Source: Acidimicrobiia bacterium | GTDB lineage: Bacteria > Acidobacteriota > Terriglobia > Bryobacterales > Bryobacteraceae | Reading direction: 5' to 3' | Assembly (NCBI GenBank): GCA_016871315.1 | Contig: VFZE01000023.1 | Span: 1-64,000, forward strand | DNA length: 64,000 bases | Part shown: positions 1 to 64,000 of the stretch, one piece after another | Numbering within the stretch: the first letter of the stretch is position 1 | Layout of the letters: the number at the start of each line of letters is the position of its first letter | Translations under genes and position numbers: made by a program | The notes under the pieces: model-generated | Told to the model about the DNA's origin: nothing | Database searches by the model: none | Seen by the model: the letters and a program-made list of their open reading frames with translations, nothing else

Positions 1-39
1 GCACAATCAGAAAACCAGCGTCGCTTCGCTCCGATTGGC

Positions 40-106
40 TGATCGGCTACGGGAGAATGGTGATCGGTTTCGAGGGAGAACGGTGATCGCTTTGGGGAGA
101 ATCCGC
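40..106. repeat. Three tandem imperfect ~22-bp repeats, probable IS end
   Basis: Three consecutive copies of a unit starting TGATCG and containing GGGAGAA lie at 40-60, 61-83 and 84-106. A short hairpin (CAACCA at 106-111, TGGTTG at 114-119) follows directly. Multiple terminal direct repeats that bind the transposase are characteristic of IS21-family ends, and an IS21-type istA remnant lies next to them, so I read this as one end of that element. The link is inferred; the full element boundary is not visible. Confidence 0.5.
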
Positions 107-335
107 AACCATCTGGTTGTGGAAGCGGGAAAGGCGAATGTCGCCTTTCTTGGGCGTCGTTTGCGATCTCGAAGGCTGATTCGAATCAATGTCACGGCCG
201 CGCATTGCCGAACGGCGTTTTTGGAGCTGCGCGCTGTGCTCATTTGGTGCTCCGAAGCCGGCCTCTCGGGGTTGATGGTGGCCGTCCGGTCGTATCACGC
301 GCCAACCGGAAGGTGCGCCGGGGGCGACCGGTCGC

Positions 336-1205
336 TCAGGCACCTGCCCAAAGGACAGGGGGTCGGTCTTGAGAAGTCCAACTGTCCTGCCCGCTTGCAG
401 GCACCCCTGGTGTGACTGTGGTCAGAATCGTAGCTGTAGAAACCAACCGGTTTAGGTGCAATGCAGGTGACCGCCGGCGACCCACTGAAAACACTGGCTC
501 GGGCACCCGCGATATCGGCCGCCCGAACTTCTCCTGAAACAGGTAGTGACTCTGCAGTTCGCTGAACGCCCGCGTCTTCTGCCGCGTGCCATCGCCCAGA
601 ATCCGCGCCACCGCCAGCTTGGTGTTGTCGTACAGCATCGTCGGCGGCACTCCGCCGAAGTAGGCGAACGCCTGGTTGTGCCCTTCCAGAAACGCTTCTG
701 TGGTTTCCGCCGGGAACGCCATCACGAAGCAGTCGTCGGACTGCGGCAGCTCCAGTACCAGGAAATGCGCCTTGCACTCCACGCCGCCGATCACCGCTTG
801 CGCTTCGCCGAAGTCGGCCTGCGCATCTCCCGGCGGATGCTCCCAGGGCATGAACATCTCGCGCTGGCTGAGCCTCTTCAGCCGCACGTAGTCTTTGATG
901 ATCGTGTAGCCGCCGCTGGAGCCATGTTCGGCCTTCAGCCGCTCGAAGATCCGCTTGGCTGTGTGGCGCTGCTTGCGCTGCCGCTGCTTGTCTTCTTCCA
1001 GGATCTGGTCGATGATCCCGACCCAGGCGTCCAGCTTCGGCCGCCGTGCTGGCCGCTGCCGCTGGTAGCCCGGCGGCACGGAGTAGCGCAGCATCTTGCG
1101 CACCGTCTCCCGCGCCAGCCCGAACTGCCGGGCTGCCTCCCGATGACTCATTCCCTCGACGAGCACCGCCCGTCGGACTCGCGCATACAGTTCCACGGTG
1201 TACAC
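336..1205 (-). pseudogene. istA: IS21-family transposase IstA, 3'-truncated
   Basis: The first ~230 residues read as an IS21 IstA. There is an N-terminal helix-turn-helix ('SHREAARQFGLARETVRKML', residues ~20-40) and then the start of the DDE catalytic core with its first Asp in 'DAQADFGEA' (~residue 130) and second Asp in 'MLYDNTK' (~205). After 'LFQEKFGRP' the homology stops and the frame runs into unrelated sequence, so the third catalytic acid and C-terminal domain are missing. IS21 needs an IstB ATPase encoded just downstream; none is found in the remaining ~330 bases. The element should be immobile. The protein is about half the usual ~500 residues. Confidence 0.85.
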
Positions 1206-1361
1206 CTCTCCGGTGTTCCATAAAACATCGCGCTATGGAAATGTTCGATGGAACCAGTCCGCCGGTGGCCTACTTTTCCTCCGGCGTTCCCGTCCCTGTC
1301 GCGGCGGTTACTAGTTTATTTTTGCTCCGGCGTTTATAATCTTGGGATTCGACGCGGCCTT
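1206..1361. mobile_element. Probable right flank of the IS21 remnant
   Basis: This stretch upstream of istA carries two related motifs, CTACTTTTCCTCCGGCG near 1270 and TTTATTTTTGCTCCGGCG near 1315. They resemble repeated transposase-binding sequences at IS21 ends. Recombinase-like coding sequence begins directly after them in the plus direction, so insertion of the element could be what removed the recombinase 5' end. The exact IS boundary and any target duplication cannot be identified because the other end is truncated. Confidence 0.4.
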
Positions 1362-1604
1362 GCTCTGGGGCATGATGCGTTTCTCGTTAATGTAGGCGGC
1401 GGAGCGCTCTCTCCTTAAGGAGTGGCCAGGATGCTCGCACAGCTCGCAGCAGAGGCTGACTTAAAGACCAGATTGACGCCGCACATGATCCGTCACACGG
1501 TCGCAACTCTACTGCTTCGGAACGGCGCCGACATCCGCGTCGTGCAGGAGGTTCTTGGACACAGCTCGATTGCCATGACGCAGCGCTACACGCATGTGAC
1601 TAAA
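1362..1604 (+). pseudogene. Tyrosine recombinase (XerC/D-like) C-terminal fragment with a nonsense codon
   Basis: From 1422 the frame reads as the catalytic C-terminus of a phage-type integrase. It has '[15 protein letters not shown]' (box II His-x-x-Arg), '[20 protein letters not shown]' with the second His and the nucleophilic Tyr. Reading the same frame upstream gives 'GHDAFLVNVGGGALSP', a TAA stop at 1416-1418, then 'GVARML'. This is continuous recombinase homology interrupted by a stop, where family members usually have Glu. The N-terminal core-binding domain and the first catalytic Arg are absent, and after 'THVTK' the homology ends. It is a dead relic, probably of the integrase that brought in the neighbouring island; that link is inference. 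Confidence 0.75.
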
Positions 1605-1809
1605 AGGAGCACCTCCGTGCCACGTTGCGAATGCACCACCCCAATCACCACCTTGCTATCGACACCAATGTTCAGGCGACCCTATTCTGATCGGCTTTCA
1701 CCACCTGGGCTTGCCGTACGGTTGAGATGACAAATCGCTCTCCGTTGCGGGCACAATTGACGCTACTTTCTCGATGTTCAGGTTCGCGCCGATTTGACAC
1801 CGGTGCCAT
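1605..1809. other. Junction DNA without a recognisable gene
   Basis: About 200 bases between the recombinase fragment and the stop of the RES-domain gene. The plus-strand frame of the recombinase stays open to 1730, but the residues after 'THVTK' match nothing I recognise. I see no clear terminator for the converging minus-strand operon. Confidence 0.4.
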
Positions 1810-2646
1810 TCACGCGAGTGCGACCACGGCATCGTTTGGATACGAAAAGTATCTTCGTCTTACAAAGTCGACAAATCCCAGCGCTGGCAAACCCTTCGGG
1901 TTTATCCAGCCCTCCGTGCTCAACGCTTCAAAGGGCTTTCGCTCAACTATTTCATAGAACCCCATTGTTGGGTGGACTTTCTTCCGGAACGGGCTAAAGT
2001 CGACTGGTCGAGCCATTAGATCCTGGTCCTCGGGAATCAACTGGAGCCGCACCTGCAAACAGTGAAACTCGTCGACAATAACACGATCCGAATGGTCGCT
2101 GAATAGCACTAGACACTTGTCGAAAGCGTGCCGTGCAGAGGGATAAAATACTCCCTTCTTTCCCTGATGGCGAAAGGCATCGTTCAGCATGTCGAATAGC
2201 TCATAGGTCGCGTCCGGCCAGACGGACAGCGTTCCCGAGATCCTCGTTCGATAGTCTTTCTCGACGCCTTCACAATCGAGGTGAACGAGCTCCTTGATAC
2301 CTCGGACGCGAAAAACAACGAGACTCCGAAGTTTCGACATTTGAGATCTAATCAGAGCATAGCCGGAAGCCTTGCCAAGCTGGTTAAGCAGGTCCCGGTA
2401 CATGTGAAAGAGAACCTCGGCCAGTGAAACCACGACGTTGTTGGAGCAATATGTTGTCAATTGGTCGGGTTTGTGAAATCTCCCCTTCTGCCTAGACGCC
2501 ACTGGTCCACGGCCGTTCAGAATCGTGTCGGGCGTATTGTGAGACAGAGATGTAAGTCGGTATAAGATGGCCCGTTCCTTGATTTCCGCCTCATGGAACT
2601 CATTACCACGATCGAAACAGTAGTCATCTTCCTGAAAACTCATCAT
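1810..2646 (-). CDS. RES-domain protein (NAD+-degrading toxin-like fold)
   Basis: The 278-residue product matches the RES domain, named for conserved Arg, Glu and Ser. The Arg is in 'ILYRLTS' (residue ~30), followed by 'GRG' and 'KGRFHKP'. The Glu is in 'SLAEVLFH' (~77) and the Ser in 'YPSARH' (~170). Characterised RES proteins such as MbcT are ADP-ribosyltransferase-like toxins that destroy NAD+; that activity is transferred from the family, not shown here. It is the last gene of a four-gene operon and follows a response regulator through an ATGA overlap at 2643-2646, which favours this start over the ATG at 2661. Another ATG at 2643 sits better spaced from GGAG. No Xre/MbcA/ParS-type antitoxin gene, the normal RES partner, lies beside it, so the regulator may control it. 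It has no signal peptide and is presumably cytosolic. Confidence 0.82.
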   Translation of the reverse strand: MMSFQEDDYCFDRGNEFHEAEIKERAILYRLTSLSHNTPDTILNGRGPVASRQKGRFHKPDQLTTYCSNNVVVSLAEVLFHMYRDLLNQLGKASGYALIRSQMSKLRSLVVFRVRGIKELVHLDCEGVEKDYRTRISGTLSVWPDATYELFDMLNDAFRHQGKKGVFYPSARHAFDKCLVLFSDHSDRVIVDEFHCLQVRLQLIPEDQDLMARPVDFSPFRKKVHPTMGFYEIVERKPFEALSTEGWINPKGLPALGFVDFVRRRYFSYPNDAVVALA

Positions 2647-3602
2647 TTTCTCCGAATCCATTCTAGGGCGTCCCGAACCCCTAAGGAGCCGCGCTCACGA
2701 AGGTAGACGGATAAACCGAGGCCACTCCATGGCGGTGGAAGGACACTTCGATCTGCGAAGCTCGCATTCCTTAGGTTCAACGCCATACAGCGTGGGTCAT
2801 ATTCACTGACCTCGAGCACAAATGCTAGGATAGATAGCAAGCCATCGAGGGTGTCAATGAAGTCTGGTGCAGGGCCTGAGAAACTAGCAGAGTCGATGGT
2901 ATCAGTTATTAAACGTGGAGTACTATCAGCGATCAGTGCAACATCGTGAGCTGTGAGCGTGGCTACCTGGATAAGAACCTGAAGCTTTCGACCCCATGAA
3001 GCTCTCATATATCCAAGGTGGTCAAACTGTGGGCGCCAGCAACGCGAATAAAGCAACGTCAGAATGGCGCTTGATTCCCCTCCATTTAAGAGCACCGAGT
3101 CACACCATTCATTAGCGGCCGCCTTCACAGCGACCTCTTCCTGCTCCGAGACAGGAATGCGGCGTGTTATCCCCGGAATGTTTGGTGCACCCATCTCCAG
3201 CAATAAGGCCCGAGTATTTGACAAGGATCCAAGCTTCATGCCCTCAATCTGAAGTTCCTTCTTCTGGCTTTCAGGGAGGCTCTTTGAGATGAACACATCC
3301 GCGCCAAACCGTCGAGCGTCGTCGCGCTGCTCTGTGTGCTTACTAACAACGATTCGTGCCGTAGGAGGATGACGCATCTTGAGAAGGCTTAGCATCTCCG
3401 GGCCGCGCGTGATTCTCTGTAACTCCCAGTCCAGGAAAGCCGCGTCGAAGACGTCCTTCTCGACAGCTGCAATGAATTCCTCGAAGGCAGTGACAGAGGT
3501 AACGTCGGCGCCCTCCTGCCGTAACTGCTCGGAAAGCGTCGAATTATCCGGGATCTCGTCATCAACTACAAGGACAGCGCTAGTGTCACAGGTATCAGTC
3601 AT
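2643..3602 (-). CDS. Response regulator with unassigned helical C-terminal domain
   Basis: Residues 1-~115 form a REC receiver domain. It has 'VLVVDDE' with the acidic pair D14/D15, the phospho-acceptor D58 in 'FDAAFLDWEL', a Ser at ~87 in 'RIVVSKH' at the Thr/Ser switch position, and K107 in 'VFISKSL'. All residues needed for phosphorylation are present. The remaining ~200 residues are mostly helical and contain no HTH, GGDEF, EAL or HD motif that I recognise, so the output is probably protein-protein. The gene starts 2 bases after the histidine kinase stop and its own stop overlaps the RES gene start. This arrangement suggests the C-terminal domain binds or restrains the RES protein. That is an inference from gene order only. 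Confidence 0.85.
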   Translation of the reverse strand: MTDTCDTSAVLVVDDEIPDNSTLSEQLRQEGADVTSVTAFEEFIAAVEKDVFDAAFLDWELQRITRGPEMLSLLKMRHPPTARIVVSKHTEQRDDARRFGADVFISKSLPESQKKELQIEGMKLGSLSNTRALLLEMGAPNIPGITRRIPVSEQEEVAVKAAANEWCDSVLLNGGESSAILTLLYSRCWRPQFDHLGYMRASWGRKLQVLIQVATLTAHDVALIADSTPRLITDTIDSASFSGPAPDFIDTLDGLLSILAFVLEVSEYDPRCMALNLRNASFADRSVLPPPWSGLGLSVYLRERGSLGVRDALEWIRRK

Positions 3603-3604
3603 CT

Positions 3605-6571
3605 CTAATCGGGTTTCTCCTGGGCATCAGCCTCTTCATGTGTGGGTAGGACCAGTCGAAAAGTTACGCCGCGCGGTCCTCGTCTCTTGCCAACGAATAG
3701 ATCACCGCCAGCGGACCTCGCTAACCTCCGGGCAAAATAAAGGCCCAGACCGGTACCAATCTTTTCCGGCTTCGTGGTATATGTGGGTTCGAAAATTACC
3801 TCCGTGTCGTCTGTGCGTAGTCCCTCTCCGTCGTCGCTAACATCTAAACAGAACGCACTAGTTATCAGAGCCCCTCCAGATGCCCGAAACTGCTCCCCTC
3901 GAGTTGTTTCGATCTGAATGGCTCTTGCATGAGCCTGCACGGCATTGACAAGCAACACTGACATGATTTCCCGGAATCCATGTTCGCTGAGTCGACACAG
4001 ACTTCGCGTCGTAGTTTTTCGGATCGATACTCGGCAGCCGGCATCTCGTAGGAGCGAATACCACAAGTCAATAGCCGGCTGAAGCAGATCCTCCATCACG
4101 CTAAGTGTTGAAGCGGTACCTAAGCGCTGCGCCTTGACGCCCTCAAGCGCCTCCTCCAATGCCTGTCGGCCCTTCTGCAGTTGCTTATCCCAGCCTTGCA
4201 GCCGCTCGAGGATCTCCCTGCGCTCTCGAATCTCCCGCCGCTGAATCAGTTTCTCGAGTTGATCAATGATGAGGTTCAATTCGTGCCCAAGCGAGTGCAC
4301 GACCATTCCAGCCATGGCTTCAGCCACGACGAAGCGGAGACTCGGAATTACCTGATTCGCAAGGTCGATTGCGCGTCGCAGGACCCGTGTCCGAGAGAGC
4401 GCGACAGAAAGGTGCCCTGCGAACGCCTGTAGTATTAATCCAGCATCCTCATCCGGCTCAATCGAGGATGATACAATCACTTGCAGAGTTCCTATCAACT
4501 CTGGCTCGACATCAAATCCATGACCTGCGACCTCTATCCGTAGCGGCAAAATGTACTGGCGCTGCTGCGGCCCCCAAAGAACACGGTAACGAGCCCCAGA
4601 CGCGACATCAACTCCATCCGCGGATATGACGACACAGCGATTCTCCCTCAAGGCAACCGCGTGGGCAGCATCGCTATCCAGGTCCACTCGAATGGAACCC
4701 AACGGGATGTCTGAGGATCTTCTAGAGGAAAGGTATCCGATCAGTTTACGGTCGACAGCGTTATAAAGGGACAAGAGGGCATCGCCCCAGCCTGAGCGCT
4801 CGAGCGCACCCATCACCGCGACTATCGCCGAGTGTTCGTCTAATGCCTTCTCGATATCCAGGGAGTTCTGGGCCAGCAGCTTAAATTCCTCCAACATCCG
4901 TTCACGATAACGATAATGCTCTATCAAAAATCCCAGAAAGGCCGCAATTATTTCGGCGATCTGCTCATCATCGTCCGTAAAATACGGCTCTGGATGGCTG
5001 TCGTTTGGTTCCAGGTACTCAACTTTAAATATTCCTACTAGCTTATTCCGATTATGAATCGCGACCCCGAGAAACGCGGGCCACTCCTCGTACTTACTGG
5101 TGCGAATGACTAAGTGCTTGTATTTTGCCTTCCGTTTTAGATAGCCCTTCCGTTCCTGCGCAGTTTTCAGGTTGATAATCTGCTTTACGGCGATATCACC
5201 GGTGAGGCCCTCACCGATTTCGTACTCGGCACCTGTATCAAGCATCCCGGCACTGAGGCCTGTTGCGGCCCGCAACACGAGGCGCTCCCTGGTAGGGCCT
5301 CGGCCGATCTCGGGAGCCTTGACCTCCTCCAGCACATAAATGGATGCGGCACCGGCATTAAAGAATCTCGCCACAACGTCGATTGTCTGTTGTAGACCAC
5401 CGCCGAGATTATCCGACCGAGCGGTAGCTGCGGTAATAGCTTGAATAGATCGAACCAATGGTGAGTCGGTCTTGACACGAATGAATCGCTCCATCGACGG
5501 AGCGATAGCCCGCTGATAACTATCAAGGATCTGTAAGTCAAACGTCGAGAACGATCGCAGGCTGGCAACATCCTCTTCATCGAAACACTGAAGCACGCCT
5601 AGAACAGATTGTGTGATTGAGAGCACCGGCACGGCCATATAGTTCCAACGAGATCGCGACGCGTCGGGTCCCCGCCCCTCGATGTAATTGTTGGACAGCA
5701 TGAACGGCTTGCCAGCACCTACGGCCTTACTCATAAGGCAGTGCTCTTCTGGGCTTCGCGCGAGAGCACGCACGATAGTTCGTGGATAACGAGAAGGCGA
5801 GAGTTCAGTAGGCGACGACGCGCAGGCTCGGAGCGAGTCATCTTCATCTACCCGGAAAAGCGTCGAGGAAGTAAAAGTCAGGCGTCGCGACATATCATCG
5901 GCCACGTGCCGAAATAGGGGAGCGATACCGGTGGCGGTGGGAATATGCGCCGCAACGGTGCGTCGAATATCCTCGTCAATTCTGTATAAGAGATAGTCGA
6001 GCGACTGAGCAGTAGCCACAGACAGCCAATCGACGAGGCGACGATCTAGCTCGATTGCCTCTTGACGCTCATCAAAGTAGATGTTAATAATACAGGTGAC
6101 AAACTGGCTATCAAATGGATCCACGACTGGTATCGAGATCGAGCTGCGTATCTTGTGTTTGGAGATCACTTGAGGTGACTCTAAGGTACGATTACCCTGC
6201 GGCTTATGGAGATTTGTGCGATAGACAACGTCGCAGTCAGTGACAGCTTGCCCTGTTAGCGATGTTGACCTGTTCATCGTCAGGGAGCCGTCCCCGGAGG
6301 ATCGCGGCGGCGAGCTTGCCAGGAAAACGAGACACTTTCCGTAGACATTATTGTTCCAGATTGTCACCAGAGCTGCGTCAAGGACGTGACGAACGGTCTT
6401 GGCCATCAGATCAAAAAAGGTAGGTACGTCCTGAACTGAAGCGCTAAAGGGTATGTCTTGAAACGTGCTCAGGAAGTCGAAGCAGGAAGAGCATTCCTGT
6501 TGGTTGAGTATCGGGAGTCGGCGTCGTGCGTTCATCGTGGAATCACACGCCAATCTGTCGTAACCAGTCAC
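3605..6571 (-). CDS. Large soluble multi-GAF sensor histidine kinase
   Basis: The 988-residue protein has no membrane segment. Roughly residues 30-735 hold about four GAF-like modules (near 30-195, 205-360, 375-545 and 570-735), which usually bind small ligands or redox cofactors. A dimerisation helix follows with 'VVHSLGHELN' (phospho-acceptor candidate H763). The HATPase_c domain comes next, with N-box 'LLVNAVQA' (N~876), G1 'DVSDDGEG' (~910), F-box 'IFEPTYTTK' and G2 'GTGLGL' (~940). The catalytic motifs look intact, so this should be an active kinase for the response regulator 2 bases downstream. The listed GTG start overlaps the upstream gene by 29 bases. An ATG at 6535, just after that gene's stop, would remove 12 residues; neither has a good Shine-Dalgarno. 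The signal sensed cannot be read from the sequence. Confidence 0.88.
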   Translation of the reverse strand: MTGYDRLACDSTMNARRRLPILNQQECSSCFDFLSTFQDIPFSASVQDVPTFFDLMAKTVRHVLDAALVTIWNNNVYGKCLVFLASSPPRSSGDGSLTMNRSTSLTGQAVTDCDVVYRTNLHKPQGNRTLESPQVISKHKIRSSISIPVVDPFDSQFVTCIINIYFDERQEAIELDRRLVDWLSVATAQSLDYLLYRIDEDIRRTVAAHIPTATGIAPLFRHVADDMSRRLTFTSSTLFRVDEDDSLRACASSPTELSPSRYPRTIVRALARSPEEHCLMSKAVGAGKPFMLSNNYIEGRGPDASRSRWNYMAVPVLSITQSVLGVLQCFDEEDVASLRSFSTFDLQILDSYQRAIAPSMERFIRVKTDSPLVRSIQAITAATARSDNLGGGLQQTIDVVARFFNAGAASIYVLEEVKAPEIGRGPTRERLVLRAATGLSAGMLDTGAEYEIGEGLTGDIAVKQIINLKTAQERKGYLKRKAKYKHLVIRTSKYEEWPAFLGVAIHNRNKLVGIFKVEYLEPNDSHPEPYFTDDDEQIAEIIAAFLGFLIEHYRYRERMLEEFKLLAQNSLDIEKALDEHSAIVAVMGALERSGWGDALLSLYNAVDRKLIGYLSSRRSSDIPLGSIRVDLDSDAAHAVALRENRCVVISADGVDVASGARYRVLWGPQQRQYILPLRIEVAGHGFDVEPELIGTLQVIVSSSIEPDEDAGLILQAFAGHLSVALSRTRVLRRAIDLANQVIPSLRFVVAEAMAGMVVHSLGHELNLIIDQLEKLIQRREIRERREILERLQGWDKQLQKGRQALEEALEGVKAQRLGTASTLSVMEDLLQPAIDLWYSLLRDAGCRVSIRKTTTRSLCRLSEHGFREIMSVLLVNAVQAHARAIQIETTRGEQFRASGGALITSAFCLDVSDDGEGLRTDDTEVIFEPTYTTKPEKIGTGLGLYFARRLARSAGGDLFVGKRRGPRGVTFRLVLPTHEEADAQEKPD

Positions 6572-7277
6572 GAGAGCTGGCTGCGCATAACGAAGGATCC
6601 CCTTCAGGCGAGTCCTGTTCGACGATGATCCAGCCGGGAAATCTTCGTTCGCGGAGGAGTTGGACTACTTCTCGGACCTGTTGAGACAGTTCGCCTCTGC
6701 CGAGAGCCGTGAAGCCGCGCGCGAAACGACTGGCGGATCGCCCAAACTTACTGGTCCAATCCTTCAAATGAACCGCGAGTATTCTCGACCAGTGCTGAGT
6801 AATGATCTGGCACAGATCGTCGCCTACAAGGAAGGCATGGGCAGTATCAAGAATGAGGCGGGCCTGCGGGAAGTCGTCCAAATACTTGAGCGCAGCCTGC
6901 ACGGTGTCAATATCCTTGTATACGTGCGGATGAATGGCAACCGTCAGGCCTGCATCGAAGGCGTATTGCGCCGCCCCAAGATCCCATTCGTCGAGGTACA
7001 AATACAGTGGCTCAGCCTCAGCGGCATATTCGACACGGCTGCGAAGGCTGCCGCCAGCGAACCCGAGGAGGGTGAGGTCGCTTTCTTGAAGGATTTTCTT
7101 GAGCGCGCTTCCCTCGGGCAATGTATGTGGTGCCTGCGCGAACTCTATGCCCGTGTATCCTATCTTAGCGGCGGTCGAGGCGAACTTGGCCAGGTCATGA
7201 ATCCTCGGCCCCCACGAGATAGTCTGGAGCCCGACCCTGGCACTGATGTCTTCGGAATCCAATGTCGTCGCCTTCAT
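6543..7277 (-). CDS. Sugar isomerase/epimerase-like TIM barrel (IolE-like)
   Basis: The 244-residue product belongs to the xylose-isomerase-like TIM-barrel (AP-endonuclease 2) superfamily. Motifs place it near inosose dehydratase: 'GYTGIEFA' (~residue 40), 'VAIHPHV' (H116/H118), 'LILDTAH' (D144/H147), 'AVHLKDW' (H170) and 'WIIVEQD' (E220). These are the usual divalent-metal and substrate positions. It is the first gene of the operon, with GGAG 8 bases before the ATG and a good sigma70-like promoter just upstream. No inositol or sugar catabolism genes accompany it. Its pairing with a kinase, regulator and RES protein suggests a signal-making or detoxifying role, for example acting on an NAD-derived or sugar metabolite; this is speculative. 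It is slightly shorter than the family norm of 260-300 residues. Confidence 0.75.
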   Translation of the reverse strand: MKATTLDSEDISARVGLQTISWGPRIHDLAKFASTAAKIGYTGIEFAQAPHTLPEGSALKKILQESDLTLLGFAGGSLRSRVEYAAEAEPLYLYLDEWDLGAAQYAFDAGLTVAIHPHVYKDIDTVQAALKYLDDFPQARLILDTAHAFLVGDDLCQIITQHWSRILAVHLKDWTSKFGRSASRFARGFTALGRGELSQQVREVVQLLRERRFPGWIIVEQDSPEGDPSLCAASSRDWLRQIGV

Positions 7278-7293
7278 TCAGGTAGCTCCGATT

Positions 7294-7323
7294 ATCATAG
7301 TTCAAACCCACCCGCCGTTGCAA
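7294..7323 (-). promoter_or_regulatory. Predicted sigma70-like promoter of the RES/two-component operon
   Basis: On the minus strand TTGCAA (7323-7318) and TATGAT (7299-7294) are separated by 18 bases, close to the TTGACA/TATAAT consensus. The predicted transcript would start about 10 bases before the ATG at 7277, leaving a very short leader that still contains GGAG. Its position fits expression of the whole four-gene operon from this point. Confidence 0.5.
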
Positions 7324-7509
7324 TCGAATATTTTGAAAACATCGATTGAGTGCTTGCAGGGAAACCTCATGCTACCACCCCTGTGTGGTGCCCAGCGACT
7401 CTGCTCTTAGCCAAGGTCGATCCCGATCCTGTGTTACGTTCCATGACAGCCCGACTTGCGAACTGCTAACGAGAGGGGAAGCAGTTCACAACTTTTCAAG
7501 GAGGATATC

Positions 7510-7578
7510 ATGGAAAGTGGCGTACAAGGAGGAACAAGGAGGCAACGACCGACACCTTCAGACGTTAAGGGCGCTTAA
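7510..7578 (+). CDS. Possible 22-codon leader ORF with strong Shine-Dalgarno
   Basis: ATG at 7510 lies 5 bases after AAGGAGG (7498-7504), the best ribosome site in this region. The frame encodes 22 residues, beginning MESGVQGG and rich in Arg and Gly, and stops at 7576-7578. It overlaps the start of the longer helical ORF in another frame (GTG at 7517). It could be a translated leader coupled to that ORF, or the ribosome site may really serve the GTG 12 bases away. No homology recognised. Confidence 0.35.
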   Translation: MESGVQGGTRRQRPTPSDVKGA

Positions 7579-7792
7579 TCAGCTCGACTTGGGCATCGAC
7601 ATGGCGACGAGCGAGGTCAAGAAATTGATCTTGCAAGTGAGTGGTCGCCTTCAGGCGTCCAAAAGGGCCGGCCTACACCAACGGCGAGAGCTACTCCTGT
7701 CACTGAATGCAATCTCCGAAAAATGGCAGGACAAGTCTGAGCAGATCTTAGAGGATCTCCGAGAGATGCTGCGGAGCAAGGCACCTACTTAG
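7517..7792 (+). CDS. Small helical/coiled-coil hypothetical protein
   Basis: From the GTG at 7517 the frame gives 91 residues, almost entirely charged and helix-forming: 'ALNQLDLGIDMATSEVKKLI' then 'LLSLNAISEKWQDKSEQILE'. This suggests a short coiled coil. Alternative starts are the upstream frame opening at 7346 or the internal ATG in 'DMATSEVKK'. Support for a real gene is the strong AAGGAGG upstream and a convincing intrinsic terminator about 50 bases after the stop. It is divergent from the RES/two-component operon and of similar lower GC, so it may belong to the same island cargo. I recognise no family. Confidence 0.45.
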   Translation: MAYKEEQGGNDRHLQTLRALNQLDLGIDMATSEVKKLILQVSGRLQASKRAGLHQRRELLLSLNAISEKWQDKSEQILEDLREMLRSKAPT

Positions 7793-7844
7793 GACGGCTC
7801 TTAGCGGTATCCGTTGTGCCACGGGCAATTACCACGGGGCAAAT

Positions 7845-7881
7845 GGCTGGGTTGATTTGATATCGACCCAGCCCTTTTCTT
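7845..7881 (+). terminator. Rho-independent terminator
   Basis: GGCTGGGT (7845-7852) pairs perfectly with ACCCAGCC (7866-7873), closing a 13-base loop, and is followed by CTTTTCTT. It is placed to end the plus-strand transcript carrying the small helical ORF that stops at 7792, which supports that ORF being expressed. Confidence 0.8.
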
Positions 7882-8512
7882 CAACGATTTGTCGCCATTG
7901 CGCCGCCCAATCGTCTCCCGGGGCCGGAAGGCTGTTTAGGAGCTCCTGCGTGCCGGAATGTCAACAAATTCGCGTTGTATTCCGGGAGCCCTCGGCCTTA
8001 GCAGTCGAGCCAAGGACATACGGCGTCGGTAGTGGGGCATAGTTAATTTCTCCCCGCAGGCGTTTCGAAGGATCGCTTATCGTTCCAAAATGGTGACTCG
8101 GAAACCGCGCTCTATGAGCGCCAGCGCCGCGGCACCAGCTCCTGGATGCCTCCCAGTATCAACCCGTCATCGCGATGGTGAACAGCACTCCTCCGGAAGG
8201 GCAGGCGTGGTGGAAGGGAGGAGGCGTGAAGCGAAACTGGTGTCACAGCCGTGCCGCGAGACAGCCCACGTGTTGTAGCAGCACGAGTTGTTGAGCAGCA
8301 CGAGTTGACGCCGGGGAGGGATGGCGCCTTCCCGTCCATACGCTAACAGCGTCCACAACTTGGAGGACGCTCTGAGGTATGAACTGATGTATCTCAGGGG
8401 TTTGGCGTAGAGCGAGCTGCGCTGTTGAACTTGGAGAGAACGCGCGTCTACAGATTCGTCTACAACGCCGTTTTGAAGGCTCCTGAATCGCGAACAACTC
8501 CAACCGAATGAA
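7882..8512. other. Non-coding stretch between terminator and tRNA-Pro
   Basis: About 630 bases with only short, inconsistent open frames on either strand and no recognisable protein family. Apart from a two-copy 17-bp repeat at 8277-8310 I see no structure. It may be degraded island DNA next to the tRNA gene. Confidence 0.5.
8277..8310. repeat. Two tandem copies of a 17-bp unit
   Basis: AGCAGCACGAGTTGTTG (8277-8293) is followed directly by AGCAGCACGAGTTGACG (8294-8310), identical in 15 of 17 positions. With only two copies no function can be assigned. Confidence 0.6.
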
Positions 8513-8589
8513 TGGTCGGGGCGGGCAGATTCGAACTGCCGACCCCCTGCGCCCAAGGCAGGTGCGCTACCAGGCTGCGCTACGCCCCG
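8513..8589 (-). tRNA. tRNA-Pro(UGG)
   Basis: The minus strand folds as a cloverleaf. The acceptor arm CGGGGCG (8589-8583) pairs with CGCCCCG (8523-8517). The D-arm contains AGCGCAGCCTGGTAGCGC, the anticodon stem CCTGC/GCAGG encloses loop CTTGGGC with anticodon TGG, and the T-arm contains GTTCGAATC. Discriminator A at 8516 is followed by an encoded CCA (8515-8513). The 3' end faces the accessory region at 1-8,512, the side on which tyrosine recombinases usually integrate islands. Confidence 0.97.
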
Positions 8590-8674
8590 ACTGTTGAACT
8601 CCCGCCACTTCTCATCCTAGCATCCCTACGGCCAATCAGCTGCGCTTGGCCGGCAGTCCGCAGTCACTGGAGAG

Positions 8675-10159
8675 TTATTCAACCAAGTGATACCGCTCCT
8701 GCCTCCTCAACACCCAGCTTCTCTTGCCAGTCCCGTCCAATGCCGCGTCCTCTTCGAGTGACACCGTCACCGCTTGCCCGCCCCATTCCGGTACCGCGCT
8801 TGTCGTGTTCAACTCAATCGAATACCAGCTGCTGGGAATGATCGGCACATCACCCCGGCCGGCCACGCCTTCCTGGCGGTCATACAGTCCGATCAGCGGC
8901 CCGGCGCCGTGACCATGATCGCCGACCGGATGCGTGTAGATTTTGCCCTCGATGCCTTCCTTCCTCATCTGCGCGAGCATGGCCGCCAGCGCCGCGTTGC
9001 CGGTGCGGCCGGGTTCCAATTGCTCGAGCACGATCTCTTGAAGACGGTTGGAGCGGCGCAGCGCGGCCTTGAGACCAGCCGGAACATCGGCTTCTCCTTC
9101 GCGAAGCACGTACCCCATATGTTGTGTATCGGTGGCCAGGCCCATGGCGACGATGCCGAAGTCGGTGTGCAACAGGTCGCCGCGCTCGATCACCACGTCC
9201 GGAGACCGGCCCAGCGCGCCGGTGCCTTCTCTCATCGGCGTTCCGCCTTTACGCTGTGCGCTGACCGAGGGTTGGAACCAGGTGCCCAGACCTTGGCGCG
9301 CAACCTGCTCGCGCAGCCACCAGACCACGTCGGCCGTCGTGGTCTTGCCGGGAACGATTACCTCCGAAGAAAAGGCGCGCGCGATCAGTCCGTGCACGAT
9401 GCGCATCATCTCGCGATAGTAGGGCAGCATCTCCGGCAACCGCGTTTCCAGGTATTGGAGCGGCAGCAGCTCGGCGGGAATGATGCGCGCCGTCCACTTG
9501 GGTCCGAGCGCCGCTTCCAGCGTTTCACGTTCGCCGGAGGAGAGTCCGTCGGAGAAGGCATGCGTGCGGGAAATGTTGACGGCGATGCGCGACGGGTTCC
9601 GTTCCTCGACAATCTTGCGGAGCGCGGCCATTTGAGCTTCCAGATACAGCTCACGCCCCGGGTTATCGGGATCGCGTAGGGACGTGTAGAGGCCGCCGTG
9701 GTCCCCGCCGCCCAGGGCCAGACGCTCCGCACCGTGGAAGATAAAGATGGTGCGCCGGCGCGCGGCGAAGGTGGTAGGCGAGACCAGCGCGCGGAAGACC
9801 GGATCCTCGTTGTATTCGCGCATCATGACGATCCACATCGGCACGTCATGTTTGCGCATCAGTGCGGGCAGAACCTGGTTCAGGCGCTGAGACAGCCACT
9901 CCTGCTGAATGCGCGCCTGTTCGCGCAGCGGGGGGAGCGTTGGCGGCTGGGCAAGCAGCGGGAGAGAAGCCAGGATAAGGCCGAGGGCGGTAACTCCCGC
10001 CTTCTCCCTCGCCCGGCGAAACTCTTCATGGAGTTCTGCCATCTTTCGCAACTGTTCCACACGTTCGGTAACCGTCAACTTGAGGTTGGCCCGGATCAGG
10101 GTCCGATCGATGCTCTTCTCATACTCCTCGATCACGGGGTCGCGATAAGCGTCCGGCAT
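8675..10159 (-). CDS. M24-family metallopeptidase (Xaa-Pro aminopeptidase-like) with fused N-terminal extension
   Basis: The C-terminal ~230 residues form an M24 'pita-bread' peptidase. Dinuclear metal ligands are visible: Asp in 'LLHTDFGI', Asp in 'ATDTQHMG', His in 'GDHGHGAGP', Glu in 'SIELNTT' (~449) and Glu in 'VSLEEDA' (~470). A creatinase-like N-domain precedes it. Residues ~56-72 ('VTALGLILASLPLLAQ') look like a signal peptide without its own Met. Residues 1-55 instead resemble a small cytoplasmic protein type ('DRTLIRANLKLTVTERVEQL') that normally stands alone, often beside nucleotidyltransferases. The ORF therefore looks like an in-frame fusion, with the secreted peptidase's start codon lost. 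Export would be impaired unless an internal start is used. Substrate is unknown; the family cleaves N-terminal X-Pro or dipeptides. Confidence 0.85.
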   Translation of the reverse strand: MPDAYRDPVIEEYEKSIDRTLIRANLKLTVTERVEQLRKMAELHEEFRRAREKAGVTALGLILASLPLLAQPPTLPPLREQARIQQEWLSQRLNQVLPALMRKHDVPMWIVMMREYNEDPVFRALVSPTTFAARRRTIFIFHGAERLALGGGDHGGLYTSLRDPDNPGRELYLEAQMAALRKIVEERNPSRIAVNISRTHAFSDGLSSGERETLEAALGPKWTARIIPAELLPLQYLETRLPEMLPYYREMMRIVHGLIARAFSSEVIVPGKTTTADVVWWLREQVARQGLGTWFQPSVSAQRKGGTPMREGTGALGRSPDVVIERGDLLHTDFGIVAMGLATDTQHMGYVLREGEADVPAGLKAALRRSNRLQEIVLEQLEPGRTGNAALAAMLAQMRKEGIEGKIYTHPVGDHGHGAGPLIGLYDRQEGVAGRGDVPIIPSSWYSIELNTTSAVPEWGGQAVTVSLEEDAALDGTGKRSWVLRRQERYHLVE

Positions 10160-10223
10160 TCCAGGGAATCCTGGGACCCATTCTAACCTCCCGTGTCTTC
10201 TTGAGCGGGATTGCCCTGCGCCG

Positions 10224-10556
10224 TCAGCGCTTCTTCCCGCGGGCGGCCTTCGCCTTCTTCTTCCGCGCGGCGGCCTTCGCCTTCGGCACGATTACCTTGT
10301 GCACCGGCATCACGGTCGGCTGTCCTGGGTCGATCCCGAGTTGTTGCAGGATGGGCATCAGCTTCTTCCCGAACTTGTCGAACGCCGCCTGCGATGTCCA
10401 GACATCGAATACCATCAGTTTGTCCTTCGGGCCAAACGACACATGGTACGAACGCCCGGCTGGCTTCCCCGCCCCAGCCTTCTTCAATAGTTTGATGCAC
10501 TCGTCGTATTTTTCCGCCGGCATCGCCGGAGGAGCGAAGTAAATCCCGATTGCCAT
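10224..10556 (-). CDS. ABM-like alpha/beta-barrel protein with lysine-rich tail
   Basis: The start at 10556 is chosen because AGGATAAGG lies just before it; the open frame extends upstream without a good ribosome site. The 110-residue product has a ferredoxin-like dimeric alpha/beta-barrel core ('SYHVSFGPKDKLMVFDVW', 'AAFDKFGKKLMPILQQLG') of the kind found in antibiotic-biosynthesis-monooxygenase and related proteins. The last ~22 residues are only Ala, Lys, Arg, Pro and Gly ('PKAKAAARKKKAKAARGKKR'), a histone-H1-like tail that could bind nucleic acid. It has no signal peptide. The enzymatic role is not established; 'monooxygenase' is a fold label only. Confidence 0.75.
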   Translation of the reverse strand: MAIGIYFAPPAMPAEKYDECIKLLKKAGAGKPAGRSYHVSFGPKDKLMVFDVWTSQAAFDKFGKKLMPILQQLGIDPGQPTVMPVHKVIVPKAKAAARKKKAKAARGKKR

Positions 10557-10677
10557 GATCCTTATCCTCTTTCTGGTTTCTTGTGATTTAGCACCGCCGG
10601 ACTGGCGGCGGCTCATTCCAATGCAGATTCCATCGCCCATTATCGCCCGGCTTCAAACTCAAAAGCGCTCCGTCCGC

Positions 10678-11796
10678 TCAACCAAACCGCTTGTCGTAGC
10701 AGTGCGCCAGCACACGTCCCGTTCCTCCTATAGATTCCGCGAACTTCCTGGATCGGGTATTCTCTTCATTCACAGGATAGTAAAACGCTTCCTTGAAGCC
10801 TAGATCCTCGTATCTCCGGTAGAGCGCCACGGCGAGGGCATGAGCAAGCCCGGTTCCTCGATAGGCCGGCAAGGCGCCTATGCCAAGTAGTCCCGCTCTC
10901 CGATACAGGCGCGAGGTAAGCATCAGCCGGATCACCTGCGGCAAGCCGACTTTCCCCTTGAACGAGCGAAACAACGGCGTCCAGTCGGGCATGCCCAGGC
11001 AGAACCCGGCCGTCTGGCCGTTCACTTCGCCGATCAGCATTTGATGCGGGTCGAGCATGGACTTCATCGGATCAAAGGCCTCGTGAAACTCGGCGATGGT
11101 CATGGGGTGAAACTCCCACTCGTCCTCGAAGGTCTTGTTGAATACGGCGAGGAAGGTTTCCAATTCGCGGTCCCAGCGCTTCTTATCGATAGGCCGGACG
11201 ATGACGCCCTTCGCTTCCGAGGCGCGGCGCTTTGTCGCTTGGTATTCCCGCGACGCGAAGTCCACCGTGTAATACCAAAGTGGATAGCTCCCTTCGTAAC
11301 CGAGTCCGGCGAGATACTCCTTGTAGTAGGGGGGCTGCCAGAGAAAGGGAAAGATCGGGTCCTCATCAAAGGCGGCCGATCGGACACCTATGCCCAGAAT
11401 CGCCGCTCCATTGAAGGGAGCGACGATGTGATCCACTCCGCGGTCTCTCAACCATGTCTCGGCGCGCTCGAACATGGCGCGCACCCCCGCATCCTCGCCG
11501 GGCAGCGCGCTGAACCACCCGATGAATCCTCGCTTGACGTTCTTGGCTTTTTGATACCTGCGATTGATCAGCGCGGCGCACCGGGCCACATCGCGGCCAC
11601 CGTTCGACGCCGTGAACAACACGTGCTCCATCTCACGGAAAAACTCCGATCGCCCGGACAGAGCTTTGATCACATCGGCGTCGATCTCGGAAACGTATGG
11701 AGGGTTGGACCCGACCCATTGGCGCTCCAGGGCAACGAAGCTCTTCAGCCCTTTCTCATCGGTTGTCGCGATCTCTCTGACGCTGGTTTCGCTCAT
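10678..11796 (-). CDS. GNAT-type N-acetyltransferase-like protein (YghO-like)
   Basis: The 372-residue protein has a C-terminal GNAT fold. The acetyl-CoA pyrophosphate loop is in 'LGIGALPAYRGTGLAHALA' (~residues 310-330) and the closing strand in 'FYYPVNEENTRSRKFAESIG'. The N-terminal half ('FVALERQWVGSNPPYVSEID', 'FIGWFSALPGEDAGVRAMFE') matches the larger bacterial family that includes E. coli YghO, whose substrate is unknown. There is no signal peptide or membrane segment. It sits 3 bases downstream of the UxaA gene stop, so it may be co-transcribed with it, but no functional link is evident. Confidence 0.75.
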   Translation of the reverse strand: MSETSVREIATTDEKGLKSFVALERQWVGSNPPYVSEIDADVIKALSGRSEFFREMEHVLFTASNGGRDVARCAALINRRYQKAKNVKRGFIGWFSALPGEDAGVRAMFERAETWLRDRGVDHIVAPFNGAAILGIGVRSAAFDEDPIFPFLWQPPYYKEYLAGLGYEGSYPLWYYTVDFASREYQATKRRASEAKGVIVRPIDKKRWDRELETFLAVFNKTFEDEWEFHPMTIAEFHEAFDPMKSMLDPHQMLIGEVNGQTAGFCLGMPDWTPLFRSFKGKVGLPQVIRLMLTSRLYRRAGLLGIGALPAYRGTGLAHALAVALYRRYEDLGFKEAFYYPVNEENTRSRKFAESIGGTGRVLAHCYDKRFG

Positions 11797-11799
11797 ATA

Positions 11800-13359
11800 T
11801 CAGGTAACCGGCCCTGGATTGAACGGCGCGAGGGTATTATGCAAACCCCAGTGGTCGGCCCAGGTCTTCTTGCGGCCGGAGGCGACCTCCAGGATCAGGC
11901 GGAACATCTCCCAGCCGACCGACTCGATCGTAGCCTCGCCGGTGGCGATGCGGCCTGCGTCGATGTCGATCAGGTCGTGCCAGCGCTCCGCCAGCGCGGT
12001 GCGGGAGCTCACCTTAATGACCGGCACCAGCGCCAGGCCGTAGGGTGAACCTTCGCCGGTGGTGAAGATGTGCACGTTCATCGCCGAGGCGAGTTGCTCG
12101 GTGCCGCAGATGAAGTCGGAGGCGGGGGTGGCGGCGAAGATCAGGCCCTTCGATGCCGGCCGCTCGCCGGGTGCGGCGACGCCCATCAGCGCCGAGGCGC
12201 CGGCCTTGGCCACCGAGCCCAGCGCCTTCTCGACGACGTTGGACAGGCCGCCGCGCTTGTTGCCGGGCGTCGGGTTGGCGCTGCGGTCGGCCGAGCCGCG
12301 GGCGAGATAGTCGTCGTACCACTTCATTTCGCGGATCAGGTCGCGGCCCACCTGCTCGTTCACGGCGCGCGGCGTGAGCAGGTGTACCGCGTCGCGCACC
12401 TCCGTCACTTCGCTGAACATCACCGTCCCTCCGGCGCGAACCAGCAGGTCCGCCGCGAAGCCGACGGCCGGGTTGCATGTCACGCCGGAAAAAGCATCGC
12501 TGCCGCCGCACTGCAGGCCGACGGAGAGATCCGAAGCCGGACAAGTGTGGCGGCGGCGCTGGTCGAGTTCGGCCAGCCGCTTTTCGGCGAAGCGCATGAT
12601 GGCGGCGATGATGTCGCCAAACCCGCGATGTTCGTGGTCCTGCAGCCGGATTACGTAGGGGTCCGCCTCAAGCACAGGGAACAAGGCGGCGCCGGCCGGC
12701 CGCAGGTTTTGATCCGGCAGCAGGCGCGCCGGCTGGAGCTTCTCGCATCCCAGGCTCACAACCAGCGGCGCACCGCCGATGTTGGGATGCAGGCTGATGT
12801 TCTTCAGCGTGCGGATGGGGACGGCCGCTCCGGGAGCGTCGATGGCCACGCCGCAGCCGTATGTGTGCGTGAGGGCCACCACGTCATCGACATTCGAAAA
12901 GCGCGGCAGAATCTCCGCCTTGATGCGGCGCACGGCGTAGTCCACCGTCGGCGCGACGCATTGCACGGTAGTGGTAATGCCGAGGATGTTCTTGGTGCCG
13001 GCAGTGCCGTCTGGGTTCCGGTAGCCTTCGAAGGTGTAGCCTTCCAGCCGCGGCAGCGGCGCCGGGATGGCCGTCGCGAGCGGCAGCTCATCCAGCGCCG
13101 GAGGTTCCGGCAACTCCAGCATCTCCTCGCGCACCCAATGGCCGGCCTCCACGGCGCGGTTGGCGTACCCGATGGTCTGTCCGTAGCGAACCACAGGTTG
13201 TCCCGCGGCGATCGCCGCAAGCGCTACCTTGTGCGATTGCGGAATCGCTTCGGCCAGCTTCAGCCCGCTTTCGAAAACAGATCCCGCGGGCAGGCCGTCC
13301 GGATTGACGATGATTGCAACGTTATCGGAGGGATGAACCTGTACGCAGAGCGGCTTCAT
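11800..13359 (-). CDS. Altronate/galactarate dehydratase (UxaA/GarD family)
   Basis: With the ATG at 13359, which overlaps the upstream stop as ATGA, the product has 519 residues, close to UxaA and GarD lengths. Residues 1-~100 are the SAF domain ('[20 protein letters not shown]', '[20 protein letters not shown]'). The rest is the catalytic domain, including '[17 protein letters not shown]', '[10 protein letters not shown]', 'LGCEKLQ' and '[12 protein letters not shown]', whose cysteines and His are the expected Fe2+-binding region. The family dehydrates altronate or galactarate to 2-keto-3-deoxy acids in uronate and sugar-acid catabolism. Which substrate applies cannot be decided here. The preceding gene is a DUF5060-type carbohydrate-associated protein, consistent with polysaccharide or sugar-acid use. 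Confidence 0.92.
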
Positions 13360-14279
13360 CGTGTGCTTGTCACCAATACCGCCCAGTCGGAGTCGCGGTC
13401 TGAGGGCGGCGTGCCGAGCGATTTCTCTCCGGGTCCGGCTACCGTGGCGGTGGAGCCCGCTTTCAACGGGCCGCCTCCGCGCGGGTTGAACCACTGCACG
13501 CGATAGGAGCCGGATTCCAGTTTCAGCTTCGGCGCGCCCCCGTTCGGGGCGTAGACGGCATAGACTTCCCCCGGCTTGGCCAGCACCCAGTTGCCTTCGG
13601 AAAGCGAATCGTTCGGCGACATCTCCTGGAACGGCAGATGGCGGCGGAAAAACTCAATCGCGTGGCGGGTCTCATCCCACATCGCATCGCGCGAGCGGAA
13701 CTCTTCGAGCGATACGTCGCTGTGCGGGAACTTGTACCCGAAGTACCATTCGACTCCACTGCCGCCGGCGCTCCAGTCCTTGGCGTGCGGCTCGTAGCGG
13801 TGGATGAAAGGCTTACCGGTCGATTCGCGCCCGCCCGCGAAGGTGGCGTCGGTGTCGAACGTATCGTCGAACCCGTAATAGGCAAGAAAGTTTTCCGGGC
13901 TATCGGCGCCGCCCTTGAGGAAGTATTCGCCATTGCCCGCATGGCGAAGATAGTGGCCGCCGGCATAAGGGAGCAGTCCTTTGGCATGGTAGCCCGGCGC
14001 GTTGGAGTCTGCCGCGCCAATGGAGAAGGAGCCGGAGACGCCATCGGGAGCAACCGGCGCACCGGCATCGGGCTCCATCGACACAGCGACGTCCGTGCCG
14101 CGGCGGAAGCTGGCCGCGTAGCGCCAGTGGCCGGCCAGATTCGGCGTCGCGTCTTCGGTCGCAGGCGGTCCGTCGAAGCTGATGGTGAGCGGTTGCCACA
14201 CCTTCAGCGGGCCCACCACTTTCGGCGCCGCCGCGGCGGTGATTGCGGCGGCGAACAGGCAGATGGCGATTCTATTCAT
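13356..14279 (-). CDS. DUF5060 family protein lacking its central domain
   Basis: The ATG at 14279 opens a signal peptide ('[20 protein letters not shown]') and the product has 307 residues. The N-terminal part is the DUF5060 beta-sandwich ('[20 protein letters not shown]', then '[13 protein letters not shown]' and '[12 protein letters not shown]'). The end is the C-terminal section of the same family ('[20 protein letters not shown]', '[12 protein letters not shown]', 'YRVQWFNPR'), a putative collagen-binding-like module. In family members these ends flank a glycoside-hydrolase-like barrel of several hundred residues. Here they join directly after 'HAKDW', in frame, so any catalytic activity should be gone. 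The stop overlaps the UxaA-type gene and the start overlaps the OsmC-like gene stop, so it still sits in an intact operon. Confidence 0.75.
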
Positions 14280-14745
14280 CGGGCGTGAAAACCAACTCCG
14301 TGGTGATTTGAATCGCGCCCCGGAGAGTGCGGTAGACGGGACATTTGTCCGCATAGAAGCCGTGGACGCGCTCGGCGGCTTCGCGGTGCCCGGCGGCGGC
14401 CTTCAGTTTCAGTACGGCGTGGATGCGCCGGATCACCAGAACGTTGTCCTCCAGTTCCACTTCTCCCACCGTTTCCGATTCCAATACGCCTTCACCGGCC
14501 GGGATTTGACGCGCCTCCAGCGCGCCTCCAAAGGTTCCCGTCAGTCAACCGCCGGCGGCGGCGACGATGTAGTCGAGCGTGGTGGCGTGCGCCTCGGCGA
14601 CATCGGGCGGAACTTTGTAGTGTTCGGCGATAGCGCCATGGACGCCGAAAAGCACCGGTTCAGATTCCGCCGGAAGCCAGGCGCGGCGCAGGGGACCTTT
14701 CACGCGCTCCAGGCGGACGTGGGAACGATAGGCGACTTCTGACAT
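14272..14745 (-). CDS. OsmC-like protein, candidate selenoprotein (in-frame UGA)
   Basis: Read through one in-frame TGA (14547-14545) this is a 157-residue OsmC/YhfA-type protein. The N-terminus 'MSEVAYRSHVRLERVKGPLR' leads to 'TTLDYIVAAAGG', then UGA (residue 67), then 'LTGTFGGALEARQIPAGEGV' and 'GEVELEDNVLVIRRIHAVLK', ending 'ELVFTPDE'. OsmC proteins have their redox-active Cys at the start of the long helix, after an A-A-G-G-like stretch, exactly where the UGA falls. The frame stays open and family-like to the true stop. OsmC-like selenoproteins are known from bacterial surveys. A suitable stem-loop follows the UGA. The alternative is a simple Cys-to-stop mutation (TGC/TGT to TGA). The family reduces organic hydroperoxides. 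It lies between folP and the DUF5060 gene. Confidence 0.7.
14501..14539 (-). promoter_or_regulatory. Candidate bacterial SECIS stem-loop
   Basis: Immediately 3' of the UGA the mRNA can form a 7-bp stem (14526-14520 with 14514-14508, one G-U pair) closed by a 5-base loop UGGAG. An outer stem, GGG (14539-14537) with CCC (14503-14501) and UUU with AAA, extends it. The loop starts 25 nt after the UGA and has G as its second base. Both fit the published bacterial SECIS model of a 16-37 nt distance with a G in the first two loop positions. The hairpin is GC-rich coding sequence, so chance is not excluded. Confidence 0.5.
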
Positions 14746-14768
14746 GACAAAGTCGAGTATACTGCGTG

Positions 14769-15617
14769 CTACTCAACGCGCGCGCGAAGCAGTGAGTCGG
14801 CCACTTGAATGGTGGGAATGAGGGGAGCGACGTCGTGGAGGCGGAGGATGTGAACTCCGTTCAGAATAGCGGCGGTGACAGCGGCGGCCGTTCCCATGAG
14901 AAGGCCTTCAGGAGTGGCTTGCGCGAGGAACGACTTGCGTGAGGGTCCGAGGTGGAGCGGCAGGTTGAGCTGGTGCAGATGATAGAGCTCGGTGATCAGG
15001 CGTGCCGATTCCTCCTTGCGCTTGCCGAAGCCGATGCCGGGATCGACGGCGATGCGCAGAGGATCGATACCCGCGCGCCGGGCGCGGTGCACGCTGGCAT
15101 CCAGTTCGCGCAACACCATGTTGACCGGATCGGGAACGGGCCCGAGCTTGGCCCAGGTGTCCGGCGTGCCTCGCATGTGGTTCACGATGAGGGCCGCGTC
15201 GTGCGTGGCGGCGGCCTTGGCGATCTGCGGGTCGAAGGTGAGTCCGGTAGGGTCGTTGATGATTTCGGCGCCCAGCTCCAGAGCGCGTTGCGCCACGGCG
15301 TACTTGTAGGTGTCAACCGAGATGGGAATCGTCAGCTTGCCCCGCAGGCGCTTCAGCACCGGCACCAGGCGGCGCAGTTCTTCCTCTTCGGAGATGCGCG
15401 TGGCGCCAGGGCGCGTCGATTCCGCGCCGATGTCGAGGATGTCTGCGCCTGCCTCTTCCAATTCGACGGCGCGCCCGAAGGCGCGATCGGGGTCCAGAAA
15501 CTGACCGCCGTCGGAGAAGGAGTCCGGTGTGACGTTAAGCACGGCCGCCACCAACGTTCGATCGCCAAGCTGCAGCTCGCGTTCTTTCAGTTTCCAGAGG
15601 AAGCGTTTGCGGGGCAT
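14769..15617 (-). CDS. folP: Dihydropteroate synthase
   Basis: The 282-residue enzyme condenses p-aminobenzoate with dihydropterin pyrophosphate in folate synthesis. Hallmarks are 'AAVLNVTPDSFSDGG' (residues ~24-38, pterin/PABA loop 1), 'DIGAESTRPGA' (loop 2), 'ISVDTYK', 'IINDPTG', 'RIAVDPGIGFGK' and the C-terminal 'GPSRKSFL' with the pyrophosphate-binding Lys-Ser region. Length and order are normal and no key residue is missing. It lies in the tyrS-led minus-strand run, 3 bases after the GNAT gene stop, and is followed by the OsmC-like gene 23 bases further on. Cytosolic. Confidence 0.97.
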   Translation of the reverse strand: MPRKRFLWKLKERELQLGDRTLVAAVLNVTPDSFSDGGQFLDPDRAFGRAVELEEAGADILDIGAESTRPGATRISEEEELRRLVPVLKRLRGKLTIPISVDTYKYAVAQRALELGAEIINDPTGLTFDPQIAKAAATHDAALIVNHMRGTPDTWAKLGPVPDPVNMVLRELDASVHRARRAGIDPLRIAVDPGIGFGKRKEESARLITELYHLHQLNLPLHLGPSRKSFLAQATPEGLLMGTAAAVTAAILNGVHILRLHDVAPLIPTIQVADSLLRARVE

Positions 15618-15620
15618 GGG

Positions 15621-16448
15621 TTAGCCGAGCTCGAAACCGGCGACGGCGTAAACGGCGGAATCGTTGGCCATGAAATAGGGGGCCGTGGGAGAAAGAGCCA
15701 TGCCCATGCGCGTCAGATGGCGGACCGGCTCAAACCCGTAGCGCCGCGCCAGTTCGACTGCCGGCTTGTTGTTGGGGAACAGGTCCCAAAAAACCTCTTC
15801 CTCGGGGTGGCGGGAAAGAAACCACTCCAGCACCAGCCGGGCCGATTCAAACGAGCGGGCGACGCACGGCCCGAAGTAACAGGCGTTGGCGCCGGGGCGT
15901 CCCATGGCGTAGGCGGACGTGGGAAGGCTGGCCGATTCGATCGAGGCAAGATCTTGAAGGAGGGCCGCCCGATTGGCGCCGAAGCCGCGGCGGTCGAGCA
16001 CGGGGTCGTGAATAAATGGATAGATGCCGTTGGGGGACTCGCCGTCGAATGGCGCCGGCGCGCGCCGCCACCGCTCGATGGGGGTTTCGGCGGTGAAGCC
16101 GAGTTCGGTGTAGATCGGCCGGCCCTCCTCGGTGGCGTCCAGCTTGATCCAGGAGGTTCCGCGGTAGCGGAGCAGGTCGATGGTGTGGCTCATCAGGGAA
16201 CGCGCAAAGCCCCGCTTGCGGTACTCGGGCAGAGTCAGCACCATGCCGATCCAGGCCAGTTCACGCCCGTACCGGATGGCCGTCGTCGAAGAGACGATTC
16301 TTCCGCCCTCCTCCACGCCGAGACAGCCTTCGGGCGCCAGCGCCAGCAGGCGCTGCCAGTCGTCAGCGGTCTGGTTCCACCCGGCGGCCCGGCTCAACTC
16401 CTGCAGATCGGGCAAATCGGCGGAACGCAACAAACGGAGTTCACTCAT
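15621..16448 (-). CDS. GNAT family N-acetyltransferase
   Basis: The ATG at 16448 overlaps the permease stop by 8 bases and begins 'MSELRLLRSADLPDLQELSR'. The first ~140 residues form a GNAT domain with the CoA-loop segment 'LTLPEYRKRGFARSLMSHTI' and a following 'ELGFTAETPIERWRR'. The second half (~150-275) is a further GNAT-like domain as in Eis-type and DUF1248-like two-domain acetyltransferases ('YFGPCVARSFESARLVLEWF', 'RRYGFEPVRHLTRMGMAL'). Substrate unknown. It is embedded between a permease and folP, with no obvious pathway link to either. Confidence 0.85.
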   Translation of the reverse strand: MSELRLLRSADLPDLQELSRAAGWNQTADDWQRLLALAPEGCLGVEEGGRIVSSTTAIRYGRELAWIGMVLTLPEYRKRGFARSLMSHTIDLLRYRGTSWIKLDATEEGRPIYTELGFTAETPIERWRRAPAPFDGESPNGIYPFIHDPVLDRRGFGANRAALLQDLASIESASLPTSAYAMGRPGANACYFGPCVARSFESARLVLEWFLSRHPEEEVFWDLFPNNKPAVELARRYGFEPVRHLTRMGMALSPTAPYFMANDSAVYAVAGFELG

Positions 16449-17712
16449 AACGAAGGCAAACCACCGGATCGAGATTCGCCGCGCGGCTGGCCGGATAGTA
16501 TCCGAAGAACAGCCCGACACCGACTGAAATCAGGACCCCGGCGGAGGCCCAGAAGTAAGATAGTGTAGCAGGAACGTTGGGCACCAGGGAGGCCACCAGG
16601 AACGCGATGAAAGCCCCACTCAGGATGCCAATCGCCCCGCCTGATAAGGATATTACCATGGCCTCCATTAAGAACTGAACGCGGATATCGGTTTTGCGCG
16701 CGCCCATCGCCTTGCGGACGCCGATTTCGGCCGTGCGCTCGGTGACGGAGATGAGCATGATGTTCATCACGCCGATACCGCCGATTAACAGGCCCATCGA
16801 GCTGATTACTGCCGTAAGCAACACGAGGGCGCCGGTGAGCTGGTTCCACAGAGAATTAAGAAAGTCCGGCGAGAAGATCTCGAAGTCGTTTTCGCCATCG
16901 TGGGGAACGCGGCGGATACGGCGCATCGCTTCAATCACTTCATTGGTGGCGATCGCGGGATCAACGTCCGGCCGGACGGAAAAGGCAATAATGAACTCGC
17001 GGACCTCCGGGTAGTGCTTGCGGAACGTGGTGAGCGGCATGGCGACGATGGTGTCGACGCCAGGGCCGCCGAAAAGTCCAGGGTCCTGTACAAAGACACC
17101 GATCACATCCATCAGCTTGCCGTTGACGCGGACACTTTTGCCGATCGGGTCAAGGGTCGGGAAGAGAGAATTGGCGATGCCGTCGCCAAGGATGACCACC
17201 TCACGGGAATGATCCAGGTCGAACTCGGTAAAGTGCCTTCCGTGGGCGACGGCCATGAGCGGAATGGAGGCGGCGATTTCCGGCTCAAAGCCGCGAAGGA
17301 TGATGCGCTCGACACGTTCGGAGCCGTAAGTGACTTCATTGGCCTGGTCGGCGCCGAAGGAGCCGGGGGAAATGGGCCGGCCGGACAGGGGCGAGACCGA
17401 TTCCAGCGAGGGACAGGTTTCGCGGATGATGTCGGCATAGCCCGGATCGAGGTATTTGCGCTTCCGGATGGCCTCCGGCACGCGGCCGAAGCCGGCGGAC
17501 ATGGAAAAGCGCGAGATCATGTAGGTGCGCGAGCCCATTTGCTCGACGCGGTGGGCGATGTAGCCGTTCAGGCCTTGAATGATCGCGGCAACCGAGATCA
17601 CGGCGGTGATGCCGATCACGATGCCGAGCACGGTGAGCCCGGAGCGCACCTTGTGAGCCCGCAACGTCTCGAGCGCGACCTTTAGGTTTTCCTGGAATTC
17701 GGAGCGGGTCAT
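16441..17712 (-). CDS. MacB-like ABC transporter permease
   Basis: Starting at ATG 17712 ('MTRSEFQENLKVALETLRAH') the 423-residue protein has the MacB/FtsX layout. There is one N-terminal membrane helix ('SGLTVLGIVIGITAVISVAA'), a ~230-residue periplasmic domain, and three C-terminal helices with 'RTAEIGVRKAMGARKTDIRV' between them, the coupling segment for the ATPase. Family members perform mechanotransmission to export peptides, toxins or lipoproteins. It starts 2 bases after a second permease of the same type, suggesting a heterodimer. No ATPase gene is beside them. Confidence 0.9.
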   Translation of the reverse strand: MTRSEFQENLKVALETLRAHKVRSGLTVLGIVIGITAVISVAAIIQGLNGYIAHRVEQMGSRTYMISRFSMSAGFGRVPEAIRKRKYLDPGYADIIRETCPSLESVSPLSGRPISPGSFGADQANEVTYGSERVERIILRGFEPEIAASIPLMAVAHGRHFTEFDLDHSREVVILGDGIANSLFPTLDPIGKSVRVNGKLMDVIGVFVQDPGLFGGPGVDTIVAMPLTTFRKHYPEVREFIIAFSVRPDVDPAIATNEVIEAMRRIRRVPHDGENDFEIFSPDFLNSLWNQLTGALVLLTAVISSMGLLIGGIGVMNIMLISVTERTAEIGVRKAMGARKTDIRVQFLMEAMVISLSGGAIGILSGAFIAFLVASLVPNVPATLSYFWASAGVLISVGVGLFFGYYPASRAANLDPVVCLRYE

Positions 17713-17714
17713 GT

Positions 17715-18941
17715 TTATTCCGCGCGCAGAGCGGCCACCGGATCGAGCTTTGCGGCGCGCGTGGCCGGATAGATGCCGAAGAAAAGCCCGATCCCGGCGC
17801 TCAGGCCGAACCCGAATATGGCGACGGCGGGATGGACCGAGGCGGGGAAGTCGGTGAACGTGCGCAGCAGCAGCGCGGCGGCGAATCCCGCGAGGATGCC
17901 GATGGCTCCACCGATGACGCATTGCACCAGGCTTTCGGAGATGAACTGCCGGCGGATGTCGGCCTGCGTGGCGCCCACGGCGCGGCGGATGCCGATCTCC
18001 TTGGTGCGTTCGGTGACCGAGACCAGCATGACGTTCATGATCACGATGCCGCCGACGACAGCCGAGATGGCGCTGACCATGGTGAACATGGCGAAGAAGG
18101 CGGAACTGATGCTCTGCCATAGCGCGATATAAGAGGCCGCGGTGCTGATGAAGAAGTCGTCCTCCATGCCCGGCAGCAGGCGGCGGTGGGCGCGGAGCGC
18201 GAGCCGGGCTTCATCCTGCGCCTGATCAAACGAGTTTCCGGGCGCGATGGCCTTCCCCTCAATGATGACGCTGATGCGGGAGCCGCGGATCTTGCGGTAG
18301 GCGCCCATCGGCATCGTCAGGAAGTTGTCCTGCTCCATGCCGAGGACGGAACCGACTTTCTCGTACGATCCAATCACAAGGAATTCGTGTACGCCGATGC
18401 GGATGGTCTGGCCAAGCGGCTCCTGGCCTGGGAAGAGTTCCTCCACCAGCTTGGATCCGATCAGGCAGACCTGCGAATTGCGCTGGCTTTCCGAGGGCGT
18501 GAAGATGCGCCCCGCCAGGATGGTGCGGGTATCGATTTCGGCCATCGTTGCCGTCTGGCCGATGATGTTGGTGTCGGTGAGTTCGCGGTCGGCGTGCCGG
18601 ACTCTCGTCGAGTGGGAAGCACGCGCCCCCACCAGCAAGCAATTGCGGCAATTGCGTTGTACGGCGGCCATGTCCTCCAGCGTGATGTGCTTGTTCTTCA
18701 TCGCCTTCAGGATCAGCATGAAGTCCGTGACGGCCTGCGGCAGGCGTGAGATCTGAAAAACGTTGGCGCCGAGGTTGGCGATCTTCTCCTCCACGTAGAC
18801 GTTGGCGCCCTGAATGATCGTCATCACGGTGATGATGGTGGCCACTCCCATCGTGAGGCCGAGAATCGTGAGCCAGGCCCGCAGCCGGTAGGCACGCAGA
18901 GAGCCGATGGACTGAGTGAGGTTGTCACCGAGTTGAAGCAT
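17715..18941 (-). CDS. MacB-like ABC transporter permease, paralogue of the next gene
   Basis: The start at 18941 is 1 base after the tyrS stop. The 408-residue protein has the same layout as its neighbour: helix 1 'WLTILGLTMGVATIITVMTI', a large extracytoplasmic domain, helices near the C-terminus ('FFAMFTMVSAISAVVGGIVI') and 'RTKEIGIRRAVGATQADIRR' as coupling segment. The periplasmic domain contains a CxxC pair ('NCRNCLL', ~residue 105) that could form a disulfide. The two tandem permeases probably form a heterodimer served by an ATPase encoded elsewhere. Export substrate unknown. Confidence 0.9.
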   Translation of the reverse strand: MLQLGDNLTQSIGSLRAYRLRAWLTILGLTMGVATIITVMTIIQGANVYVEEKIANLGANVFQISRLPQAVTDFMLILKAMKNKHITLEDMAAVQRNCRNCLLVGARASHSTRVRHADRELTDTNIIGQTATMAEIDTRTILAGRIFTPSESQRNSQVCLIGSKLVEELFPGQEPLGQTIRIGVHEFLVIGSYEKVGSVLGMEQDNFLTMPMGAYRKIRGSRISVIIEGKAIAPGNSFDQAQDEARLALRAHRRLLPGMEDDFFISTAASYIALWQSISSAFFAMFTMVSAISAVVGGIVIMNVMLVSVTERTKEIGIRRAVGATQADIRRQFISESLVQCVIGGAIGILAGFAAALLLRTFTDFPASVHPAVAIFGFGLSAGIGLFFGIYPATRAAKLDPVAALRAE

Positions 18942-18942
18942 T

Positions 18943-20133
18943 TTAGAGGACCACTTTGCGCCAGAGTTTGCCAAGCCGGATGACATATTCGCCGGGTGCG
19001 GCCAGGTTCACCAGATCCGTAACTCTCTCCCCATCCACCTCCACCGCGCCCGCCTTGAGTTTGCGGGCCGCCTCGCTGACCGATGGCGCCAGGCCGGCCT
19101 TGGCGATCACCTTGTCGATGCGGCGGATGGAATCCTCCAGGCGTACCGTTTCCAGATCCTCGGGAACTTCGCCGCGGCTGACCACACGAAGCCACTCCTC
19201 GGCGGCCTGGTCGGCGTCGGAGGCGGAATGGAAGTCGGTGACAATCATCCGGCCCAGTTTCAGCTTGGCCTCGCGCGGATGCAGTTCCTTGAGCAGCCGC
19301 TGGGTTTCGGCGACGCTCAGGTCGGTGAGCAGCTCAAAGTAGCGCGGCATCATTGCGTCGGAGATCGACATGAGCTTCTTCATCATTTCCGCCGGCGGCT
19401 CGGTGATGCCGACATAGTTGCCCTTGGACTTCGACATCTTCTCGACGCCGTCCAGCCCCTCGAGAATCGGCAGCGTGGCGACAATCTGCGGAGCAAGGCC
19501 GTAATCACGCATGATCTCGCGGCCCACCAGCAGGTTGAATTTCTGGTCGGTGCCGCCCATTTCGACGTCGCATTTCAGCGCCACCGAATCGTAGGCCTGC
19601 GCCAGCGGATACAGCAGCTCATGCATCGCTATCGGCGAGCCTTCCTTATAGCGCTTGGAAAAGTCATCGCGCTCCAGCAGGCGCGCCACGGTGTAGCGCG
19701 AGCAGAGCCTCACAATCTCTTCGTACTTAAGCGGCTCCAGCCACTGGCTGTTCATCAGTACCTGTGTCTTTTGCGGGTCGAGGATCTTGAAGACCTGCGC
19801 TTTGTACGTCTCCGCGTTGGCGTCCACGTCCTGGCGCGAGAGAGGCGGCCGCGTGATGTTACGTCCCGTCGGATCGCCGATCAAGCCCGTCATGTCGCCG
19901 ATCAGGAAAATGACGGTGTGGCCGAGATCCTGAAAATGTTTCATCTTCCGGATGACGACGGTATGGCCCAGGTGCAGGTCCGGCGCCGTCGGATCGAACC
20001 CGACTTTGATGCGTAAGGGCCGCTTCTGCTTTTCGGCCTGGACGAGACGCTCGCGAAGATCCTCTTCGCGGATCAACTCGGCGAGCCCCTTGGTCAGGTA
20101 AGTCAGCTGCTCATCAACGGAAAGCGCGGTCAC
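18943..20133 (-). CDS. tyrS: Tyrosyl-tRNA synthetase
   Basis: The start is GTG at 20133 ('[20 protein letters not shown]'), giving 396 residues as expected; the longer open frame upstream is unrelated sequence. Class I signatures are present: '[10 protein letters not shown]' (HIGH motif, ~residue 45) and '[11 protein letters not shown]' (KMSKS, ~230). The C-terminal ~65 residues form an S4 RNA-binding domain ('[20 protein letters not shown]'). Sequence order matches the TyrZ-like shorter bacterial TyrRS group. It charges tRNA-Tyr in the cytosol and heads a long minus-strand run that continues with the permeases. I saw no T-box leader; the upstream 15 bases run into the divergent hydrolase gene. 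Confidence 0.95.
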
Positions 20134-20148
20134 TCTATCATTGTACGA

Positions 20149-20904
20149 ATGGGGCGCGAGATTCTGGACAGGCCGGCGCCGCCGGCCCATGAGCGGATTG
20201 CCTACGGAGAATTGTCGCAGCAGTTTGGCGAGCTGCGGCTGCCCAACGGTGCCGGTCCGCACCCGCTTGCCTTGCTGCTGCACGGCGGGTTCTGGCGCGC
20301 GGCTTTTGACTTGAAACACATGGGCCATTTGGGTGCGGCGCTCGCCAAGGAAGGAGTCGCCAGTTTCAACGCGGAGTACCGCAAGATCGGCGAGCCGGGC
20401 GGCGGATATCCCGGCATCCTGGACGATGTGCGGTTAGCCGCGGGCTTGCTGCCGCGGCTGGGCAAGCGCATCGATTCGAGGCGCGCGGTAGTCGTTGGCT
20501 TTTCCGCGGGTGGGCAACTGGCGCTGTGGCTGGGCAATGAAGAAGTTCACGAATTCCGCGGGGTGGTATCGCTGGCGGGCGTCGCGGATCTGGAGCGCGC
20601 CTGGGAGATGGGGTTGAGCAATCGTGTAGTAGACGATTTTCTGGGCGGCAGTCCGCAGCAAGTGCCGGAGCGGTATCGTCATGCTTCGCCCGCCTCGCGG
20701 CTGCCGGTGAAAGTGCGGCAGCGGCTGCTGCACGGCGTGGAGGATGACGTAGTGCCGGTCGAAATTGCGCGCGGTTACGCCAGGCGTGCCGGCGGCAGGG
20801 TACATCTTCGCGAGATTCCCGGAGCGGGCCATTTCGAGCCGATCGATCCTCATAGCACAGCCTGGCCACTGGTACGGGACACAATTTTGGAGCTGTTGAG
20901 CTAA
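20149..20904 (+). CDS. Alpha/beta hydrolase (kynurenine-formamidase-like)
   Basis: The 251-residue protein has the alpha/beta-hydrolase triad: nucleophile Ser in '[14 protein letters not shown]' (~residue 120), an Asp in '[12 protein letters not shown]' (~205) and His in 'PGAGHFEPI' (~230). The oxyanion motif '[13 protein letters not shown]' (~45) with HGGFW resembles kynurenine formamidases and related acyl-hydrolases. There is no signal peptide, so it is cytosolic. It is divergent from tyrS with only 15 bases between the starts. A kynureninase-like gene occurs 22 kb away, but that is too far to assign the pathway. Broad esterase activity is the safer call. Confidence 0.85.
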
Positions 20905-21223
20905 TAAGGCGCAGATCGCGCTGGCCAAGGGCGCCAGTCCCGACAAGTCGCGTGACCGCGCCAAGCCGCTGCTGAACCAGTTGGTGCGTTGGGGGCAGCT
21001 GCAGCAGGCCTTCTGGCTGCTGGAGCGCGGCGCAAGCCCGAACGTCGCCGATCCGCGCGGCTGGACGGCGATGCATCAGGCGGCCTCGCGCGGCAATCTG
21101 CGCCTCATGAAGGCTCTGCTCGAGGCCGGCGGCAACCGGCGGAAGATGAACAAGATCGGCCAGACGCCGCTCGACATTGCGCGCTCCTTGAAGCGGTCCC
21201 CTGTTGTCGCGCTGCTCGGCTAG
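20900..21223 (+). pseudogene. 5'-truncated ankyrin-repeat protein fragment
   Basis: In the frame ending at 21223 ankyrin-like sequence begins immediately after an in-frame stop at 20897: '[20 protein letters not shown]', then 'QQAFWLLERGASPNVADPRG', 'WTAMHQAASRGNLRLMKALL' and 'IGQTPLDIARSL'. Only TTG/GTG codons near 20981 could start it, and they lie inside a repeat. The repeat sequence abuts the end of the hydrolase gene, so the 5' part of an ankyrin gene appears to have been deleted up to the neighbour. A short functional protein from the TTG is possible but unlikely. Confidence 0.6.
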
Positions 21224-21256
21224 GCAGTCACGCCGGAGTTGGGATAAGGTGAGGTC

Positions 21257-22627
21257 ATGAGATTCGCCATCACGCTTGCCTTTTCCACCCTGCTTGCTTC
21301 CGCGCAAGTAGTTGTTTTCGAGAACGTGAACGTCGTCCCGATGGACCGCAATCGCGTGTTGCAACGCCAGGACGTGGTGGTGCGCGATGGGCGGATCGCC
21401 TTCCTCGGCCCCGCGGGCAAGGCGAGTGCGCCCACCGGAGCCACGCGCATCGAGGCGACGGGCAAGTATCTCATGCCGGGGCTGGCGGAAATGCACGGCC
21501 ATCTGCCGCTGCCGAACTCTTCTCAGGAATTGGTCGAACACATCCTGTTCCTTTACGTGGCCAACGGCGTGACCACGGTGCGCGGCATGCTCGGTTATCC
21601 GTCGGCGCTGGAGCACAAGGCGGCGATCGCGGCCGGACGGCTGCTGGGCCCGCGGTTGTATGTGGCGGGTCCCGGTTTGAGCGGCAACGCGGTGAAGACC
21701 GTGGAGCAGGGCGTGCAAGTGGTCCGCGAGCAGAAGCAGGCCGGCTACGATCTGCTGAAGATCCAGGAAGGGCTCGCGCCCAACGTGTACGAAGCAATCG
21801 CCAAGACGGCCAAGGAAGTGCGCATCGATTTCGCGGGACATGTGCCGAACGACGTCGGTGTGCGCAAGGCGATCGCGGCGGGCCAGCGCAGCGTGGACCA
21901 CCTGGACAACTATCTGGAGGCGCTGGAAGCGGACAACTCCCCGGTGCGGAACGCGGATGCGGCCACCAAGGCGCGCGAATTGCCGTTTCATGTGGACGAG
22001 CGAAAGATGGGCGAGCTGGCACAGGTGACCCGCAAGGCCGGCGCTTGGAACATGCCGACCATGGCGCTATGGGAGTTCTTCTTGAATGACGCAACCGGCG
22101 ATGAACTGCGCAAGTCGCTGCCGGAGCTGCGCTACATGCCGCGCAGCACGGTGGACCAATGGACGCAGCGCAAGAACGCGATGGTCGCGCAGAGCCATGT
22201 ATTCATGGGCTTCCACGTCGGCGGCAAGACCGGCGCGCGTGTGATCGAACTGCGGAAGAAGATGCTGAAGGCGCTGCGCGACGCGGGCGCGCTGATAGCC
22301 CTCGGAACCGATTCGCCTCAAGTGTTCAGCGTGCCCGGCTTTTCCCTCCACCGCGAGATGAAGGCGATGCTGGAGGCCGGCTTCACGCCTTATGAGGTGC
22401 TGGAGTCGGGAACCAGCAAAGTGGCGGAATATTTCGGCACGCAACAAGAATCGGGAACGGTGGAGGCGGGCAAGGTGGCCGGCTTGATCCTGCTCGACGC
22501 CAACCCGCTTTCCGATTTAGCCAACGTTGCGCGCCGCGCCGGCGTGATGATCAAAGGCCGCTGGATCCCAGAACAGGAGATTCAACAGCGGTTGGAAAAA
22601 CTCGCCGCGGCCGCGGAAAAGATGTAA
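21257..22627 (+). CDS. Secreted metal-dependent amidohydrolase
   Basis: The 456-residue protein begins with a signal peptide ('MRFAITLAFSTLLASAQ'). It has the amidohydrolase TIM-barrel metal sites: HxH in 'LAEMHGHLPL' (~residue 78), a Lys in 'YDLLKIQEG' (~170), His in 'FAGHVPND', His in 'SVDHLDNY' and Asp in 'ALGTDSPQ' (~350). The flanking beta-sandwich is built from both termini ('VVVRDGRIAFLGPAG', 'GTVEAGKVAGLILLDANPL'). The group includes imidazolonepropionase-like and Xaa-Pro dipeptidase-like enzymes that hydrolyse amide bonds, probably of peptides in the periplasm. Precise substrate unknown. It precedes the TonB-dependent receptor on the same strand by ~100 bases. Confidence 0.9.
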   Translation: MRFAITLAFSTLLASAQVVVFENVNVVPMDRNRVLQRQDVVVRDGRIAFLGPAGKASAPTGATRIEATGKYLMPGLAEMHGHLPLPNSSQELVEHILFLYVANGVTTVRGMLGYPSALEHKAAIAAGRLLGPRLYVAGPGLSGNAVKTVEQGVQVVREQKQAGYDLLKIQEGLAPNVYEAIAKTAKEVRIDFAGHVPNDVGVRKAIAAGQRSVDHLDNYLEALEADNSPVRNADAATKARELPFHVDERKMGELAQVTRKAGAWNMPTMALWEFFLNDATGDELRKSLPELRYMPRSTVDQWTQRKNAMVAQSHVFMGFHVGGKTGARVIELRKKMLKALRDAGALIALGTDSPQVFSVPGFSLHREMKAMLEAGFTPYEVLESGTSKVAEYFGTQQESGTVEAGKVAGLILLDANPLSDLANVARRAGVMIKGRWIPEQEIQQRLEKLAAAAEKM

Positions 22628-22652
22628 CACAGGCAGCCTGGAGTAGCCACCC

Positions 22653-22666
22653 TGATCCCGGGATCA
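22653..22666. promoter_or_regulatory. Perfect 14-bp palindrome upstream of the TonB receptor
   Basis: TGATCCCGGGATCA is a perfect palindrome lying 65 bases before the receptor start and 26 bases after the amidohydrolase stop. No T-run follows, so it is not a normal terminator. It could be an operator. One copy only was noticed. Confidence 0.3.
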
Positions 22667-22730
22667 TCGGGGCTGATTCTGCAATATACTCATCGTCAAG
22701 CGAAAGCGGAGAACCGGGAGGTAAGGAAAA

Positions 22731-25700
22731 ATGAGGGTCTGGAATCGGAACCATTTCATCTGCATGGTGGCGCTGGCCGGCGCCGGTTTGATCGCCCAGG
22801 ATTTTCGGGCCGCACTGACCGGGAGAGTGATGGACCAGACAGGCGCTTCCGTGGCCGGAGTGGCCATTCAAATCAGGAATGTTGATACCAACGAAGCCGT
22901 GTCGGCGATGACCGATGCCCAAGGCAACTATACGGCGCCATTGCTGCGGCCTGGGGCTTACAGCATGGAAGTGGAAGCCTCCGGCTTCAAGAAGTTCGTG
23001 CGGGAAGGGCTGATCCTGCAGGTGGCGCAAGTGGCGAAAGTGGACATCACGTTGGAAGTGGGCGCCCTCACGGAAAGGGTGACGGTGACGGCCGATGCGC
23101 CGCTGCTGGAGGCGTCGACATCCTCAATCGGGAAGGTAGTGGACAACCGGCGCATCCTGGAGCTGCCGCTGAACACGCGCAACGTCTACTCGCTGGTGGT
23201 TTTGACGCCGGGCATCGCCGGCACCATCGGCGAGCGGTTCGACGGGATGAACTGGTCGGCGTTCGGAACACGCCGGCGAAGCATGGACATCCTGATCGAC
23301 GGCGCCACCGCGTCGCAGCCGACGGTGACCGGCTACTCGGCGGTCAGCGTCTTCCCGTCGGTGGATGCGATCCAGGAGTTCAAGGTGACGGGCGCCAACG
23401 TGCCCGCCGAATATGGGCGGACGCTCGGCACCGTGCTGAACGTAGTGTATAAGTCGGGAACTAATAGCTTCCATGGCACGGCGTACAGTTTCCTGCGCAA
23501 TTCGGTGTTCGACGCGAACAATTTCTTTGCCAACCGGCGTGGGGAAAAACTGCGCAACTTTCAGCGGAACCAGTTCGGCGGCGTCGTGAGCGGCCCCATC
23601 CGCCGGGACAAGACCTTCTTCATGGGCTCCTTTGAAGGCCTGCGGGAGCGGCGGTTTTCCAATACCACGCTGAGCGTTCCCACGCTGCGCGAGCGGGAAG
23701 GCGACTTCTCGCAGACTTTGGCCGGCGCCAACCGGCCGGTGAACATATTCGATCCGTTCACGACAAGGGCCTCCGGCAGCGGCTTCCTCCGCGACGCGTT
23801 CGCGGGCAACCGGATCCCCGTGTCGCGCATGGACGCGGTGGGCCGCAACGTGCTCAAGTATTACCCGCTGCCGACCGACGCGGGCGACCCCTTTACCCAG
23901 AGAAACAACTATTCGCGCACCGGCTCCTACGCGGTGAACACGGACAACTACGACGCGCGCATCGACCACAACCTTACCGGCACGCAGAAACTGATGGGAC
24001 GGTATTCGAAGAGGAACCTGGAGGATGTTCCGGCAATCCTGTTCCCGGGCGACATCACCATCGCCGAAGGCCGCATCATCAACGAGGACCGCAACCATCA
24101 CGCCGTCGCCGAGCACAACTATGCGTTGTCGCCCAGTTCGGTGCTGACGTCCCGGCTGGGGTTTTCGCGGACCCTGTTCCCCTTCATCAACCAGGGGATC
24201 GGCTTCCTGCCCTCGAGTCTGGGCCTGCCCAAGGTGATTGACAACTACACGGACCAGGTGATGTTTCCCCGGTTCGAGGCTGCCGGCTACGCGTCGCTGG
24301 GCCACCGCGACCACCGCCGCAGCACGTCCAATACTTTCAGCGCCTCCTCTAGCCTCGCGCAGACGCGCGGGCCCCACACGTTGAAGTTCGGGTTCGAGGG
24401 ACGGCTGTTCCGGAGCAACACACGGGAATTGCGCTCCCCGTCGGGAGAGTTCCGTTTCAACGCGGCCTTCACGCAAGGGCCGAATCCACTGACAGCCAGC
24501 GCGACGGCCGGCAACGGCCTGGCGTCGCTGCTGCTGGGCACCGGGATCAGCGGTGACCGTCTCATGACGCAATATAAGGACGAGGCGGCCCAAAGCTATT
24601 ATCTGAGTGGATATGCTCAGGACGACTGGCGCATTACCTCAAAGCTGACCTTGAACCTTGGCTTGCGCTGGGACATGGATACTCCGCGCACCGAGCGCTT
24701 CGATCATCTCAACTACTTCGACCCGAATGTCCGCTCCCCGCTGGCGGGGGTGATTCCCGGCTTGCCGGAGCTGCGCGGCGGCCTGATCTACCAGGGCGTG
24801 GATGGCAACGGCCGCCATCAGTATGACTGGGACTGGCACAACTTCGCGCCCCGCGTCGGCTTCGCCTACCAGGCGACGGCGCGCACGGTGATTCGCGCAG
24901 GCTACGCGCACGTCTACTCGGCCTCGTTCAAGGCGGCGTCGGGCACCGATACTCCGTACGGGTTCCGCGGCGAGACGCCCTGGATCTCCACGCTCGACGG
25001 AATCACGCCGCTCAACCTGCTCAGCAACCCTTACCCGGTTGGGTTGGGGATTCCGAAGGGGAACTCGGAGGGGCTTCTTTCGGCTGTCGGCTTCGATTTC
25101 CGGCCAAAGTTCCGCGACGATAAGGTGCCGTGGGCAAGGCAGTGGAACGTGACGCTGCAGCGGGAGCTGCCCGGCCAGCTTTTGGTGGAGGCGGGCTACG
25201 TCGGCACACGGGGCTACGAACTGGCGCTGGAGCGTTACCCGAACCAGCTCGACCCGAGGCACATGGCGCTGGGCTCGCAGCTGAACCAGTTGGTCGCCAA
25301 TCCTTTCTTCGGACACCCCAACGCCGGCGGCATCCTGGCCGGGCGCCAGGTGCGCCGGGCGCAGTTGCTGCGGCCATTCCCGCACTTCGCCGAAATCGTC
25401 GGCGCGCGGGATACCGGCGGCCGCTCCTGGTACAACGGGCTGCTGGTGGGCGTCAAGAAGCGCATGTTGCGCGGGCTGCAGCTGGAGGGCTCCTACACGT
25501 GGTCGAAGACGCTGGACTTCGGCGAGGACACCGTGCAGAACGAGTACGACAAGATCGCCAGCCGGGCAGTGGCGCAGATCGACATCCCGCACCGGTTTGT
25601 CATGAGCTACCTGTACGAGCTGCCGTTTGGACGTGGGCGTGCATGGGGCAGCTCGGTCTCCAGCTTCGTCAATGGTCTCATCGGCGGCTGGCAAATCAAC

Positions 25701-26135
25701 GGCATTACGATTTATCAGTCCGGACTGCCGCTGTCGATCACAGCCAGCAATACGGCCGGGATCTTCAATCCCCGCACCACGGCGAACAATAACGGCCAAA
25801 GCGGCAAGTTGAGCGGGCGCGCGCAGGATCGTCTCACGAAGTGGTTCAACACCTCTGTTTTCAGCCAGCCGGCGCCGTTTACTTTCGGAACCGCCAGCGC
25901 GCGCACCCACGATCTGCGCGCTCACGGGACGCGGAACTTCGACCTGTCGCTGTTCAAGGAATTCCAGGCCGGCGAGAAGCTGAAATTGCAATTCCGTACC
26001 GAGGCGTTGAACGCTTTCAACACGGTCCAGTTCAGCGCCCCCAACACGGGGGTGACGTCGAGCACCTTCGGCCTGGTCGCGACGCAGGCCAACGCGCCGC
26101 GGCAGGTTCAGTTCGGGCTCAAGATGCTGTGGTGA
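22731..26135 (+). CDS. TonB-dependent receptor with carboxypeptidase-regulatory-like domain (Oar-like)
   Basis: The 1134-residue outer-membrane protein starts after GGGAGGTAAGGAAAA. A signal segment ('FICMVALAGAGLIAQ') is followed by a carboxypeptidase-regulatory-like beta-sandwich (~25-105: 'AALTGRVMDQTGASVAGVAI', 'GAYSMEVEASGFKKF'). The plug (~110-240) contains 'NTRNVYSLVVLTPGI' and 'VTGANVPAEYGRTLG'. A large beta-barrel ends in aromatic Trp ('VQFGLKMLW'), as required for outer-membrane insertion. This SusC-like/Oar-like type is greatly expanded in Acidobacteria and takes up large ligands, probably glycans or peptides, using TonB energy. No SusD partner is present. It is convergent with a second receptor 23 bases away. 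Confidence 0.93.
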   Translation: MRVWNRNHFICMVALAGAGLIAQDFRAALTGRVMDQTGASVAGVAIQIRNVDTNEAVSAMTDAQGNYTAPLLRPGAYSMEVEASGFKKFVREGLILQVAQVAKVDITLEVGALTERVTVTADAPLLEASTSSIGKVVDNRRILELPLNTRNVYSLVVLTPGIAGTIGERFDGMNWSAFGTRRRSMDILIDGATASQPTVTGYSAVSVFPSVDAIQEFKVTGANVPAEYGRTLGTVLNVVYKSGTNSFHGTAYSFLRNSVFDANNFFANRRGEKLRNFQRNQFGGVVSGPIRRDKTFFMGSFEGLRERRFSNTTLSVPTLREREGDFSQTLAGANRPVNIFDPFTTRASGSGFLRDAFAGNRIPVSRMDAVGRNVLKYYPLPTDAGDPFTQRNNYSRTGSYAVNTDNYDARIDHNLTGTQKLMGRYSKRNLEDVPAILFPGDITIAEGRIINEDRNHHAVAEHNYALSPSSVLTSRLGFSRTLFPFINQGIGFLPSSLGLPKVIDNYTDQVMFPRFEAAGYASLGHRDHRRSTSNTFSASSSLAQTRGPHTLKFGFEGRLFRSNTRELRSPSGEFRFNAAFTQGPNPLTASATAGNGLASLLLGTGISGDRLMTQYKDEAAQSYYLSGYAQDDWRITSKLTLNLGLRWDMDTPRTERFDHLNYFDPNVRSPLAGVIPGLPELRGGLIYQGVDGNGRHQYDWDWHNFAPRVGFAYQATARTVIRAGYAHVYSASFKAASGTDTPYGFRGETPWISTLDGITPLNLLSNPYPVGLGIPKGNSEGLLSAVGFDFRPKFRDDKVPWARQWNVTLQRELPGQLLVEAGYVGTRGYELALERYPNQLDPRHMALGSQLNQLVANPFFGHPNAGGILAGRQVRRAQLLRPFPHFAEIVGARDTGGRSWYNGLLVGVKKRMLRGLQLEGSYTWSKTLDFGEDTVQNEYDKIASRAVAQIDIPHRFVMSYLYELPFGRGRAWGSSVSSFVNGLIGGWQINGITIYQSGLPLSITASNTAGIFNPRTTANNNGQSGKLSGRAQDRLTKWFNTSVFSQPAPFTFGTASARTHDLRAHGTRNFDLSLFKEFQAGEKLKLQFRTEALNAFNTVQFSAPNTGVTSSTFGLVATQANAPRQVQFGLKMLW

Positions 26136-26158
26136 GTCCGGCCGCTTTGTAGCCTGGC

Positions 26159-29100
26159 TTACCAGACCAGCCGCAGGGCGAGCTGGATCTGCCGCGGGAG
26201 ATTGGCCTGGCCGGTGATGCGGCCGAAATTGGCGGCGGCGGCGCCGAGGCTGGGACCGTTAAACTGCGCGCGGTTGGTGGAGTTGAAGGCTTCGGCGCGG
26301 AACTGGAGATTGACGCGCTCGGTGATGGCGGTGTTCTTGATCAGCGAGAGATCGAGGTTGTTGATGCGGTCCTGCCGGAGGTTGGAGAAACGCTGCGGGA
26401 AGGTGCGCAGGTTGCGGTCCATTTGCAGAGCAGGCGCGGTCACGAAGCGTGAGGTGTCGAAGGCTCCGTCGACAGCGCGCGGGTTGAGATTGATGTCACC
26501 GCCCAGATAGATCACATTGCCCCAGCTCAGCGCGCCGTGGGTCTGGTTGGTGTAAATGCCGTTGATGACCCAGCCGCCGATGAGGCGGTTTGCCCACATA
26601 CCGGCGCCGCCGGCGATGGCCTTGCCGCGGCCGAAGGGGAGGTCGTAGGAGGTGGAAAAAACGAAGCGCTGCGGCCGGTCTTCATTGGCGACGGTTTTGT
26701 GCATAAAGAGGTCCTGGGCGTTGAGGCGGCCGGTCGCCTCCATCATGCGGGAGCGCGAGTAGTTGGCCAGGAACTGCAAGCCGTTGGAGAGGCGCTTTTC
26801 CAGGCGGACCTGGAACATGTGGAAGTCGGCCCAGCCTTCATTGAGCCCGCCGATGGAGACGCCGCCTTCGCCGTTCATTTGCGCGAAGGGGCGGGTGATC
26901 TGCTCAATACGGATGGTGGAGCCGTTGAGGGCGGTTCCGGGCAGCAGGTTCTGGAACGGGTTGGCGACGTTGGCAGTAAGGCGGTCAATGGCGGCCTGGT
27001 CACGAGTGGGGGAAGTGGAGAGCAGGCTGGCCGGGAAGAAGTTGAGGCTCTGGTTGTTGTTGATGTGGAGGGAACGGGAGCCGACGTAGCCGATCTCGAA
27101 GACCATGTTGGAGCCGATTTCGCGCTGAATGGAGAAGCTCCAGCGCTGGGTGTAGGGCTGGCCGGGCGTCGGGTTGGTGAAGCCGATGCTCTGGCCAAGG
27201 AAGGTGTTGATGCCTTCGGAGTTGCCGGCGGGCGAAAGCAGTCCGGTGGGGAAGGGGTTGGCGAGCGTGGCGAACGGAGTTAGATTGCCGTCCAGGGTGG
27301 AGACGACATCGGTGCGCTGGCTGAAGCCGGGCTGGGAGACGCCGGTGGTGCCGTAGGTGGCAAAGAAGATGCCGTAGCCGGTGCGGATGACGGTTCGCGG
27401 GCCAAGCACTTCCGGAGACCAGGCGACGCCGAAGCGCGGGCTGAGCAGGCGGTTGTCGGTGGAGTAGATATTGCGGCGATTGGGCCCGGCGAAAATGGGA
27501 CCACCGACAGGATTGAACTGGGAGACGGGGAGTTCGGGAATGGGAGTGCGGGCGAAGATGGCGGCGTAGGCTGCCCTGGCGGCGGCTGTGATGCGGTTGC
27601 TGGAAGTGAAGTCATAGCCGGCCAGCGTGCGGTCGAAGCGCTCCGTGGTGCCGAATTCCTTCTCAAAGCGGAGGCCGAGGTTGAAGGTGAGGCGTGAGTT
27701 GATGCGCCAGTCGTCCTGAATGAAGTAGGCCATGTAGTCGGCTTTGTTGGTACGGAAGGCGTTGCGGTCGAAGTTGCCGCCGGTGGGCAGGCCGAGCAGG
27801 AAAGACGCCAGCGACATGCCCGTGGGCGAACCCGCATTGCTGTCGAGCGGACCGCGGACCCAGTTGTTGTTGAAGACGTAACTGCCGGCGGAGTTGCCGT
27901 GGCCGATGCTGGACTCCTGCTGGCGGCGGATGTCGGCGCCCATTTTGAGCGTGTGGCGGCCGGCAATCTTGGTGAGAGCGGAGAAGATCTGGTAGCTGTC
28001 GAAGGGAGTGTTGCTGCCGCCGGAGGCGCCGAGGTCGTTGGTCGGGTCGGAGAAATCGATCAGCGGGAGTACGTTTTGCGAGCTGGCGGCGCCGAGTGCG
28101 GAGGGGAAGCCGAGTTGCACGAAGTTGAAGCCCTCGCTCGGGCGGTTGTTGCTCTCAATGAATCGCGTCCAGTTGAGCCGCGTGTTGAGGATGGTGGTGG
28201 GATTGAAGCTGTAGACATCGTCGACGGTGGAGCCGTAGTTGACGCGGGAAAGGAAATTGCCGCTGGCAATGTTGTTGAAGCGGTTGCCGCGGTTTTCCAT
28301 GCGGTCGTTATTGCGCATGTTCCAGAACATCTTGTGCTTATCGGAGATGTTCACGTCAATGCGGCCCATGAAGCTGAAGAAGTCATCCGAGCGGACAGTG
28401 TTGGCCAGGTAGTTGTCCTGCGTGTTGTCGCGGCCCTGCTGATTGGGCAGCGGAAAGAACTGCATGAAGTTCCGCGCGATGGGGCTGATGCGGTTGGCCG
28501 GAAGGAGGTTGCCCGGGATGGGCTGGCGGCGGCGGCGGGCGCCTTCAGCCACGGCGGAGAAGGGATCGTAGAGCTGGTAGATGGGGCCAAGGCGGAGTAG
28601 CTCGGAGAAGTTGCCGTTGCGCATCGCCTCGGTGGGTACGGTGGTGGTGATCGGTTCCGGAGAGCTGTTCTTGATGCCTTCGTAGGCGAAGTACCAGAAG
28701 ACGCGGTTCCGGCCGTTGATCACCTTGGGGATCCACAGGGGCGCGCCGGCCGTAACGCCCCACTGGTTGAAACGGGTGACGGGCTTGCGATTGTTGGAAG
28801 CGTTGGTGAAGAACGGAGTGCCGGCCAGCCTGGATACCTGATTGAACTCATACGCCGTGCCGTGCAGTTCGTTGGTGCCGCCCTTCATGACGACGTTGAC
28901 GGTGCCGCCGGCCGTGTTGCCGTAAGCCGCGTCGGCCTGAAAGGTTTCCACCTTGATTTCCTGCACGGTGTCGACAGGCGGGTTGTAGGCGACGCGGCGG
29001 TCGCGCGTCATGTCAGGCGAGCCGTCCAGCAGCAGCTCATTGCTGCGGCCCTGGCCGCCGCCCATCGAGAAGTCCGATGGGCCGGCGTTGTCGAACGGGC

Positions 29101-29608
29101 GTGTGAAATTGGGATTGCCGGTGGGCACGACGCCGAACGCCAGCTGCGCGAGCACGAGCGGCGTGCGGCCGTTCATCGGCATGTTCTCGATCTGCCGCGT
29201 CGAAATGGCCTGGCCGACCGAGGCCGTGCTGGTGACCAGCATCGGCGCATCGGCATTGACGGTGACCGATTCCACCATCGCGCCGACCTCCATCTTGATG
29301 TTGACGGTGACGCGTTGGTTGGTGGAGATCTGCACGTTGTCCTGCACGTAACGCTTGAAGCCGTCCGATTCCGCAGTCAGCGAATAGAGGCCGGGGGTGA
29401 GGAAGGGAAGCGTGTATTGGCCGCCGGCGCCGGATACGGTTTCAAATCTCGCGCCGGTCTCCTTATGAGTGGCCGTGATCTTCACCGCCGGGATCATGGC
29501 TCCCTGCGGATCGGTGACATCCCCGTTGAGAGTGGCCCGGAATTCCTGGCCGAAGCCGATAGCGGCGCAGGCTACCGCCAAGATGGTGACCGAAAGAAGT
29601 CTTCGCAT
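26159..29608 (-). CDS. TonB-dependent receptor with carboxypeptidase-regulatory-like domain (Oar-like)
   Basis: The start at 29608 is preceded by GGAAAGGAAGA and opens a signal peptide ('MRRLLSVTILAVACAAIGFG'); the upstream open frame is not coding. The 1149-residue protein has the same layout as its convergent neighbour: regulatory-like domain ('ATLNGDVTDPQGAMIPAVKI'), plug ('PMNGRTPLVLAQLAFGVVPT', 'VETFQADAAYGNTAGGTVNV'), large barrel and C-terminal Trp ('IQLALRLVW'). The two barrels are clearly related in layout but far from identical, so they probably bind different ligands. No SusD-like lipoprotein is adjacent. Confidence 0.93.
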   Translation of the reverse strand: MRRLLSVTILAVACAAIGFGQEFRATLNGDVTDPQGAMIPAVKITATHKETGARFETVSGAGGQYTLPFLTPGLYSLTAESDGFKRYVQDNVQISTNQRVTVNIKMEVGAMVESVTVNADAPMLVTSTASVGQAISTRQIENMPMNGRTPLVLAQLAFGVVPTGNPNFTRPFDNAGPSDFSMGGGQGRSNELLLDGSPDMTRDRRVAYNPPVDTVQEIKVETFQADAAYGNTAGGTVNVVMKGGTNELHGTAYEFNQVSRLAGTPFFTNASNNRKPVTRFNQWGVTAGAPLWIPKVINGRNRVFWYFAYEGIKNSSPEPITTTVPTEAMRNGNFSELLRLGPIYQLYDPFSAVAEGARRRRQPIPGNLLPANRISPIARNFMQFFPLPNQQGRDNTQDNYLANTVRSDDFFSFMGRIDVNISDKHKMFWNMRNNDRMENRGNRFNNIASGNFLSRVNYGSTVDDVYSFNPTTILNTRLNWTRFIESNNRPSEGFNFVQLGFPSALGAASSQNVLPLIDFSDPTNDLGASGGSNTPFDSYQIFSALTKIAGRHTLKMGADIRRQQESSIGHGNSAGSYVFNNNWVRGPLDSNAGSPTGMSLASFLLGLPTGGNFDRNAFRTNKADYMAYFIQDDWRINSRLTFNLGLRFEKEFGTTERFDRTLAGYDFTSSNRITAAARAAYAAIFARTPIPELPVSQFNPVGGPIFAGPNRRNIYSTDNRLLSPRFGVAWSPEVLGPRTVIRTGYGIFFATYGTTGVSQPGFSQRTDVVSTLDGNLTPFATLANPFPTGLLSPAGNSEGINTFLGQSIGFTNPTPGQPYTQRWSFSIQREIGSNMVFEIGYVGSRSLHINNNQSLNFFPASLLSTSPTRDQAAIDRLTANVANPFQNLLPGTALNGSTIRIEQITRPFAQMNGEGGVSIGGLNEGWADFHMFQVRLEKRLSNGLQFLANYSRSRMMEATGRLNAQDLFMHKTVANEDRPQRFVFSTSYDLPFGRGKAIAGGAGMWANRLIGGWVINGIYTNQTHGALSWGNVIYLGGDINLNPRAVDGAFDTSRFVTAPALQMDRNLRTFPQRFSNLRQDRINNLDLSLIKNTAITERVNLQFRAEAFNSTNRAQFNGPSLGAAAANFGRITGQANLPRQIQLALRLVW

Positions 29609-29654
29609 GGAGTCTTCCTTTCCCAGAAGCTTAAGATTTCTACATAATATGATA

Positions 29655-29822
29655 TCACCGGAGATCCGGCGGGGACGGGAAGAGAGCGTCCAAAGCCTCT
29701 GGCATGACCATTTCATAGCTGCCGGCCAGGATGAGGAGAAGCCCCGCCAGGACCAGGAAGCCACCGCTGATCTTTTCCTGTACTCCCCGGTGGCCCAGTT
29801 TGGCCCCACCGAAGCCAGCCAT
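29655..29822 (-). CDS. Short single-span membrane ORF, uncertain
   Basis: A 55-residue frame reads 'MAGFGGAKLGHRGVQEKISG' then a strong hydrophobic helix 'GFLVLAGLLLILAGSYEM' and 'PEALDALFPSPPDLR'. It looks like the C-terminal membrane segment of a larger transporter or exporter, and the frame extends upstream of the ATG. It could be a remnant. It lies 46 bases before the receptor start on the same strand. No ribosome site is convincing. Confidence 0.3.
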   Translation of the reverse strand: MAGFGGAKLGHRGVQEKISGGFLVLAGLLLILAGSYEMVMPEALDALFPSPPDLR

Positions 29823-29900
29823 CAGCAGGCCTGACGCCGGAGAGACACTTCGGGCGTAGCGGTTGGTATTGATGATGTGTTGGAGTGAGTTTTGGGGCTG

Positions 29901-30548
29901 TTACCTGCCGGAATCCCCGGTGTGGGGGTGGATTTGTGAGGAAATCGGACGTGGGGAAGCGGTTTGGAGGGGCGGTTCGGATTCGTTTGCGGGCGGAATT
30001 GGGTTCGTTTTGTAATTCCGCGTAATGGGCTGAGGAGCAATGGTATGTGCCTGTTCCTGCGCGAGTTTCCGGCGGGTGGCCTGGAGTTGAAGGAGCTGTT
30101 TGAGGGACTGATTGTAGGCGCGGCGTGCGGCGGACTCATAGCGTGAGAGTTTGAGGATGGCCTGGCTGCCGGAAGCGTCGGTGTGGAAGAGGAGCGCGGC
30201 GACGTCGTCGGGATCGGTGTGGGGCGGGATCATGGCGAGCAGGTCGGCGCTGGGGACGAAGAGGCGGGTCTCGAAGCGGGCGATGCGCATGAGTTTCCAC
30301 TGGGCCTGCGCCATCTGGTCGACGAGGAAGCGTTCGGTGGGGCCGGCGGGATTGAGGTCGGCGCGGAGGCCGGCGAGGAGCATGTCGTAGTCGGCGGGAT
30401 CTTCGCCGGGGATGACGACGTGGACGCCGGAAAGGCCGTGCTTGACGGCGTTGGCCGCGGCTTTCATCTTGCCGATTTCGGTGCGGGGGCCGGTGGAATG
30501 TTCGGCGTTTTTGCGGTTGGCAGCAAACTGTGCGGGGGAGGTAGACAT
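29901..30548 (-). CDS. Conserved acidobacterial hypothetical protein ('NAEHSTGPRT' family)
   Basis: The start at 30548 follows AGGAGAAATTTT. The 215-residue product opens 'MSTSPAQFAANRKNAEHSTG', a pattern of many paralogues in Acidobacteria and Planctomycetes ('ANRRNAxxSTGPxTxxGK'). It continues 'NAVKHGLSGVHVVIPGEDPA', an acidic middle and a helical 'RYESAARRAYNQSLKQLLQL'. The first 35 residues are basic with an AT-hook-like appearance. These genes are typically multicopy, which hints at mobility or DNA-related function, but no function is established. The tail (~residue 175 onward) is Pro- and Ser-rich and disordered. Confidence 0.8.
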   Translation of the reverse strand: MSTSPAQFAANRKNAEHSTGPRTEIGKMKAAANAVKHGLSGVHVVIPGEDPADYDMLLAGLRADLNPAGPTERFLVDQMAQAQWKLMRIARFETRLFVPSADLLAMIPPHTDPDDVAALLFHTDASGSQAILKLSRYESAARRAYNQSLKQLLQLQATRRKLAQEQAHTIAPQPITRNYKTNPIPPANESEPPLQTASPRPISSQIHPHTGDSGR

Positions 30549-30906
30549 AAAATTTCTCCTGATTGGTGAGATGAGCGCGGGCGGGCGGCCGTGCATGGCT
30601 GGATAGAGAGCTATCCGACGGGAGTGTAGCGGGCGTGGGTGCGGGGCGGGGGGATTGAAATCTGTAAGGTGTTGAGGAGGAAGGGAAAATGATTTTCGAA
30701 CAGCTGTGATTGAAGAGCGCTGCAGTGTCCGCGGCTACAATGGCCGCAAGTGCTTGTCAGACGGGCACTTCAATTCAGCAAAGGAGACACTGCAAACATG
30801 AGGAGGCCGATAGAGCGCTGAGGGCGGGATGTGAGCTTGCATCGGGCGGCTAAGGATGGCCAATGCGAGCGACTGGAATCCACCAATCAACGCGACGCAG
30901 TCCGGG
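30549..30906. other. Intergenic region without a supported gene
   Basis: About 360 bases between two minus-strand genes. It contains a run of G-rich sequence near 30640 and a plus-strand 7-codon frame at 30798-30821 with AAAGGAG upstream, but no plus-strand gene follows. I see no RNA gene or terminator that I can support. Confidence 0.45.
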
Positions 30907-31494
30907 CTACTTCGGCTGACTGGGGCGCGGCGGCACGGTCCAGCGGAAGACCCTCTTGCTCAGTCCGGAATAGTCGTCCTGATCAGTGGGGTCGACCGTC
31001 ACTTCCTTCTCGGGCTTCCAGTCCCCCATATCGAAGGTGTTCGAGATAATGGGCGTGCCGGATTTCAGATCTGCGAGCAGTTTGGGCTTCAACTTGAGGT
31101 TGAGCTGAGGTAGCAGGAACAGGGTGACGATGGTCGCTTCCTTGATGTCGGCGAGGAACAGGTCGTTTTCCTCAAACCGGACCAGGTGCTCCACTCCGGC
31201 CTTTTTCGCGTTCTCTCTCGCCTCGGCGATACGCTGCGGGTCGATATCGATCCCGACGCCGCGGGCGCCGTACTTCTTGGCTGCGGTGATGACGATCCGT
31301 CCGTCGCCACACCCAAGGTCGTAAACAACGTCGGTTTTTTTGACGCCGGCAAGCGTGAGCATGGCGTCGACTGCCGGGTCAGTGGTCGGAAGGTAGATTA
31401 CGTCCGGCGTGCGCTTCGGCTGAGGCTGCGCAGCCGCAAGGCCGACGAGGGCGGTCGCGATAAGGGAGCAGAACGTCGTTCGAGCGAGTTTCAT
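30907..31494 (-). CDS. Exported class I SAM-dependent methyltransferase-like protein
   Basis: Start at 31494: 'MKLARTTFCSLIATALVGLA' is a signal peptide, followed by 'AAQPQPKRTPDVIYLPTTDP'. The 195-residue protein has a Rossmann methyltransferase core with the SAM loop 'VVYDLGCGDGRIVITAA' (~residues 58-74), acidic 'GVGIDIDPQRIAEA' and 'RFEENDLFLADI'. It resembles DOT1-like protein-lysine methyltransferases in fold. A methyltransferase with an apparent signal peptide is odd, since SAM is not periplasmic, so the N-terminus may instead be a membrane anchor facing the cytosol. Related exported-looking methyltransferases occur commonly in Acidobacteria and a second one lies at 31946-32596. Confidence 0.85.
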   Translation of the reverse strand: MKLARTTFCSLIATALVGLAAAQPQPKRTPDVIYLPTTDPAVDAMLTLAGVKKTDVVYDLGCGDGRIVITAAKKYGARGVGIDIDPQRIAEARENAKKAGVEHLVRFEENDLFLADIKEATIVTLFLLPQLNLKLKPKLLADLKSGTPIISNTFDMGDWKPEKEVTVDPTDQDDYSGLSKRVFRWTVPPRPSQPK

Positions 31495-31801
31495 TCGATA
31501 ACTTGTTTCTAAAGAATATCCAACTGGCCAGGGGAATGCCATCGAGCTGCCAACACAGGTCGTGGGTCCACGCTCATTCCTCGTCACTGACGGCGCAGCG
31601 TTTATTGATCGCAGTGCCACTTGGCGTGTGGCCGGCAACGCGGAAGATGCCGCGGACACTACTCCGCCTTACTTGGCTTTGCGACACGATATGTTCTTGA
31701 GGGTGCTCGGACGGTACGGGAGCCCTGTTTTGAGGCGCTAGCGGGGAGCCCTCCTACGCCCTTGTGGGCTACGGCGGGCCGCCTTGGCCTGCGGCGAAGG
31801 C
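31495..31801. other. Intergenic region upstream of tRNA-Ser
   Basis: About 300 bases between the 3' side of tRNA-Ser and the divergent side of the methyltransferase gene. Short open frames have no recognisable family. An imperfect inverted, GC-rich segment near 31730-31800 may act as the tRNA transcript terminator, but it lacks a U-run. Confidence 0.4.
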
Positions 31802-31895
<94 letters not shown>

Positions 31896-31945
31896 GCGGC
31901 GATGGGAACGTGGTCTCGAGCACCAATTTAACACAACCGGAGCGG

Positions 31946-32596
31946 CTACTTCTTGCGGAACAGGGCGATGAACTGGCGCTTTTCGGTGAAGGGTTCCGAG
32001 GAGATCAGCTGGAAGCCGTTGGCTTCGATTTCCTTGATCACGTCGGCCTCGTCCAGGCGGATGTGTTTGGGGTCGCGGAAGCCGTTCTTGTAGAAGTCGA
32101 CGATGGCCAGACGGCCGCCGGGCTTGAGGCCCTTGGCGAGACCGGCGAGCATTTCGGCGGGGTAATCGAAGTGGTGGTAGGCGTCGAGGACGAGGGCAAT
32201 GTCGACGGCGGCGGGCGGGAGTCTGGGGTCTTTTTCCGTGCCCTGGACAAACTCGACATTGGCGATCTTCTTTTCCGTGGCGTAGACTTTGGCCTTTTCG
32301 AGGAAGTCGGGGAAGATGTCCTCGGCGACGATTTTGCCGTTGGGGCCGACGGCTTCATGCAGGAAGGGCAGCATATAGCCGACGCCGGTGCCGATGTCGG
32401 CGACGGTCATGCCGGGGGAGAGCTTAAGGGCCTTTACCAGGTCGAGGGGCCTTTGCGAGGTGTCGCGGTCATGCGAGGAGAGTGTAGTGGCGACGCGCTC
32501 GCGGCCTTCCTTGGTCTTGTAGCCGGAGTTGGCGTAGTCGGCGGCCTGGGGGAAGGCCGAGAGGGCTGCGAAGGCGAGCAGAAGTGTGATTCTCAT
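31946..32596 (-). CDS. Exported class I SAM-dependent methyltransferase-like protein
   Basis: The 216-residue product starts with a signal-like helix ('MRITLLLAFAALSAFPQAAD'). The SAM-binding fold follows: 'MTVADIGTGVGYMLPFLHEA' (~residues 63-82), 'GKIVAEDIFPDFLEKAK', 'DIALVLDAYHHFDYP' and 'GRLAIVDFYKNG'. This matches the group of secreted-looking methyltransferases common in Acidobacteria and Planctomycetes. The target is unknown. Its ATG overlaps the homoserine dehydrogenase stop as ATGA, so it is translationally coupled to hom, with no obvious metabolic link. Confidence 0.88.
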   Translation of the reverse strand: MRITLLLAFAALSAFPQAADYANSGYKTKEGRERVATTLSSHDRDTSQRPLDLVKALKLSPGMTVADIGTGVGYMLPFLHEAVGPNGKIVAEDIFPDFLEKAKVYATEKKIANVEFVQGTEKDPRLPPAAVDIALVLDAYHHFDYPAEMLAGLAKGLKPGGRLAIVDFYKNGFRDPKHIRLDEADVIKEIEANGFQLISSEPFTEKRQFIALFRKK

Positions 32597-33891
32597 AATG
32601 AAGTCTCCATGGGCAGGGCCAGCGGGGGCTCCCGCAGGAAATCCAGGGCTGACATTTTGGCCACCGCTTCGCGGACATCCTCTTCGGCGGTGGGCTCAAG
32701 GGTAATGACGAACGGGAGATTGTCTTTGTCACCGCCGGGCAACTGCAAGACGGCATCGAGGCTGACTTTTTTGTCGGCGAGGACCTGGGCGAGTGCGGCG
32801 ATGATGCCTGGGCGGTCCGAGACGCGGAAGCGGAGGTACCAGGCGCGGCGCTGGCGAGTGATGGAGATGGGCTTGTAGATGCCCAGGCGGGCGTGGGCGA
32901 AGGGGGAGACGCGCTCGGGGCTGCCGCCGCGCAGCTCGCGGGCGACGCGCATGAGATCGCTGACGACGGCGACTCCGGTGGGATGGGGGCCGGCGCCGCG
33001 GCCGTAGTAGAAGGTGTCGGCGCCGTAGCGGCCCTGGACCCAGATGGCGTTGTATGCTCCTTGCACGGAAGCGAGGATGGTGGATTGGGGGATGAGCGCG
33101 GGGCGGACGCTGAGGAGCAGGCCGTCTTCGGTCAGGCGGGCGACGCAGATGAGGCGAATGGTGTGGGCGAGCTTGTGGGCGTAGTGAAAGTCGAACGGGG
33201 AGATGCGGCGGATGCCTTCGGTGTAGATGTCGGCGGGGGTGATTTTTTCGCCGAAGGCCAAGGCGGCGACGATGGCGAGCTTGGAGCGTGCGTCGAAGCC
33301 GTCGATGTCGGCGGAGGGGTCTGCTTCGGCGTAGCCGAGTCTCTGCGCTTCGGTGAGAACGTCGGCGAAATCGGCGCCGTGCTTTTCCATTTCGGTGAGG
33401 ATGTAGTTGCTGGTGCCGTTGAGGATACCGTAGAGGGCGGCGATGCGGTCTCCGGCGATGCCTTCGCGCAGCACGTTGTGGATGGGGATGCCGCCGGCGA
33501 CGCTGGCCTCCATCGCGAGATTGACGCCGCGGGCGATGGCTTTTTCCCACAGGTCGGGCCCCTGGAGCGCCATCAGCTCCTTGTTGGCGGTGACGACGGA
33601 TTTGCCGGCTTCGATGGCGGCGTTGACGATCTCGGCGGCGACGGTGGTTCCGCCGACCAGCTCGGCGACCACATCGACATCTTTGGCGGAAACGACTTCG
33701 CGCCAGTCGGCGGTTCGGCGGGCGTTGGGAAAGGGGAGTGACTTGGATTGGACGGTACGGCTGCAGAGGGCGGTGACCTGGAGCGGGAAGCCGAGTTTCT
33801 CCTGAATTTGGGCGGCGTTTTCCGAGAGAAGGTCGAGCGTGCCGGAGCCGACGTTGCCAAGGCCAATGACTCCGACATGTACAGGGTGCAT
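32593..33891 (-). CDS. hom: Homoserine dehydrogenase
   Basis: The 432-residue enzyme reduces aspartate semialdehyde to homoserine for Thr and Met synthesis. There is an N-terminal Rossmann fold ('VHVGVIGLGNVGSGTL', residues ~4-19), 'VTANKELMALQG' with the NAD(P)-site Lys, and catalytic-domain signatures 'MEASVAGGIPI', 'GILNGTSNYILTEM' and 'GYAEADPSADIDGFDARSKL'. The C-terminal ACT domain ('YLRFRVSDRPGIIAALAQVL', ~350-425) implies feedback control by an amino acid, typically threonine. Length and motifs are normal. It is coupled by ATGA overlap to the methyltransferase gene. Confidence 0.97.
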   Translation of the reverse strand: MHPVHVGVIGLGNVGSGTLDLLSENAAQIQEKLGFPLQVTALCSRTVQSKSLPFPNARRTADWREVVSAKDVDVVAELVGGTTVAAEIVNAAIEAGKSVVTANKELMALQGPDLWEKAIARGVNLAMEASVAGGIPIHNVLREGIAGDRIAALYGILNGTSNYILTEMEKHGADFADVLTEAQRLGYAEADPSADIDGFDARSKLAIVAALAFGEKITPADIYTEGIRRISPFDFHYAHKLAHTIRLICVARLTEDGLLLSVRPALIPQSTILASVQGAYNAIWVQGRYGADTFYYGRGAGPHPTGVAVVSDLMRVARELRGGSPERVSPFAHARLGIYKPISITRQRRAWYLRFRVSDRPGIIAALAQVLADKKVSLDAVLQLPGGDKDNLPFVITLEPTAEEDVREAVAKMSALDFLREPPLALPMETSL

Positions 33892-33917
33892 AAAGGGCTA
33901 GTATATAGAAACGCACC

Positions 33918-34529
33918 GTGCTGATTCGAATTCTGCATCGTCTGTTCTCCCATCCGCTGCTCTACGACATGGCCCAGGTTCTGGCGGGCGCGCGCGAGGT
34001 GAGAAGGCGCGTGGGGAGGCAGGTGACGACGCGCGAGGCGCCGGTAACGGTACTGGATCTGGGGGGCGGCACGGGCGCGATTCAGCCCTATCTGCCCGGG
34101 GAGTGCCGCTACATTTGCGCCGATATGGAGATGCCGAAGCTGCGCGGATTCCGCCGGGGGAATCCGCGGGGATGGGCGGTGCAGGCGGATGGGATGCGGC
34201 TGCCAATCCGGTCAAGCTCCTGTGACGCGGTGATCTGCATGTTTGTCGCGCATCATCTGGAGGATGAGCCATTGCGCGTGCTGCTGGGGGAGGCGAAAAG
34301 GGTTTTGCGAGGCGGGGGGGAGCTGATCTTCCTGGATGGCGTCATGGCGCGCGATCGTCTGGCAGGGAGACTGTTATGGTGGCTGGACCGGGGCAGCAAT
34401 CCGCGGCCGAAGGAGGCGCTACGCGCGATTGTGGGAAAAGAGTGGAGGGAGGTTCGGGAGGAGAGTTTCGCGGTGTGGCATGAGTACTGGCTGATGGCGG
34501 CGGTGAAGAGTTGCGACGGCGGGCTATGA
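33918..34529 (+). CDS. Class I SAM-dependent methyltransferase
   Basis: The 203-residue protein has a UbiE/type-11-like methyltransferase core: SAM loop 'VTVLDLGGGTGAIQPYLP' (~residues 43-60), acidic 'YICADMEMPKLRGF', 'LPIRSSSCDAVICMFVAHHL' (post-II motif) and 'EAKRVLRGGGELIFLDGVMA'. No signal peptide. Substrate unknown; similar proteins act on small molecules or lipids. It is divergent from hom with 26 bases between starts, and is followed 16 bases later by a small exported protein on the same strand. Confidence 0.88.
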   Translation: MLIRILHRLFSHPLLYDMAQVLAGAREVRRRVGRQVTTREAPVTVLDLGGGTGAIQPYLPGECRYICADMEMPKLRGFRRGNPRGWAVQADGMRLPIRSSSCDAVICMFVAHHLEDEPLRVLLGEAKRVLRGGGELIFLDGVMARDRLAGRLLWWLDRGSNPRPKEALRAIVGKEWREVREESFAVWHEYWLMAAVKSCDGGL

Positions 34530-34545
34530 TGAGGCAGGAAACGTC

Positions 34546-34839
34546 ATGAAGAGAGTAATGCTGTTTGCCGTGTTATTTGGCGTTGTGGCCGCGCCGCAGC
34601 GGCGCGATCCGTTCGACGAAAGGAACCCGAAGCTGAAGCAGGAGCAGATCGAGAGGCTGCTGAAGGCGGACCGCGAAAAGTCGCTGGAGGAGGCGGCGGA
34701 GTTGGTGAAGCTGAGCCAGGAGCTGAAGGTTGAGCTGGAGAAATCAGACAAGTACGTGCTGTCACTGTCGGCGGTGAAAAAGACCGAGGAGATCGAAAAA
34801 CTGGCGAAGCGGATCCGCGGGCGGCTGAAGCGATATTAG
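34546..34839 (+). CDS. Small exported helical protein
   Basis: The 97-residue product opens with a signal peptide ('[18 protein letters not shown]'). It continues as a highly charged helix ('[20 protein letters not shown]', '[19 protein letters not shown]') likely to form a coiled coil. I recognise no defined domain. Similar short exported helical proteins are frequent in Acidobacteria. It lies between a methyltransferase and pyrR on the same strand, but a role in pyrimidine synthesis is not implied. Confidence 0.75.
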
Positions 34840-34882
34840 CGCGCGCGGCTGTGCTACCATCTTTTGGAACCCGGCAACCCTC

Positions 34883-35437
34883 ATGCCCGTAACGCGCGAA
34901 AAAACCCAGTTGATGACCGCCTCCGAGATTGACCGCACGCTGGTGAGGCTGGCGCACGAGATACTGGAAAAAACCGAGGATCTGGACAAGCTGGCCTTTA
35001 TCGGGATCCGGCGGCGCGGGGTGCCGCTGGCGCAGCGGCTGCAGGCGAAGATCGAGACGCTCGAAAACCGCAAGGTGCCGGTGGGCATTCTCGACATCAA
35101 TCTTTATCGCGATGATCTGTCCACGGTGGCGAATCAACCGGTGGTGAATGCGACCGAGATCAGCTTCCCGGTGACGGGCAAGGACGTCATTTTGATGGAC
35201 GATGTTCTCTACACCGGGCGCACGATCCGGGCGGCGCTGGACGCGCTGTTCGATCACGGGCGGCCAGGGCGCGTGCAACTACTGGTGCTGATTGACCGCG
35301 GCTGGCGCGAGCTTCCGATTGAGGCGCGCTATGTGGGGCGGACGGTGCAGACGACGGCGAACGAGATTATCGAAGTGAAGTTCCGCGAGATCGACGGAAT
35401 GGAACGGGTGCTGCTGGTGGAGAAGGAGCCGGATTAG
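34883..35437 (+). CDS. pyrR: PyrR bifunctional regulator / uracil phosphoribosyltransferase
   Basis: The 184-residue product has the type I phosphoribosyltransferase fold with the PRPP-binding loop '[20 protein letters not shown]' (~residues 95-115). PyrR-specific features include '[18 protein letters not shown]', '[11 protein letters not shown]' and C-terminal '[15 protein letters not shown]'. In other bacteria PyrR binds pyr mRNA to control attenuation when UMP is high and has weak UPRTase activity. It leads a pyrR-pyrB-pyrC operon with 6- and 2-base gaps. I see no clear PyrR anti-antiterminator and terminator pair in the ~40 bases upstream, so the mode of regulation is open. Confidence 0.93.
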
Positions 35438-35443
35438 CGAAGC

Positions 35444-36361
35444 ATGGCGGTAAGCGATAAGGGACTGCTGGGCATCGAGGAACTGAGCCGCGAAGAAATT
35501 GAGGCAATTCTCGAGAGGGCCAAGCATTTCCAGCCGGTGCAGCACCAGGCGGTGAAGAAGCTGGAGATCCTGCGCGGCAAGATGATCGTGAACCTGTTCT
35601 TTGAGTCCTCGACGCGCACGCGGACGAGTTTCGAGATCGCGGCGAAGCGGATGGGGGCCGATACGGTGTCGATCAGCGCGTCGGGTTCCAGTGTTTCCAA
35701 GGGCGAGTCGTTGGTGGATACGCTGAACACGCTGGCGGCGATGCGGCCCGATGCGATTGTGATGCGGCATGCGGCTTCCGGCGCTCCGCATTTTTTGGCG
35801 CGGCATTTGCCGATTCCGATTATCAACGCGGGTGACGGGACGCATGAGCATCCGACGCAGGCATTGCTGGATGCGCTGACGATTCTGGATAAGCGGCCGT
35901 CGCTGGAAGGGCTGCGGGTGGCGATCATCGGCGACATCGCGCACAGCCGGGTGGCAAGGTCGAATGCGCATTTATTGTCGAAGTTTGGGGTGGAGGTTGT
36001 GCTGTGCGGGCCATCGACGCTGCTGCCGCGGGAACTCGAGCACCTTGCGCCGAACGTGCATCTGACCTGGGACATGAACGAGGCGATCACGGACGCCGAT
36101 GTGATCATGATGCTGCGGGTGCAACTGGAGCGGCAGCACGAGGTGCTGTTTCCGGCGAGCGAATATTTCCGGTTCTACGGATTGGCGCAGGAGCACATTG
36201 ACCGCGCCAAGCCGGACGTGATTGTGATGCATCCGGGGCCGATCAACCGGGGGCGCGAGCTGAGTTCGGAGGTGGCCGATTCGCAAAGCTCTGTCATCTT
36301 GAACCAGGTGGAGAATGGCGTGGCGGTGCGGATGGCGGTGCTGGAGCGTGTGCTGAACTAG
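35444..36361 (+). CDS. pyrB: Aspartate carbamoyltransferase catalytic subunit
   Basis: The 305-residue enzyme joins carbamoyl phosphate and aspartate to carbamoyl aspartate, step two of pyrimidine synthesis. Signatures: '[20 protein letters not shown]' (carbamoyl-phosphate site STRTR, ~residue 50), '[18 protein letters not shown]' (80s loop), '[18 protein letters not shown]' and C-terminal '[16 protein letters not shown]'. Length is normal. No pyrI regulatory subunit is seen. It lies between pyrR and pyrC. Confidence 0.97.
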
Positions 36362-36363
36362 CG

Positions 36364-37644
36364 ATGGCGAAACTGATCATACGCAACGGGCGGGTGATGG
36401 ATCCGGCGACGGGGCGCGATGGGGTATGCGACGTCGCGATTGAGGACGGGCGGATCGCGGCGATCGGGGAGAATCTGGAGGCGACGGGGGCGGAGAGTTT
36501 TGACGCCACGGGCATGGTGGTGGCGCCGGGCTTCATCGACATGCATGTGCACCTGCGCGAGCCGGGCTTCGAGCATGCCGAGACGATTGAGACGGGAGGC
36601 AAGGCGGCGGCGGCCGGTGGTTTCGCGACGATCTGCTGCATGCCGAACACGAAGCCGATCAACGACAACGCCACGGTTACGAATTACATTGTGGAGAAGG
36701 CGGCGCACTTTTCGCCGGTGCGGGTGCTGCCAATCGGCGCGATCACGAAGGGGAGCGCGGGGGAGGAGCTGGCATCGATCGGGGCGATGAAGAAGGCGGG
36801 GATCGTGGCGATTTCCGACGACGGGCGTCCGGTGATGAATTCGCGGGTGATGCGGCGGGCAATGGAACTGGCGGCGAGCTACGGGATGCCGATTATCGAC
36901 CACTGCGAGGATCTGAACTTGAGCGCGGGCGGCGATATGCATGAAGGCTGCGCGTCGGTGCGGCGCGGGCTGCGGGGGATACCGTCGGCGTCCGAGGACG
37001 TGATGGTGGCGCGCGACATCGTGCTGGCGGAGGTGACCGGGGCGCGTTATCACGTGGCGCATATTTCGACGGCGAACGCGGTGGCGATGGTGGAGTTCGC
37101 AAGGGCGCGCGGGTTGAAGGTGACCTGCGAGGTGACGCCGCATCACTTCGCGCTGGCCGATACGGATACGGTTCCCTACGACAGCAATTACAAGATGAAG
37201 CCTCCGCTGCGGGCCGGGCGGGACGTGGAGGCGATGCGGCGGGCGCTGGCGAAAGGGACGATTCAAGCGATCGCGACGGATCATGCGCCGCATGCGGGCA
37301 GCGAGAAGATGCAGGAGTTCGAGCGGTGCCCGTTCGGGATCACGGGGCTGGAAACGGCGATCGGGTTGTCGATGGAGCAGTTGGTGCATCCGGGGCGGAT
37401 CACGCTGATGCGGATGATCGAGCTGTTCACGACGGGGCCGGCGGGGGTGCTGGGGCTGGATTCGGGCCGGCTAGCGGAGGGCGGGGTGGCGGACGTGACG
37501 ATCTTCGATCCGGAATTGAGTTGGACCTACGACGTGAACAAGACGCTGTCGCGGAGCAAGAACTCGCCGTTTGACGGGCACGAGTTCAAGGGCGGGCCGG
37601 TGGCGACGATCGTGGGCGGCGAGATGGTCTGGCGGAGAGAATAA
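36364..37644 (+). CDS. pyrC: Dihydroorotase
   Basis: The 426-residue enzyme closes carbamoyl aspartate to dihydroorotate. Zinc ligands are in 'GFIDMHVHLREPGFEHAET' (HxH, ~residue 60). Further His residues lie in 'PIIDHCEDLNL' and 'YHVAHISTANAV', and the catalytic Asp in 'AIATDHAPHAGSEK' (~300). Order and length fit the type I dihydroorotase found with non-hexameric ATCase. In that group PyrB and PyrC can form a complex, consistent with their adjacency here. Confidence 0.96.
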   Translation: MAKLIIRNGRVMDPATGRDGVCDVAIEDGRIAAIGENLEATGAESFDATGMVVAPGFIDMHVHLREPGFEHAETIETGGKAAAAGGFATICCMPNTKPINDNATVTNYIVEKAAHFSPVRVLPIGAITKGSAGEELASIGAMKKAGIVAISDDGRPVMNSRVMRRAMELAASYGMPIIDHCEDLNLSAGGDMHEGCASVRRGLRGIPSASEDVMVARDIVLAEVTGARYHVAHISTANAVAMVEFARARGLKVTCEVTPHHFALADTDTVPYDSNYKMKPPLRAGRDVEAMRRALAKGTIQAIATDHAPHAGSEKMQEFERCPFGITGLETAIGLSMEQLVHPGRITLMRMIELFTTGPAGVLGLDSGRLAEGGVADVTIFDPELSWTYDVNKTLSRSKNSPFDGHEFKGGPVATIVGGEMVWRRE

Positions 37645-37645
37645 G

Positions 37646-38509
37646 TTACGGGCGGCTGTGGAAGCCGGGCAGGCCGGCGAGCTTATCGAGGAAGACGCGG
37701 ATGTGGTCATCCCAGAAATCCCAGGTGTGGCCGCGGGGGGAGATTTCGCGGTACTCGTAGGGGATCTTGCGGGAGGCGAGGGCGGCGACGAACTCGCGGT
37801 TGGAGGCGATCAGGAAATCCTGGCCTCCGCAAGCGATGTAGAGCATGGGGACCGATTCGGCGGGAACTTTTTCGAGGAGCGAGAAGGGGTCCATTTCCTT
37901 GCGCTCGGGCGAGTCAGCGGCTCCGAAGAGCGCCTGTAGCTCCGCGCCGCGGCCGCCGGCGGTTGCGGCGGCGGGACGTGCGATGGAGAGCGCGCCGCTG
38001 AAAGCGCCGATGGCGGCGAACCGGGCGTGATGCTTCAGACCGATTAATGCGGCGCCGTAGCCACCCATGGAAAGTCCGGCAACGGCGCGGGAGCGGCGGA
38101 GCGGAATGGTGCGGAAGCGGCTGTCGATGTAGGGGACGAGATCCTTGACGATGAAGTCCTCGTATTTTGCCTTCGGGTCAGCGGCGCTATTGACGTAGAA
38201 GCTGCGGGCGGCATCGGGCATAACGACGATGAGGTTGTGTTTGGCGGCGTAGCCGGAAAGATTGGTCATGTAGGACCAGGCGGTGTGGTCGTCACCGAGT
38301 CCGTGGAGGAGGTAAAGCACGGGGTAGCGGATGGTGGAGGCTTCATAGTCGAGGGGCAGCAGGACGTTGATGTGGCGCTCCTGGCCCAGCGATTCGCTCA
38401 TCAGCTTATAGGTTTTGATGTTGCCGCCGGCGACGCTGGTTTTGACGTCGGCGGCATGAGCCGCAAGGGCGGCGGTCAAAGAGAATAGGGCAAAACGCAA
38501 TCCGGACAT
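37646..38509 (-). CDS. Secreted esterase (esterase D / tributyrin-esterase family)
   Basis: The start at 38509 follows GGAGG and opens a signal peptide ('MSGLRFALFSLTAALAAHAA'). The 287-residue product has the putative-esterase alpha/beta-hydrolase fold: 'YPVLYLLHGLGDDHTAW' (~residue 65, oxyanion), nucleophile Ser in 'AVAGLSMGGYGAAL' (~145), an Asp after 'MLYIACGGQDFL' and His in 'ISPRGHTWDFWDDH' (~265). The family includes S-formylglutathione hydrolase, mycolyltransferase-like and feruloyl esterases. An extracytoplasmic carboxylesterase is the safe call. It converges with pyrC, 1 base apart. Confidence 0.9.
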   Translation of the reverse strand: MSGLRFALFSLTAALAAHAADVKTSVAGGNIKTYKLMSESLGQERHINVLLPLDYEASTIRYPVLYLLHGLGDDHTAWSYMTNLSGYAAKHNLIVVMPDAARSFYVNSAADPKAKYEDFIVKDLVPYIDSRFRTIPLRRSRAVAGLSMGGYGAALIGLKHHARFAAIGAFSGALSIARPAAATAGGRGAELQALFGAADSPERKEMDPFSLLEKVPAESVPMLYIACGGQDFLIASNREFVAALASRKIPYEYREISPRGHTWDFWDDHIRVFLDKLAGLPGFHSRP

Positions 38510-38575
38510 TTCTGAGAACCTCCATGAGGGCAATTCACGAGTTTATAGCATGCATAGGGGCTGTCGCAGAGGGGA

Positions 38576-39604
38576 ATGTATGATAGGGGATTGGCTGGAA
38601 TGAACGGAGCAGGGGCGGGCAACAACAAGCAGAGGTTGCCTCGTTGGGCGTTGCCGGCGCTGGGATACTTGATTTCCGTCGCTTGTCTAGTATGGGTTTA
38701 CTGGGGGTTCGACTGGAAGCGGGAGATGGGGCGGCTTGCAACCACTGACTGGCGTTGGGTGACGCTGGCCGTGATGGCGGACATTGCCGTGTACTTGTGC
38801 CAGGGATGGCGGTGGAGTACACTGCTGCGGCCGGTGGCTGACGTGGGAGTCTGGAAAACAACGCAAGCGGTTTACATTGGGCTGTTTGCAAACGAAGTGC
38901 TCCCAGGGCGAACGGGAGAGGTGATCCGATGCTACCTGCAAAGGCGATGGAGCGGTCTACCGCTAAGCGTCGTGATCAGTTCGGCCGTCTTGGAGCGGGT
39001 GATGGATGGGGCGTGGCTGGTCCTCGGCTTTTGGATGGTAAGCCAATACGTGAAGGTGTCCAAGACTTTGATTGTAGGCAGCCGTATTCTGCTCCTTCTC
39101 CTGGTTATTGCCGGAGTGCTTGTGACTCTGGCCGTGCTGTATCGCGGAGAAACGGAGGCGGCCCTGGCGCGCAGCCGCTGGGCCAGACTGTTTAGGCACG
39201 TTGTGGGCGGTGTACACTCGATGGGCCGTTCCTGGTCGTTTGCCAGAGCGGCGGTGTTGAGCCTGGTCTACCTGCTTCTACAGATCCTGCCGATTCTCTT
39301 TCTGATGAAGGCATATGGCTTGGAAGTGACAGGTTGGGCTGCGCCGGTTGTGTTGGTCGTGCTGCGGCTGGGGACGATTCCGCCGCAGGGACCGGGCAAC
39401 GTCGGATCGTTTCAGGCGTTGTCGAGAGGGGCCCTGGAGCTGTTCGGGCTGGAGCGGGCGGAGGCGACGGGATTCTCGACGCTGCTGTTTCTGGTGGTGA
39501 CGGTGCCGCTGTGGCTGGCGGGGTTCGCGGCGCTGATCGCGACCAGGATGCGGTTCAGCGAGATCCACCGCGAGGCGCACGAGCAGATGGCGGAGGAGGG
39601 TTAG
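38576..39604 (+). CDS. Integral membrane flippase-like protein (LPG synthase TM family)
   Basis: The 342-residue protein has about eight membrane helices, for example 'LPALGYLISVACLVWVYWGF', 'LLLLLVIAGVLVTLAVL' and 'FSTLLFLVVTVPLWLAGFAA'. It carries the family pattern 'FANEVLPGRTGEVIRCYLQR' (~residues 110-130) followed by 'SAVLERVMDG', and late 'PQGPGNVGSFQAL'. This matches the lysylphosphatidylglycerol-synthase transmembrane region/UPF0104 family, related to AglD and MprF flippase domains, without the aminoacyl-transferase domain. It may move lipid-linked molecules across the membrane. An ATG at 38600 is an alternative start with AGGGGA at better spacing. Confidence 0.82.
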   Translation: MYDRGLAGMNGAGAGNNKQRLPRWALPALGYLISVACLVWVYWGFDWKREMGRLATTDWRWVTLAVMADIAVYLCQGWRWSTLLRPVADVGVWKTTQAVYIGLFANEVLPGRTGEVIRCYLQRRWSGLPLSVVISSAVLERVMDGAWLVLGFWMVSQYVKVSKTLIVGSRILLLLLVIAGVLVTLAVLYRGETEAALARSRWARLFRHVVGGVHSMGRSWSFARAAVLSLVYLLLQILPILFLMKAYGLEVTGWAAPVVLVVLRLGTIPPQGPGNVGSFQALSRGALELFGLERAEATGFSTLLFLVVTVPLWLAGFAALIATRMRFSEIHREAHEQMAEEG

Positions 39605-39605
39605 T

Positions 39606-40619
39606 TTAGGGATGCTGGAAATCAGCGGCCATCGGGATCAGCTGTTCATAGACGTGATCGGGGATGGGGCTGTGCCAGTGGCCGGTGACCTTGGCTGTGG
39701 TCACGGCGACCGCGAACAAGGCGAGCATGGCCGCGGCCAGCGCGCGGACGTGCACCGGGTGAGCTTTGGGACGCGCGAGATAGAGAGCACCTTCGGCGGG
39801 ACACTCGGCCACGCATTCCATGCAGCCGATGCATTCGGCCGAGCGGACCTGGATGAGCTTGTCCACGGGCAGATTGGCGGGGCAGGCTTTGGCGCACTTG
39901 TTGCAATCGATGCATAGGTCCGGCACGCGGCGGATGCGGAGCGGACTGGCCAGCGAGGCCAGGCCCATGAGCGCGCCGTAGGGGCAGAGGTAGCGGCACC
40001 AGAAGTTGGGCACGAAGAAGGAGCCGATCACGAGAAGGCCGACAACAGTGGCGGCGAAGGGACTCATGCGGCGGAAGAAGTCGAGCATCTTGACGTCGGC
40101 GACCAAGCCGTAGGGGCTGGCGAGGAAGGCTTCAATGCCGGCGGCCGACATGCCTCCGACGGCCCACAGGAAGAGGCCGAACAGAATGTACTTGAGCCCG
40201 CGCAGGGGAATGTCGATCCACTTGGGAGGGAAGAAGACGCGCCTGAAGGTCTGGCGGCCGATTTTCCAAAGGCGTTCCGAGATGGTTCCGATGGGGCAGA
40301 GCCAGCCGCAGAAGGATTTGCGGAATGCAAGGCTGAGCGCGAGGAATGTGAGGAAGAGGACCATCGCGGCGGGGTGGATTTCCGGCATGGTTCCGGTGCG
40401 GAGATAGAAGAAGGTGTTCATCATGCCGGCGATGGGAAGCCAGCCTTCGACGCCTGGCGGGCGATCGAAGCGCGCGCCGCCTTGTTCGAAGTAGCGGACG
40501 AAGAAGTAGAACTGGGCGCCGATCCAGAGGTTGAGGGCAAGAAAAACGGTTTGGACGATGAGGCGCAGGCGCTGGGATTGATCGGGTTGGATTCGGCGTT
40601 CCCAATCCTTCTTCTTCAT
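39606..40619 (-). CDS. Membrane polyferredoxin (NapH/CcoG-like 4Fe-4S protein)
   Basis: Start at 40619 ('MKKKDWERRIQPDQSQRLRL'), giving 337 residues with about five membrane helices. The NapH/NosR-type motif 'FCGWLCPIGT' (~residue 105) and a second CxxxCP 'WCRYLCPYGALMG' (~210) are present. Two 4Fe-4S clusters follow: 'LCIDCNKCAKACPANLP' and 'ECIGCMECVAECPAEGAL' (~245-285). Such proteins pass electrons from quinol to periplasmic or membrane reductases. Its neighbour is a Crp/Fnr regulator, with a matching palindrome in its promoter and a RIC-type repair gene beyond, so a role in nitric-oxide or low-oxygen respiration is likely. No catalytic reductase is adjacent. Confidence 0.88.
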   Translation of the reverse strand: MKKKDWERRIQPDQSQRLRLIVQTVFLALNLWIGAQFYFFVRYFEQGGARFDRPPGVEGWLPIAGMMNTFFYLRTGTMPEIHPAAMVLFLTFLALSLAFRKSFCGWLCPIGTISERLWKIGRQTFRRVFFPPKWIDIPLRGLKYILFGLFLWAVGGMSAAGIEAFLASPYGLVADVKMLDFFRRMSPFAATVVGLLVIGSFFVPNFWCRYLCPYGALMGLASLASPLRIRRVPDLCIDCNKCAKACPANLPVDKLIQVRSAECIGCMECVAECPAEGALYLARPKAHPVHVRALAAAMLALFAVAVTTAKVTGHWHSPIPDHVYEQLIPMAADFQHP

Positions 40620-40652
40620 GGCTTTAGTGTGGCAGGAGGGTGGGAGAATGTC

Positions 40653-40668
40653 CGTGACGGCGGTCACA
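40653..40668. promoter_or_regulatory. CRP/FNR-type operator before the polyferredoxin gene
   Basis: CGTGA-CGGCGG-TCACA (40653-40668) matches TGTGA-N6-TCACA in 9 of 10 consensus positions. It lies 34 bases upstream of the polyferredoxin start and just after the Crp/Fnr gene stop. A second, similar site lies upstream of the RIC-type gene. The position suits an activator. Confidence 0.6.
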
Positions 40669-40687
40669 GCGTGGCGGTAAAGGCTTG

Positions 40688-41368
40688 TTAGAATTGGGTT
40701 TCGGCTTCGTTTTCGATGCCAGCCCAATCGAGGATTTCGACCGTTCTGCGGTCGAGGCGTAAAAGTCCTTCCGATTGGAAGCGGCCGAGGTTGCGCGAGA
40801 CCACCTCACGGACGGTGCCAAGCCGGGCAGCCAGTTCCTCTTGCGTCTCCTCCAGTGGAAAGGCTCCGGAATCTGCCAGGCGAGCGCGGTCCAGCAGATC
40901 CTGGGCGAGGCGCTGGCGGATGGTGCCAAAGGTGACGCGCTCGGCGAGTCCGAGCAGGTGGCGGAGGCGCTTGCCGAAGACACGCAGGAAGCGCAGGGCC
41001 AGTTCCGGGTGGGCGCGGCAGGCGGCGAGAAAATCCTGTTTGAAAACAAGGATGGCGATGGTTGGCTGAAAAGCGAAGACGCTGGCGGGGTAGGGGCCGC
41101 CGTCAAAAACAGGAACCTCGGCGACCGAGGATGGAGCGGCCATGGTAGCGAGAACCAACTGGCGGCCTTGGGGTGTGGTCTTCACCACTCTGACGGCGCC
41201 TTCTCCGATGACCCACAGGCCTTGGCATTGCTCGCCCTCCAGGAAGAGTGTCTCGCCGGGCGCATACTGGCGGCTGACCGAGGTGTCCGCCAGATGCTCG
41301 AATTCGGGTTCCGGCAGAGAGGCGAACAGGTCAATGGCCTTGAGCATGGCGGGTTTGGAGAGGCTCAT
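40688..41368 (-). CDS. Crp/Fnr family transcriptional regulator
   Basis: The 226-residue protein has an N-terminal cyclic-nucleotide-binding-like beta-roll ('PGETLFLEGEQCQGLWVIGE', ~residues 32-52) and a long dimerisation helix. A C-terminal winged HTH follows ('TQEELAARLGTVREVVSRNL', ~175-195). The recognition helix has the R-E-x-V-x-R pattern of CRP, which reads TGTGA half-sites and fits the two palindromes found on either side of the gene. It lacks the N-terminal Cys cluster of FNR, so it is not a 4Fe-4S oxygen sensor; a DNR-like haem/NO sensor is possible. It is divergent from the RIC-type gene. Confidence 0.9.
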   Translation of the reverse strand: MSLSKPAMLKAIDLFASLPEPEFEHLADTSVSRQYAPGETLFLEGEQCQGLWVIGEGAVRVVKTTPQGRQLVLATMAAPSSVAEVPVFDGGPYPASVFAFQPTIAILVFKQDFLAACRAHPELALRFLRVFGKRLRHLLGLAERVTFGTIRQRLAQDLLDRARLADSGAFPLEETQEELAARLGTVREVVSRNLGRFQSEGLLRLDRRTVEILDWAGIENEAETQF

Positions 41369-41390
41369 GAATGACAGTCTCCCATGGGTG

Positions 41391-41406
41391 TGTGACTTCA
41401 GTCATA
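41391..41406. promoter_or_regulatory. CRP/FNR-type operator between regulator and RIC-type gene
   Basis: TGTGA-CTTCAG-TCATA (41391-41406) matches TGTGA-N6-TCACA in 9 of 10 positions. It lies 22 bases upstream of the regulator start and 53 bases upstream of the RIC-type gene start on the other strand, so it could serve autoregulation and activation of the repair gene. Confidence 0.65.
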
Positions 41407-41459
41407 GCGCAAGTTGGTTCCACACCCTAAGCTGGAACCGTAAGTCAGGAGGTAAACCC

Positions 41460-42173
41460 ATGAATGCAGTAGCAAGCAAGAGAGTTGGAGATGTGGCCGC
41501 GCAGTCCACGGCGGCGGCCGGTGTGTTGGAAGAGCTTGGCATCGATTATTGCTGTGGCGGGCAAAGGTCGCTGGAGGAGGCCTGCCGGGATAAAGGAATC
41601 CAGGCGAGCACGGTGCTGGAGCAGGTAGAGGCGGCGGAAGCGTCGCGAAAAGGCCCGGACCGCAACTGGACCGAAGCGCCGCTGACAGAACTGATACAGC
41701 ACATACTGAAGAGCCATCATGAATACTTGCGGCGGGAGCTGCCGCTAATCGCCGAGCGGATCGAGGCGGTGAGAACGGCGCATGCGGAACAGCATGAGAC
41801 GATGCTGGGCGAACTGCAGGATGTGTTCGAGGAACTGCGCGCCGAACTGGGTTCGCATATGCAGAAGGAGGAGATGATTCTCTTCCCGTATGTGGAAAGG
41901 GCGGAGATGGCGTCGCAGGCTGGTCATCGTGCGGCGGCGCCGCCGTTCGGGACGTTCCGCAATCCGATCGAGATCATGGAAATGGAGCACGATGAGGCGG
42001 GACGCGCGCTGCGTGAAATCCGCCGGCTGACGGAGGGGTTCACGCTGCCCGAGGATGCGTGCAATAAGTTCGGCACGCTGTACGCGGGCCTGAAGGAGCT
42101 GGAGCGCGATATGCACACGCATATTCACCTGGAGAACAACATTCTGTTTCCGCGCGCGCTGGCGCTGGAATGA
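41460..42173 (+). CDS. Di-iron iron-sulfur-cluster repair protein (RIC/ScdA/YtfE)
   Basis: ATG at 41460 follows AGGAGGTAAACCC. The 237-residue product has the short N-terminal ScdA domain ('VLEELGIDYCCGGQRSLEEA', with the characteristic CC pair, ~residues 22-41). A hemerythrin-like di-iron domain follows, with His/Glu ligands in 'KSHHEYLRRELP', 'HAEQHETML', 'HMQKEEMILFPYV', 'EMEHDEAGRAL' and 'MHTHIHLENNILFPRAL'. The family repairs iron-sulfur clusters damaged by nitric oxide or peroxide and acts in the cytosol. The upstream palindrome and neighbouring Crp/Fnr regulator indicate stress-induced expression. Confidence 0.94.
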   Translation: MNAVASKRVGDVAAQSTAAAGVLEELGIDYCCGGQRSLEEACRDKGIQASTVLEQVEAAEASRKGPDRNWTEAPLTELIQHILKSHHEYLRRELPLIAERIEAVRTAHAEQHETMLGELQDVFEELRAELGSHMQKEEMILFPYVERAEMASQAGHRAAAPPFGTFRNPIEIMEMEHDEAGRALREIRRLTEGFTLPEDACNKFGTLYAGLKELERDMHTHIHLENNILFPRALALE

Positions 42174-42185
42174 AGCATCCACGGT

Positions 42186-43304
42186 TTAAACCGCGAGTTT
42201 GGCGATTTCCTCAATGGTGAGGCGGCATTCGTCATCGGTGGTGTAGAAGTGCGGGGCGATGCGGATGCCGGCGTTGGGGCGGTGGTCGAGGAGGATATCG
42301 CGGGCAAGAAGTTGCTGCGTGATCCTGGCGCCTTCGGGGATGTCGAGGATGACGACGCCGCCACGGGTGCGGTCATCGGTGGGTGAATTGATGCGGAAAC
42401 CACGCTCAAGGGCGAGGTCGATGAGGAGGCGCGTCTGGCGGAGCGATTTGGCGCGGATATGGTCGACGCCGGCTTCGAGGATCAGTTCGTAGCCGGATTG
42501 GGCGGCGTAGAGGGCGGGGATGGAGGGTGTGCCGTGAAGGAAGCGGAAGGCGTCGGGCGAGTAGTCGATGGGGCCGGGGTCAAATTGGAAGGGAGCGCGG
42601 TGGGCCATCCAGCCGGTGAGTTTGGGTTCAAGCGATTGCCATAAGTCGCGGCGGACGTAGAGGTATCCAGCGCCGGGGCCGCCGCAGAGCCATTTGACAG
42701 AGCCGCCGGTGGCAAAGTCGAGGTTCCAGGAGCGGACGTCAACGGGGACGGAGCCTGCGGATTGGTAGATGTCGGCGACGACCATGGCTCCCATCTGGTG
42801 GGCGCGGCTTGTGATGGCGGCGACGTCCTGGATGTAGGAAGACTTGAATAGGACGTGGGAGAGGCAGACAAGGCGGGTGCGCTCATCGATGGAGTGGAGG
42901 AGTTGTTCATGGGGGACTGTGATCAGTTTTGCGCCGTCGCTCTGGAGGGCGTGGAACAGGTAGAGGTTGGTGGGGAAGTTCTCCTGTTCGGAGAGGATGT
43001 GGTTGCGCGGAGCGGACCAGTCGAAGCAGCTGAGAACGATGGCCTGAGCGATGGAGACGTTGGGCTGCATGACGACTTCGCCTTCTGCGGCGCCGATGAT
43101 GCGGGCGATGAGGTTGCCGACGGAGCGTGGCATCTCCCACCAGCCTTCCTCCCAGGCGCGGATGGAGCGCGCGGACCACTGGTCGGCGAATTGAAGGAGG
43201 CGATCGCGCGCGAGGCGGGGCATGGCGCCGAGAGAGTGGCTGATCATGTGGACGGAGTGATCGAGTGATGGGAACTCGTGGCGGAGGCGAAGGAGGTTAT
43301 CCAT
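42186..43304 (-). CDS. PLP-dependent aminotransferase class V, kynureninase-like
   Basis: The ATG at 43304 overlaps the permease stop by 8 bases. The 372-residue enzyme shows kynureninase-type features: 'HMISHSLGAMPRLARDRLLQ' (~residue 19), 'WEEGWWEMPRSVGNLIARII', 'VVADIYQSAGSVPVDV' (Asp contacting PLP) and 'TGGSVKWLCGGPGAGYLYVR' with the Schiff-base Lys (~residue 210). Kynureninase cleaves kynurenine to anthranilate and alanine, but related enzymes include other lyases and desulfurases, so the substrate is open. Coupling to an amino-acid permease supports use of an imported amino acid. It converges with the RIC-type gene. Confidence 0.8.
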   Translation of the reverse strand: MDNLLRLRHEFPSLDHSVHMISHSLGAMPRLARDRLLQFADQWSARSIRAWEEGWWEMPRSVGNLIARIIGAAEGEVVMQPNVSIAQAIVLSCFDWSAPRNHILSEQENFPTNLYLFHALQSDGAKLITVPHEQLLHSIDERTRLVCLSHVLFKSSYIQDVAAITSRAHQMGAMVVADIYQSAGSVPVDVRSWNLDFATGGSVKWLCGGPGAGYLYVRRDLWQSLEPKLTGWMAHRAPFQFDPGPIDYSPDAFRFLHGTPSIPALYAAQSGYELILEAGVDHIRAKSLRQTRLLIDLALERGFRINSPTDDRTRGGVVILDIPEGARITQQLLARDILLDHRPNAGIRIAPHFYTTDDECRLTIEEIAKLAV

Positions 43305-44598
43305 TAGAGTGTTGGCTAGAGTGTTGGCGTCTCCAATCAAAGTATGCCGGGAGCCCGGCGGCGAGGATGGCGAGGCAGGCGAGTGAGGGGACGGGGTCGG
43401 TGAGGACGGTGTTGACGAGGAAGGCGATGGCGATGGCCGTGAAGGCGAGCGGGGTGGCGGGGTAGGCCCAGACGCGGTAGGGACGGTCGCGGGACGGGGC
43501 GCGTCGGCGGAGGAGAATGACGCCGAAAACGGTGAGGGCGTAGAAGATCCAGGTGGCGAACATGGCGAAGGCGGCGAGTTCGGCGTACCAGCCGGTGAGG
43601 ACGAGCAGGGTGGCCCAGGCTCCCTGGAGGAGGATGGCGCGGTGCGGAGTTTGGAAGCGCGGGTGAACGGCGGTGAGCCAGGAGAAGAAGAGACCATCGG
43701 CGGCCTGTGCAAAGTAGACGCGCGGGGCGGTGAGGATCCAGCCGTTGGCCGCACCGATGATGGAGACGAGGATGGCAAGAGTGACGACGCCGGCGCCGCC
43801 ATGGCCGATGGAGAGCTCAGCGGCGGAGGCGGCGACACGGTTGGAGGCGGCCATTTCCGCGGGAGTAAGCAGGTGCAAGTAAGCGAGGTTGGCAGCAACG
43901 TAGACGGCGATGCAGATGGCGAGGCCAAGGATGAGAGCCCGCGGAAGGGTGCGGCTGGGTTGTTTGACTTCGCCGGCGACGAAGCTGAGGCTGACCCAGC
44001 CGTCATAGGTGACGAGGCAGACGATCATGGCGGCTCCGAAGCCGGAGAGGGTGACGGGGGCGGTGGCGGATTGGGAGTGGGCAGGGGCGAGGAAGGCGGA
44101 GAGGACGAGCGCGGCGAGCGCAGCGAGTTTGATAGCGGTGAAGACGACTTGCACGCGGGCTCCGGCGCGGAGTCCGGCGCAGTTGACGGCAACGAGCGCG
44201 GCGATGAGGGAAACGGCAGTGAGGCGAGTGGCGGCCGTGCCCATCTGGATGAACTGGGCGAGATAGAGAGCGAAGCTGACGGCGAGCCAGGCGATGGCGC
44301 CGGAGACGACGACGAGCAGGAACGCCCAACCGCTGAGGAAAGCGGCGAGCGGGCCGTAGATTTCGCGGAGGTAGACGTAGTGGCCGCCGGTGGCCGGCAT
44401 CATGGCGCCGAGCTCGGCGTAAGCGAGCGCCCCGGCGAGGGAGAGCAGACCGGCGAAAATCCAGAGGAGGATGATCCAGGAGGGCGAGGGGAGGTGGCGG
44501 GCGACGAGGTTGGGGGTGAGGAAGATGCCTGCGCCGATGATGGTTCCGGCAACGATGGCGGTGGAGTGAAGCAAGGAGAGCTGGCGGGCGAGGGCCAT
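43297..44598 (-). CDS. APC-family amino acid permease
   Basis: Start at 44598 ('MALARQLSLLHSTAIVAGTI'). The 433-residue protein has ~12 membrane helices. The APC substrate loop is in helix 1 ('GTIIGAGIFLTPN', ~residues 18-30), and the protein continues 'AELGAMMPATGGHYVYLREI', 'GFGAAMIVCLVTYDGWVSLS' and 'NGWILTAPRVYFAQAADGLF'. This is a proton- or antiport-type LAT/AAT-like carrier. It is translationally coupled to the kynureninase-like enzyme, suggesting import of that enzyme's amino-acid substrate. Confidence 0.92.
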   Translation of the reverse strand: MALARQLSLLHSTAIVAGTIIGAGIFLTPNLVARHLPSPSWIILLWIFAGLLSLAGALAYAELGAMMPATGGHYVYLREIYGPLAAFLSGWAFLLVVVSGAIAWLAVSFALYLAQFIQMGTAATRLTAVSLIAALVAVNCAGLRAGARVQVVFTAIKLAALAALVLSAFLAPAHSQSATAPVTLSGFGAAMIVCLVTYDGWVSLSFVAGEVKQPSRTLPRALILGLAICIAVYVAANLAYLHLLTPAEMAASNRVAASAAELSIGHGGAGVVTLAILVSIIGAANGWILTAPRVYFAQAADGLFFSWLTAVHPRFQTPHRAILLQGAWATLLVLTGWYAELAAFAMFATWIFYALTVFGVILLRRRAPSRDRPYRVWAYPATPLAFTAIAIAFLVNTVLTDPVPSLACLAILAAGLPAYFDWRRQHSSQHSNG

Positions 44599-44649
44599 GC
44601 GGGGTTGCTCATTGTAGCATTGGCGTGGTGATATGATCGGCGGAGAATT

Positions 44650-45303
44650 ATGGCGGAGGCGGCGGTCGGTGGAAGCGAGCGGCACGCGGGTGTGGTGCGG
44701 TGGACGCATTGGGTGATCGCGCTGTCGTTTGCGGCGCTGCTGGTGACGGGGGTGGAGATTCTGATTTCGCACCCGCGTTTTTATTGGGGGGAGACGGGCA
44801 ATGTCCGGATGGAGCCTTTGTTTACGCTGCCGATACCGGCGTCGCGCGGGTCCGTGCCGACGGGCTACCGGTTTGTGCTAGAAGATCAGAATAGCTGGAG
44901 CCGGTCGCTGCATTTTCAGAGCGCGTGGCTGGTGTTTTTCACGGCGGTTCTGTATGGGTTTTGGGGAATTTTGCAGGGGCATTTTCGCAAGAACCTTGCG
45001 CCGGGCGGCGGGCAGGGCGGGGATGAGTGGACGTACAACACGTACCAGCGGGTGGCGTATTTGAGCGTGGTGTTCGTGTTGTTCCCGCTGATGTTTTGGA
45101 CGGGGCTGGCGATGTCACCGGCGTTTGTGGCGGCGTTTCCGTTCACGGTGACGGTGTTCGGCGGGCAGCAGTCGGCGCGGACGATACATTTTTTTGTGAC
45201 GCTGGCGCTGGTGGTATTTGTGGTGGGGCACGTAGTGATGGTTTACCGCGCGGGTTTCGTGAAGCGAACACGCGCGATGATCACGGGGAGGATGAAAGGA
45301 TGA
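44650..45303 (+). CDS. Membrane b-type cytochrome
   Basis: The 217-residue protein has four membrane helices with haem-ligand His candidates in 'VVRWTHWVIALSFA' (~residue 20), 'SLHFQSAWLVFF' (~93), 'TIHFFVTLALVVFVVGHVVM' (two His). This is the di-haem cytochrome b561/Ni-Fe-hydrogenase cytochrome b type. Its stop overlaps the next gene start (ATGA), encoding a molybdopterin oxidoreductase, so it very likely links that periplasmic enzyme to the quinone pool. Confidence 0.88.
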   Translation: MAEAAVGGSERHAGVVRWTHWVIALSFAALLVTGVEILISHPRFYWGETGNVRMEPLFTLPIPASRGSVPTGYRFVLEDQNSWSRSLHFQSAWLVFFTAVLYGFWGILQGHFRKNLAPGGGQGGDEWTYNTYQRVAYLSVVFVLFPLMFWTGLAMSPAFVAAFPFTVTVFGGQQSARTIHFFVTLALVVFVVGHVVMVYRAGFVKRTRAMITGRMKG

Positions 45304-46049
45304 CGCGGAGAAAGCTGGTCAGCAGCGGGGTAGCGGCGTTCTCGGGAGTGGCGGGTTTGACAGTGGCCGGCCGGCTGGCGAAGCAGTATGGGTTGGTTCC
45401 TCCCGACGGCGGCGGGATCTATGGCCCGGGGCACCGGCTGACGTATGGCGTGCAGAAGCTGCTGACGGGCAACGCGTTGGCGCGGGAGTTTCCGCGGAGC
45501 GCGATTTCGGACCGGCCGTTTGCGAATGGGCGTCCGCCGAAGGATGAGAATTACTTGAGGATGAAGGAGGCGGGGTTCGTAGATTGGCGGCTGAAGGTGG
45601 ACGGAATGGTGGAGCGGCCTTCGAGTTTTTCCGTGGCGGAGCTGAAGAGTTTTGTGCCGCGGACGCAGATAACGCATTTGGCGTGCGAGGAGGGATGGTC
45701 GTTTATCGCGGAGTGGATGGGGGTTCCGCTGTCTGCGGTTCTGGAGCGTGTGGGGGTGCGGCGGGGCGCGAAGTATGTGATGTATTTTTCGATACAACCT
45801 GAGTGGTGGGACAGCGTGGATATCGATGAAGCGGTGCATCCGCAGACGCTGGTGACGTATGGGATGAACGGGGGCGAGCTGCCGGTGGGGCATGGCGGTC
45901 CGGTGCGGATGAGGGTCCCAAGGCAGCTTGGGTACAAGAGCGTGAAGTTTGTGAACCGGCTGACGGTGACGGATAGCGTGAAGGGGTTCGGGAAGGGAAT
46001 GGGATCGGTGGCGGCGGAGTATGGGTATAGCTGGTACAACGGGATTTGA
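45300..46049 (+). CDS. Periplasmic molybdopterin oxidoreductase (sulfite oxidase/YedY fold)
   Basis: ATG at 45300 gives 249 residues. It starts with a twin-arginine signal ('MTRRKLVSSGVAAFSGVAGL'), as expected for a folded cofactor enzyme. The sulfite-oxidase fold includes the molybdenum-ligand Cys in 'ITHLACEEGWSFIAEWMGVP' (~residue 120). Substrate-pocket and core elements follow: 'GVRRGAKYVMYFSIQPEWWD', 'TYGMNGGELPVGHGGPVRMR' and 'YKSVKFVNRLTVT'. No C-terminal dimerisation domain is present, as in YedY/MsrP. Coupled to a cytochrome b, it may oxidise sulfite or reduce methionine sulfoxide; direction cannot be told from sequence. Confidence 0.9.
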   Translation: MTRRKLVSSGVAAFSGVAGLTVAGRLAKQYGLVPPDGGGIYGPGHRLTYGVQKLLTGNALAREFPRSAISDRPFANGRPPKDENYLRMKEAGFVDWRLKVDGMVERPSSFSVAELKSFVPRTQITHLACEEGWSFIAEWMGVPLSAVLERVGVRRGAKYVMYFSIQPEWWDSVDIDEAVHPQTLVTYGMNGGELPVGHGGPVRMRVPRQLGYKSVKFVNRLTVTDSVKGFGKGMGSVAAEYGYSWYNGI

Positions 46050-46064
46050 AGTGGGAGGGAAGTG

Positions 46065-47549
46065 ATGCGACTAGGAGTTGGGGTGTTAATGGCAGTGGCA
46101 GGGTTCGGGCAACCGTTGGAGAATTGGCGCGGGGCGGAGGGGGAGAGCCGGGTGGCTCCGAAGATGGCGTGCGCAGAGTTGAGGGGACAGACGGGGTACG
46201 AGTTCAGCGTGATCACGGCGGTGATGGTGGATGATTACTGCCGGGTGATGGGGCAGATCCTTCCCGAGGTGCGGTTTGAGGTGAACCTGCCTGGGTCGTG
46301 GAACCGGCGGCTGTACATGTTTGGGAACGGGGGGTTCGCGGGGGAGAATCTGGATGCGGCGAACCGGGCGGGTCAGAGGACCAGGGCGCTGAAGCATGGG
46401 TTCGCGGTGACAAGCACGAACACGGGGCACGATGCGGCGACGGAGCCGCTGGCGACGTTCGCGGTGAACCGGCAGAAGCTGATCGATTATTCATTCCGGT
46501 CGCTGCATGTGACGGCGGTGACGGCGAAGAAACTGGCGGAGGTTTACTACGGGTCGCGGCCGGCGCGGTCGTATTTCAATGGATGTTCGACGGGAGGGCG
46601 GCAGGCGCTGATCTTGGCACAGCGGTTCCCGGAGGATTTCGACGGGATTCTGGTGGGCGCGCCGGTGCTGGACTTCACGGGGACGATGCTGTCGTATGCG
46701 AGCACGGCGAAGGCGCTGGCGGCGGCTCCGCTGACGGAGGCGAAGGTGAAGCTGCTGGCGGGGCGGGTGTACGAGGCTTGCGACGCGAAAGATGGATTGA
46801 AGGATGGACTGATCGATGATCCGCGGCTGTGCGCCTATTCTCCGGCGAAGGATTTGCCGCGGTGCGCGGGTGCGGACGGGCCGGACTGTTTCACGGATGC
46901 GCAGAGCAAAGCGCTGGAGACGCTTTACGGTGACGTGCATGGACCGAATGGGCGGCTGTTTCCGGGATGGCCGCTGGGAGTGGAACCGGCGTGGGCTCCG
47001 TGGATTGTGCGGGACGGGCAGCCGACGATTTCGGTGACGTTCGCGCAGAGTTTTTTCAAGTACATGGCGTTTCCGGACGTGAACGCGAATTTTGAGTTGA
47101 AGGATTTGAGCCTGGAGAAGGATCTGCCGCGGATGGCGGGGATCCGGCAGATGCTGGACGCGGTGGATCCGGACCTGAGCGCGTTCCGTGCGCGCGGGCG
47201 CAAGATGATCATGTACTACGGATGGGCCGATTCGGCGTTGAATCCGCTGATGGGGGTTGAGTACTACGAGGGCGTGCTGAAGAAGATGGGGGCGGGGACG
47301 AGGGATTTCTTCCGGCTGTTCATGGTGCCGGGGATGTTCCATTGCGCGGGCGGCGTGGGGACGGACCGCTTTGACGCGTTCACGCCGCTGGCGGAGTGGA
47401 CGGAAGGGAAGCAGGCTCCGGCGCTGATTGTGGCTTCGCAGGCGAAGCCGGCACGGACGCGGCCGCTGTGTGTGTATCCGGAGGTGGCGAAGTATAAGGG
47501 GTCGGGTAGCGTGGATGAAGCGGGAAGCTTTGTGTGTGCTCAGCGATAG
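46065..47549 (+). CDS. Tannase/feruloyl esterase family protein
   Basis: The ATG at 46065 follows GGAGGGAAG. The 494-residue secreted enzyme has a signal peptide and the family's CS-D-HC triad: Ser with Cys in 'SYFNGCSTGGRQALILAQ' (~residue 180), Asp in 'MYYGWADSALNPLMG' (~385) and His-Cys in 'PGMFHCAGGVG' (~425); the two Cys form the catalytic disulfide. A lid region with extra Cys ('VYEACDAKDGLKDGLIDDPR') binds calcium in homologues. It hydrolyses ester bonds of plant phenolics (gallate, ferulate). It lies just after the sulfite-oxidase-type gene with no evident link. Confidence 0.93.
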   Translation: MRLGVGVLMAVAGFGQPLENWRGAEGESRVAPKMACAELRGQTGYEFSVITAVMVDDYCRVMGQILPEVRFEVNLPGSWNRRLYMFGNGGFAGENLDAANRAGQRTRALKHGFAVTSTNTGHDAATEPLATFAVNRQKLIDYSFRSLHVTAVTAKKLAEVYYGSRPARSYFNGCSTGGRQALILAQRFPEDFDGILVGAPVLDFTGTMLSYASTAKALAAAPLTEAKVKLLAGRVYEACDAKDGLKDGLIDDPRLCAYSPAKDLPRCAGADGPDCFTDAQSKALETLYGDVHGPNGRLFPGWPLGVEPAWAPWIVRDGQPTISVTFAQSFFKYMAFPDVNANFELKDLSLEKDLPRMAGIRQMLDAVDPDLSAFRARGRKMIMYYGWADSALNPLMGVEYYEGVLKKMGAGTRDFFRLFMVPGMFHCAGGVGTDRFDAFTPLAEWTEGKQAPALIVASQAKPARTRPLCVYPEVAKYKGSGSVDEAGSFVCAQR

Positions 47550-47708
47550 AATGATTTTATGGATCTCTATAAGGATCTGACGAGCGGAGAACTACCGGGA
47601 ATCCGCAAGGTCTCGGTCTTGTCTGTTGGATGAAGCGGACCTCGGCGGGGCTGAAGCCTCGCGCAGGCTGAAGGCCTGCCGCACACAATATAGAATGGGT
47701 GCAAAGCG

Positions 47709-49760
47709 ATGAAGAAGGGCTGGCTATTGGCGCTTGCGGCTGCGGTGTGCGGTTTGGCGTGGGTGGATAACGCCAAGGATGACGCGTGGGTGGCGTCGCG
47801 GAAGAATTGGTGGGCGTTCCAGCCGGTGGAGCGGCCGGAGGCGGCGGGGATTGATGAGTTGGCGGGGAAGAGCGGCGCGGAACTGGACAGGCGGCGTTTG
47901 ATCCGGCGGCTGAGTCTGGATTTGACGGGGTTGCCGCCGGCGGCGGGGGATGTGGAGCGGTTCCTGCGGGATGAGTCCGAGGATGCGTACGAAAAGCTTG
48001 TCGAGCGGTTGATGGCTTCGCCGCATTATGGGGAGCGGATGGGGCAGAAGTGGCTGGACGTGGTGCGGTACGCGGACACGAACGGGTTCGAGCTGGATGA
48101 GGAGCGCAAGCATGCGTGGCGGTACCGGGATTACGTGGTGGCGGCGTTCAATAAGGATAAGCCGTACGATCTGTTTATCAAGGAACAGATCGCCGGGGAT
48201 GAGATGTTCCCGGAGAATCAGGAGGCGCTGATAGCGACGGGTTTCCTGCGGGCGGGGCCTGAGCATCTGGTGGGGGGCAATCAGGATGAGGAGATGAACC
48301 GTCAGGAGGTGCTGACGGAGATGACGGCGGTGATCGGCGGGGCGTTTTTGGGGCTGACGGTGAATTGCGCGCGGTGTCACAACCATAAGTTCGACCCGAT
48401 ACCGCAGGCCGATTATTACCGGCTGCAGGCGGTGCTGGCGGGGACAGTGGGCAAGGATCCGGTGATTGTGCCGGAGGAGGAGAAGAGGGGGCGGGAAGCG
48501 GAGCAGAAGGCGTTTGAGGAGCGGATGAAGCCGATCACGGATGAGATCAAGGCGATCGAGAAGCCGTACCGGGAGCGGCTGAAGGAGGAGAAGAAGGCGA
48601 AGCTATCGGCGGGGCACCTGGCGGCGCTGGCGGTGGAAAAAGACAAGCGCAACGAAGTAGAAAAGCGGCTGGGGAAGGAGGCCGAGGACCAGATCAAGGT
48701 GAGCTGGGATGAGGCTGTGGCGGCGCTGACGCCGGAGGATCGTGAGCGGCGGCGGGGGTTGCGGAACAAGATGCATGCGCTGGAATACGAGAGGCCGGCG
48801 CCGGTTCCGGCGGCGTACGCGATGGGGAACATGGAGAAGGCTCCGGCGACGCACATCCTGAAAGTGGGCAACCACAAGATGAAGCAGGAGGAGGTGACGC
48901 CAGGGCTGCTGCGGGTGCTGAATCCGCCGGCAGTGACCGGGGAGGTTGCGGGGCGGCGGACGGCGCTGGCGAATTGGCTGGCGTCTGGGGAGCATCCGCT
49001 GACGGCGCGGGTGATGGTGAACCGGATCTGGCAGATGAGGATGGGCGAGGGGATTGTTTCGACGCCGAACGATTTCGGAGTGCTGGGGGGGAAGCCGTCG
49101 AATAAGAGGTTGCTGGACTGGCTGGCGTGGGAGTTTGTGCGTGGCGGGTGGAGCGTGAAAAAGCTGGACCGGCAGATATTGTTGTCGAAGGCTTACCGGG
49201 GAGAGCGTACGCCGCGGCGGCTGGAGGCGGAGTTTTTGCGCGACAGCGTGCTGGCGGTGAGCGGGGCGCTGAATCCACGGCTGGGCGGCACGCCGCTGAA
49301 GGTTCCGATTGAGCAGGAGGTCTACGATTTGATCTTCACGGAGGCGGAGCCGGATAATTTGTGGCCGGTGGAGCGGGATGAGCGGGAACATACCCGGCGG
49401 AGTTTGTATTTGTTGAACAAGCGGACGGTACGGCTACCGATGCTGGCGAACTTCGACCAGCCGGACGCGATGACGTCGTGCCCGGCGCGGCCGAGCTCGA
49501 CGCACGCGCTGCAGGCGCTGTCGCTGTTCAATTCGCCGTTCATGGAGCAGCAGTCGCGGCGGTTCGCCGAGAGGGTGGAGACGGAGTGCGGGGCGTCGGG
49601 CGCCGATTGCATGGTGCGGCGCGCGTATTTGCACGCGCTGTCGCGCCCGCCGCGGGCGGGGGAGATGGAATCGGCGCGGAAGTTTCTGACGCAGGGCGGC
49701 TCGATGACGGAGTTCTGCCTGGCAATGCTGAACCGGAATGAGTTTGTCTATGTACCGTAG
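47709..49760 (+). CDS. DUF1549/DUF1553 (PSD1-type) protein
   Basis: The 683-residue exported protein has the DUF1549 domain ('[20 protein letters not shown]', '[18 protein letters not shown]') with a CxxCH motif ('[20 protein letters not shown]', ~residue 220). A charged coiled linker (~260-345) precedes DUF1553 ('[20 protein letters not shown]', '[20 protein letters not shown]', '[16 protein letters not shown]'). The family is abundant in Planctomycetes and Acidobacteria, always beside a DUF1501 gene as here; its function is unproven but polysaccharide degradation has been proposed. The usual N-terminal cytochrome domain is absent. Around residue 495 '[20 protein letters not shown]' seems ~20-25 residues shorter than the family. 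Confidence 0.88.
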
Positions 49761-51099
49761 GGACATATTGCGGTGGGCCGCGAACGGATTTGGCGCGCTG
49801 GCGGCGGAGTCGCTGCTGGCGGGGCAGAAGGCGCATTTTCCGGCGAAGGCGAAGTCGGTGATTTTCCTGTTCATGGTGGGCGGGCCGAGCCAGATCGATA
49901 CGTTCGATCCGAAGCCGCTGCTGGAGAAGTATGCGGGAGAGCGGCTGCCGGAGAGTCTGGGGAAAGTGCCGGGCCAGTTCACCGACGGGTCGACGCCGAT
50001 CCTGCCGAGCCCGTGGAAGTTCAAGCGGCATGGCAGGAGCGGGACGTGGGTGTCGGATTTGATGCCGCACATCGCCGAGTGCGTGGATGATCTGTGCATC
50101 GTGCGGAACTTCCATACAGAAAGCGTGGTGCATGCGCCGGCGATGTACCAGGTGATGAGCGGGCGGATCCTGATGGGCTACCCGTCGCTGGGCTCGTGGG
50201 TGACGTACGGTTTGGGGAGCGAGACGGAGAATCTGCCGGCTTACGTGGTGATGCCGCAGCCGGAGGGGACGCCGGAGGGCGGGACGCCAATGTGGGGATC
50301 GGGTTTTTTGCCGGCGGTGCATCAGGGGACGCTGCTGCGTCCGGGGGCGAATCCGATTTTGCACTTGAAGCCGTGGATGGAATCGCGGAGACAGAAGGCG
50401 ACGCTGGGGCTGTTGCAGGAGATGAACCGGCAGGACGCCCCGGCGGGGAACGAGGAGATGGCGGCGCGGATCGCGAGTTATGAGCTGGCGTTCCGGATGC
50501 AGACGCATGCGCCAGAGGCGGTGGATCTGAAGCAGGAGAGCGCGGCGACGCGGCGGCTGTACGGACTGGATGAGGCGCGGACGGCGGAGTTCGGGACGCG
50601 GTGCCTGCTGGCGCGGCGGATGGTGGAGCGCGGGGTGCGGTTCGTGCAGATCTATTCGGGCGGCGGTCCGGTGAGCATGCAGTGGGACGCGCATGATCAC
50701 CTGCAGGCGAACCACGAGAAGATGGCGGGGATGACGGACAAACCGGTCGCGGGGTTGATCAAGGATCTGAAGTCGAGGGGGCTGCTGGATTCGACGCTGG
50801 TGATCTGGGGAAGCGAGTTCGGGCGGTTGCCGATGTCGCAGTCGGGCAACGGGCGGGATCACAATCCGCACGGGTTCACGATGTGGTTCGCGGGCGGAGG
50901 AGTGAAGGGCGGCCAGGTGCTGGGGGATACCGATGAGTTCGGATTACGGGCGATAGACGGGTGGCACATGCGGGATTTCCACGCGACGATTCTGCACGCG
51001 CTGGGGCTGGATCAGAATAAGCTGTGGTATTTGCATAACGGGCGGCATGAGAAGCTGACGGATTTCGGGGGGAAGGTGATGGAGAGGGTTCTCGGGTAG
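49738..51099 (+). CDS. DUF1501 protein, Tat-exported
   Basis: The start overlaps the DUF1549 gene end by 23 bases; an internal ATG at 49750 ('[20 protein letters not shown]') is a more typical twin-arginine start. The ~450-residue product has the DUF1501 alkaline-phosphatase/sulfatase-like fold: '[18 protein letters not shown]', '[20 protein letters not shown]', '[20 protein letters not shown]' and '[18 protein letters not shown]', where the Asp/His residues resemble metal ligands. Function is undetermined; coupling with DUF1549/DUF1553 is conserved across phyla. Confidence 0.9.
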
Positions 51100-51102
51100 G
51101 GG

Positions 51103-51868
51103 TTAGAAAAGGCGCCAGAGGGAGTCCTTGGGTTTGGTGAGTTTGAAGGTTTGATACCAGGCGCAGACGGGGTAGAGGGCAGCGAGGGCAGCCAGGGTGA
51201 TGACCCAAGCGCCTTCGAGCGAGGCGGGCTGAGGGAAGAAGGCGAAGGCAAACAGGGCCAGCAAATAGAAGTGTGCGATGTAGAAGAATAGCGGTGTTTG
51301 TCCGAAGACGATTAGAGGGGAGCGGAGGGAGTGAGGCAGGCGGAGGAAAAGGGCGAGGATGAGCAGGCCGAGGCCGAGCGACATGGCGGAGAAGACGAAC
51401 GACGGGGGATATTTCACGTTGTTGAAGAATTCGATCCAGGAGTTGTCGCGCGGGAGGCGAATGTTCCCCCAGCCGCCGGCGGCGCGGAGGGTGAGGCTGG
51501 CGATGAATAGGAAGGCTCCGAGAATCCAGACGCGGCGGCCGGCGCGGGCAGGATCGCGCCGCCACCAGTAACCGAAGTACATTCCGGCGGCGGTGATGGC
51601 GAGCCAGGGGATGACGGGGTAGATGACGACGATGTGCTGCGAGAGGCCCGGTGTGAGAAGAATCGTTGCCCACCACGGGCCGGGTTCTCCGCTGGCGGGG
51701 AGCAGGGCATGGGTGGCGATGACGGAAAGAGCGGATACGAACAGCTCCGGCCCAGAATTCGCTGGCGTGCTGGCGGGCGATGAAGGCGCTGGAGTGGTCG
51801 ATGGCCATGAGCATCATGATGAGGCCGCGCCAGGCGTCGATGGGGAGGTAGCGGGAGCTGCTGCTCAT
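51103..51868 (-). pseudogene. HGSNAT-like membrane acyltransferase, internally deleted and frameshifted
   Basis: The 5' end reads 'MSSSSRYLPIDAWRGLIMML' and 'AIDHSSAFIARQHASEFW', a clear start of the heparan-alpha-glucosaminide N-acetyltransferase/DUF1624 family with its loop His. Near 51,750 the frame changes. The other frame then gives 'PGLSQHIVVVYPVIPWLAIT', 'GMYFGYWWRRDPARAG' and the final helices to 51103. Family proteins have about 100 more residues (helices 2-4) between these parts. Total coding length is ~255 codons against ~370-400. It is therefore probably non-functional. The start overlaps the HyuA-type gene stop as ATGA, showing it was once an intact operon member. Confidence 0.75.
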
Positions 51869-53775
51869 GGGAGTTTGAGTTCGAGGTTGCCGGTGCGGTC
51901 CAGGCGGAAGCGCCAGTTGGAGGGGACGAGCGTGGTGGAGCCGTAGTCGAGGATGAGGGCGGGACCTTGTTTTGCGGCGCGGCCTATCTGGTTGCGGTGG
52001 AAGACAGGGGTTTGGCGCCAGCGGCCGTCGAGGTAGAGCTTGCGGAGTTCGGGTTTGGCGGCGGACGGGGAAGGGAGCGGACGCAGTCCGGGTTTGCGTG
52101 TTTCGACGCGGGCGCGGACGCGGATGGTGACGACTTCGACGGGGCGCGCGGGGTCGGAGTAGCCGTAGACGCGGTGGTGTTCCTTGTGGAATGCGGCGGC
52201 GGCCTCTTCGCGATTCCGCCAGGGGACGTTGAGCTCGTAGCTTTGTCCGGCGTAGCGGAGGTCGGCGGTGCGTTCGATGCGCGCGCCGCGGGTTTCCTGG
52301 CGGGCCTGTTTTTCGAGTTCGCGGAAGGCTTTTGCGAAACCGGCGCGGCCGAGCAGGCCGGCGGAGTAGTCGCGAACGCGGTCGGCGAGGAGCATGCCGA
52401 GAGCGGAGAGGCCTTCGGCGTAGCGGGGGACGACGACGGTGCGGATGCCGAGTTCGGCGGCGATGTGGCAGGCGTGGAGGCCGCCGCCGCCGCCGAAGGC
52501 GATAAGGGCGAAGCGGCGCGGGTCGTGGCCGCGCTCAATGGAGACGGCGCGGATGGCGCGCTCCATGTTGGCGTTGGCGACGCGGATGATGCCTTCGGCG
52601 GCCTGCATGCGCTCCATGCCGAGTGAGTTGGCGACAGCGTCGATGGCCTTGGCGGCTCGATCGACGGAGATCTCCATTTCACCGCCGAGGAACTGGCGCG
52701 CGGTGATGCGGCCCATGACGACGTGGGCGTCGGTGACGGTGGCCTGGCTGCCTATGCCGTAACAAGCGGGGCCGGGATCGGCTCCGGCGCTTTCCGGGCC
52801 GACGCGGAGCAGGCCTCCGGCGTCGACACGCGCGAGGGAGCCGCCGCCGGCGCCGACGGTGTGGATGTCGAGCATGGGGACGCGTACGGGGAAGCCGTCG
52901 ACGCTGGCTTCGGTGGTTTCGCGCACGGCTCCGTCGCAGAGGCTGACGTCGGTGGAGGTGCCGCCCATGTCAAAGCCGAGGATGCGGCGGTAGCCGGAGA
53001 GGCGGGCGAGGTGGATGGCTCCAATGACGCCGCCGGCGGGTCCGGAGAGGACGGTGCGGACGGCCTGGCGGCGGGCCTGTGCTGCGGAGAGGAAGCCGCC
53101 GTTGGATTGAAGGATGGAGATGGAGTGGCGGCTGTTTTCGAGTTCCTTGAGGTAGGCGTCCATGAGCGGGCCGACGTAGGCGTTGATGAGGGTGGTGGAG
53201 GCGCGCTCGTATTCGCGGAACTCGGGGGAGACTTGGTGGGAGGCGCAGAGATAGCCGAGGCCGGCGAGGGCCGCGGCAACTTCCTTTTCGTTTTGCGGGT
53301 TTTGATAGGAGTGGAGCAGACAGACGGCGACGGCCTCGACACGAGCGCGGCGGAGCGCTTGGGCGAGCTTGCTTAATGCGGCAGGATCGGGGCGTGCGGC
53401 GATGGCGCCGTCGTAGAGGGTGCGCTCGGGGACACCGAAGCAAAGCTTGCGCGGCACGAGCGGGCGGCGGGGCAAGGGGGTGAGGTTGTATAGTTCGGCG
53501 CGGTTCTGGCGGCCGATGTGAAGCAGGTCTTCGAAGCCTTTGGTTGTGAGGAGAGCGGTGCGCGCGCCTTTGCGTTCGAGCAGGGCGTTGGTGGCGACAG
53601 TGGAGCCGTGTACGACGTCGGCGGGTTTGGTTCCGGCGGCGCGGGCGAGGCCTTCGAGGATGACGCGGGCCGGGGCGCGCGGGTTGGAGCGGAGTTTGAA
53701 GCTCTCCATGCGCCCGTCCTTGTGCAAGACGATGAAATCGGTGAAGGTTCCGCCCGCGTCGATTCCTATGCGCAT
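51865..53775 (-). CDS. Hydantoinase/oxoprolinase subunit A family protein
   Basis: The 636-residue protein shows the HyuA fold of the actin-like ATPase superfamily. It has N-terminal 'MRIGIDAGGTFTDFIVLHKD' (phosphate 1 loop), 'VVHGSTVATNALLERKGART' and 'SILQSNGGFLSAAQARRQAV'. The second phosphate loop is 'RILGFDMGGTSTDVSLCDGA' (~residue 265), and 'FALIAFGGGGGLHACHIAAE' follows (~420). Such proteins hydrolyse 5-oxoproline, hydantoins or carboxylate ketones with ATP, normally together with a HyuB subunit. No hyuB gene is adjacent, so the partner is elsewhere or missing. Divergent from the ABC export operon. Confidence 0.9.
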   Translation of the reverse strand: MRIGIDAGGTFTDFIVLHKDGRMESFKLRSNPRAPARVILEGLARAAGTKPADVVHGSTVATNALLERKGARTALLTTKGFEDLLHIGRQNRAELYNLTPLPRRPLVPRKLCFGVPERTLYDGAIAARPDPAALSKLAQALRRARVEAVAVCLLHSYQNPQNEKEVAAALAGLGYLCASHQVSPEFREYERASTTLINAYVGPLMDAYLKELENSRHSISILQSNGGFLSAAQARRQAVRTVLSGPAGGVIGAIHLARLSGYRRILGFDMGGTSTDVSLCDGAVRETTEASVDGFPVRVPMLDIHTVGAGGGSLARVDAGGLLRVGPESAGADPGPACYGIGSQATVTDAHVVMGRITARQFLGGEMEISVDRAAKAIDAVANSLGMERMQAAEGIIRVANANMERAIRAVSIERGHDPRRFALIAFGGGGGLHACHIAAELGIRTVVVPRYAEGLSALGMLLADRVRDYSAGLLGRAGFAKAFRELEKQARQETRGARIERTADLRYAGQSYELNVPWRNREEAAAAFHKEHHRVYGYSDPARPVEVVTIRVRARVETRKPGLRPLPSPSAAKPELRKLYLDGRWRQTPVFHRNQIGRAAKQGPALILDYGSTTLVPSNWRFRLDRTGNLELKLP

Positions 53776-53814
53776 GCCTAGGTCAAAGGGTACCGCACCT
53801 GCGTATCATGGAAG

Positions 53815-54489
53815 TTGATCCAACTTGAACGGGTATCCAAGCGCTTTGACGGGAAACGTCAGGTGACCGCGCTCCATCCACTGGATTTAGAGATTCCGAA
53901 GGGCGAGATGGTGGCGATTGTGGGGCCGTCGGGTTCGGGCAAATCGACCTTGTTGAACCTGATCGGCGGGCTGGACCGTCCGAGCGAAGGCGAGATCACG
54001 CTGGATGGGGAGAAACTGGGCAACCTGCCGGACGATCAGCTGACACGCGTGCGGCGCGACAAGATCGGCTTCATCTTTCAGTTCTTCAATCTGCTTGCGA
54101 GTTTGAGCGCGGCGGAGAACGTGGCGCTGCCGCTGCATCTACGCGGGTGGAGCCGGGGGAAGGTGCGGGATCGTGCGGAGGAGCTGCTGGAGTTGGTCGG
54201 GTTGTCGCAGCGGGCCGAGCATCTGCCGGAGGAGTTGTCGGGCGGGGAGCGGCAGCGGGTGGCGATCGCGCGGGCGCTGAGCGTGTATCCGCCGGTACTG
54301 CTGGCTGATGAGCCGACGGGGAATCTGGATTCGGTGAACGGGGCGGGGATCCTGGCGCTGCTGCACGATCTGCATCAGCGGCTGGGGACGACGATCCTGA
54401 TCGTAACGCACGATGTGACGGTGGCCGAAGGCTGCCAGAGGATTGTGACGCTGCGCGACGGGAGCATTATCGAGGACCGGCGGCTATGA
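53815..54489 (+). CDS. ABC transporter ATPase (LolD/MacB-N type)
   Basis: The start is TTG at 53815 with GGAAG just upstream; no ATG is in frame before the conserved N-terminus 'IQLERVSKRFDGKRQVTALH'. The 224-residue ATPase has Walker A 'GPSGSGKSTLLNLIGG' (~residue 38), Q-loop 'GFIFQFFNLL', signature 'LSGGERQRVAIARAL' (~140), Walker B 'VLLADEPTGNLD' and H-loop 'LIVTHDVTVAEGC'. This is the LolD/MacB subclass. It overlaps the permease gene (ATGA) and forms an operon with it, a LolA-like protein and an outer-membrane barrel. Confidence 0.93.
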   Translation: MIQLERVSKRFDGKRQVTALHPLDLEIPKGEMVAIVGPSGSGKSTLLNLIGGLDRPSEGEITLDGEKLGNLPDDQLTRVRRDKIGFIFQFFNLLASLSAAENVALPLHLRGWSRGKVRDRAEELLELVGLSQRAEHLPEELSGGERQRVAIARALSVYPPVLLADEPTGNLDSVNGAGILALLHDLHQRLGTTILIVTHDVTVAEGCQRIVTLRDGSIIEDRRL

Positions 54490-57026
54490 GGATGCTGGCG
54501 CTTTTGACGTGGCCGTATGTGCGCAAACACCGGCTGCGCAGTTTGCTGACGCTGGCGGGGATCGTGATCGGCGTGGCGGTGTTCGTGGGGATGCACACGG
54601 CGAACCGGAACGTGGGGAGCGCGTTCGCGCGGACGGTGGACCGGATCGCGGGGAAGGCGCAGTTGCAGGTGTCGGCGGGGGAGACGGGGTTTCCCGAGGA
54701 GACGCTGGAGAAAGTGCAATCGCTGAGGGAGGTGGGCGCGGCGGCTCCGGTGATTGAAGCGGTGCTGAATACGGGCCGGGAAGGGCAGGGGAACCTGCTG
54801 GTGCTGGGTGTGGACATGACGGGCGACCGCAGCCTGCGCGAATACGATCTTGAGGATGAGGATGTGATCGACGATCCGCTGATCTTTCTGGCGCAGCCGG
54901 ATTCGATGATCGTGAGTAAGCAGTTTGCCGGGCGGAATGGGATCGAGCGGGGCGGGAAGCTGAAGCTCGAGACGATGGAAGGCGAGAAAGAGTTCACGGT
55001 GCGCGGCATCATGAAGGCGGAAGGGCTGGCGCAGGCGTTCGGCGGGAACCTGGCGGTGATGGATATTTACGCGGCGCAGCTGGTGTTCGGGCGGGGTCGT
55101 ATGTTTGACCGGATCGACATCGGGCTGGCGGAGGGCGTGAGCGTGGAGGAGTGCCGGAAGAAGCTGGAGGCGCTGCTGGGGCCAGGGTTTCAGGTGGAGA
55201 CGCCGTCGACGCGGTCTGGCCACTTTGAAGCGGTCTCGCGGGCGCTGGGGATCACGATCAACATCACGTCGCTGTTCGCGCTGCTGATCGGGGTGTTCAT
55301 TATTTATAATTCGTTCTCGATCGCGATCACGGAACGGAGGTCGGAGATCGGGATTCTGCGGGCGCTGGGGGCGTCGCGGGGGCGCGTGCTGGGGATGTTT
55401 TTGGGGGAGAGCCTGGCGGCGGGGTTGGTTGGATCGAGCATCGGGATTTGGCTGGGGCTGCTGCTGGGCGGGGCGATGACGCCGGTGCTGGGGACGATGG
55501 TGCAGGAGGTGTATGGGGCGCCGCAGGCGGGGGAAGGTTCGGAGGCGCAGTGGTGGCTGATTGCGGCGGCGCTGGGGATCGGGATGCTGGCGAGCGTGGC
55601 GGGAGGGATTCTGCCGGCGCGTGCGGCGGCGCGAGTGGATCCGGTGAAGGCGCTGCAAAAGGGGCAATTCCAGGTGATCGCGGCGGGGGAGAACCGTATG
55701 CGGCGGCTGGTGGCGTTCGCGATGTGGGCGGTGGCGCTGGCGTGTTTGATGGGCGAGGGTGTGACGTTCTATGCGGGATATCTGCTGATGGTGACGGGAG
55801 TGATCCTGCTGACGCCGGCGCTGGCGGGTTGGCTGGCAAGGGCGCTGCGTCCGGCGCTGCGCTGGCTGCGTCCGGTGGAGGGGGCACTGGCGGCGGACAG
55901 TTTGATACAGGCTCCGCGGCGGACGTCGGCGACGGTGGCGGCGCTGATGCTGTCGCTGGCGCTGGCGGTGGGGTTCGCGGGGATCACGCGCGCGACTTAC
56001 GGGTCGCTGCTGCGGTGGATGAACGACACGCTCAATCCGGATCTGTTTGTGTGGCCGACGGAGTCGATCACGTCGCGGACGTTCCGGTTTCCTGCGTCGG
56101 TGGAAAAGGAGCTGAGCGAGATTGAAGGGATCGAGGAGGTGCAGGGGGTTCGCAATGCGCGGGTGCTGATCGGCGGGTTGCCGGCGATGGCGATCTCGGT
56201 GTCGATCGAGATTTCCTCGCGGCGAGTGCCGGTGATGGCGGTGGAGGGGGATCCGAAGGAGATGCTGCCGCTGGCGGCGGCGGGCAAAGGAGTGATCATC
56301 GCGGATAACCTGTCGAGGCTGCGCGGATTGCACAAGGGCGACATGCTGGAGCTGGATACGCCGAGCGGACGGACGCGGCTGCCTATTTTGGGAGTGACGG
56401 TGGATTATTCGGATCAGCAGGGGGCGTTTCTGATCGACCGGTCCTTATACAGGAAGCTGTGGCGCGACGAGACATTGAACGGGTGCCGGGTGTATCTGAA
56501 GCCGGGAGCGTCGGAGGAAAAGGTGAAGGCGGAAATCGTGAAGCGATTGGGGTCGCACCGGCGTCTATTCATATTCACGAATGAAGCGATCCGGGAGTAT
56601 ATCTTGAACATCACGAACCAGTGGTTCGGGCTGACCTACGTGCAGGTGGCGGTGGCGCTGCTGGTTGCGGTGCTGGGGATTGTGAACACGCTGACGGTTT
56701 CGATTACGGACCGGCGGCGGGAGCTGGCGATCTTGCAGGCAGTGGGCGGGCTGCGGCGTCAGGTTCGGCACACGATCTGGCTGGAGGCGGCGGCGATCGG
56801 TTTCATCGGGCTGGTGCTGGGGCTGGCGGTGGGGGCGGTGACGCTCTACTACAACCTGGAGATGCTGAAGCGGGATGCGATCGGGCTGCTGTTGCCGTTT
56901 GAGTATCCGTACGGATTCGCGGCGGCGCTGTTGCCGGTGATCCTGTTGGTGAGTTTCGTGGCGGCGTTGTGGCCGGGAGAGGCGGCGGTGCGCGCGTCGC
57001 TGGTGGAGTCGCTCGAGTATGAATAG
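54486..57026 (+). CDS. Ten-helix FtsX-type ABC permease
   Basis: The 846-residue protein holds two FtsX/MacB-like units in tandem. Helix 1 ('SLLTLAGIVIGVAVFVGMHT') is followed by a large periplasmic domain, three helices around 'RRSEIGILRALGASRGRVLG' (~285), then a second unit with 'LMLSLALAVGFAGITRATYG' and final helices around 'RRRELAILQAVGGLRRQVRH' (~745). It is the long type that handles lipids or lipoproteins. With the upstream ATPase it should form a membrane transporter; the downstream LolA-like protein and barrel suggest envelope lipid or lipoprotein trafficking. Confidence 0.92.
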   Translation: MRMLALLTWPYVRKHRLRSLLTLAGIVIGVAVFVGMHTANRNVGSAFARTVDRIAGKAQLQVSAGETGFPEETLEKVQSLREVGAAAPVIEAVLNTGREGQGNLLVLGVDMTGDRSLREYDLEDEDVIDDPLIFLAQPDSMIVSKQFAGRNGIERGGKLKLETMEGEKEFTVRGIMKAEGLAQAFGGNLAVMDIYAAQLVFGRGRMFDRIDIGLAEGVSVEECRKKLEALLGPGFQVETPSTRSGHFEAVSRALGITINITSLFALLIGVFIIYNSFSIAITERRSEIGILRALGASRGRVLGMFLGESLAAGLVGSSIGIWLGLLLGGAMTPVLGTMVQEVYGAPQAGEGSEAQWWLIAAALGIGMLASVAGGILPARAAARVDPVKALQKGQFQVIAAGENRMRRLVAFAMWAVALACLMGEGVTFYAGYLLMVTGVILLTPALAGWLARALRPALRWLRPVEGALAADSLIQAPRRTSATVAALMLSLALAVGFAGITRATYGSLLRWMNDTLNPDLFVWPTESITSRTFRFPASVEKELSEIEGIEEVQGVRNARVLIGGLPAMAISVSIEISSRRVPVMAVEGDPKEMLPLAAAGKGVIIADNLSRLRGLHKGDMLELDTPSGRTRLPILGVTVDYSDQQGAFLIDRSLYRKLWRDETLNGCRVYLKPGASEEKVKAEIVKRLGSHRRLFIFTNEAIREYILNITNQWFGLTYVQVAVALLVAVLGIVNTLTVSITDRRRELAILQAVGGLRRQVRHTIWLEAAAIGFIGLVLGLAVGAVTLYYNLEMLKRDAIGLLLPFEYPYGFAAALLPVILLVSFVAALWPGEAAVRASLVESLEYE

Positions 57027-57771
57027 GGTGGCGTTGGCGGTGTTGCTGTGCGCTTCGGCGGGGTTGACGCAGGAAGTGCGCGGGATTATCGAGGAGGTGC
57101 AGCGGCGGACGCGGTCGAATTCGCAGCGCTATGAGGGGACGCTGGAGGTGATGGATTCGCGGCGGCGGATCACGACGAAGCGGTGGCAGTATGAGCGGAT
57201 CGGGTCGTTCGGGGAGAGCAAGACGGTGCTGCGGTTTATTGAGCCGCCAGAGGTGAAGGGCGTGGCGCTGCTGGTGCACAACCACAAGGAGCGGAGCTCG
57301 GATCAATGGATGTGGACTCCGGCGCTACAGCGGGACCGGCGGATCGCGCTGCAGGACCGCTCGACGCGGTTCTTCGGGACCGATTTCAGTTTCGAGGATC
57401 TGGAGGAGCGCGACGTCGATCACTACGACTACAAGCTGCTGGGCGAGGAGCGGCTGGACGGGGCGATGTGCTGGAAGATCGAGTCGCGGCCGCGAGGGTC
57501 GAAGACGTCGCAGTACACGCATTCGCATGCGTGGGTGCGGAAGGATATTTACGTGTTCGCGAAGGTGGAGGGGTTTCGTGACGCGGCGCTGGTGCGGCGC
57601 ATACTCTATCGCGGGTACGAGCAGGTGATGGGGATCTGGACGGCGAAGGAGCTGGAGGTTTATGACGCGCGGCGGGAGAGCCGCACGGTGATGCGGCTGG
57701 AGAAGCTTGAGTACAACCTGCCGCTGAAGGAAGAGGACTTCACGCTGCAGGCGTTGCGGCGCGGCCCATGA
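57019..57771 (+). CDS. LolA-like outer-membrane lipoprotein-sorting protein
   Basis: The 250-residue product starts with a signal peptide ('MNRVALAVLLCASAGLTQ') and overlaps the permease end by 8 bases. It follows the LolA-fold pattern of the 'outer membrane lipoprotein-sorting protein' family: 'YEGTLEVMDSRRRITTKRWQ', 'TVLRFIEPPEVKGVALLVHN', 'SSDQWMWTPALQRDRRIALQ', 'GTDFSFEDLEERDVDHYDYK' and 'RLEKLEYNLPLKEEDF'. These proteins carry hydrophobic cargo across the periplasm. Context with an ABC permease and a barrel supports that role; the cargo is unknown. Confidence 0.88.
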   Translation: MNRVALAVLLCASAGLTQEVRGIIEEVQRRTRSNSQRYEGTLEVMDSRRRITTKRWQYERIGSFGESKTVLRFIEPPEVKGVALLVHNHKERSSDQWMWTPALQRDRRIALQDRSTRFFGTDFSFEDLEERDVDHYDYKLLGEERLDGAMCWKIESRPRGSKTSQYTHSHAWVRKDIYVFAKVEGFRDAALVRRILYRGYEQVMGIWTAKELEVYDARRESRTVMRLEKLEYNLPLKEEDFTLQALRRGP

Positions 57772-58991
57772 GAGCGGGTCTGTTGCTGGTGCTGGGGGTA
57801 GTGGTGTGTCCTGGGCAGCGGTTCACGCAGCGCGGCTTTTTGGAAACGCGGACGTCGCTGTTTCCGCAGGAGGCGCCGAACGATTCCGGCCACGTGGTGG
57901 CGGAGAGCCTGCTGCGGTGGGAAGCGTCGTATCAGGCGGCGGGGTGGCTGAAGCTGAACCTGGACGCAGAGGCGCGCACGGATACGCACCAACAGGTGGA
58001 GCGCGTGTTGCGGCTGGACACGTTGGACCGTTCGCCGCGGCGTCCGGCGTTTTCGGTGCGGCGGCTGAGTCTGCTGGCGTACCGGGGCGGGTGGACTGTG
58101 GAGGCCGGCAAGCAGTTTATCCGGTGGGGCAAGGCGGACATTCTGAATCCGACGGACCGGTTCGCGCCGCGGGATTATCTGAACGTGACGGGGAGCGATT
58201 TTCTTGGGGTGACGGCGGCGCGGGTGACGTATGAGCGGAACCGGGACACAGTGGATTTCGTGGCGGCGCCGCGATTCACGCCGAGCCGGACTCCGCTCTT
58301 GAATCAAAGATGGGCGGTGCTGCCGGCTGAGGCGGCAGCGTTTGCGTTTGAGGATAAGGGGACTCGAATTCCTGGGCGGACGCAGTTCGGGGCGAGGTGG
58401 AGCCACAGGGCGGATGGGTGGGAGTATGCGCTGGTGTTCTATGAGGGTTTCCATCATCTGCCGCTGTTTGATGGTGCTGTGCGGCTGTTTCCGGCGCCGG
58501 CGATCGAGTTCGAGCGGGTTCATCCGACGCTGCGGCTGTACGGCGGAGATGTGGCGGTGCCGTTGCGGTGGGTGACGGTGAAGGGCGAGGCGGCGTGGTT
58601 CACCTCGCGCACGCGGCTGGCGGATGAGTACCTGCTGTACGTGATTCAACTGGAGCGGATGGTGGGCGAGTGGGTGTTCGTGGGCGGGTATGCAGGGGAG
58701 GCGGTGACGGAGCGGCGGAATCCTGCCGACTTTGCTCCGGACCGCGGTTTTGCGCGGTCGTTTTTGGGGCGGGCGCAGTACACGATCGGTCCGCGGCGGT
58801 CGGTGGCGTTTGAGGCGGCGGTGCGGCAGAACGGGGAAGGGGTGTGGTTGCGGTCGGAGTATTCACAGCAATTGGGGCGGAACTGGCGGGCGACGGCGGG
58901 GTTTACGCTGATTCGCGGGGATGGGCGTGATTTTCTGGGGCAGTTTAGGCTGAATTCGTACGGGCTGGTGGCGCTGCGGTATAGCTTTTAG
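57768..58991 (+). CDS. Outer-membrane beta-barrel protein of the Lol-like operon
   Basis: The 407-residue protein overlaps the LolA-like gene by 4 bases (ATGA), has a signal peptide ('MRAGLLLVLGVVVCPGQ') and alternates polar and aromatic residues typical of a barrel ('WLKLNLDAEARTDTHQQ', 'GGWTVEAGKQFIRWGKADIL', 'ILNPTDRFAPRDYLN'). It ends with aromatic Phe ('GLVALRYSF'). The 'RWGKADxxNPTDxFxPRDY' pattern resembles DUF1302-type proteins, often found with RND/Lol-like exporters. It probably supplies the outer-membrane end of this export system. Confidence 0.8.
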   Translation: MRAGLLLVLGVVVCPGQRFTQRGFLETRTSLFPQEAPNDSGHVVAESLLRWEASYQAAGWLKLNLDAEARTDTHQQVERVLRLDTLDRSPRRPAFSVRRLSLLAYRGGWTVEAGKQFIRWGKADILNPTDRFAPRDYLNVTGSDFLGVTAARVTYERNRDTVDFVAAPRFTPSRTPLLNQRWAVLPAEAAAFAFEDKGTRIPGRTQFGARWSHRADGWEYALVFYEGFHHLPLFDGAVRLFPAPAIEFERVHPTLRLYGGDVAVPLRWVTVKGEAAWFTSRTRLADEYLLYVIQLERMVGEWVFVGGYAGEAVTERRNPADFAPDRGFARSFLGRAQYTIGPRRSVAFEAAVRQNGEGVWLRSEYSQQLGRNWRATAGFTLIRGDGRDFLGQFRLNSYGLVALRYSF

Positions 58992-59013
58992 GGGTGGCGT
59001 TTGGAGGCGAGGC

Positions 59014-59503
59014 TTACCCGGCCGCCATTGCTTTGCCAGAGGCTTGGCGGTTGACGGCGCGGCGGACCTGAGCGGCGAGGGCGGCGATGAAGGTGGGGGA
59101 GTCGTTGAGGCCGGGCATCATGCGGAAGTGGCGGATGCCGAGGCGTTCGGCGATTTCGCGGTGCTCGATGTTGACCTCGTAGAGGGTCTCCATGTGGTCG
59201 GAGACGAAAGAGATGGGGATCATGAGAACGTTGCGGGAGCCTTTGGAAGCGAGGTCTTCGAGCGTTTCGCGCATCATCGGGCGCAGCCATTTTGAAGGGC
59301 CGACCTTGCTCTGGTAGCAGAGGCGCCAGGGGTTGGGCCAGGCTCCGGCGGCGCGGACGAGTTTGACGGAGCGTTCGATGTGGGACTGGATGAAATGGAC
59401 GAGCGGGGTCCAGGGGGACAGTCGAAGCTGGTTAGAGGAACTCCTCGATGGCGTCGAGCGAGTCGGGGCCGCCGAGTTGAAACAACACCACACCCAGCTT
59501 CAT
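59014..59503 (-). pseudogene. hemH: Ferrochelatase with its central part deleted
   Basis: From ATG 59503 the frame reads 'MKLGVVLFQLGGPDSLDAIE' then 'EFL' and a TAA stop, the canonical N-terminus of HemH. A second frame from about 59430 gives the C-terminal third: 'LCYQSKVGPSKWLRPMMRET', 'NVLMIPISFVSDHMETLYEV' with the catalytic-region His, and 'NIEHREIAERLGIRHF'. About 150-180 residues between, including the active-site His of strand 'FHGLP/SAHG', are missing, and the junction shifts frame. No ferrochelatase activity is expected from this locus. Haem synthesis would need another copy or the coproporphyrin route. Confidence 0.8.
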
Positions 59504-59540
59504 GGCGATCGCAGTATGTATATTATTCAACAATACGGCG

Positions 59541-59952
59541 ATGCGACATCAAGTGATTTTCCTGGGGCTGTTGCTGGCGGTGGGCTGCGCGGGGTCTGAG
59601 AAGCTGGCCGATATCGGTTACGCGACAGTGGATGGCATGGAGGCGAGGCTGGATCTTTACCTGCCGAAGGAGAAGGGCGCCCCGGTTGTGGTGTATGTGC
59701 ACGGTGGGGCGTGGCGGTCAGGGAGCAAGGAAAAGCCGCCGGTGGCGGGGCTAGTGGAGGAGGACTTCGCGGTGGCGAGCGTCAACTACCGGCTGAGTCC
59801 GGTGGCGAAGTTTCCGGATATATAAACAGAACGGGCTGCCGGTGCGGATGGAGGTGGTGCCGGGCGCCGGGCATGGCGGGAAAGAGTCCTACGATGCCCG
59901 GCGTATGGGGCTGGTTGTGGAGTTTCTAAGGGAGCATCTCACGCGGCATTAG
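59541..59952 (+). pseudogene. Lipoprotein alpha/beta hydrolase with catalytic centre deleted
   Basis: ATG at 59541 opens a lipoprotein signal ('MRHQVIFLGLLLAVGCAGSE', lipobox LAVGC). The first third of a carboxylesterase-like hydrolase follows: 'DLYLPKEKGAPVVVYVHGGA' with oxyanion HGGAW, 'ASVNYRLSPVAKFPD'. A TAA stop occurs at 59823-59825. Another frame gives 'QNGLPVRMEVVPGAGHGGKE' with the catalytic-type His and the C-terminal helix to a stop at 59952. The central ~120 residues with the nucleophile GxSxG are absent. The gene is divergent from the equally gutted hemH. Confidence 0.7.
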
Positions 59953-60315
59953 GGCAACGAGGGCGGAATAGAGTTTGCGGCGCGCGGCGATGCAAGCGCC
60001 GTCGCCCGCATCCGGGCGCGTCCAGTCGAAGCCGAGGGCGCGCCAGGCGGCATCATCGGGATCGAGGCCAAGCGTTTCAATGTAGAAGCGGTCAACGATG
60101 AGGAACTGGCGGCGGAAGGCGAGCAGGTAGCCGCCGCGCTGGCGCCAGACCTCCGCGGCGTGTGCGCGCGTGCGGTACCAGAGGTTGATGTGGGCTCCGC
60201 AGCGGGTGGGGCCGGCGGGGCGGCGGAAACGTTTGAGGGCCGTCTGGTCGCCACTTTGGACACGGCGGTGTAGAATCCCGGCCCGGATTTGTACTTCTTT
60301 GACGGCATCGTTCAT
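59926..60315 (-). CDS. Hypothetical protein, acidobacterial type
   Basis: The 129-residue product begins 'MNDAVKEVQIRAGILHRRVQ' and contains 'AHINLWYRTRAHAAEVWRQR', 'FRRQFLIVDRFYIETLGLDP' and 'ALGFDWTRPDAGDGACIAAR'. It is Arg- and Trp-rich, has no signal peptide, and resembles short uncharacterised proteins of Acidobacteria that I cannot name. Its 3' end overlaps the gutted hydrolase by 27 bases. It may carry a deletion itself; the sequence does not tell. Confidence 0.5.
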   Translation of the reverse strand: MNDAVKEVQIRAGILHRRVQSGDQTALKRFRRPAGPTRCGAHINLWYRTRAHAAEVWRQRGGYLLAFRRQFLIVDRFYIETLGLDPDDAAWRALGFDWTRPDAGDGACIAARRKLYSALVALMPREMLP

Positions 60316-60475
60316 GACATGTTCTCCTCAGTGGCCAACGCCGCTCCCATGCTGGCTGAGAAAATGCATGTTGTCGTTACCGTGTTGGGGTATCGCAGGG
60401 TGAAGACTGCTTTCGGCGGAGAGGCGCCCCTGCGCGCCAGCCACCATGGTAGCGCAGGAGCTGCCCGGTAATTGC

Positions 60476-62371
60476 CTACCGGATCGCCGCGCTGAGGCCG
60501 ATGACAGCCCAGGAGGTGGCGGCGGCGGAAATGAACTGGTCGCGCCCGTGCGGAAAGCCGTAATCAAAGTAAGGTTGAAAGCCAAACCCGCGCCGGCGAA
60601 CGTACCAGGAGCCGTCATCGAGTTGCGTCTTCAACAGGAAGTCGACGCCCTTCCTGTACGCCGGTTGCGATGCGGCGATTGCGGCCCCATCGTTCAAGGC
60701 GTAAAGCGCCTGACCTGTAGCGTAGGCGTCGCTCTGCATCGCCGGAAGTTGCGACCAGCCGCCGTCCGGTTTTTGGGCCGCCAGTATCGGCTGCGCGAGC
60801 TTGGAAAGCTCCGCCGCCGGAGCGCCCGCCCACTTCAGGCCCAGCACGCGGAAGGCGTCGTCCTGCGATCCGTGGGATTCCGCTTTCCGCAGAAACGCCG
60901 CGGCGCGCGCAACGCGGTCCTGCCATTCCAGTTGGCGTCCGGGAGGCATATAGGCGCCCGCGCCACGGACGACCAGCGCCGTCCACTTGATGGCGCCATT
61001 GCCAAGCGGAGGACGGACGTCGGTGATGTTCCAGCTTCCATCGGGCCTCTGGTAGCGCGCCAGGCAAAGCGCAGCCGCGTCGGTGATTGCGGAATACGGC
61101 GCGCCTTCCGCGGCCATTCCCGCCAGCCCGTAGGCGACGTTGGCGATCCACCCGCCCACCGAACCGATCCCCTGTTGGAAGTTCTCGCGCTCCGGCGACC
61201 AGACCGAAACAGTGGCCTTGGTCGGGTGTGCCGCGAGCGACTCGTCGACCGCGACGCCTTTTCCTCTCACCGCGGCGACCGCCATCGCTTCGAGAGACTG
61301 GTTGTGGCAGGAGATGCACCCGGTCTTGGAAAAGAACTTCGGACTGGCGGGTTGCAGGAGTGCGACGGCCTGCGTTGCAGCTTCGCGCGCCTGCTGAGGC
61401 TTTGCGCGCGGCGTGGGCATTGGCTTGGGGCCGCCTGGCTTGGCGCCCCGCTGCCGTAACAGCGCCGTAATATCGCTTTCGCCCTGAAGCAGCGCCCAAT
61501 CGAGCGCCGTGGAGCCTTCGTTGTCCGTGAGGTTCGGATCGGCCCCTCGACTCAGCAAGAGTTCGACCACTGCTTTCGACGGCGGGTCCGCGGCCGCCGC
61601 CAGAATCAGAGGTGTGTGCCCCCCTGAACCCTTGGCGTTGACATCAGCGCCCCTCTCAAGCAGTGTCCGGACACCGCCGAGGTTCCTCGAAAAAGCCGCC
61701 AGCCCGACGGGCGGCAATGCCAAAGTCACATATTGAACTTGCTTGTTCGGATCGGCGCCCGCATCGAGAAGCCGGCCCACGAGCTCTCCGTCCCCGCGAA
61801 ACGCTCCGAACCACAGCGGCGCCACGCCAAACTGCCTCATCATCGCTAGGTTCCACCCGTGCGCTCGTAACTCTGCGAGCGCTTCCCCGTCGCCCTCAAA
61901 TAGCGGCAGGTCGAGCTTTTGCGCGCGGTGCGCCTCACTTCTGCGCAACAGCTGCCCCGGCGCGGCGAGCAGTTTCGCGGCCTCCTCGCCTCCATCGCGG
62001 AGCAGAGCCAGGTCGAGTGCTGTCATGCCCATCTTGTTCTTGGCATTGCGATCGGCGTTGCGCGCCAGAAGGAACCGGACCTTGCCTGGCTCGCCCGTCG
62101 CCCACATCAGGGCCGTCGAGCCGCCCTTGGCAGTCGCGTTCACGTCGGCTCCCTTGTCGGCGAGCAGCTTCATGCAACTCTCGGACGCATACAGCGTGGC
62201 GTGCATTAGAGCCGTGGCGTCCTGGTCGTCACGGGAATTCGGATCGGCTCCAGCCCTGAGCATCGCCTCGACGGCTTTCACGTCATCCTTGCGGATGGCT
62301 TCGAAAAGTGGCGGCGCAGCGTTTGCCTCGCCCAAGAAACATAGCACCATGATGGACACAGCCCAGCGCAT
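60476..62371 (-). CDS. Ankyrin-repeat, CxxCH and alpha/alpha-toroid fusion protein
   Basis: The 631-residue protein has a signal peptide ('MRWAVSIMVLCFLGEANAAP'), then about eight ankyrin repeats (~22-310: 'AMLRAGADPNSRDDQDATAL', 'LLADKGADVNATAKGGSTAL', 'LLSRGADPNLTDNEGSTALD'). A Pro/Ala linker leads to a single haem-c-type site 'FSKTGCISCHNQSLEAMAV' (~350). The C-terminal ~260 residues are an alpha/alpha-toroid of the squalene-cyclase/prenyltransferase type with QW-like repeats ('YQRPDGSWNIT', 'AAQKPDGGWSQ', 'TQLDDGSWYV'). No cyclase DxDD motif is seen, so this end is probably binding rather than catalytic. It is periplasmic or surface-located; the function is unknown. Confidence 0.85.
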   Translation of the reverse strand: MRWAVSIMVLCFLGEANAAPPLFEAIRKDDVKAVEAMLRAGADPNSRDDQDATALMHATLYASESCMKLLADKGADVNATAKGGSTALMWATGEPGKVRFLLARNADRNAKNKMGMTALDLALLRDGGEEAAKLLAAPGQLLRRSEAHRAQKLDLPLFEGDGEALAELRAHGWNLAMMRQFGVAPLWFGAFRGDGELVGRLLDAGADPNKQVQYVTLALPPVGLAAFSRNLGGVRTLLERGADVNAKGSGGHTPLILAAAADPPSKAVVELLLSRGADPNLTDNEGSTALDWALLQGESDITALLRQRGAKPGGPKPMPTPRAKPQQAREAATQAVALLQPASPKFFSKTGCISCHNQSLEAMAVAAVRGKGVAVDESLAAHPTKATVSVWSPERENFQQGIGSVGGWIANVAYGLAGMAAEGAPYSAITDAAALCLARYQRPDGSWNITDVRPPLGNGAIKWTALVVRGAGAYMPPGRQLEWQDRVARAAAFLRKAESHGSQDDAFRVLGLKWAGAPAAELSKLAQPILAAQKPDGGWSQLPAMQSDAYATGQALYALNDGAAIAASQPAYRKGVDFLLKTQLDDGSWYVRRRGFGFQPYFDYGFPHGRDQFISAAATSWAVIGLSAAIR

Positions 62372-62653
62372 GTCAAAGTCCCCTTCCCGCCGAGGCCAAC
62401 ACAGGCGCCGGTCGATCAGTCATGAGATTCAAACAGGGATCCCCTCTTTCGGGTCCGGTTCAGGACGAATGTACATCCGTCCGCACCCGGGCGTCAATGC
62501 CGACACGAGTCTTCTTGTTCCATTGGCCCGGTTAGACGAGCGTGGTTTCCGGGTGAACGGCGGCCAGTGCCCTGTCCAACGTGGCAAGAAGGAAGCCCCG
62601 TTAGGGATTGGTGGGCAGGAGTTTGCCATAGGTCCAGCTGGTAGAATCCGCCT
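62372..62653. other. Divergent intergenic region
   Basis: About 280 bases between two divergent starts. Both promoters should lie here. I see no strong sigma70 match, RNA gene or repeat; the minus-strand open frame has no recognisable family. Confidence 0.4.
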
Positions 62654-63505
62654 ATGCGGATCATGCTCTGCTTCTTGATTTCGGCTCTTGTTGCCGCGCA
62701 GGAGCCCTTTCCACTTTGGCAAGGGAAGGCGCCGCTCGCGCAGGGGGATGCGCGCGAGGATATTCCCACGCTGACGCCTTATCTGCCCGCGCGGGGTCCG
62801 CGGCCAAGCTCGGCGGTGATCGTCTGTCCTGGGGGCGGCTACCGCAACCTGGCGATGGATCATGAGGGCAAGCAGATCGCGCAGTGGTTGAACTCGCTGA
62901 ACATCGCGGCGTTTGTGCTGCAATACCGGCTGGGGCCGAAATACAACCATCCGGCGCAGCTTCAGGACGCGCAGCGCGCCATCCGCACCGTGCGCGCGCG
63001 GGCGGCGGAGTTTCACATCGACTCGAACCGCACGGGGATCTGGGGCTTTTCGGCGGGGGGCCACCTGGCATCGACGGCTTCGACACATTTCGACAGGGGT
63101 AACGGTTCGGCGCCGGATCCGATCGACCGGGAATCGTCGCGGCCGGACTTTGCGATCCTGGCCTACCCGGTGATCAGCTTCACGACCGAGTTCACGCATC
63201 AGGGGTCGAAGAGGAACCTGTTGGGGGAGAACCCGGCGCCGGAACTTATGCAGCTGCTTTCGAATGAGTTGCAGGTGACCAAAGACACACCGCCGACCTT
63301 TTTGTTCCACACGAACGAAGACACGGGGGTTCCGCCGGAGAACTCGGTGCTTTACTATTTGGCGCTGCGCAAGGCGAAGGTGCCGGCGGAGATGCATATC
63401 TTTGAAAAAGGACGGCACGGCGTAGGGCTTGCGCCGACCGACGCGACGCTTTCGGCGTGGCCACCGATACTGGCCGGCTGGCTCCGGACGCGTGGCCTAC
63501 TGTGA
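62654..63505 (+). CDS. Secreted alpha/beta hydrolase (acetyl-xylan-esterase-like)
   Basis: The 283-residue product has a signal peptide ('MRIMLCFLISALVAAQ'), a 'PFPLWQGKAPLAQGD' N-terminus typical of the BD-FAE/AXE-like group, and the motif 'VIVCPGGGYRNLAMDHEG' (oxyanion, ~residue 55). The nucleophile Ser is in 'GIWGFSAGGHLAST' (~130), with Asp in 'FHTNEDTGVPPENS' (~220) and His in 'EKGRHGVGLAP' (~255). It probably deacetylates or de-esterifies plant polysaccharides in the periplasm. No neighbour indicates substrate. It precedes metK on the same strand by ~120 bases. Confidence 0.9.
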   Translation: MRIMLCFLISALVAAQEPFPLWQGKAPLAQGDAREDIPTLTPYLPARGPRPSSAVIVCPGGGYRNLAMDHEGKQIAQWLNSLNIAAFVLQYRLGPKYNHPAQLQDAQRAIRTVRARAAEFHIDSNRTGIWGFSAGGHLASTASTHFDRGNGSAPDPIDRESSRPDFAILAYPVISFTTEFTHQGSKRNLLGENPAPELMQLLSNELQVTKDTPPTFLFHTNEDTGVPPENSVLYYLALRKAKVPAEMHIFEKGRHGVGLAPTDATLSAWPPILAGWLRTRGLL

Positions 63506-63510
63506 GATTG

Positions 63511-63619
63511 ACGGACCAGGGGGTGTCCGTTAGACTAGAGGGGTTGGATTTCCTCCCGGTTTTCCACCCTTGTCCCCGGAAGAATTAAGAATGCGGGACA
63601 AAAGCGCCTAGAAGGAGGG
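63511..63619 (+). promoter_or_regulatory. Structured metK leader, possible cis-regulation
   Basis: The ~120-base leader can form two hairpins: ACGGAC (63511-63516) with GTCCGT (63525-63530), and TTGTCCC (63570-63576) with GGGACAA (63595-63601). CCTCC at 63552-63556 could alternatively pair with the GGAGG of the metK ribosome site (63614-63618). This could allow translational control. It does not match the SAM-I or SAM-II riboswitch cores that I know, so any ligand is speculative. Confidence 0.3.
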
Positions 63620-63627
63620 CTGAGAAG

Positions 63628-64000
63628 TTGGCTGACGGCATGCGACACATATTTACATCGGAATCGGTGACCGAGGGACACCCGGACAAGATCGCCGACC
63701 AGGTATCGGATTCGGTATTGGACGCGGTGCTGGAGCAGGACCCGGCGAGCCGGGTGGCGTGCGAGGTTCTGGTCACGACGGGACTGTGCGTGGTGGCGGG
63801 TGAGATCACGACGAAGGCGGTCATCAACGTTTCGCAGATTGCGCGGCGCGTGATCTGCGACATCGGCTACGATGACGCCGCCTATGGCTACGACGGCAAC
63901 ACGTGCGGCATTCTGAACGCGATTCAGACACAGTCGCCCGATATTTCGATGGGCGTGGACACGGGTGGCGCGGGCGATCAGGGGTTGATGTTCGGGTACG
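63628..64000 (+). CDS. metK: S-adenosylmethionine synthetase (5' part)
   Basis: The start is set to TTG at 63628 because AAGGAGGG ends 8 bases before it; the ATG at 63640 is 20 bases from the ribosome site. The visible 124 residues read '[20 protein letters not shown]', with the N-terminal methionine/ATP-binding motif, '[20 protein letters not shown]' and '[20 protein letters not shown]', ending at the signature '[11 protein letters not shown]' where the window stops. It makes SAM from methionine and ATP. The gene continues past the window. Confidence 0.97.

What the first reader, a model, noticed from the sequence alone, without database searches (positions are those of the whole stretch)
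14272..14745. OsmC-like gene with in-frame UGA at the redox cysteine: candidate selenoprotein
The two half-ORFs are one frame separated by a single TGA. The sequence on both sides is continuous OsmC family, and the UGA replaces the residue that is the peroxidatic Cys in this family. A hairpin with loop UGGAG starts 25 nt after the UGA, within the bacterial SECIS spacing rule, and the frame downstream remains intact. OsmC-like selenoproteins are known in other bacteria. No selA, selB, selC or selD is in this window.
Basis: partly seen in the sequence, partly recalled or inferred. Interest (0 to 1): 0.85.

Follow-up and report, generated by a model that had tools for sequence, protein, structure and literature searches.

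The report
OsmC-family selenoprotein read through UGA
A soil bacterium of the Acidobacteria appears to make a small OsmC-type redox protein in which a "stop" codon is read as the selenium amino acid selenocysteine, and relatives of this gene in several bacterial phyla almost all do the same.

Summary
On the minus strand (14745..14272) one OsmC-like frame of 157 residues is interrupted only by TGA at codon 67. The genome encodes tRNA-Sec(UCA), SelA, SelB and SelD, and SelD has its own in-frame UGA. The UGA is not an isolated mutation: 37 of 37 relatives from a scan of 84,980 species genomes have TGA at this codon, as do 19 of 20 matches in 61 related genomes and 33 of 33 in 396 genomes of the phylum (samples overlap). 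Among 400 Chloroflexota genomes, 35 of 38 matching genomes have the TGA form; the rest have Cys, Trp or broken pieces. Coding is constrained on both sides of the UGA, and the second redox Cys (C135) is kept. The hairpin fits the published bacterial SECIS rule; alone it is not significant and shows no compensatory changes, but across the family its synonymous codons are strongly constrained. OsmC-like selenoproteins are known. This subfamily (U[LM]xGT) differs from the catalogued UxxT form, scores far below NCBIfam's OsmC_like_Se cut-off, and is nearly Sec-exclusive. I read it as a real selenoprotein, probably a Sec-dependent organic hydroperoxide reductase, and an apparently unlisted subfamily of a known kind. 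Selenium incorporation and activity are untested.

The parts
14272..14745 (-). OsmC-like selenoprotein gene, ATG to TAG, 157 residues with Sec at 67
   Evidence: Pfam OsmC 42.7 bits, cut-off 27.5
14545..14547 (-). in-frame TGA, codon 67, read as selenocysteine
   Evidence: TGA at this codon in 37 of 37 loci
14508..14526 (-). SECIS-like hairpin: 8 bp, loop GGA at 14518-14516, 26 nt after the UGA
   Evidence: stem codons constrained over 40 genes; for this gene alone not significant
14341..14343 (-). codon of Cys135 (CPV motif), the likely resolving cysteine
   Evidence: invariant in 28 of 28 aligned proteins; a C[PS] motif found in 82 of 83 distinct genes
14769..15617 (-). upstream neighbour, dihydropteroate synthase-like (Pterin_bind); context only
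13356..14279 (-). downstream neighbour with a Collagen_bind_2 domain; its ATG (14279-14277) overlaps the end of the OsmC gene; context only

Best explanation
The gene encodes an OsmC/Ohr-fold protein in which UGA at codon 67 is decoded as selenocysteine by the cell's own SelA-SelB-SelD-tRNA-Sec system, guided by a hairpin just downstream. Sec67 takes the place of the peroxidatic Cys, and Cys135 that of the resolving Cys. Likely cycle: an organic hydroperoxide oxidises Sec67 to a selenenic acid, Cys135 closes a selenenylsulfide, and a dithiol reductant (lipoylated protein or thioredoxin type) resets it. Shown by sequence or prediction: the frame, the conserved UGA, the machinery, the predicted fold and the two redox positions. 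Inferred: actual Sec insertion, SECIS function, the peroxidase activity (about 0.6) and the reductant. The confidence given is for the selenoprotein with OsmC fold.
For: Sec machinery in the same genome: tRNA-Sec 69.5 bits with anticodon UCA, SelB 382 bits, SelA 485, SelD 353, SelD with its own in-frame UGA (51). TGA at codon 67 in 37 of 37 loci, in 19 of 20 matches in 61 genomes, in 33 of 33 matches in 396 genomes, in 35 of 38 matching genomes of 400. In 26 genomes with the gene (of the 37 loci), 73 OsmC-domain matches: 44 without a stop, 29 with one TGA, none with TAA or TAG (32). pN/pS similar before and after the UGA against 13 relatives. Second Cys kept. SECIS rule met by 75 of 83 distinct genes against 52.5 expected after codon shuffling; stem codons constrained. 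Model with mean pLDDT 94, best solved matches OsmC/Ohr. SelB in 33 of 37 UGA genomes against 15 of 40 without a match.
Against: No selenium or protein data. The hairpin of this gene alone is not significant; no pair changes on both sides in 36 relatives and the outermost pair fails in 18 of 36. Four UGA genomes show no SelB (59) and one of 19 no tRNA-Sec, perhaps incomplete assemblies. A Cys form (G010, G858), a Trp form (G782), a frameshifted copy (L076) and broken pieces (G598, and a second copy in G730) exist. For the peroxidase step: no NCBIfam peroxiredoxin model reaches its cut-off.
Confidence: 0.92

Rival explanations
1. It is a selenoprotein with the OsmC fold, but not a hydroperoxide reductase: Sec67 and Cys135 serve another redox reaction. 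(A rival for the function step only; it overlaps with the best explanation.)
For: No NCBIfam OsmC, Ohr or SACOL1771 model is met: 14-25 bits against cut-offs of 85.8 or more in the printed scores. Identity to the solved OsmC/Ohr chains is 7-19% (first 33 rows). The genome has two further OsmC-domain genes without stops that could do the peroxide work. An OsmC-like protein without thiol peroxidase activity is in print (PMC4069020, title and passages).
Against: Both redox positions of OsmC/Ohr are kept as Sec67 and Cys135, and the predicted fold matches OsmC/Ohr over nearly its whole length.
Confidence: 0.35
2. UGA is passed by another route: near-cognate read-through, another suppressor tRNA, or a short product is the purpose and the rest is made rarely.
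For: Only sequence is at hand; the hairpin alone is weak.
Against: A tRNA-Sec(UCA) with SelA, SelB and SelD is present; the codon lies at the redox position where the exceptions in G010 and G858 have Cys; coding constraint after the UGA is like that before it; UGA carriers hold SelB more often than genomes without the gene.
Confidence: 0.05
3. An isolated nonsense mutation or sequencing error in an ordinary Cys OsmC gene.
For: None found for the window's gene; one locus of 37 (L076) is frameshifted beyond its TGA.
Against: The same TGA in independent assemblies and phyla; no TAA or TAG among 29 interrupted OsmC-domain matches in 26 genomes; constraint downstream.
Confidence: 0.01

Closest known systems
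OsmC-like selenoprotein of the Sargasso Sea and GOS sets (COG1765 / PF02566, motif UxxT)
   Same: OsmC superfamily, one Sec at a redox Cys, bacterial SECIS (passages of PMC1088965, PMC2398784, PMC9312934, PMC13188914)
   Different: Listed motif has Thr three residues after Sec; here that place is Gly and Thr follows it, in 83 of 83 distinct genes. A gene of the UxxT kind, L179, has ULxT-like GLUMLTQL and did not reach E 0.001 with the profile of this group. The marine sequences themselves could not be fetched, so the listed motif may be loosely written.
NCBIfam NF041052, OsmC_like_Se, OsmC-related (seleno)protein
   Same: An OsmC-domain family that includes selenoproteins, by its name
   Different: The window's protein gives no match at E 0.1; the best printed score of this group is 28.3 bits against a cut-off of 95; 5 of 28 members match at E 0.01
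OsmC and Ohr peroxidases (thiol type)
   Same: Predicted fold (2onf Z 14.8, 1ukk 13.1, 1nye 12.9, 1n2f 12.8) and the two redox positions
   Different: Sec in place of the first Cys; the NCBIfam cut-offs are not met
Selenoproteins with very few Cys homologues (FdhA, SelW-like, GrdA, GrdB)
   Same: The Sec form dominates over Cys forms (passage of PMC1794560; here)
   Different: Other protein families

Membership tests
Bacterial selenoproteins | In-frame UGA conserved in relatives at a redox position | tested here: met
   37 of 37 loci, 19 of 20, 33 of 33, 35 of 38 genomes
Bacterial selenoproteins | Hairpin after the UGA that meets the bSECIS rule of PMC13188914 (loop 3-9 nt, stem 4-16 bp, early G, 16-37 nt spacing, MFE -7.5 or lower) | tested here: met
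   Window: 8 bp, GGA, 26 nt, -18.7. Function not shown, and not beyond chance for this gene alone
Bacterial selenoproteins | Sec machinery in the genome | tested here: met
   tRNA-Sec, SelA, SelB, SelD all above curated cut-offs
Bacterial selenoproteins | Selenium in the protein | not testable with these tools
   needs labelling or mass spectrometry
OsmC superfamily (Pfam PF02566) | Score above Pfam's gathering score | tested here: met
   42.7 bits, cut-off 27.5
OsmC superfamily (Pfam PF02566) | OsmC fold | tested here: met
   predicted model, pLDDT 94.3; best Z 14.8 to 2onf, a putative OsmC protein
OsmC superfamily (Pfam PF02566) | Two redox residues, N-terminal and C-terminal | tested here: met
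   Sec67 and Cys135 align with the two Cys of 1ukk (weak alignment); C135 invariant in 28 of 28
OsmC / Ohr / SACOL1771 peroxiredoxins (TIGR03562, TIGR03561, TIGR03563) | Score above the curated cut-off | tested here: not met
   15.3 and 14.3 bits against 166.15 and 85.8 for the window's protein
OsmC / Ohr peroxiredoxins | Organic hydroperoxide reductase activity | not testable with these tools
   needs purified protein
NF041052 OsmC_like_Se | Score above the curated cut-off of 95 bits | tested here: not met
   no match at E 0.1; best printed score in the group 28.3 bits
Catalogued OsmC-like selenoprotein (UxxT) | Thr three residues after Sec | tested here: not met
   ULTGT in the window; U[LM]xGT in 83 of 83 distinct genes. 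Not aligned with the marine sequences.

The most novel reading that the evidence does not exclude
An uncatalogued branch of the OsmC superfamily that has used selenocysteine since its origin, spread over Acidobacteriota, Chloroflexota, Thermodesulfobacteriota, Myxococcota, Actinomycetota and KSB1, in which Sec is almost never replaced by Cys because its chemistry needs selenium. The two Cys forms and one Trp form would be recent departures and natural experiments.
Probability: 0.35. Interest if true: 0.6.

Novelty: new variant of a known kind. Interest (0 to 1): 0.48.

Why it matters
Gene callers that treat TGA as a stop split such genes (one search lists two half-ORFs), and no NCBIfam model covers the window's protein, so the group is easily missed. 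Near-exclusive use of Sec is unusual: most selenoprotein families have many Cys homologues (passage of PMC1794560). The group offers a way to ask what selenium adds to the OsmC fold, and one reason why many Bryobacterales relatives keep the Sec machinery (SelB in 53 of 61 genomes), though 33 of those 53 lack a match to this gene, so it cannot be the only reason.

Tried and rejected
Isolated nonsense mutation: rejected on conservation. Wholesale change of the code: not favoured; for example the altronate dehydratase-like gene 13494..11800 ends at a TGA just before the next gene starts. The hairpin as stand-alone proof: rejected. A second candidate in the window: ten TGAs passed a crude codon-composition filter, this one among them. 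Six of the other nine were read through and scanned against Pfam: five gave no domain and in the sixth (42171) the domains lie before the TGA. The other three (11802, 26133, 42384) were not scanned in that way. Solved structures by sequence: nothing at E 0.01, 1ukk at 0.012. Literature: selenoprotein with OsmC (the same 7 papers), with Acidobacteria (13 papers), with Acidobacteriota and MAG terms (none), selenocysteine with OsmC family and peroxiredoxin (none), deep-Sep (2 papers), groundwater selenoproteins (39 papers, 10 listed), NF041052 (none). I saw no report of this motif; subscription papers and supplements were out of reach, and of the papers I saw listings and passages only. Distances in the predicted active site were not measured, because model coordinates are not in the Python box.

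Rows dropped before counts. Of 99 UGA genes above 150 bits, 83 distinct sequences were counted. L076 (frameshifted), L183 (short) and the Cys gene L038/L186 scored below 150 and are told apart. The codon table uses the 40 of 83 genes with GGALEAR. In one search, 13 of 15 named relatives were compared; L042 and L046 were absent as duplicates. One search took 26 of the 37 loci. In one search the place of the TGA was checked only in the stretches fetched (L189-L198, L203-L207); for the other rows only 'one TGA' is known. The genome samples overlap (for instance L021 and L040 are the same stretch), so their counts must not be added. In one search the genomes without a match were the first listed ones, not a random draw. 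An earlier count gave the motif as GU[LM]xGT; the residue before Sec is not always Gly (L144, L145, L182, L193), so U[LM]xGT is right.

Full report
What is there. The frame lies on the minus strand, 14745 to 14272, and reads from ATG to TAG with one in-frame TGA at codon 67, window 14547-14545. With TGA read as a residue, the 157-residue product scores 42.7 bits against Pfam OsmC (cut-off 27.5) over residues 55-150, so the domain runs across the TGA. The gene stands between a dihydropteroate synthase-like gene upstream and a gene with a Collagen_bind_2 domain downstream, whose ATG overlaps its end.

The machinery. The genome (6.25 Mb, 98.3% complete) has a tRNA-Sec of 69.5 bits that ARAGORN reads with anticodon UCA, SelB at 382 bits, SelA at 485 bits and SelD at 353 bits. 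SelD has its own in-frame UGA in AGUASK, which fits the UxxK motif listed for selenophosphate synthetase in PMC13188914 (passage). Two unrelated genes of one genome thus carry UGA at such a position. None of the above-cut-off matches lies in the window.

The UGA is kept. A scan of 84,980 species genomes used six peptide patterns, none of which covers residue 67, and returned 37 relatives; all 37 have TGA at codon 67. Their titles name Bryobacterales and other Acidobacteria, Geobacter, SAR202 and other Dehalococcoidia, Caldilineaceae, KSB1, Euzebyaceae, Solirubrobacterales, Acidimicrobiaceae, Myxococcota and others. One of the 37, L076, is frameshifted beyond its TGA. In 61 genomes (own and relatives) 20 have a match, 19 with TGA and one, G010, with TGT; that gene is diverged and lacks the U[LM]xGT surroundings. 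In 396 genomes of the phylum there are 33 matches in 32 genomes, each with one TGA, and all 33 were seen with U[LM]xGT. In 400 genomes of the phylum of G466, a Dehalococcoidia genome, 38 match: 35 have the TGA form, G858 has Cys, G782 has Trp, and G598 holds only broken pieces. G730 has a frameshifted second copy. These samples overlap.

Controls inside the same genomes. In 26 genomes holding the gene, 73 OsmC-domain matches were found: 44 without a stop, 29 with exactly one TGA, none with TAA or TAG. By their positions, 26 of the 29 are the loci, one is a second copy in G465 (L071/L185), one is a more distant member in G461 (L177) and one, L179, is a second type with GLUMLTQL. In the window's own genome the two other OsmC-domain genes have no stop. 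Random nonsense mutations would not choose one subfamily, one codon and one stop.

Selection. Against 13 relatives pN/pS is 0.18-0.49 before the UGA and 0.25-0.44 after it. Synonymous sites are heavily changed (pS about 0.5-0.75), so this is rough, and in most pairs the downstream value is somewhat higher; but both halves are clearly constrained. Cys135 in the CPV motif is invariant in 28 of 28, and a C[PS] motif follows in 82 of 83 distinct genes.

The hairpin. The stem of 8 bp (14526-14508) encloses GGA, 26 nt after the UGA, and meets the rule printed in PMC13188914 (passage). Against it: 16 of 200 dinucleotide shuffles fold as well; the codon-shuffle p for this gene is 0.18; in 36 relatives no pair has changes on both sides and the outermost pair fails in 18. 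For it: over 83 distinct genes the mean codon-shuffle z is -1.1, with 28 of 83 at p 0.1 or less; 75 of 83 meet the rule against 52.5 expected after codon shuffling and 616 of 1670 at other places in the same genes. In the 40 genes with the peptide GGALEAR the stem codons are far more uniform than the same genes' usage: Gly+7 GGC 38 of 40 (background 0.50), Ala+8 GCG 33 (0.37), Leu+9 CTG 33 (0.41), Ala+11 GCG 38 (0.37), Arg+12 CGT or CGC 39 (0.46); Ala+16 outside the stem shows no bias, 12 of 38 GCG. The Gly codons +3 and +6, also outside, lean to GGA, which this does not explain. Kinship inflates these p-values. The seven genes with GCC at +8 are Chloroflexota ones, several of which fold with loop CUUGA, without the early G. 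In the more distant clade of the same order the stem sits a few bases nearer to the UGA.

Co-occurrence. Among 61 genomes SelB is found in 19 of 19 with the UGA gene and 33 of 41 without a match (Fisher p 0.047). In a second sample it is found in 33 of 37 against 15 of 40 (p 4e-6). Neither is corrected for kinship, and the genomes without a match were the first listed. Four UGA genomes (G574, G608, G738, G744) show no SelB, perhaps through incomplete assembly. G858, G782 and G598, without a working Sec form, all still have SelB. tRNA-Sec was found in 18 of the 19, not in G037.

Fold and mechanism. The model built from 28 sequences has mean pLDDT 94.3, and its best solved matches are OsmC/Ohr proteins (2onf Z 14.8, 1ml8 13.9, 1ukk 13.1, 1nye 12.9, 1n2f 12.8), at 7-19% identity in the first 33 rows. 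The weak profile alignment to 1ukk puts Sec67 on its first and Cys135 on its second redox-type Cys. In Ohr/OsmC the N-terminal Cys is oxidised by organic hydroperoxide, a disulfide forms with the C-terminal Cys, and lipoylated proteins reduce Ohr (PMC4069020, passage). I infer the same cycle with selenium. That paper itself reports an organic-peroxide-response protein without thiol peroxidase activity, so kinship alone does not prove function.

Evolution. In a tree of 99 rows the Cys forms of G858 and G010 lie on long branches inside UGA groups, and the Trp form beside UGA relatives, which fits loss of Sec; support is rough, those rows are long, and the root is a midpoint for drawing only. PMC1794560 (passages) says that most families have many Cys homologues and names FdhA, SelW-like, GrdA and GrdB as exceptions; this group would join them.

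Known or new. OsmC-like selenoproteins have been listed since 2005 with motif UxxT (passages of PMC1088965, PMC2398784, PMC9312934, PMC13188914), and NCBIfam holds NF041052, OsmC-related (seleno)protein. This group has Gly at the third place after Sec and Thr at the fourth in 83 of 83 distinct genes. The window's protein does not match NF041052 at E 0.1, and the best printed score in the group is 28.3 bits against its cut-off of 95. PMC13188914 counts selenoproteins with differing Sec motifs as distinct subfamilies (passage). By that rule this is an unlisted subfamily. I could not align it with the marine sequences, so the listed motif might be loosely written. The main text of the deep-Sep paper (PMC12013277) gives no match for OsmC.

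Verdict. A real selenoprotein gene with very high probability, in a known superfamily, of a subfamily that appears unlisted and is nearly Sec-exclusive. Its peroxidase function is a well-grounded guess.

Noticed in passing
L187 (G000:C12:113900-115200), minus strand: The genome's SelD is itself a selenoprotein candidate, with in-frame UGA in AGUASK.
   Followed up: partly
L179 (G478:C19:72500-73700), minus strand: A second kind of OsmC-domain gene with one in-frame TGA, motif GLUMLTQL (UxxT), in the same genome as L074; perhaps the kind listed from marine sets.
   Followed up: partly
L199 (G858), L200 (G782), L038 (G010): Rare forms without UGA: Cys in G858 and G010, Trp in G782. All three genomes still have SelB.
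   Followed up: partly
L201 and L202 (G598): Only broken pieces of the gene, in several places and frames, in a genome that has a SelB-like gene just below the family cut-off.
   Followed up: no
L059, L062, L063, L065, L072: Chloroflexota members fold with a shorter stem and loop CUUGA that lacks a G in its first two places, so their SECIS may be of another class.
   Followed up: no
codons +3 and +6 after the UGA, 40 genes with GGALEAR: These Gly codons prefer GGA (17 and 21 of 40, background 0.14) though they lie outside the stem; unexplained.
   Followed up: no
window 41094-42170, + strand: Gene with ScdA_N and hemerythrin domains.
   Followed up: no
window 1-8000: G+C is 55% here against 62-66% in the rest of the window.
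   Followed up: no
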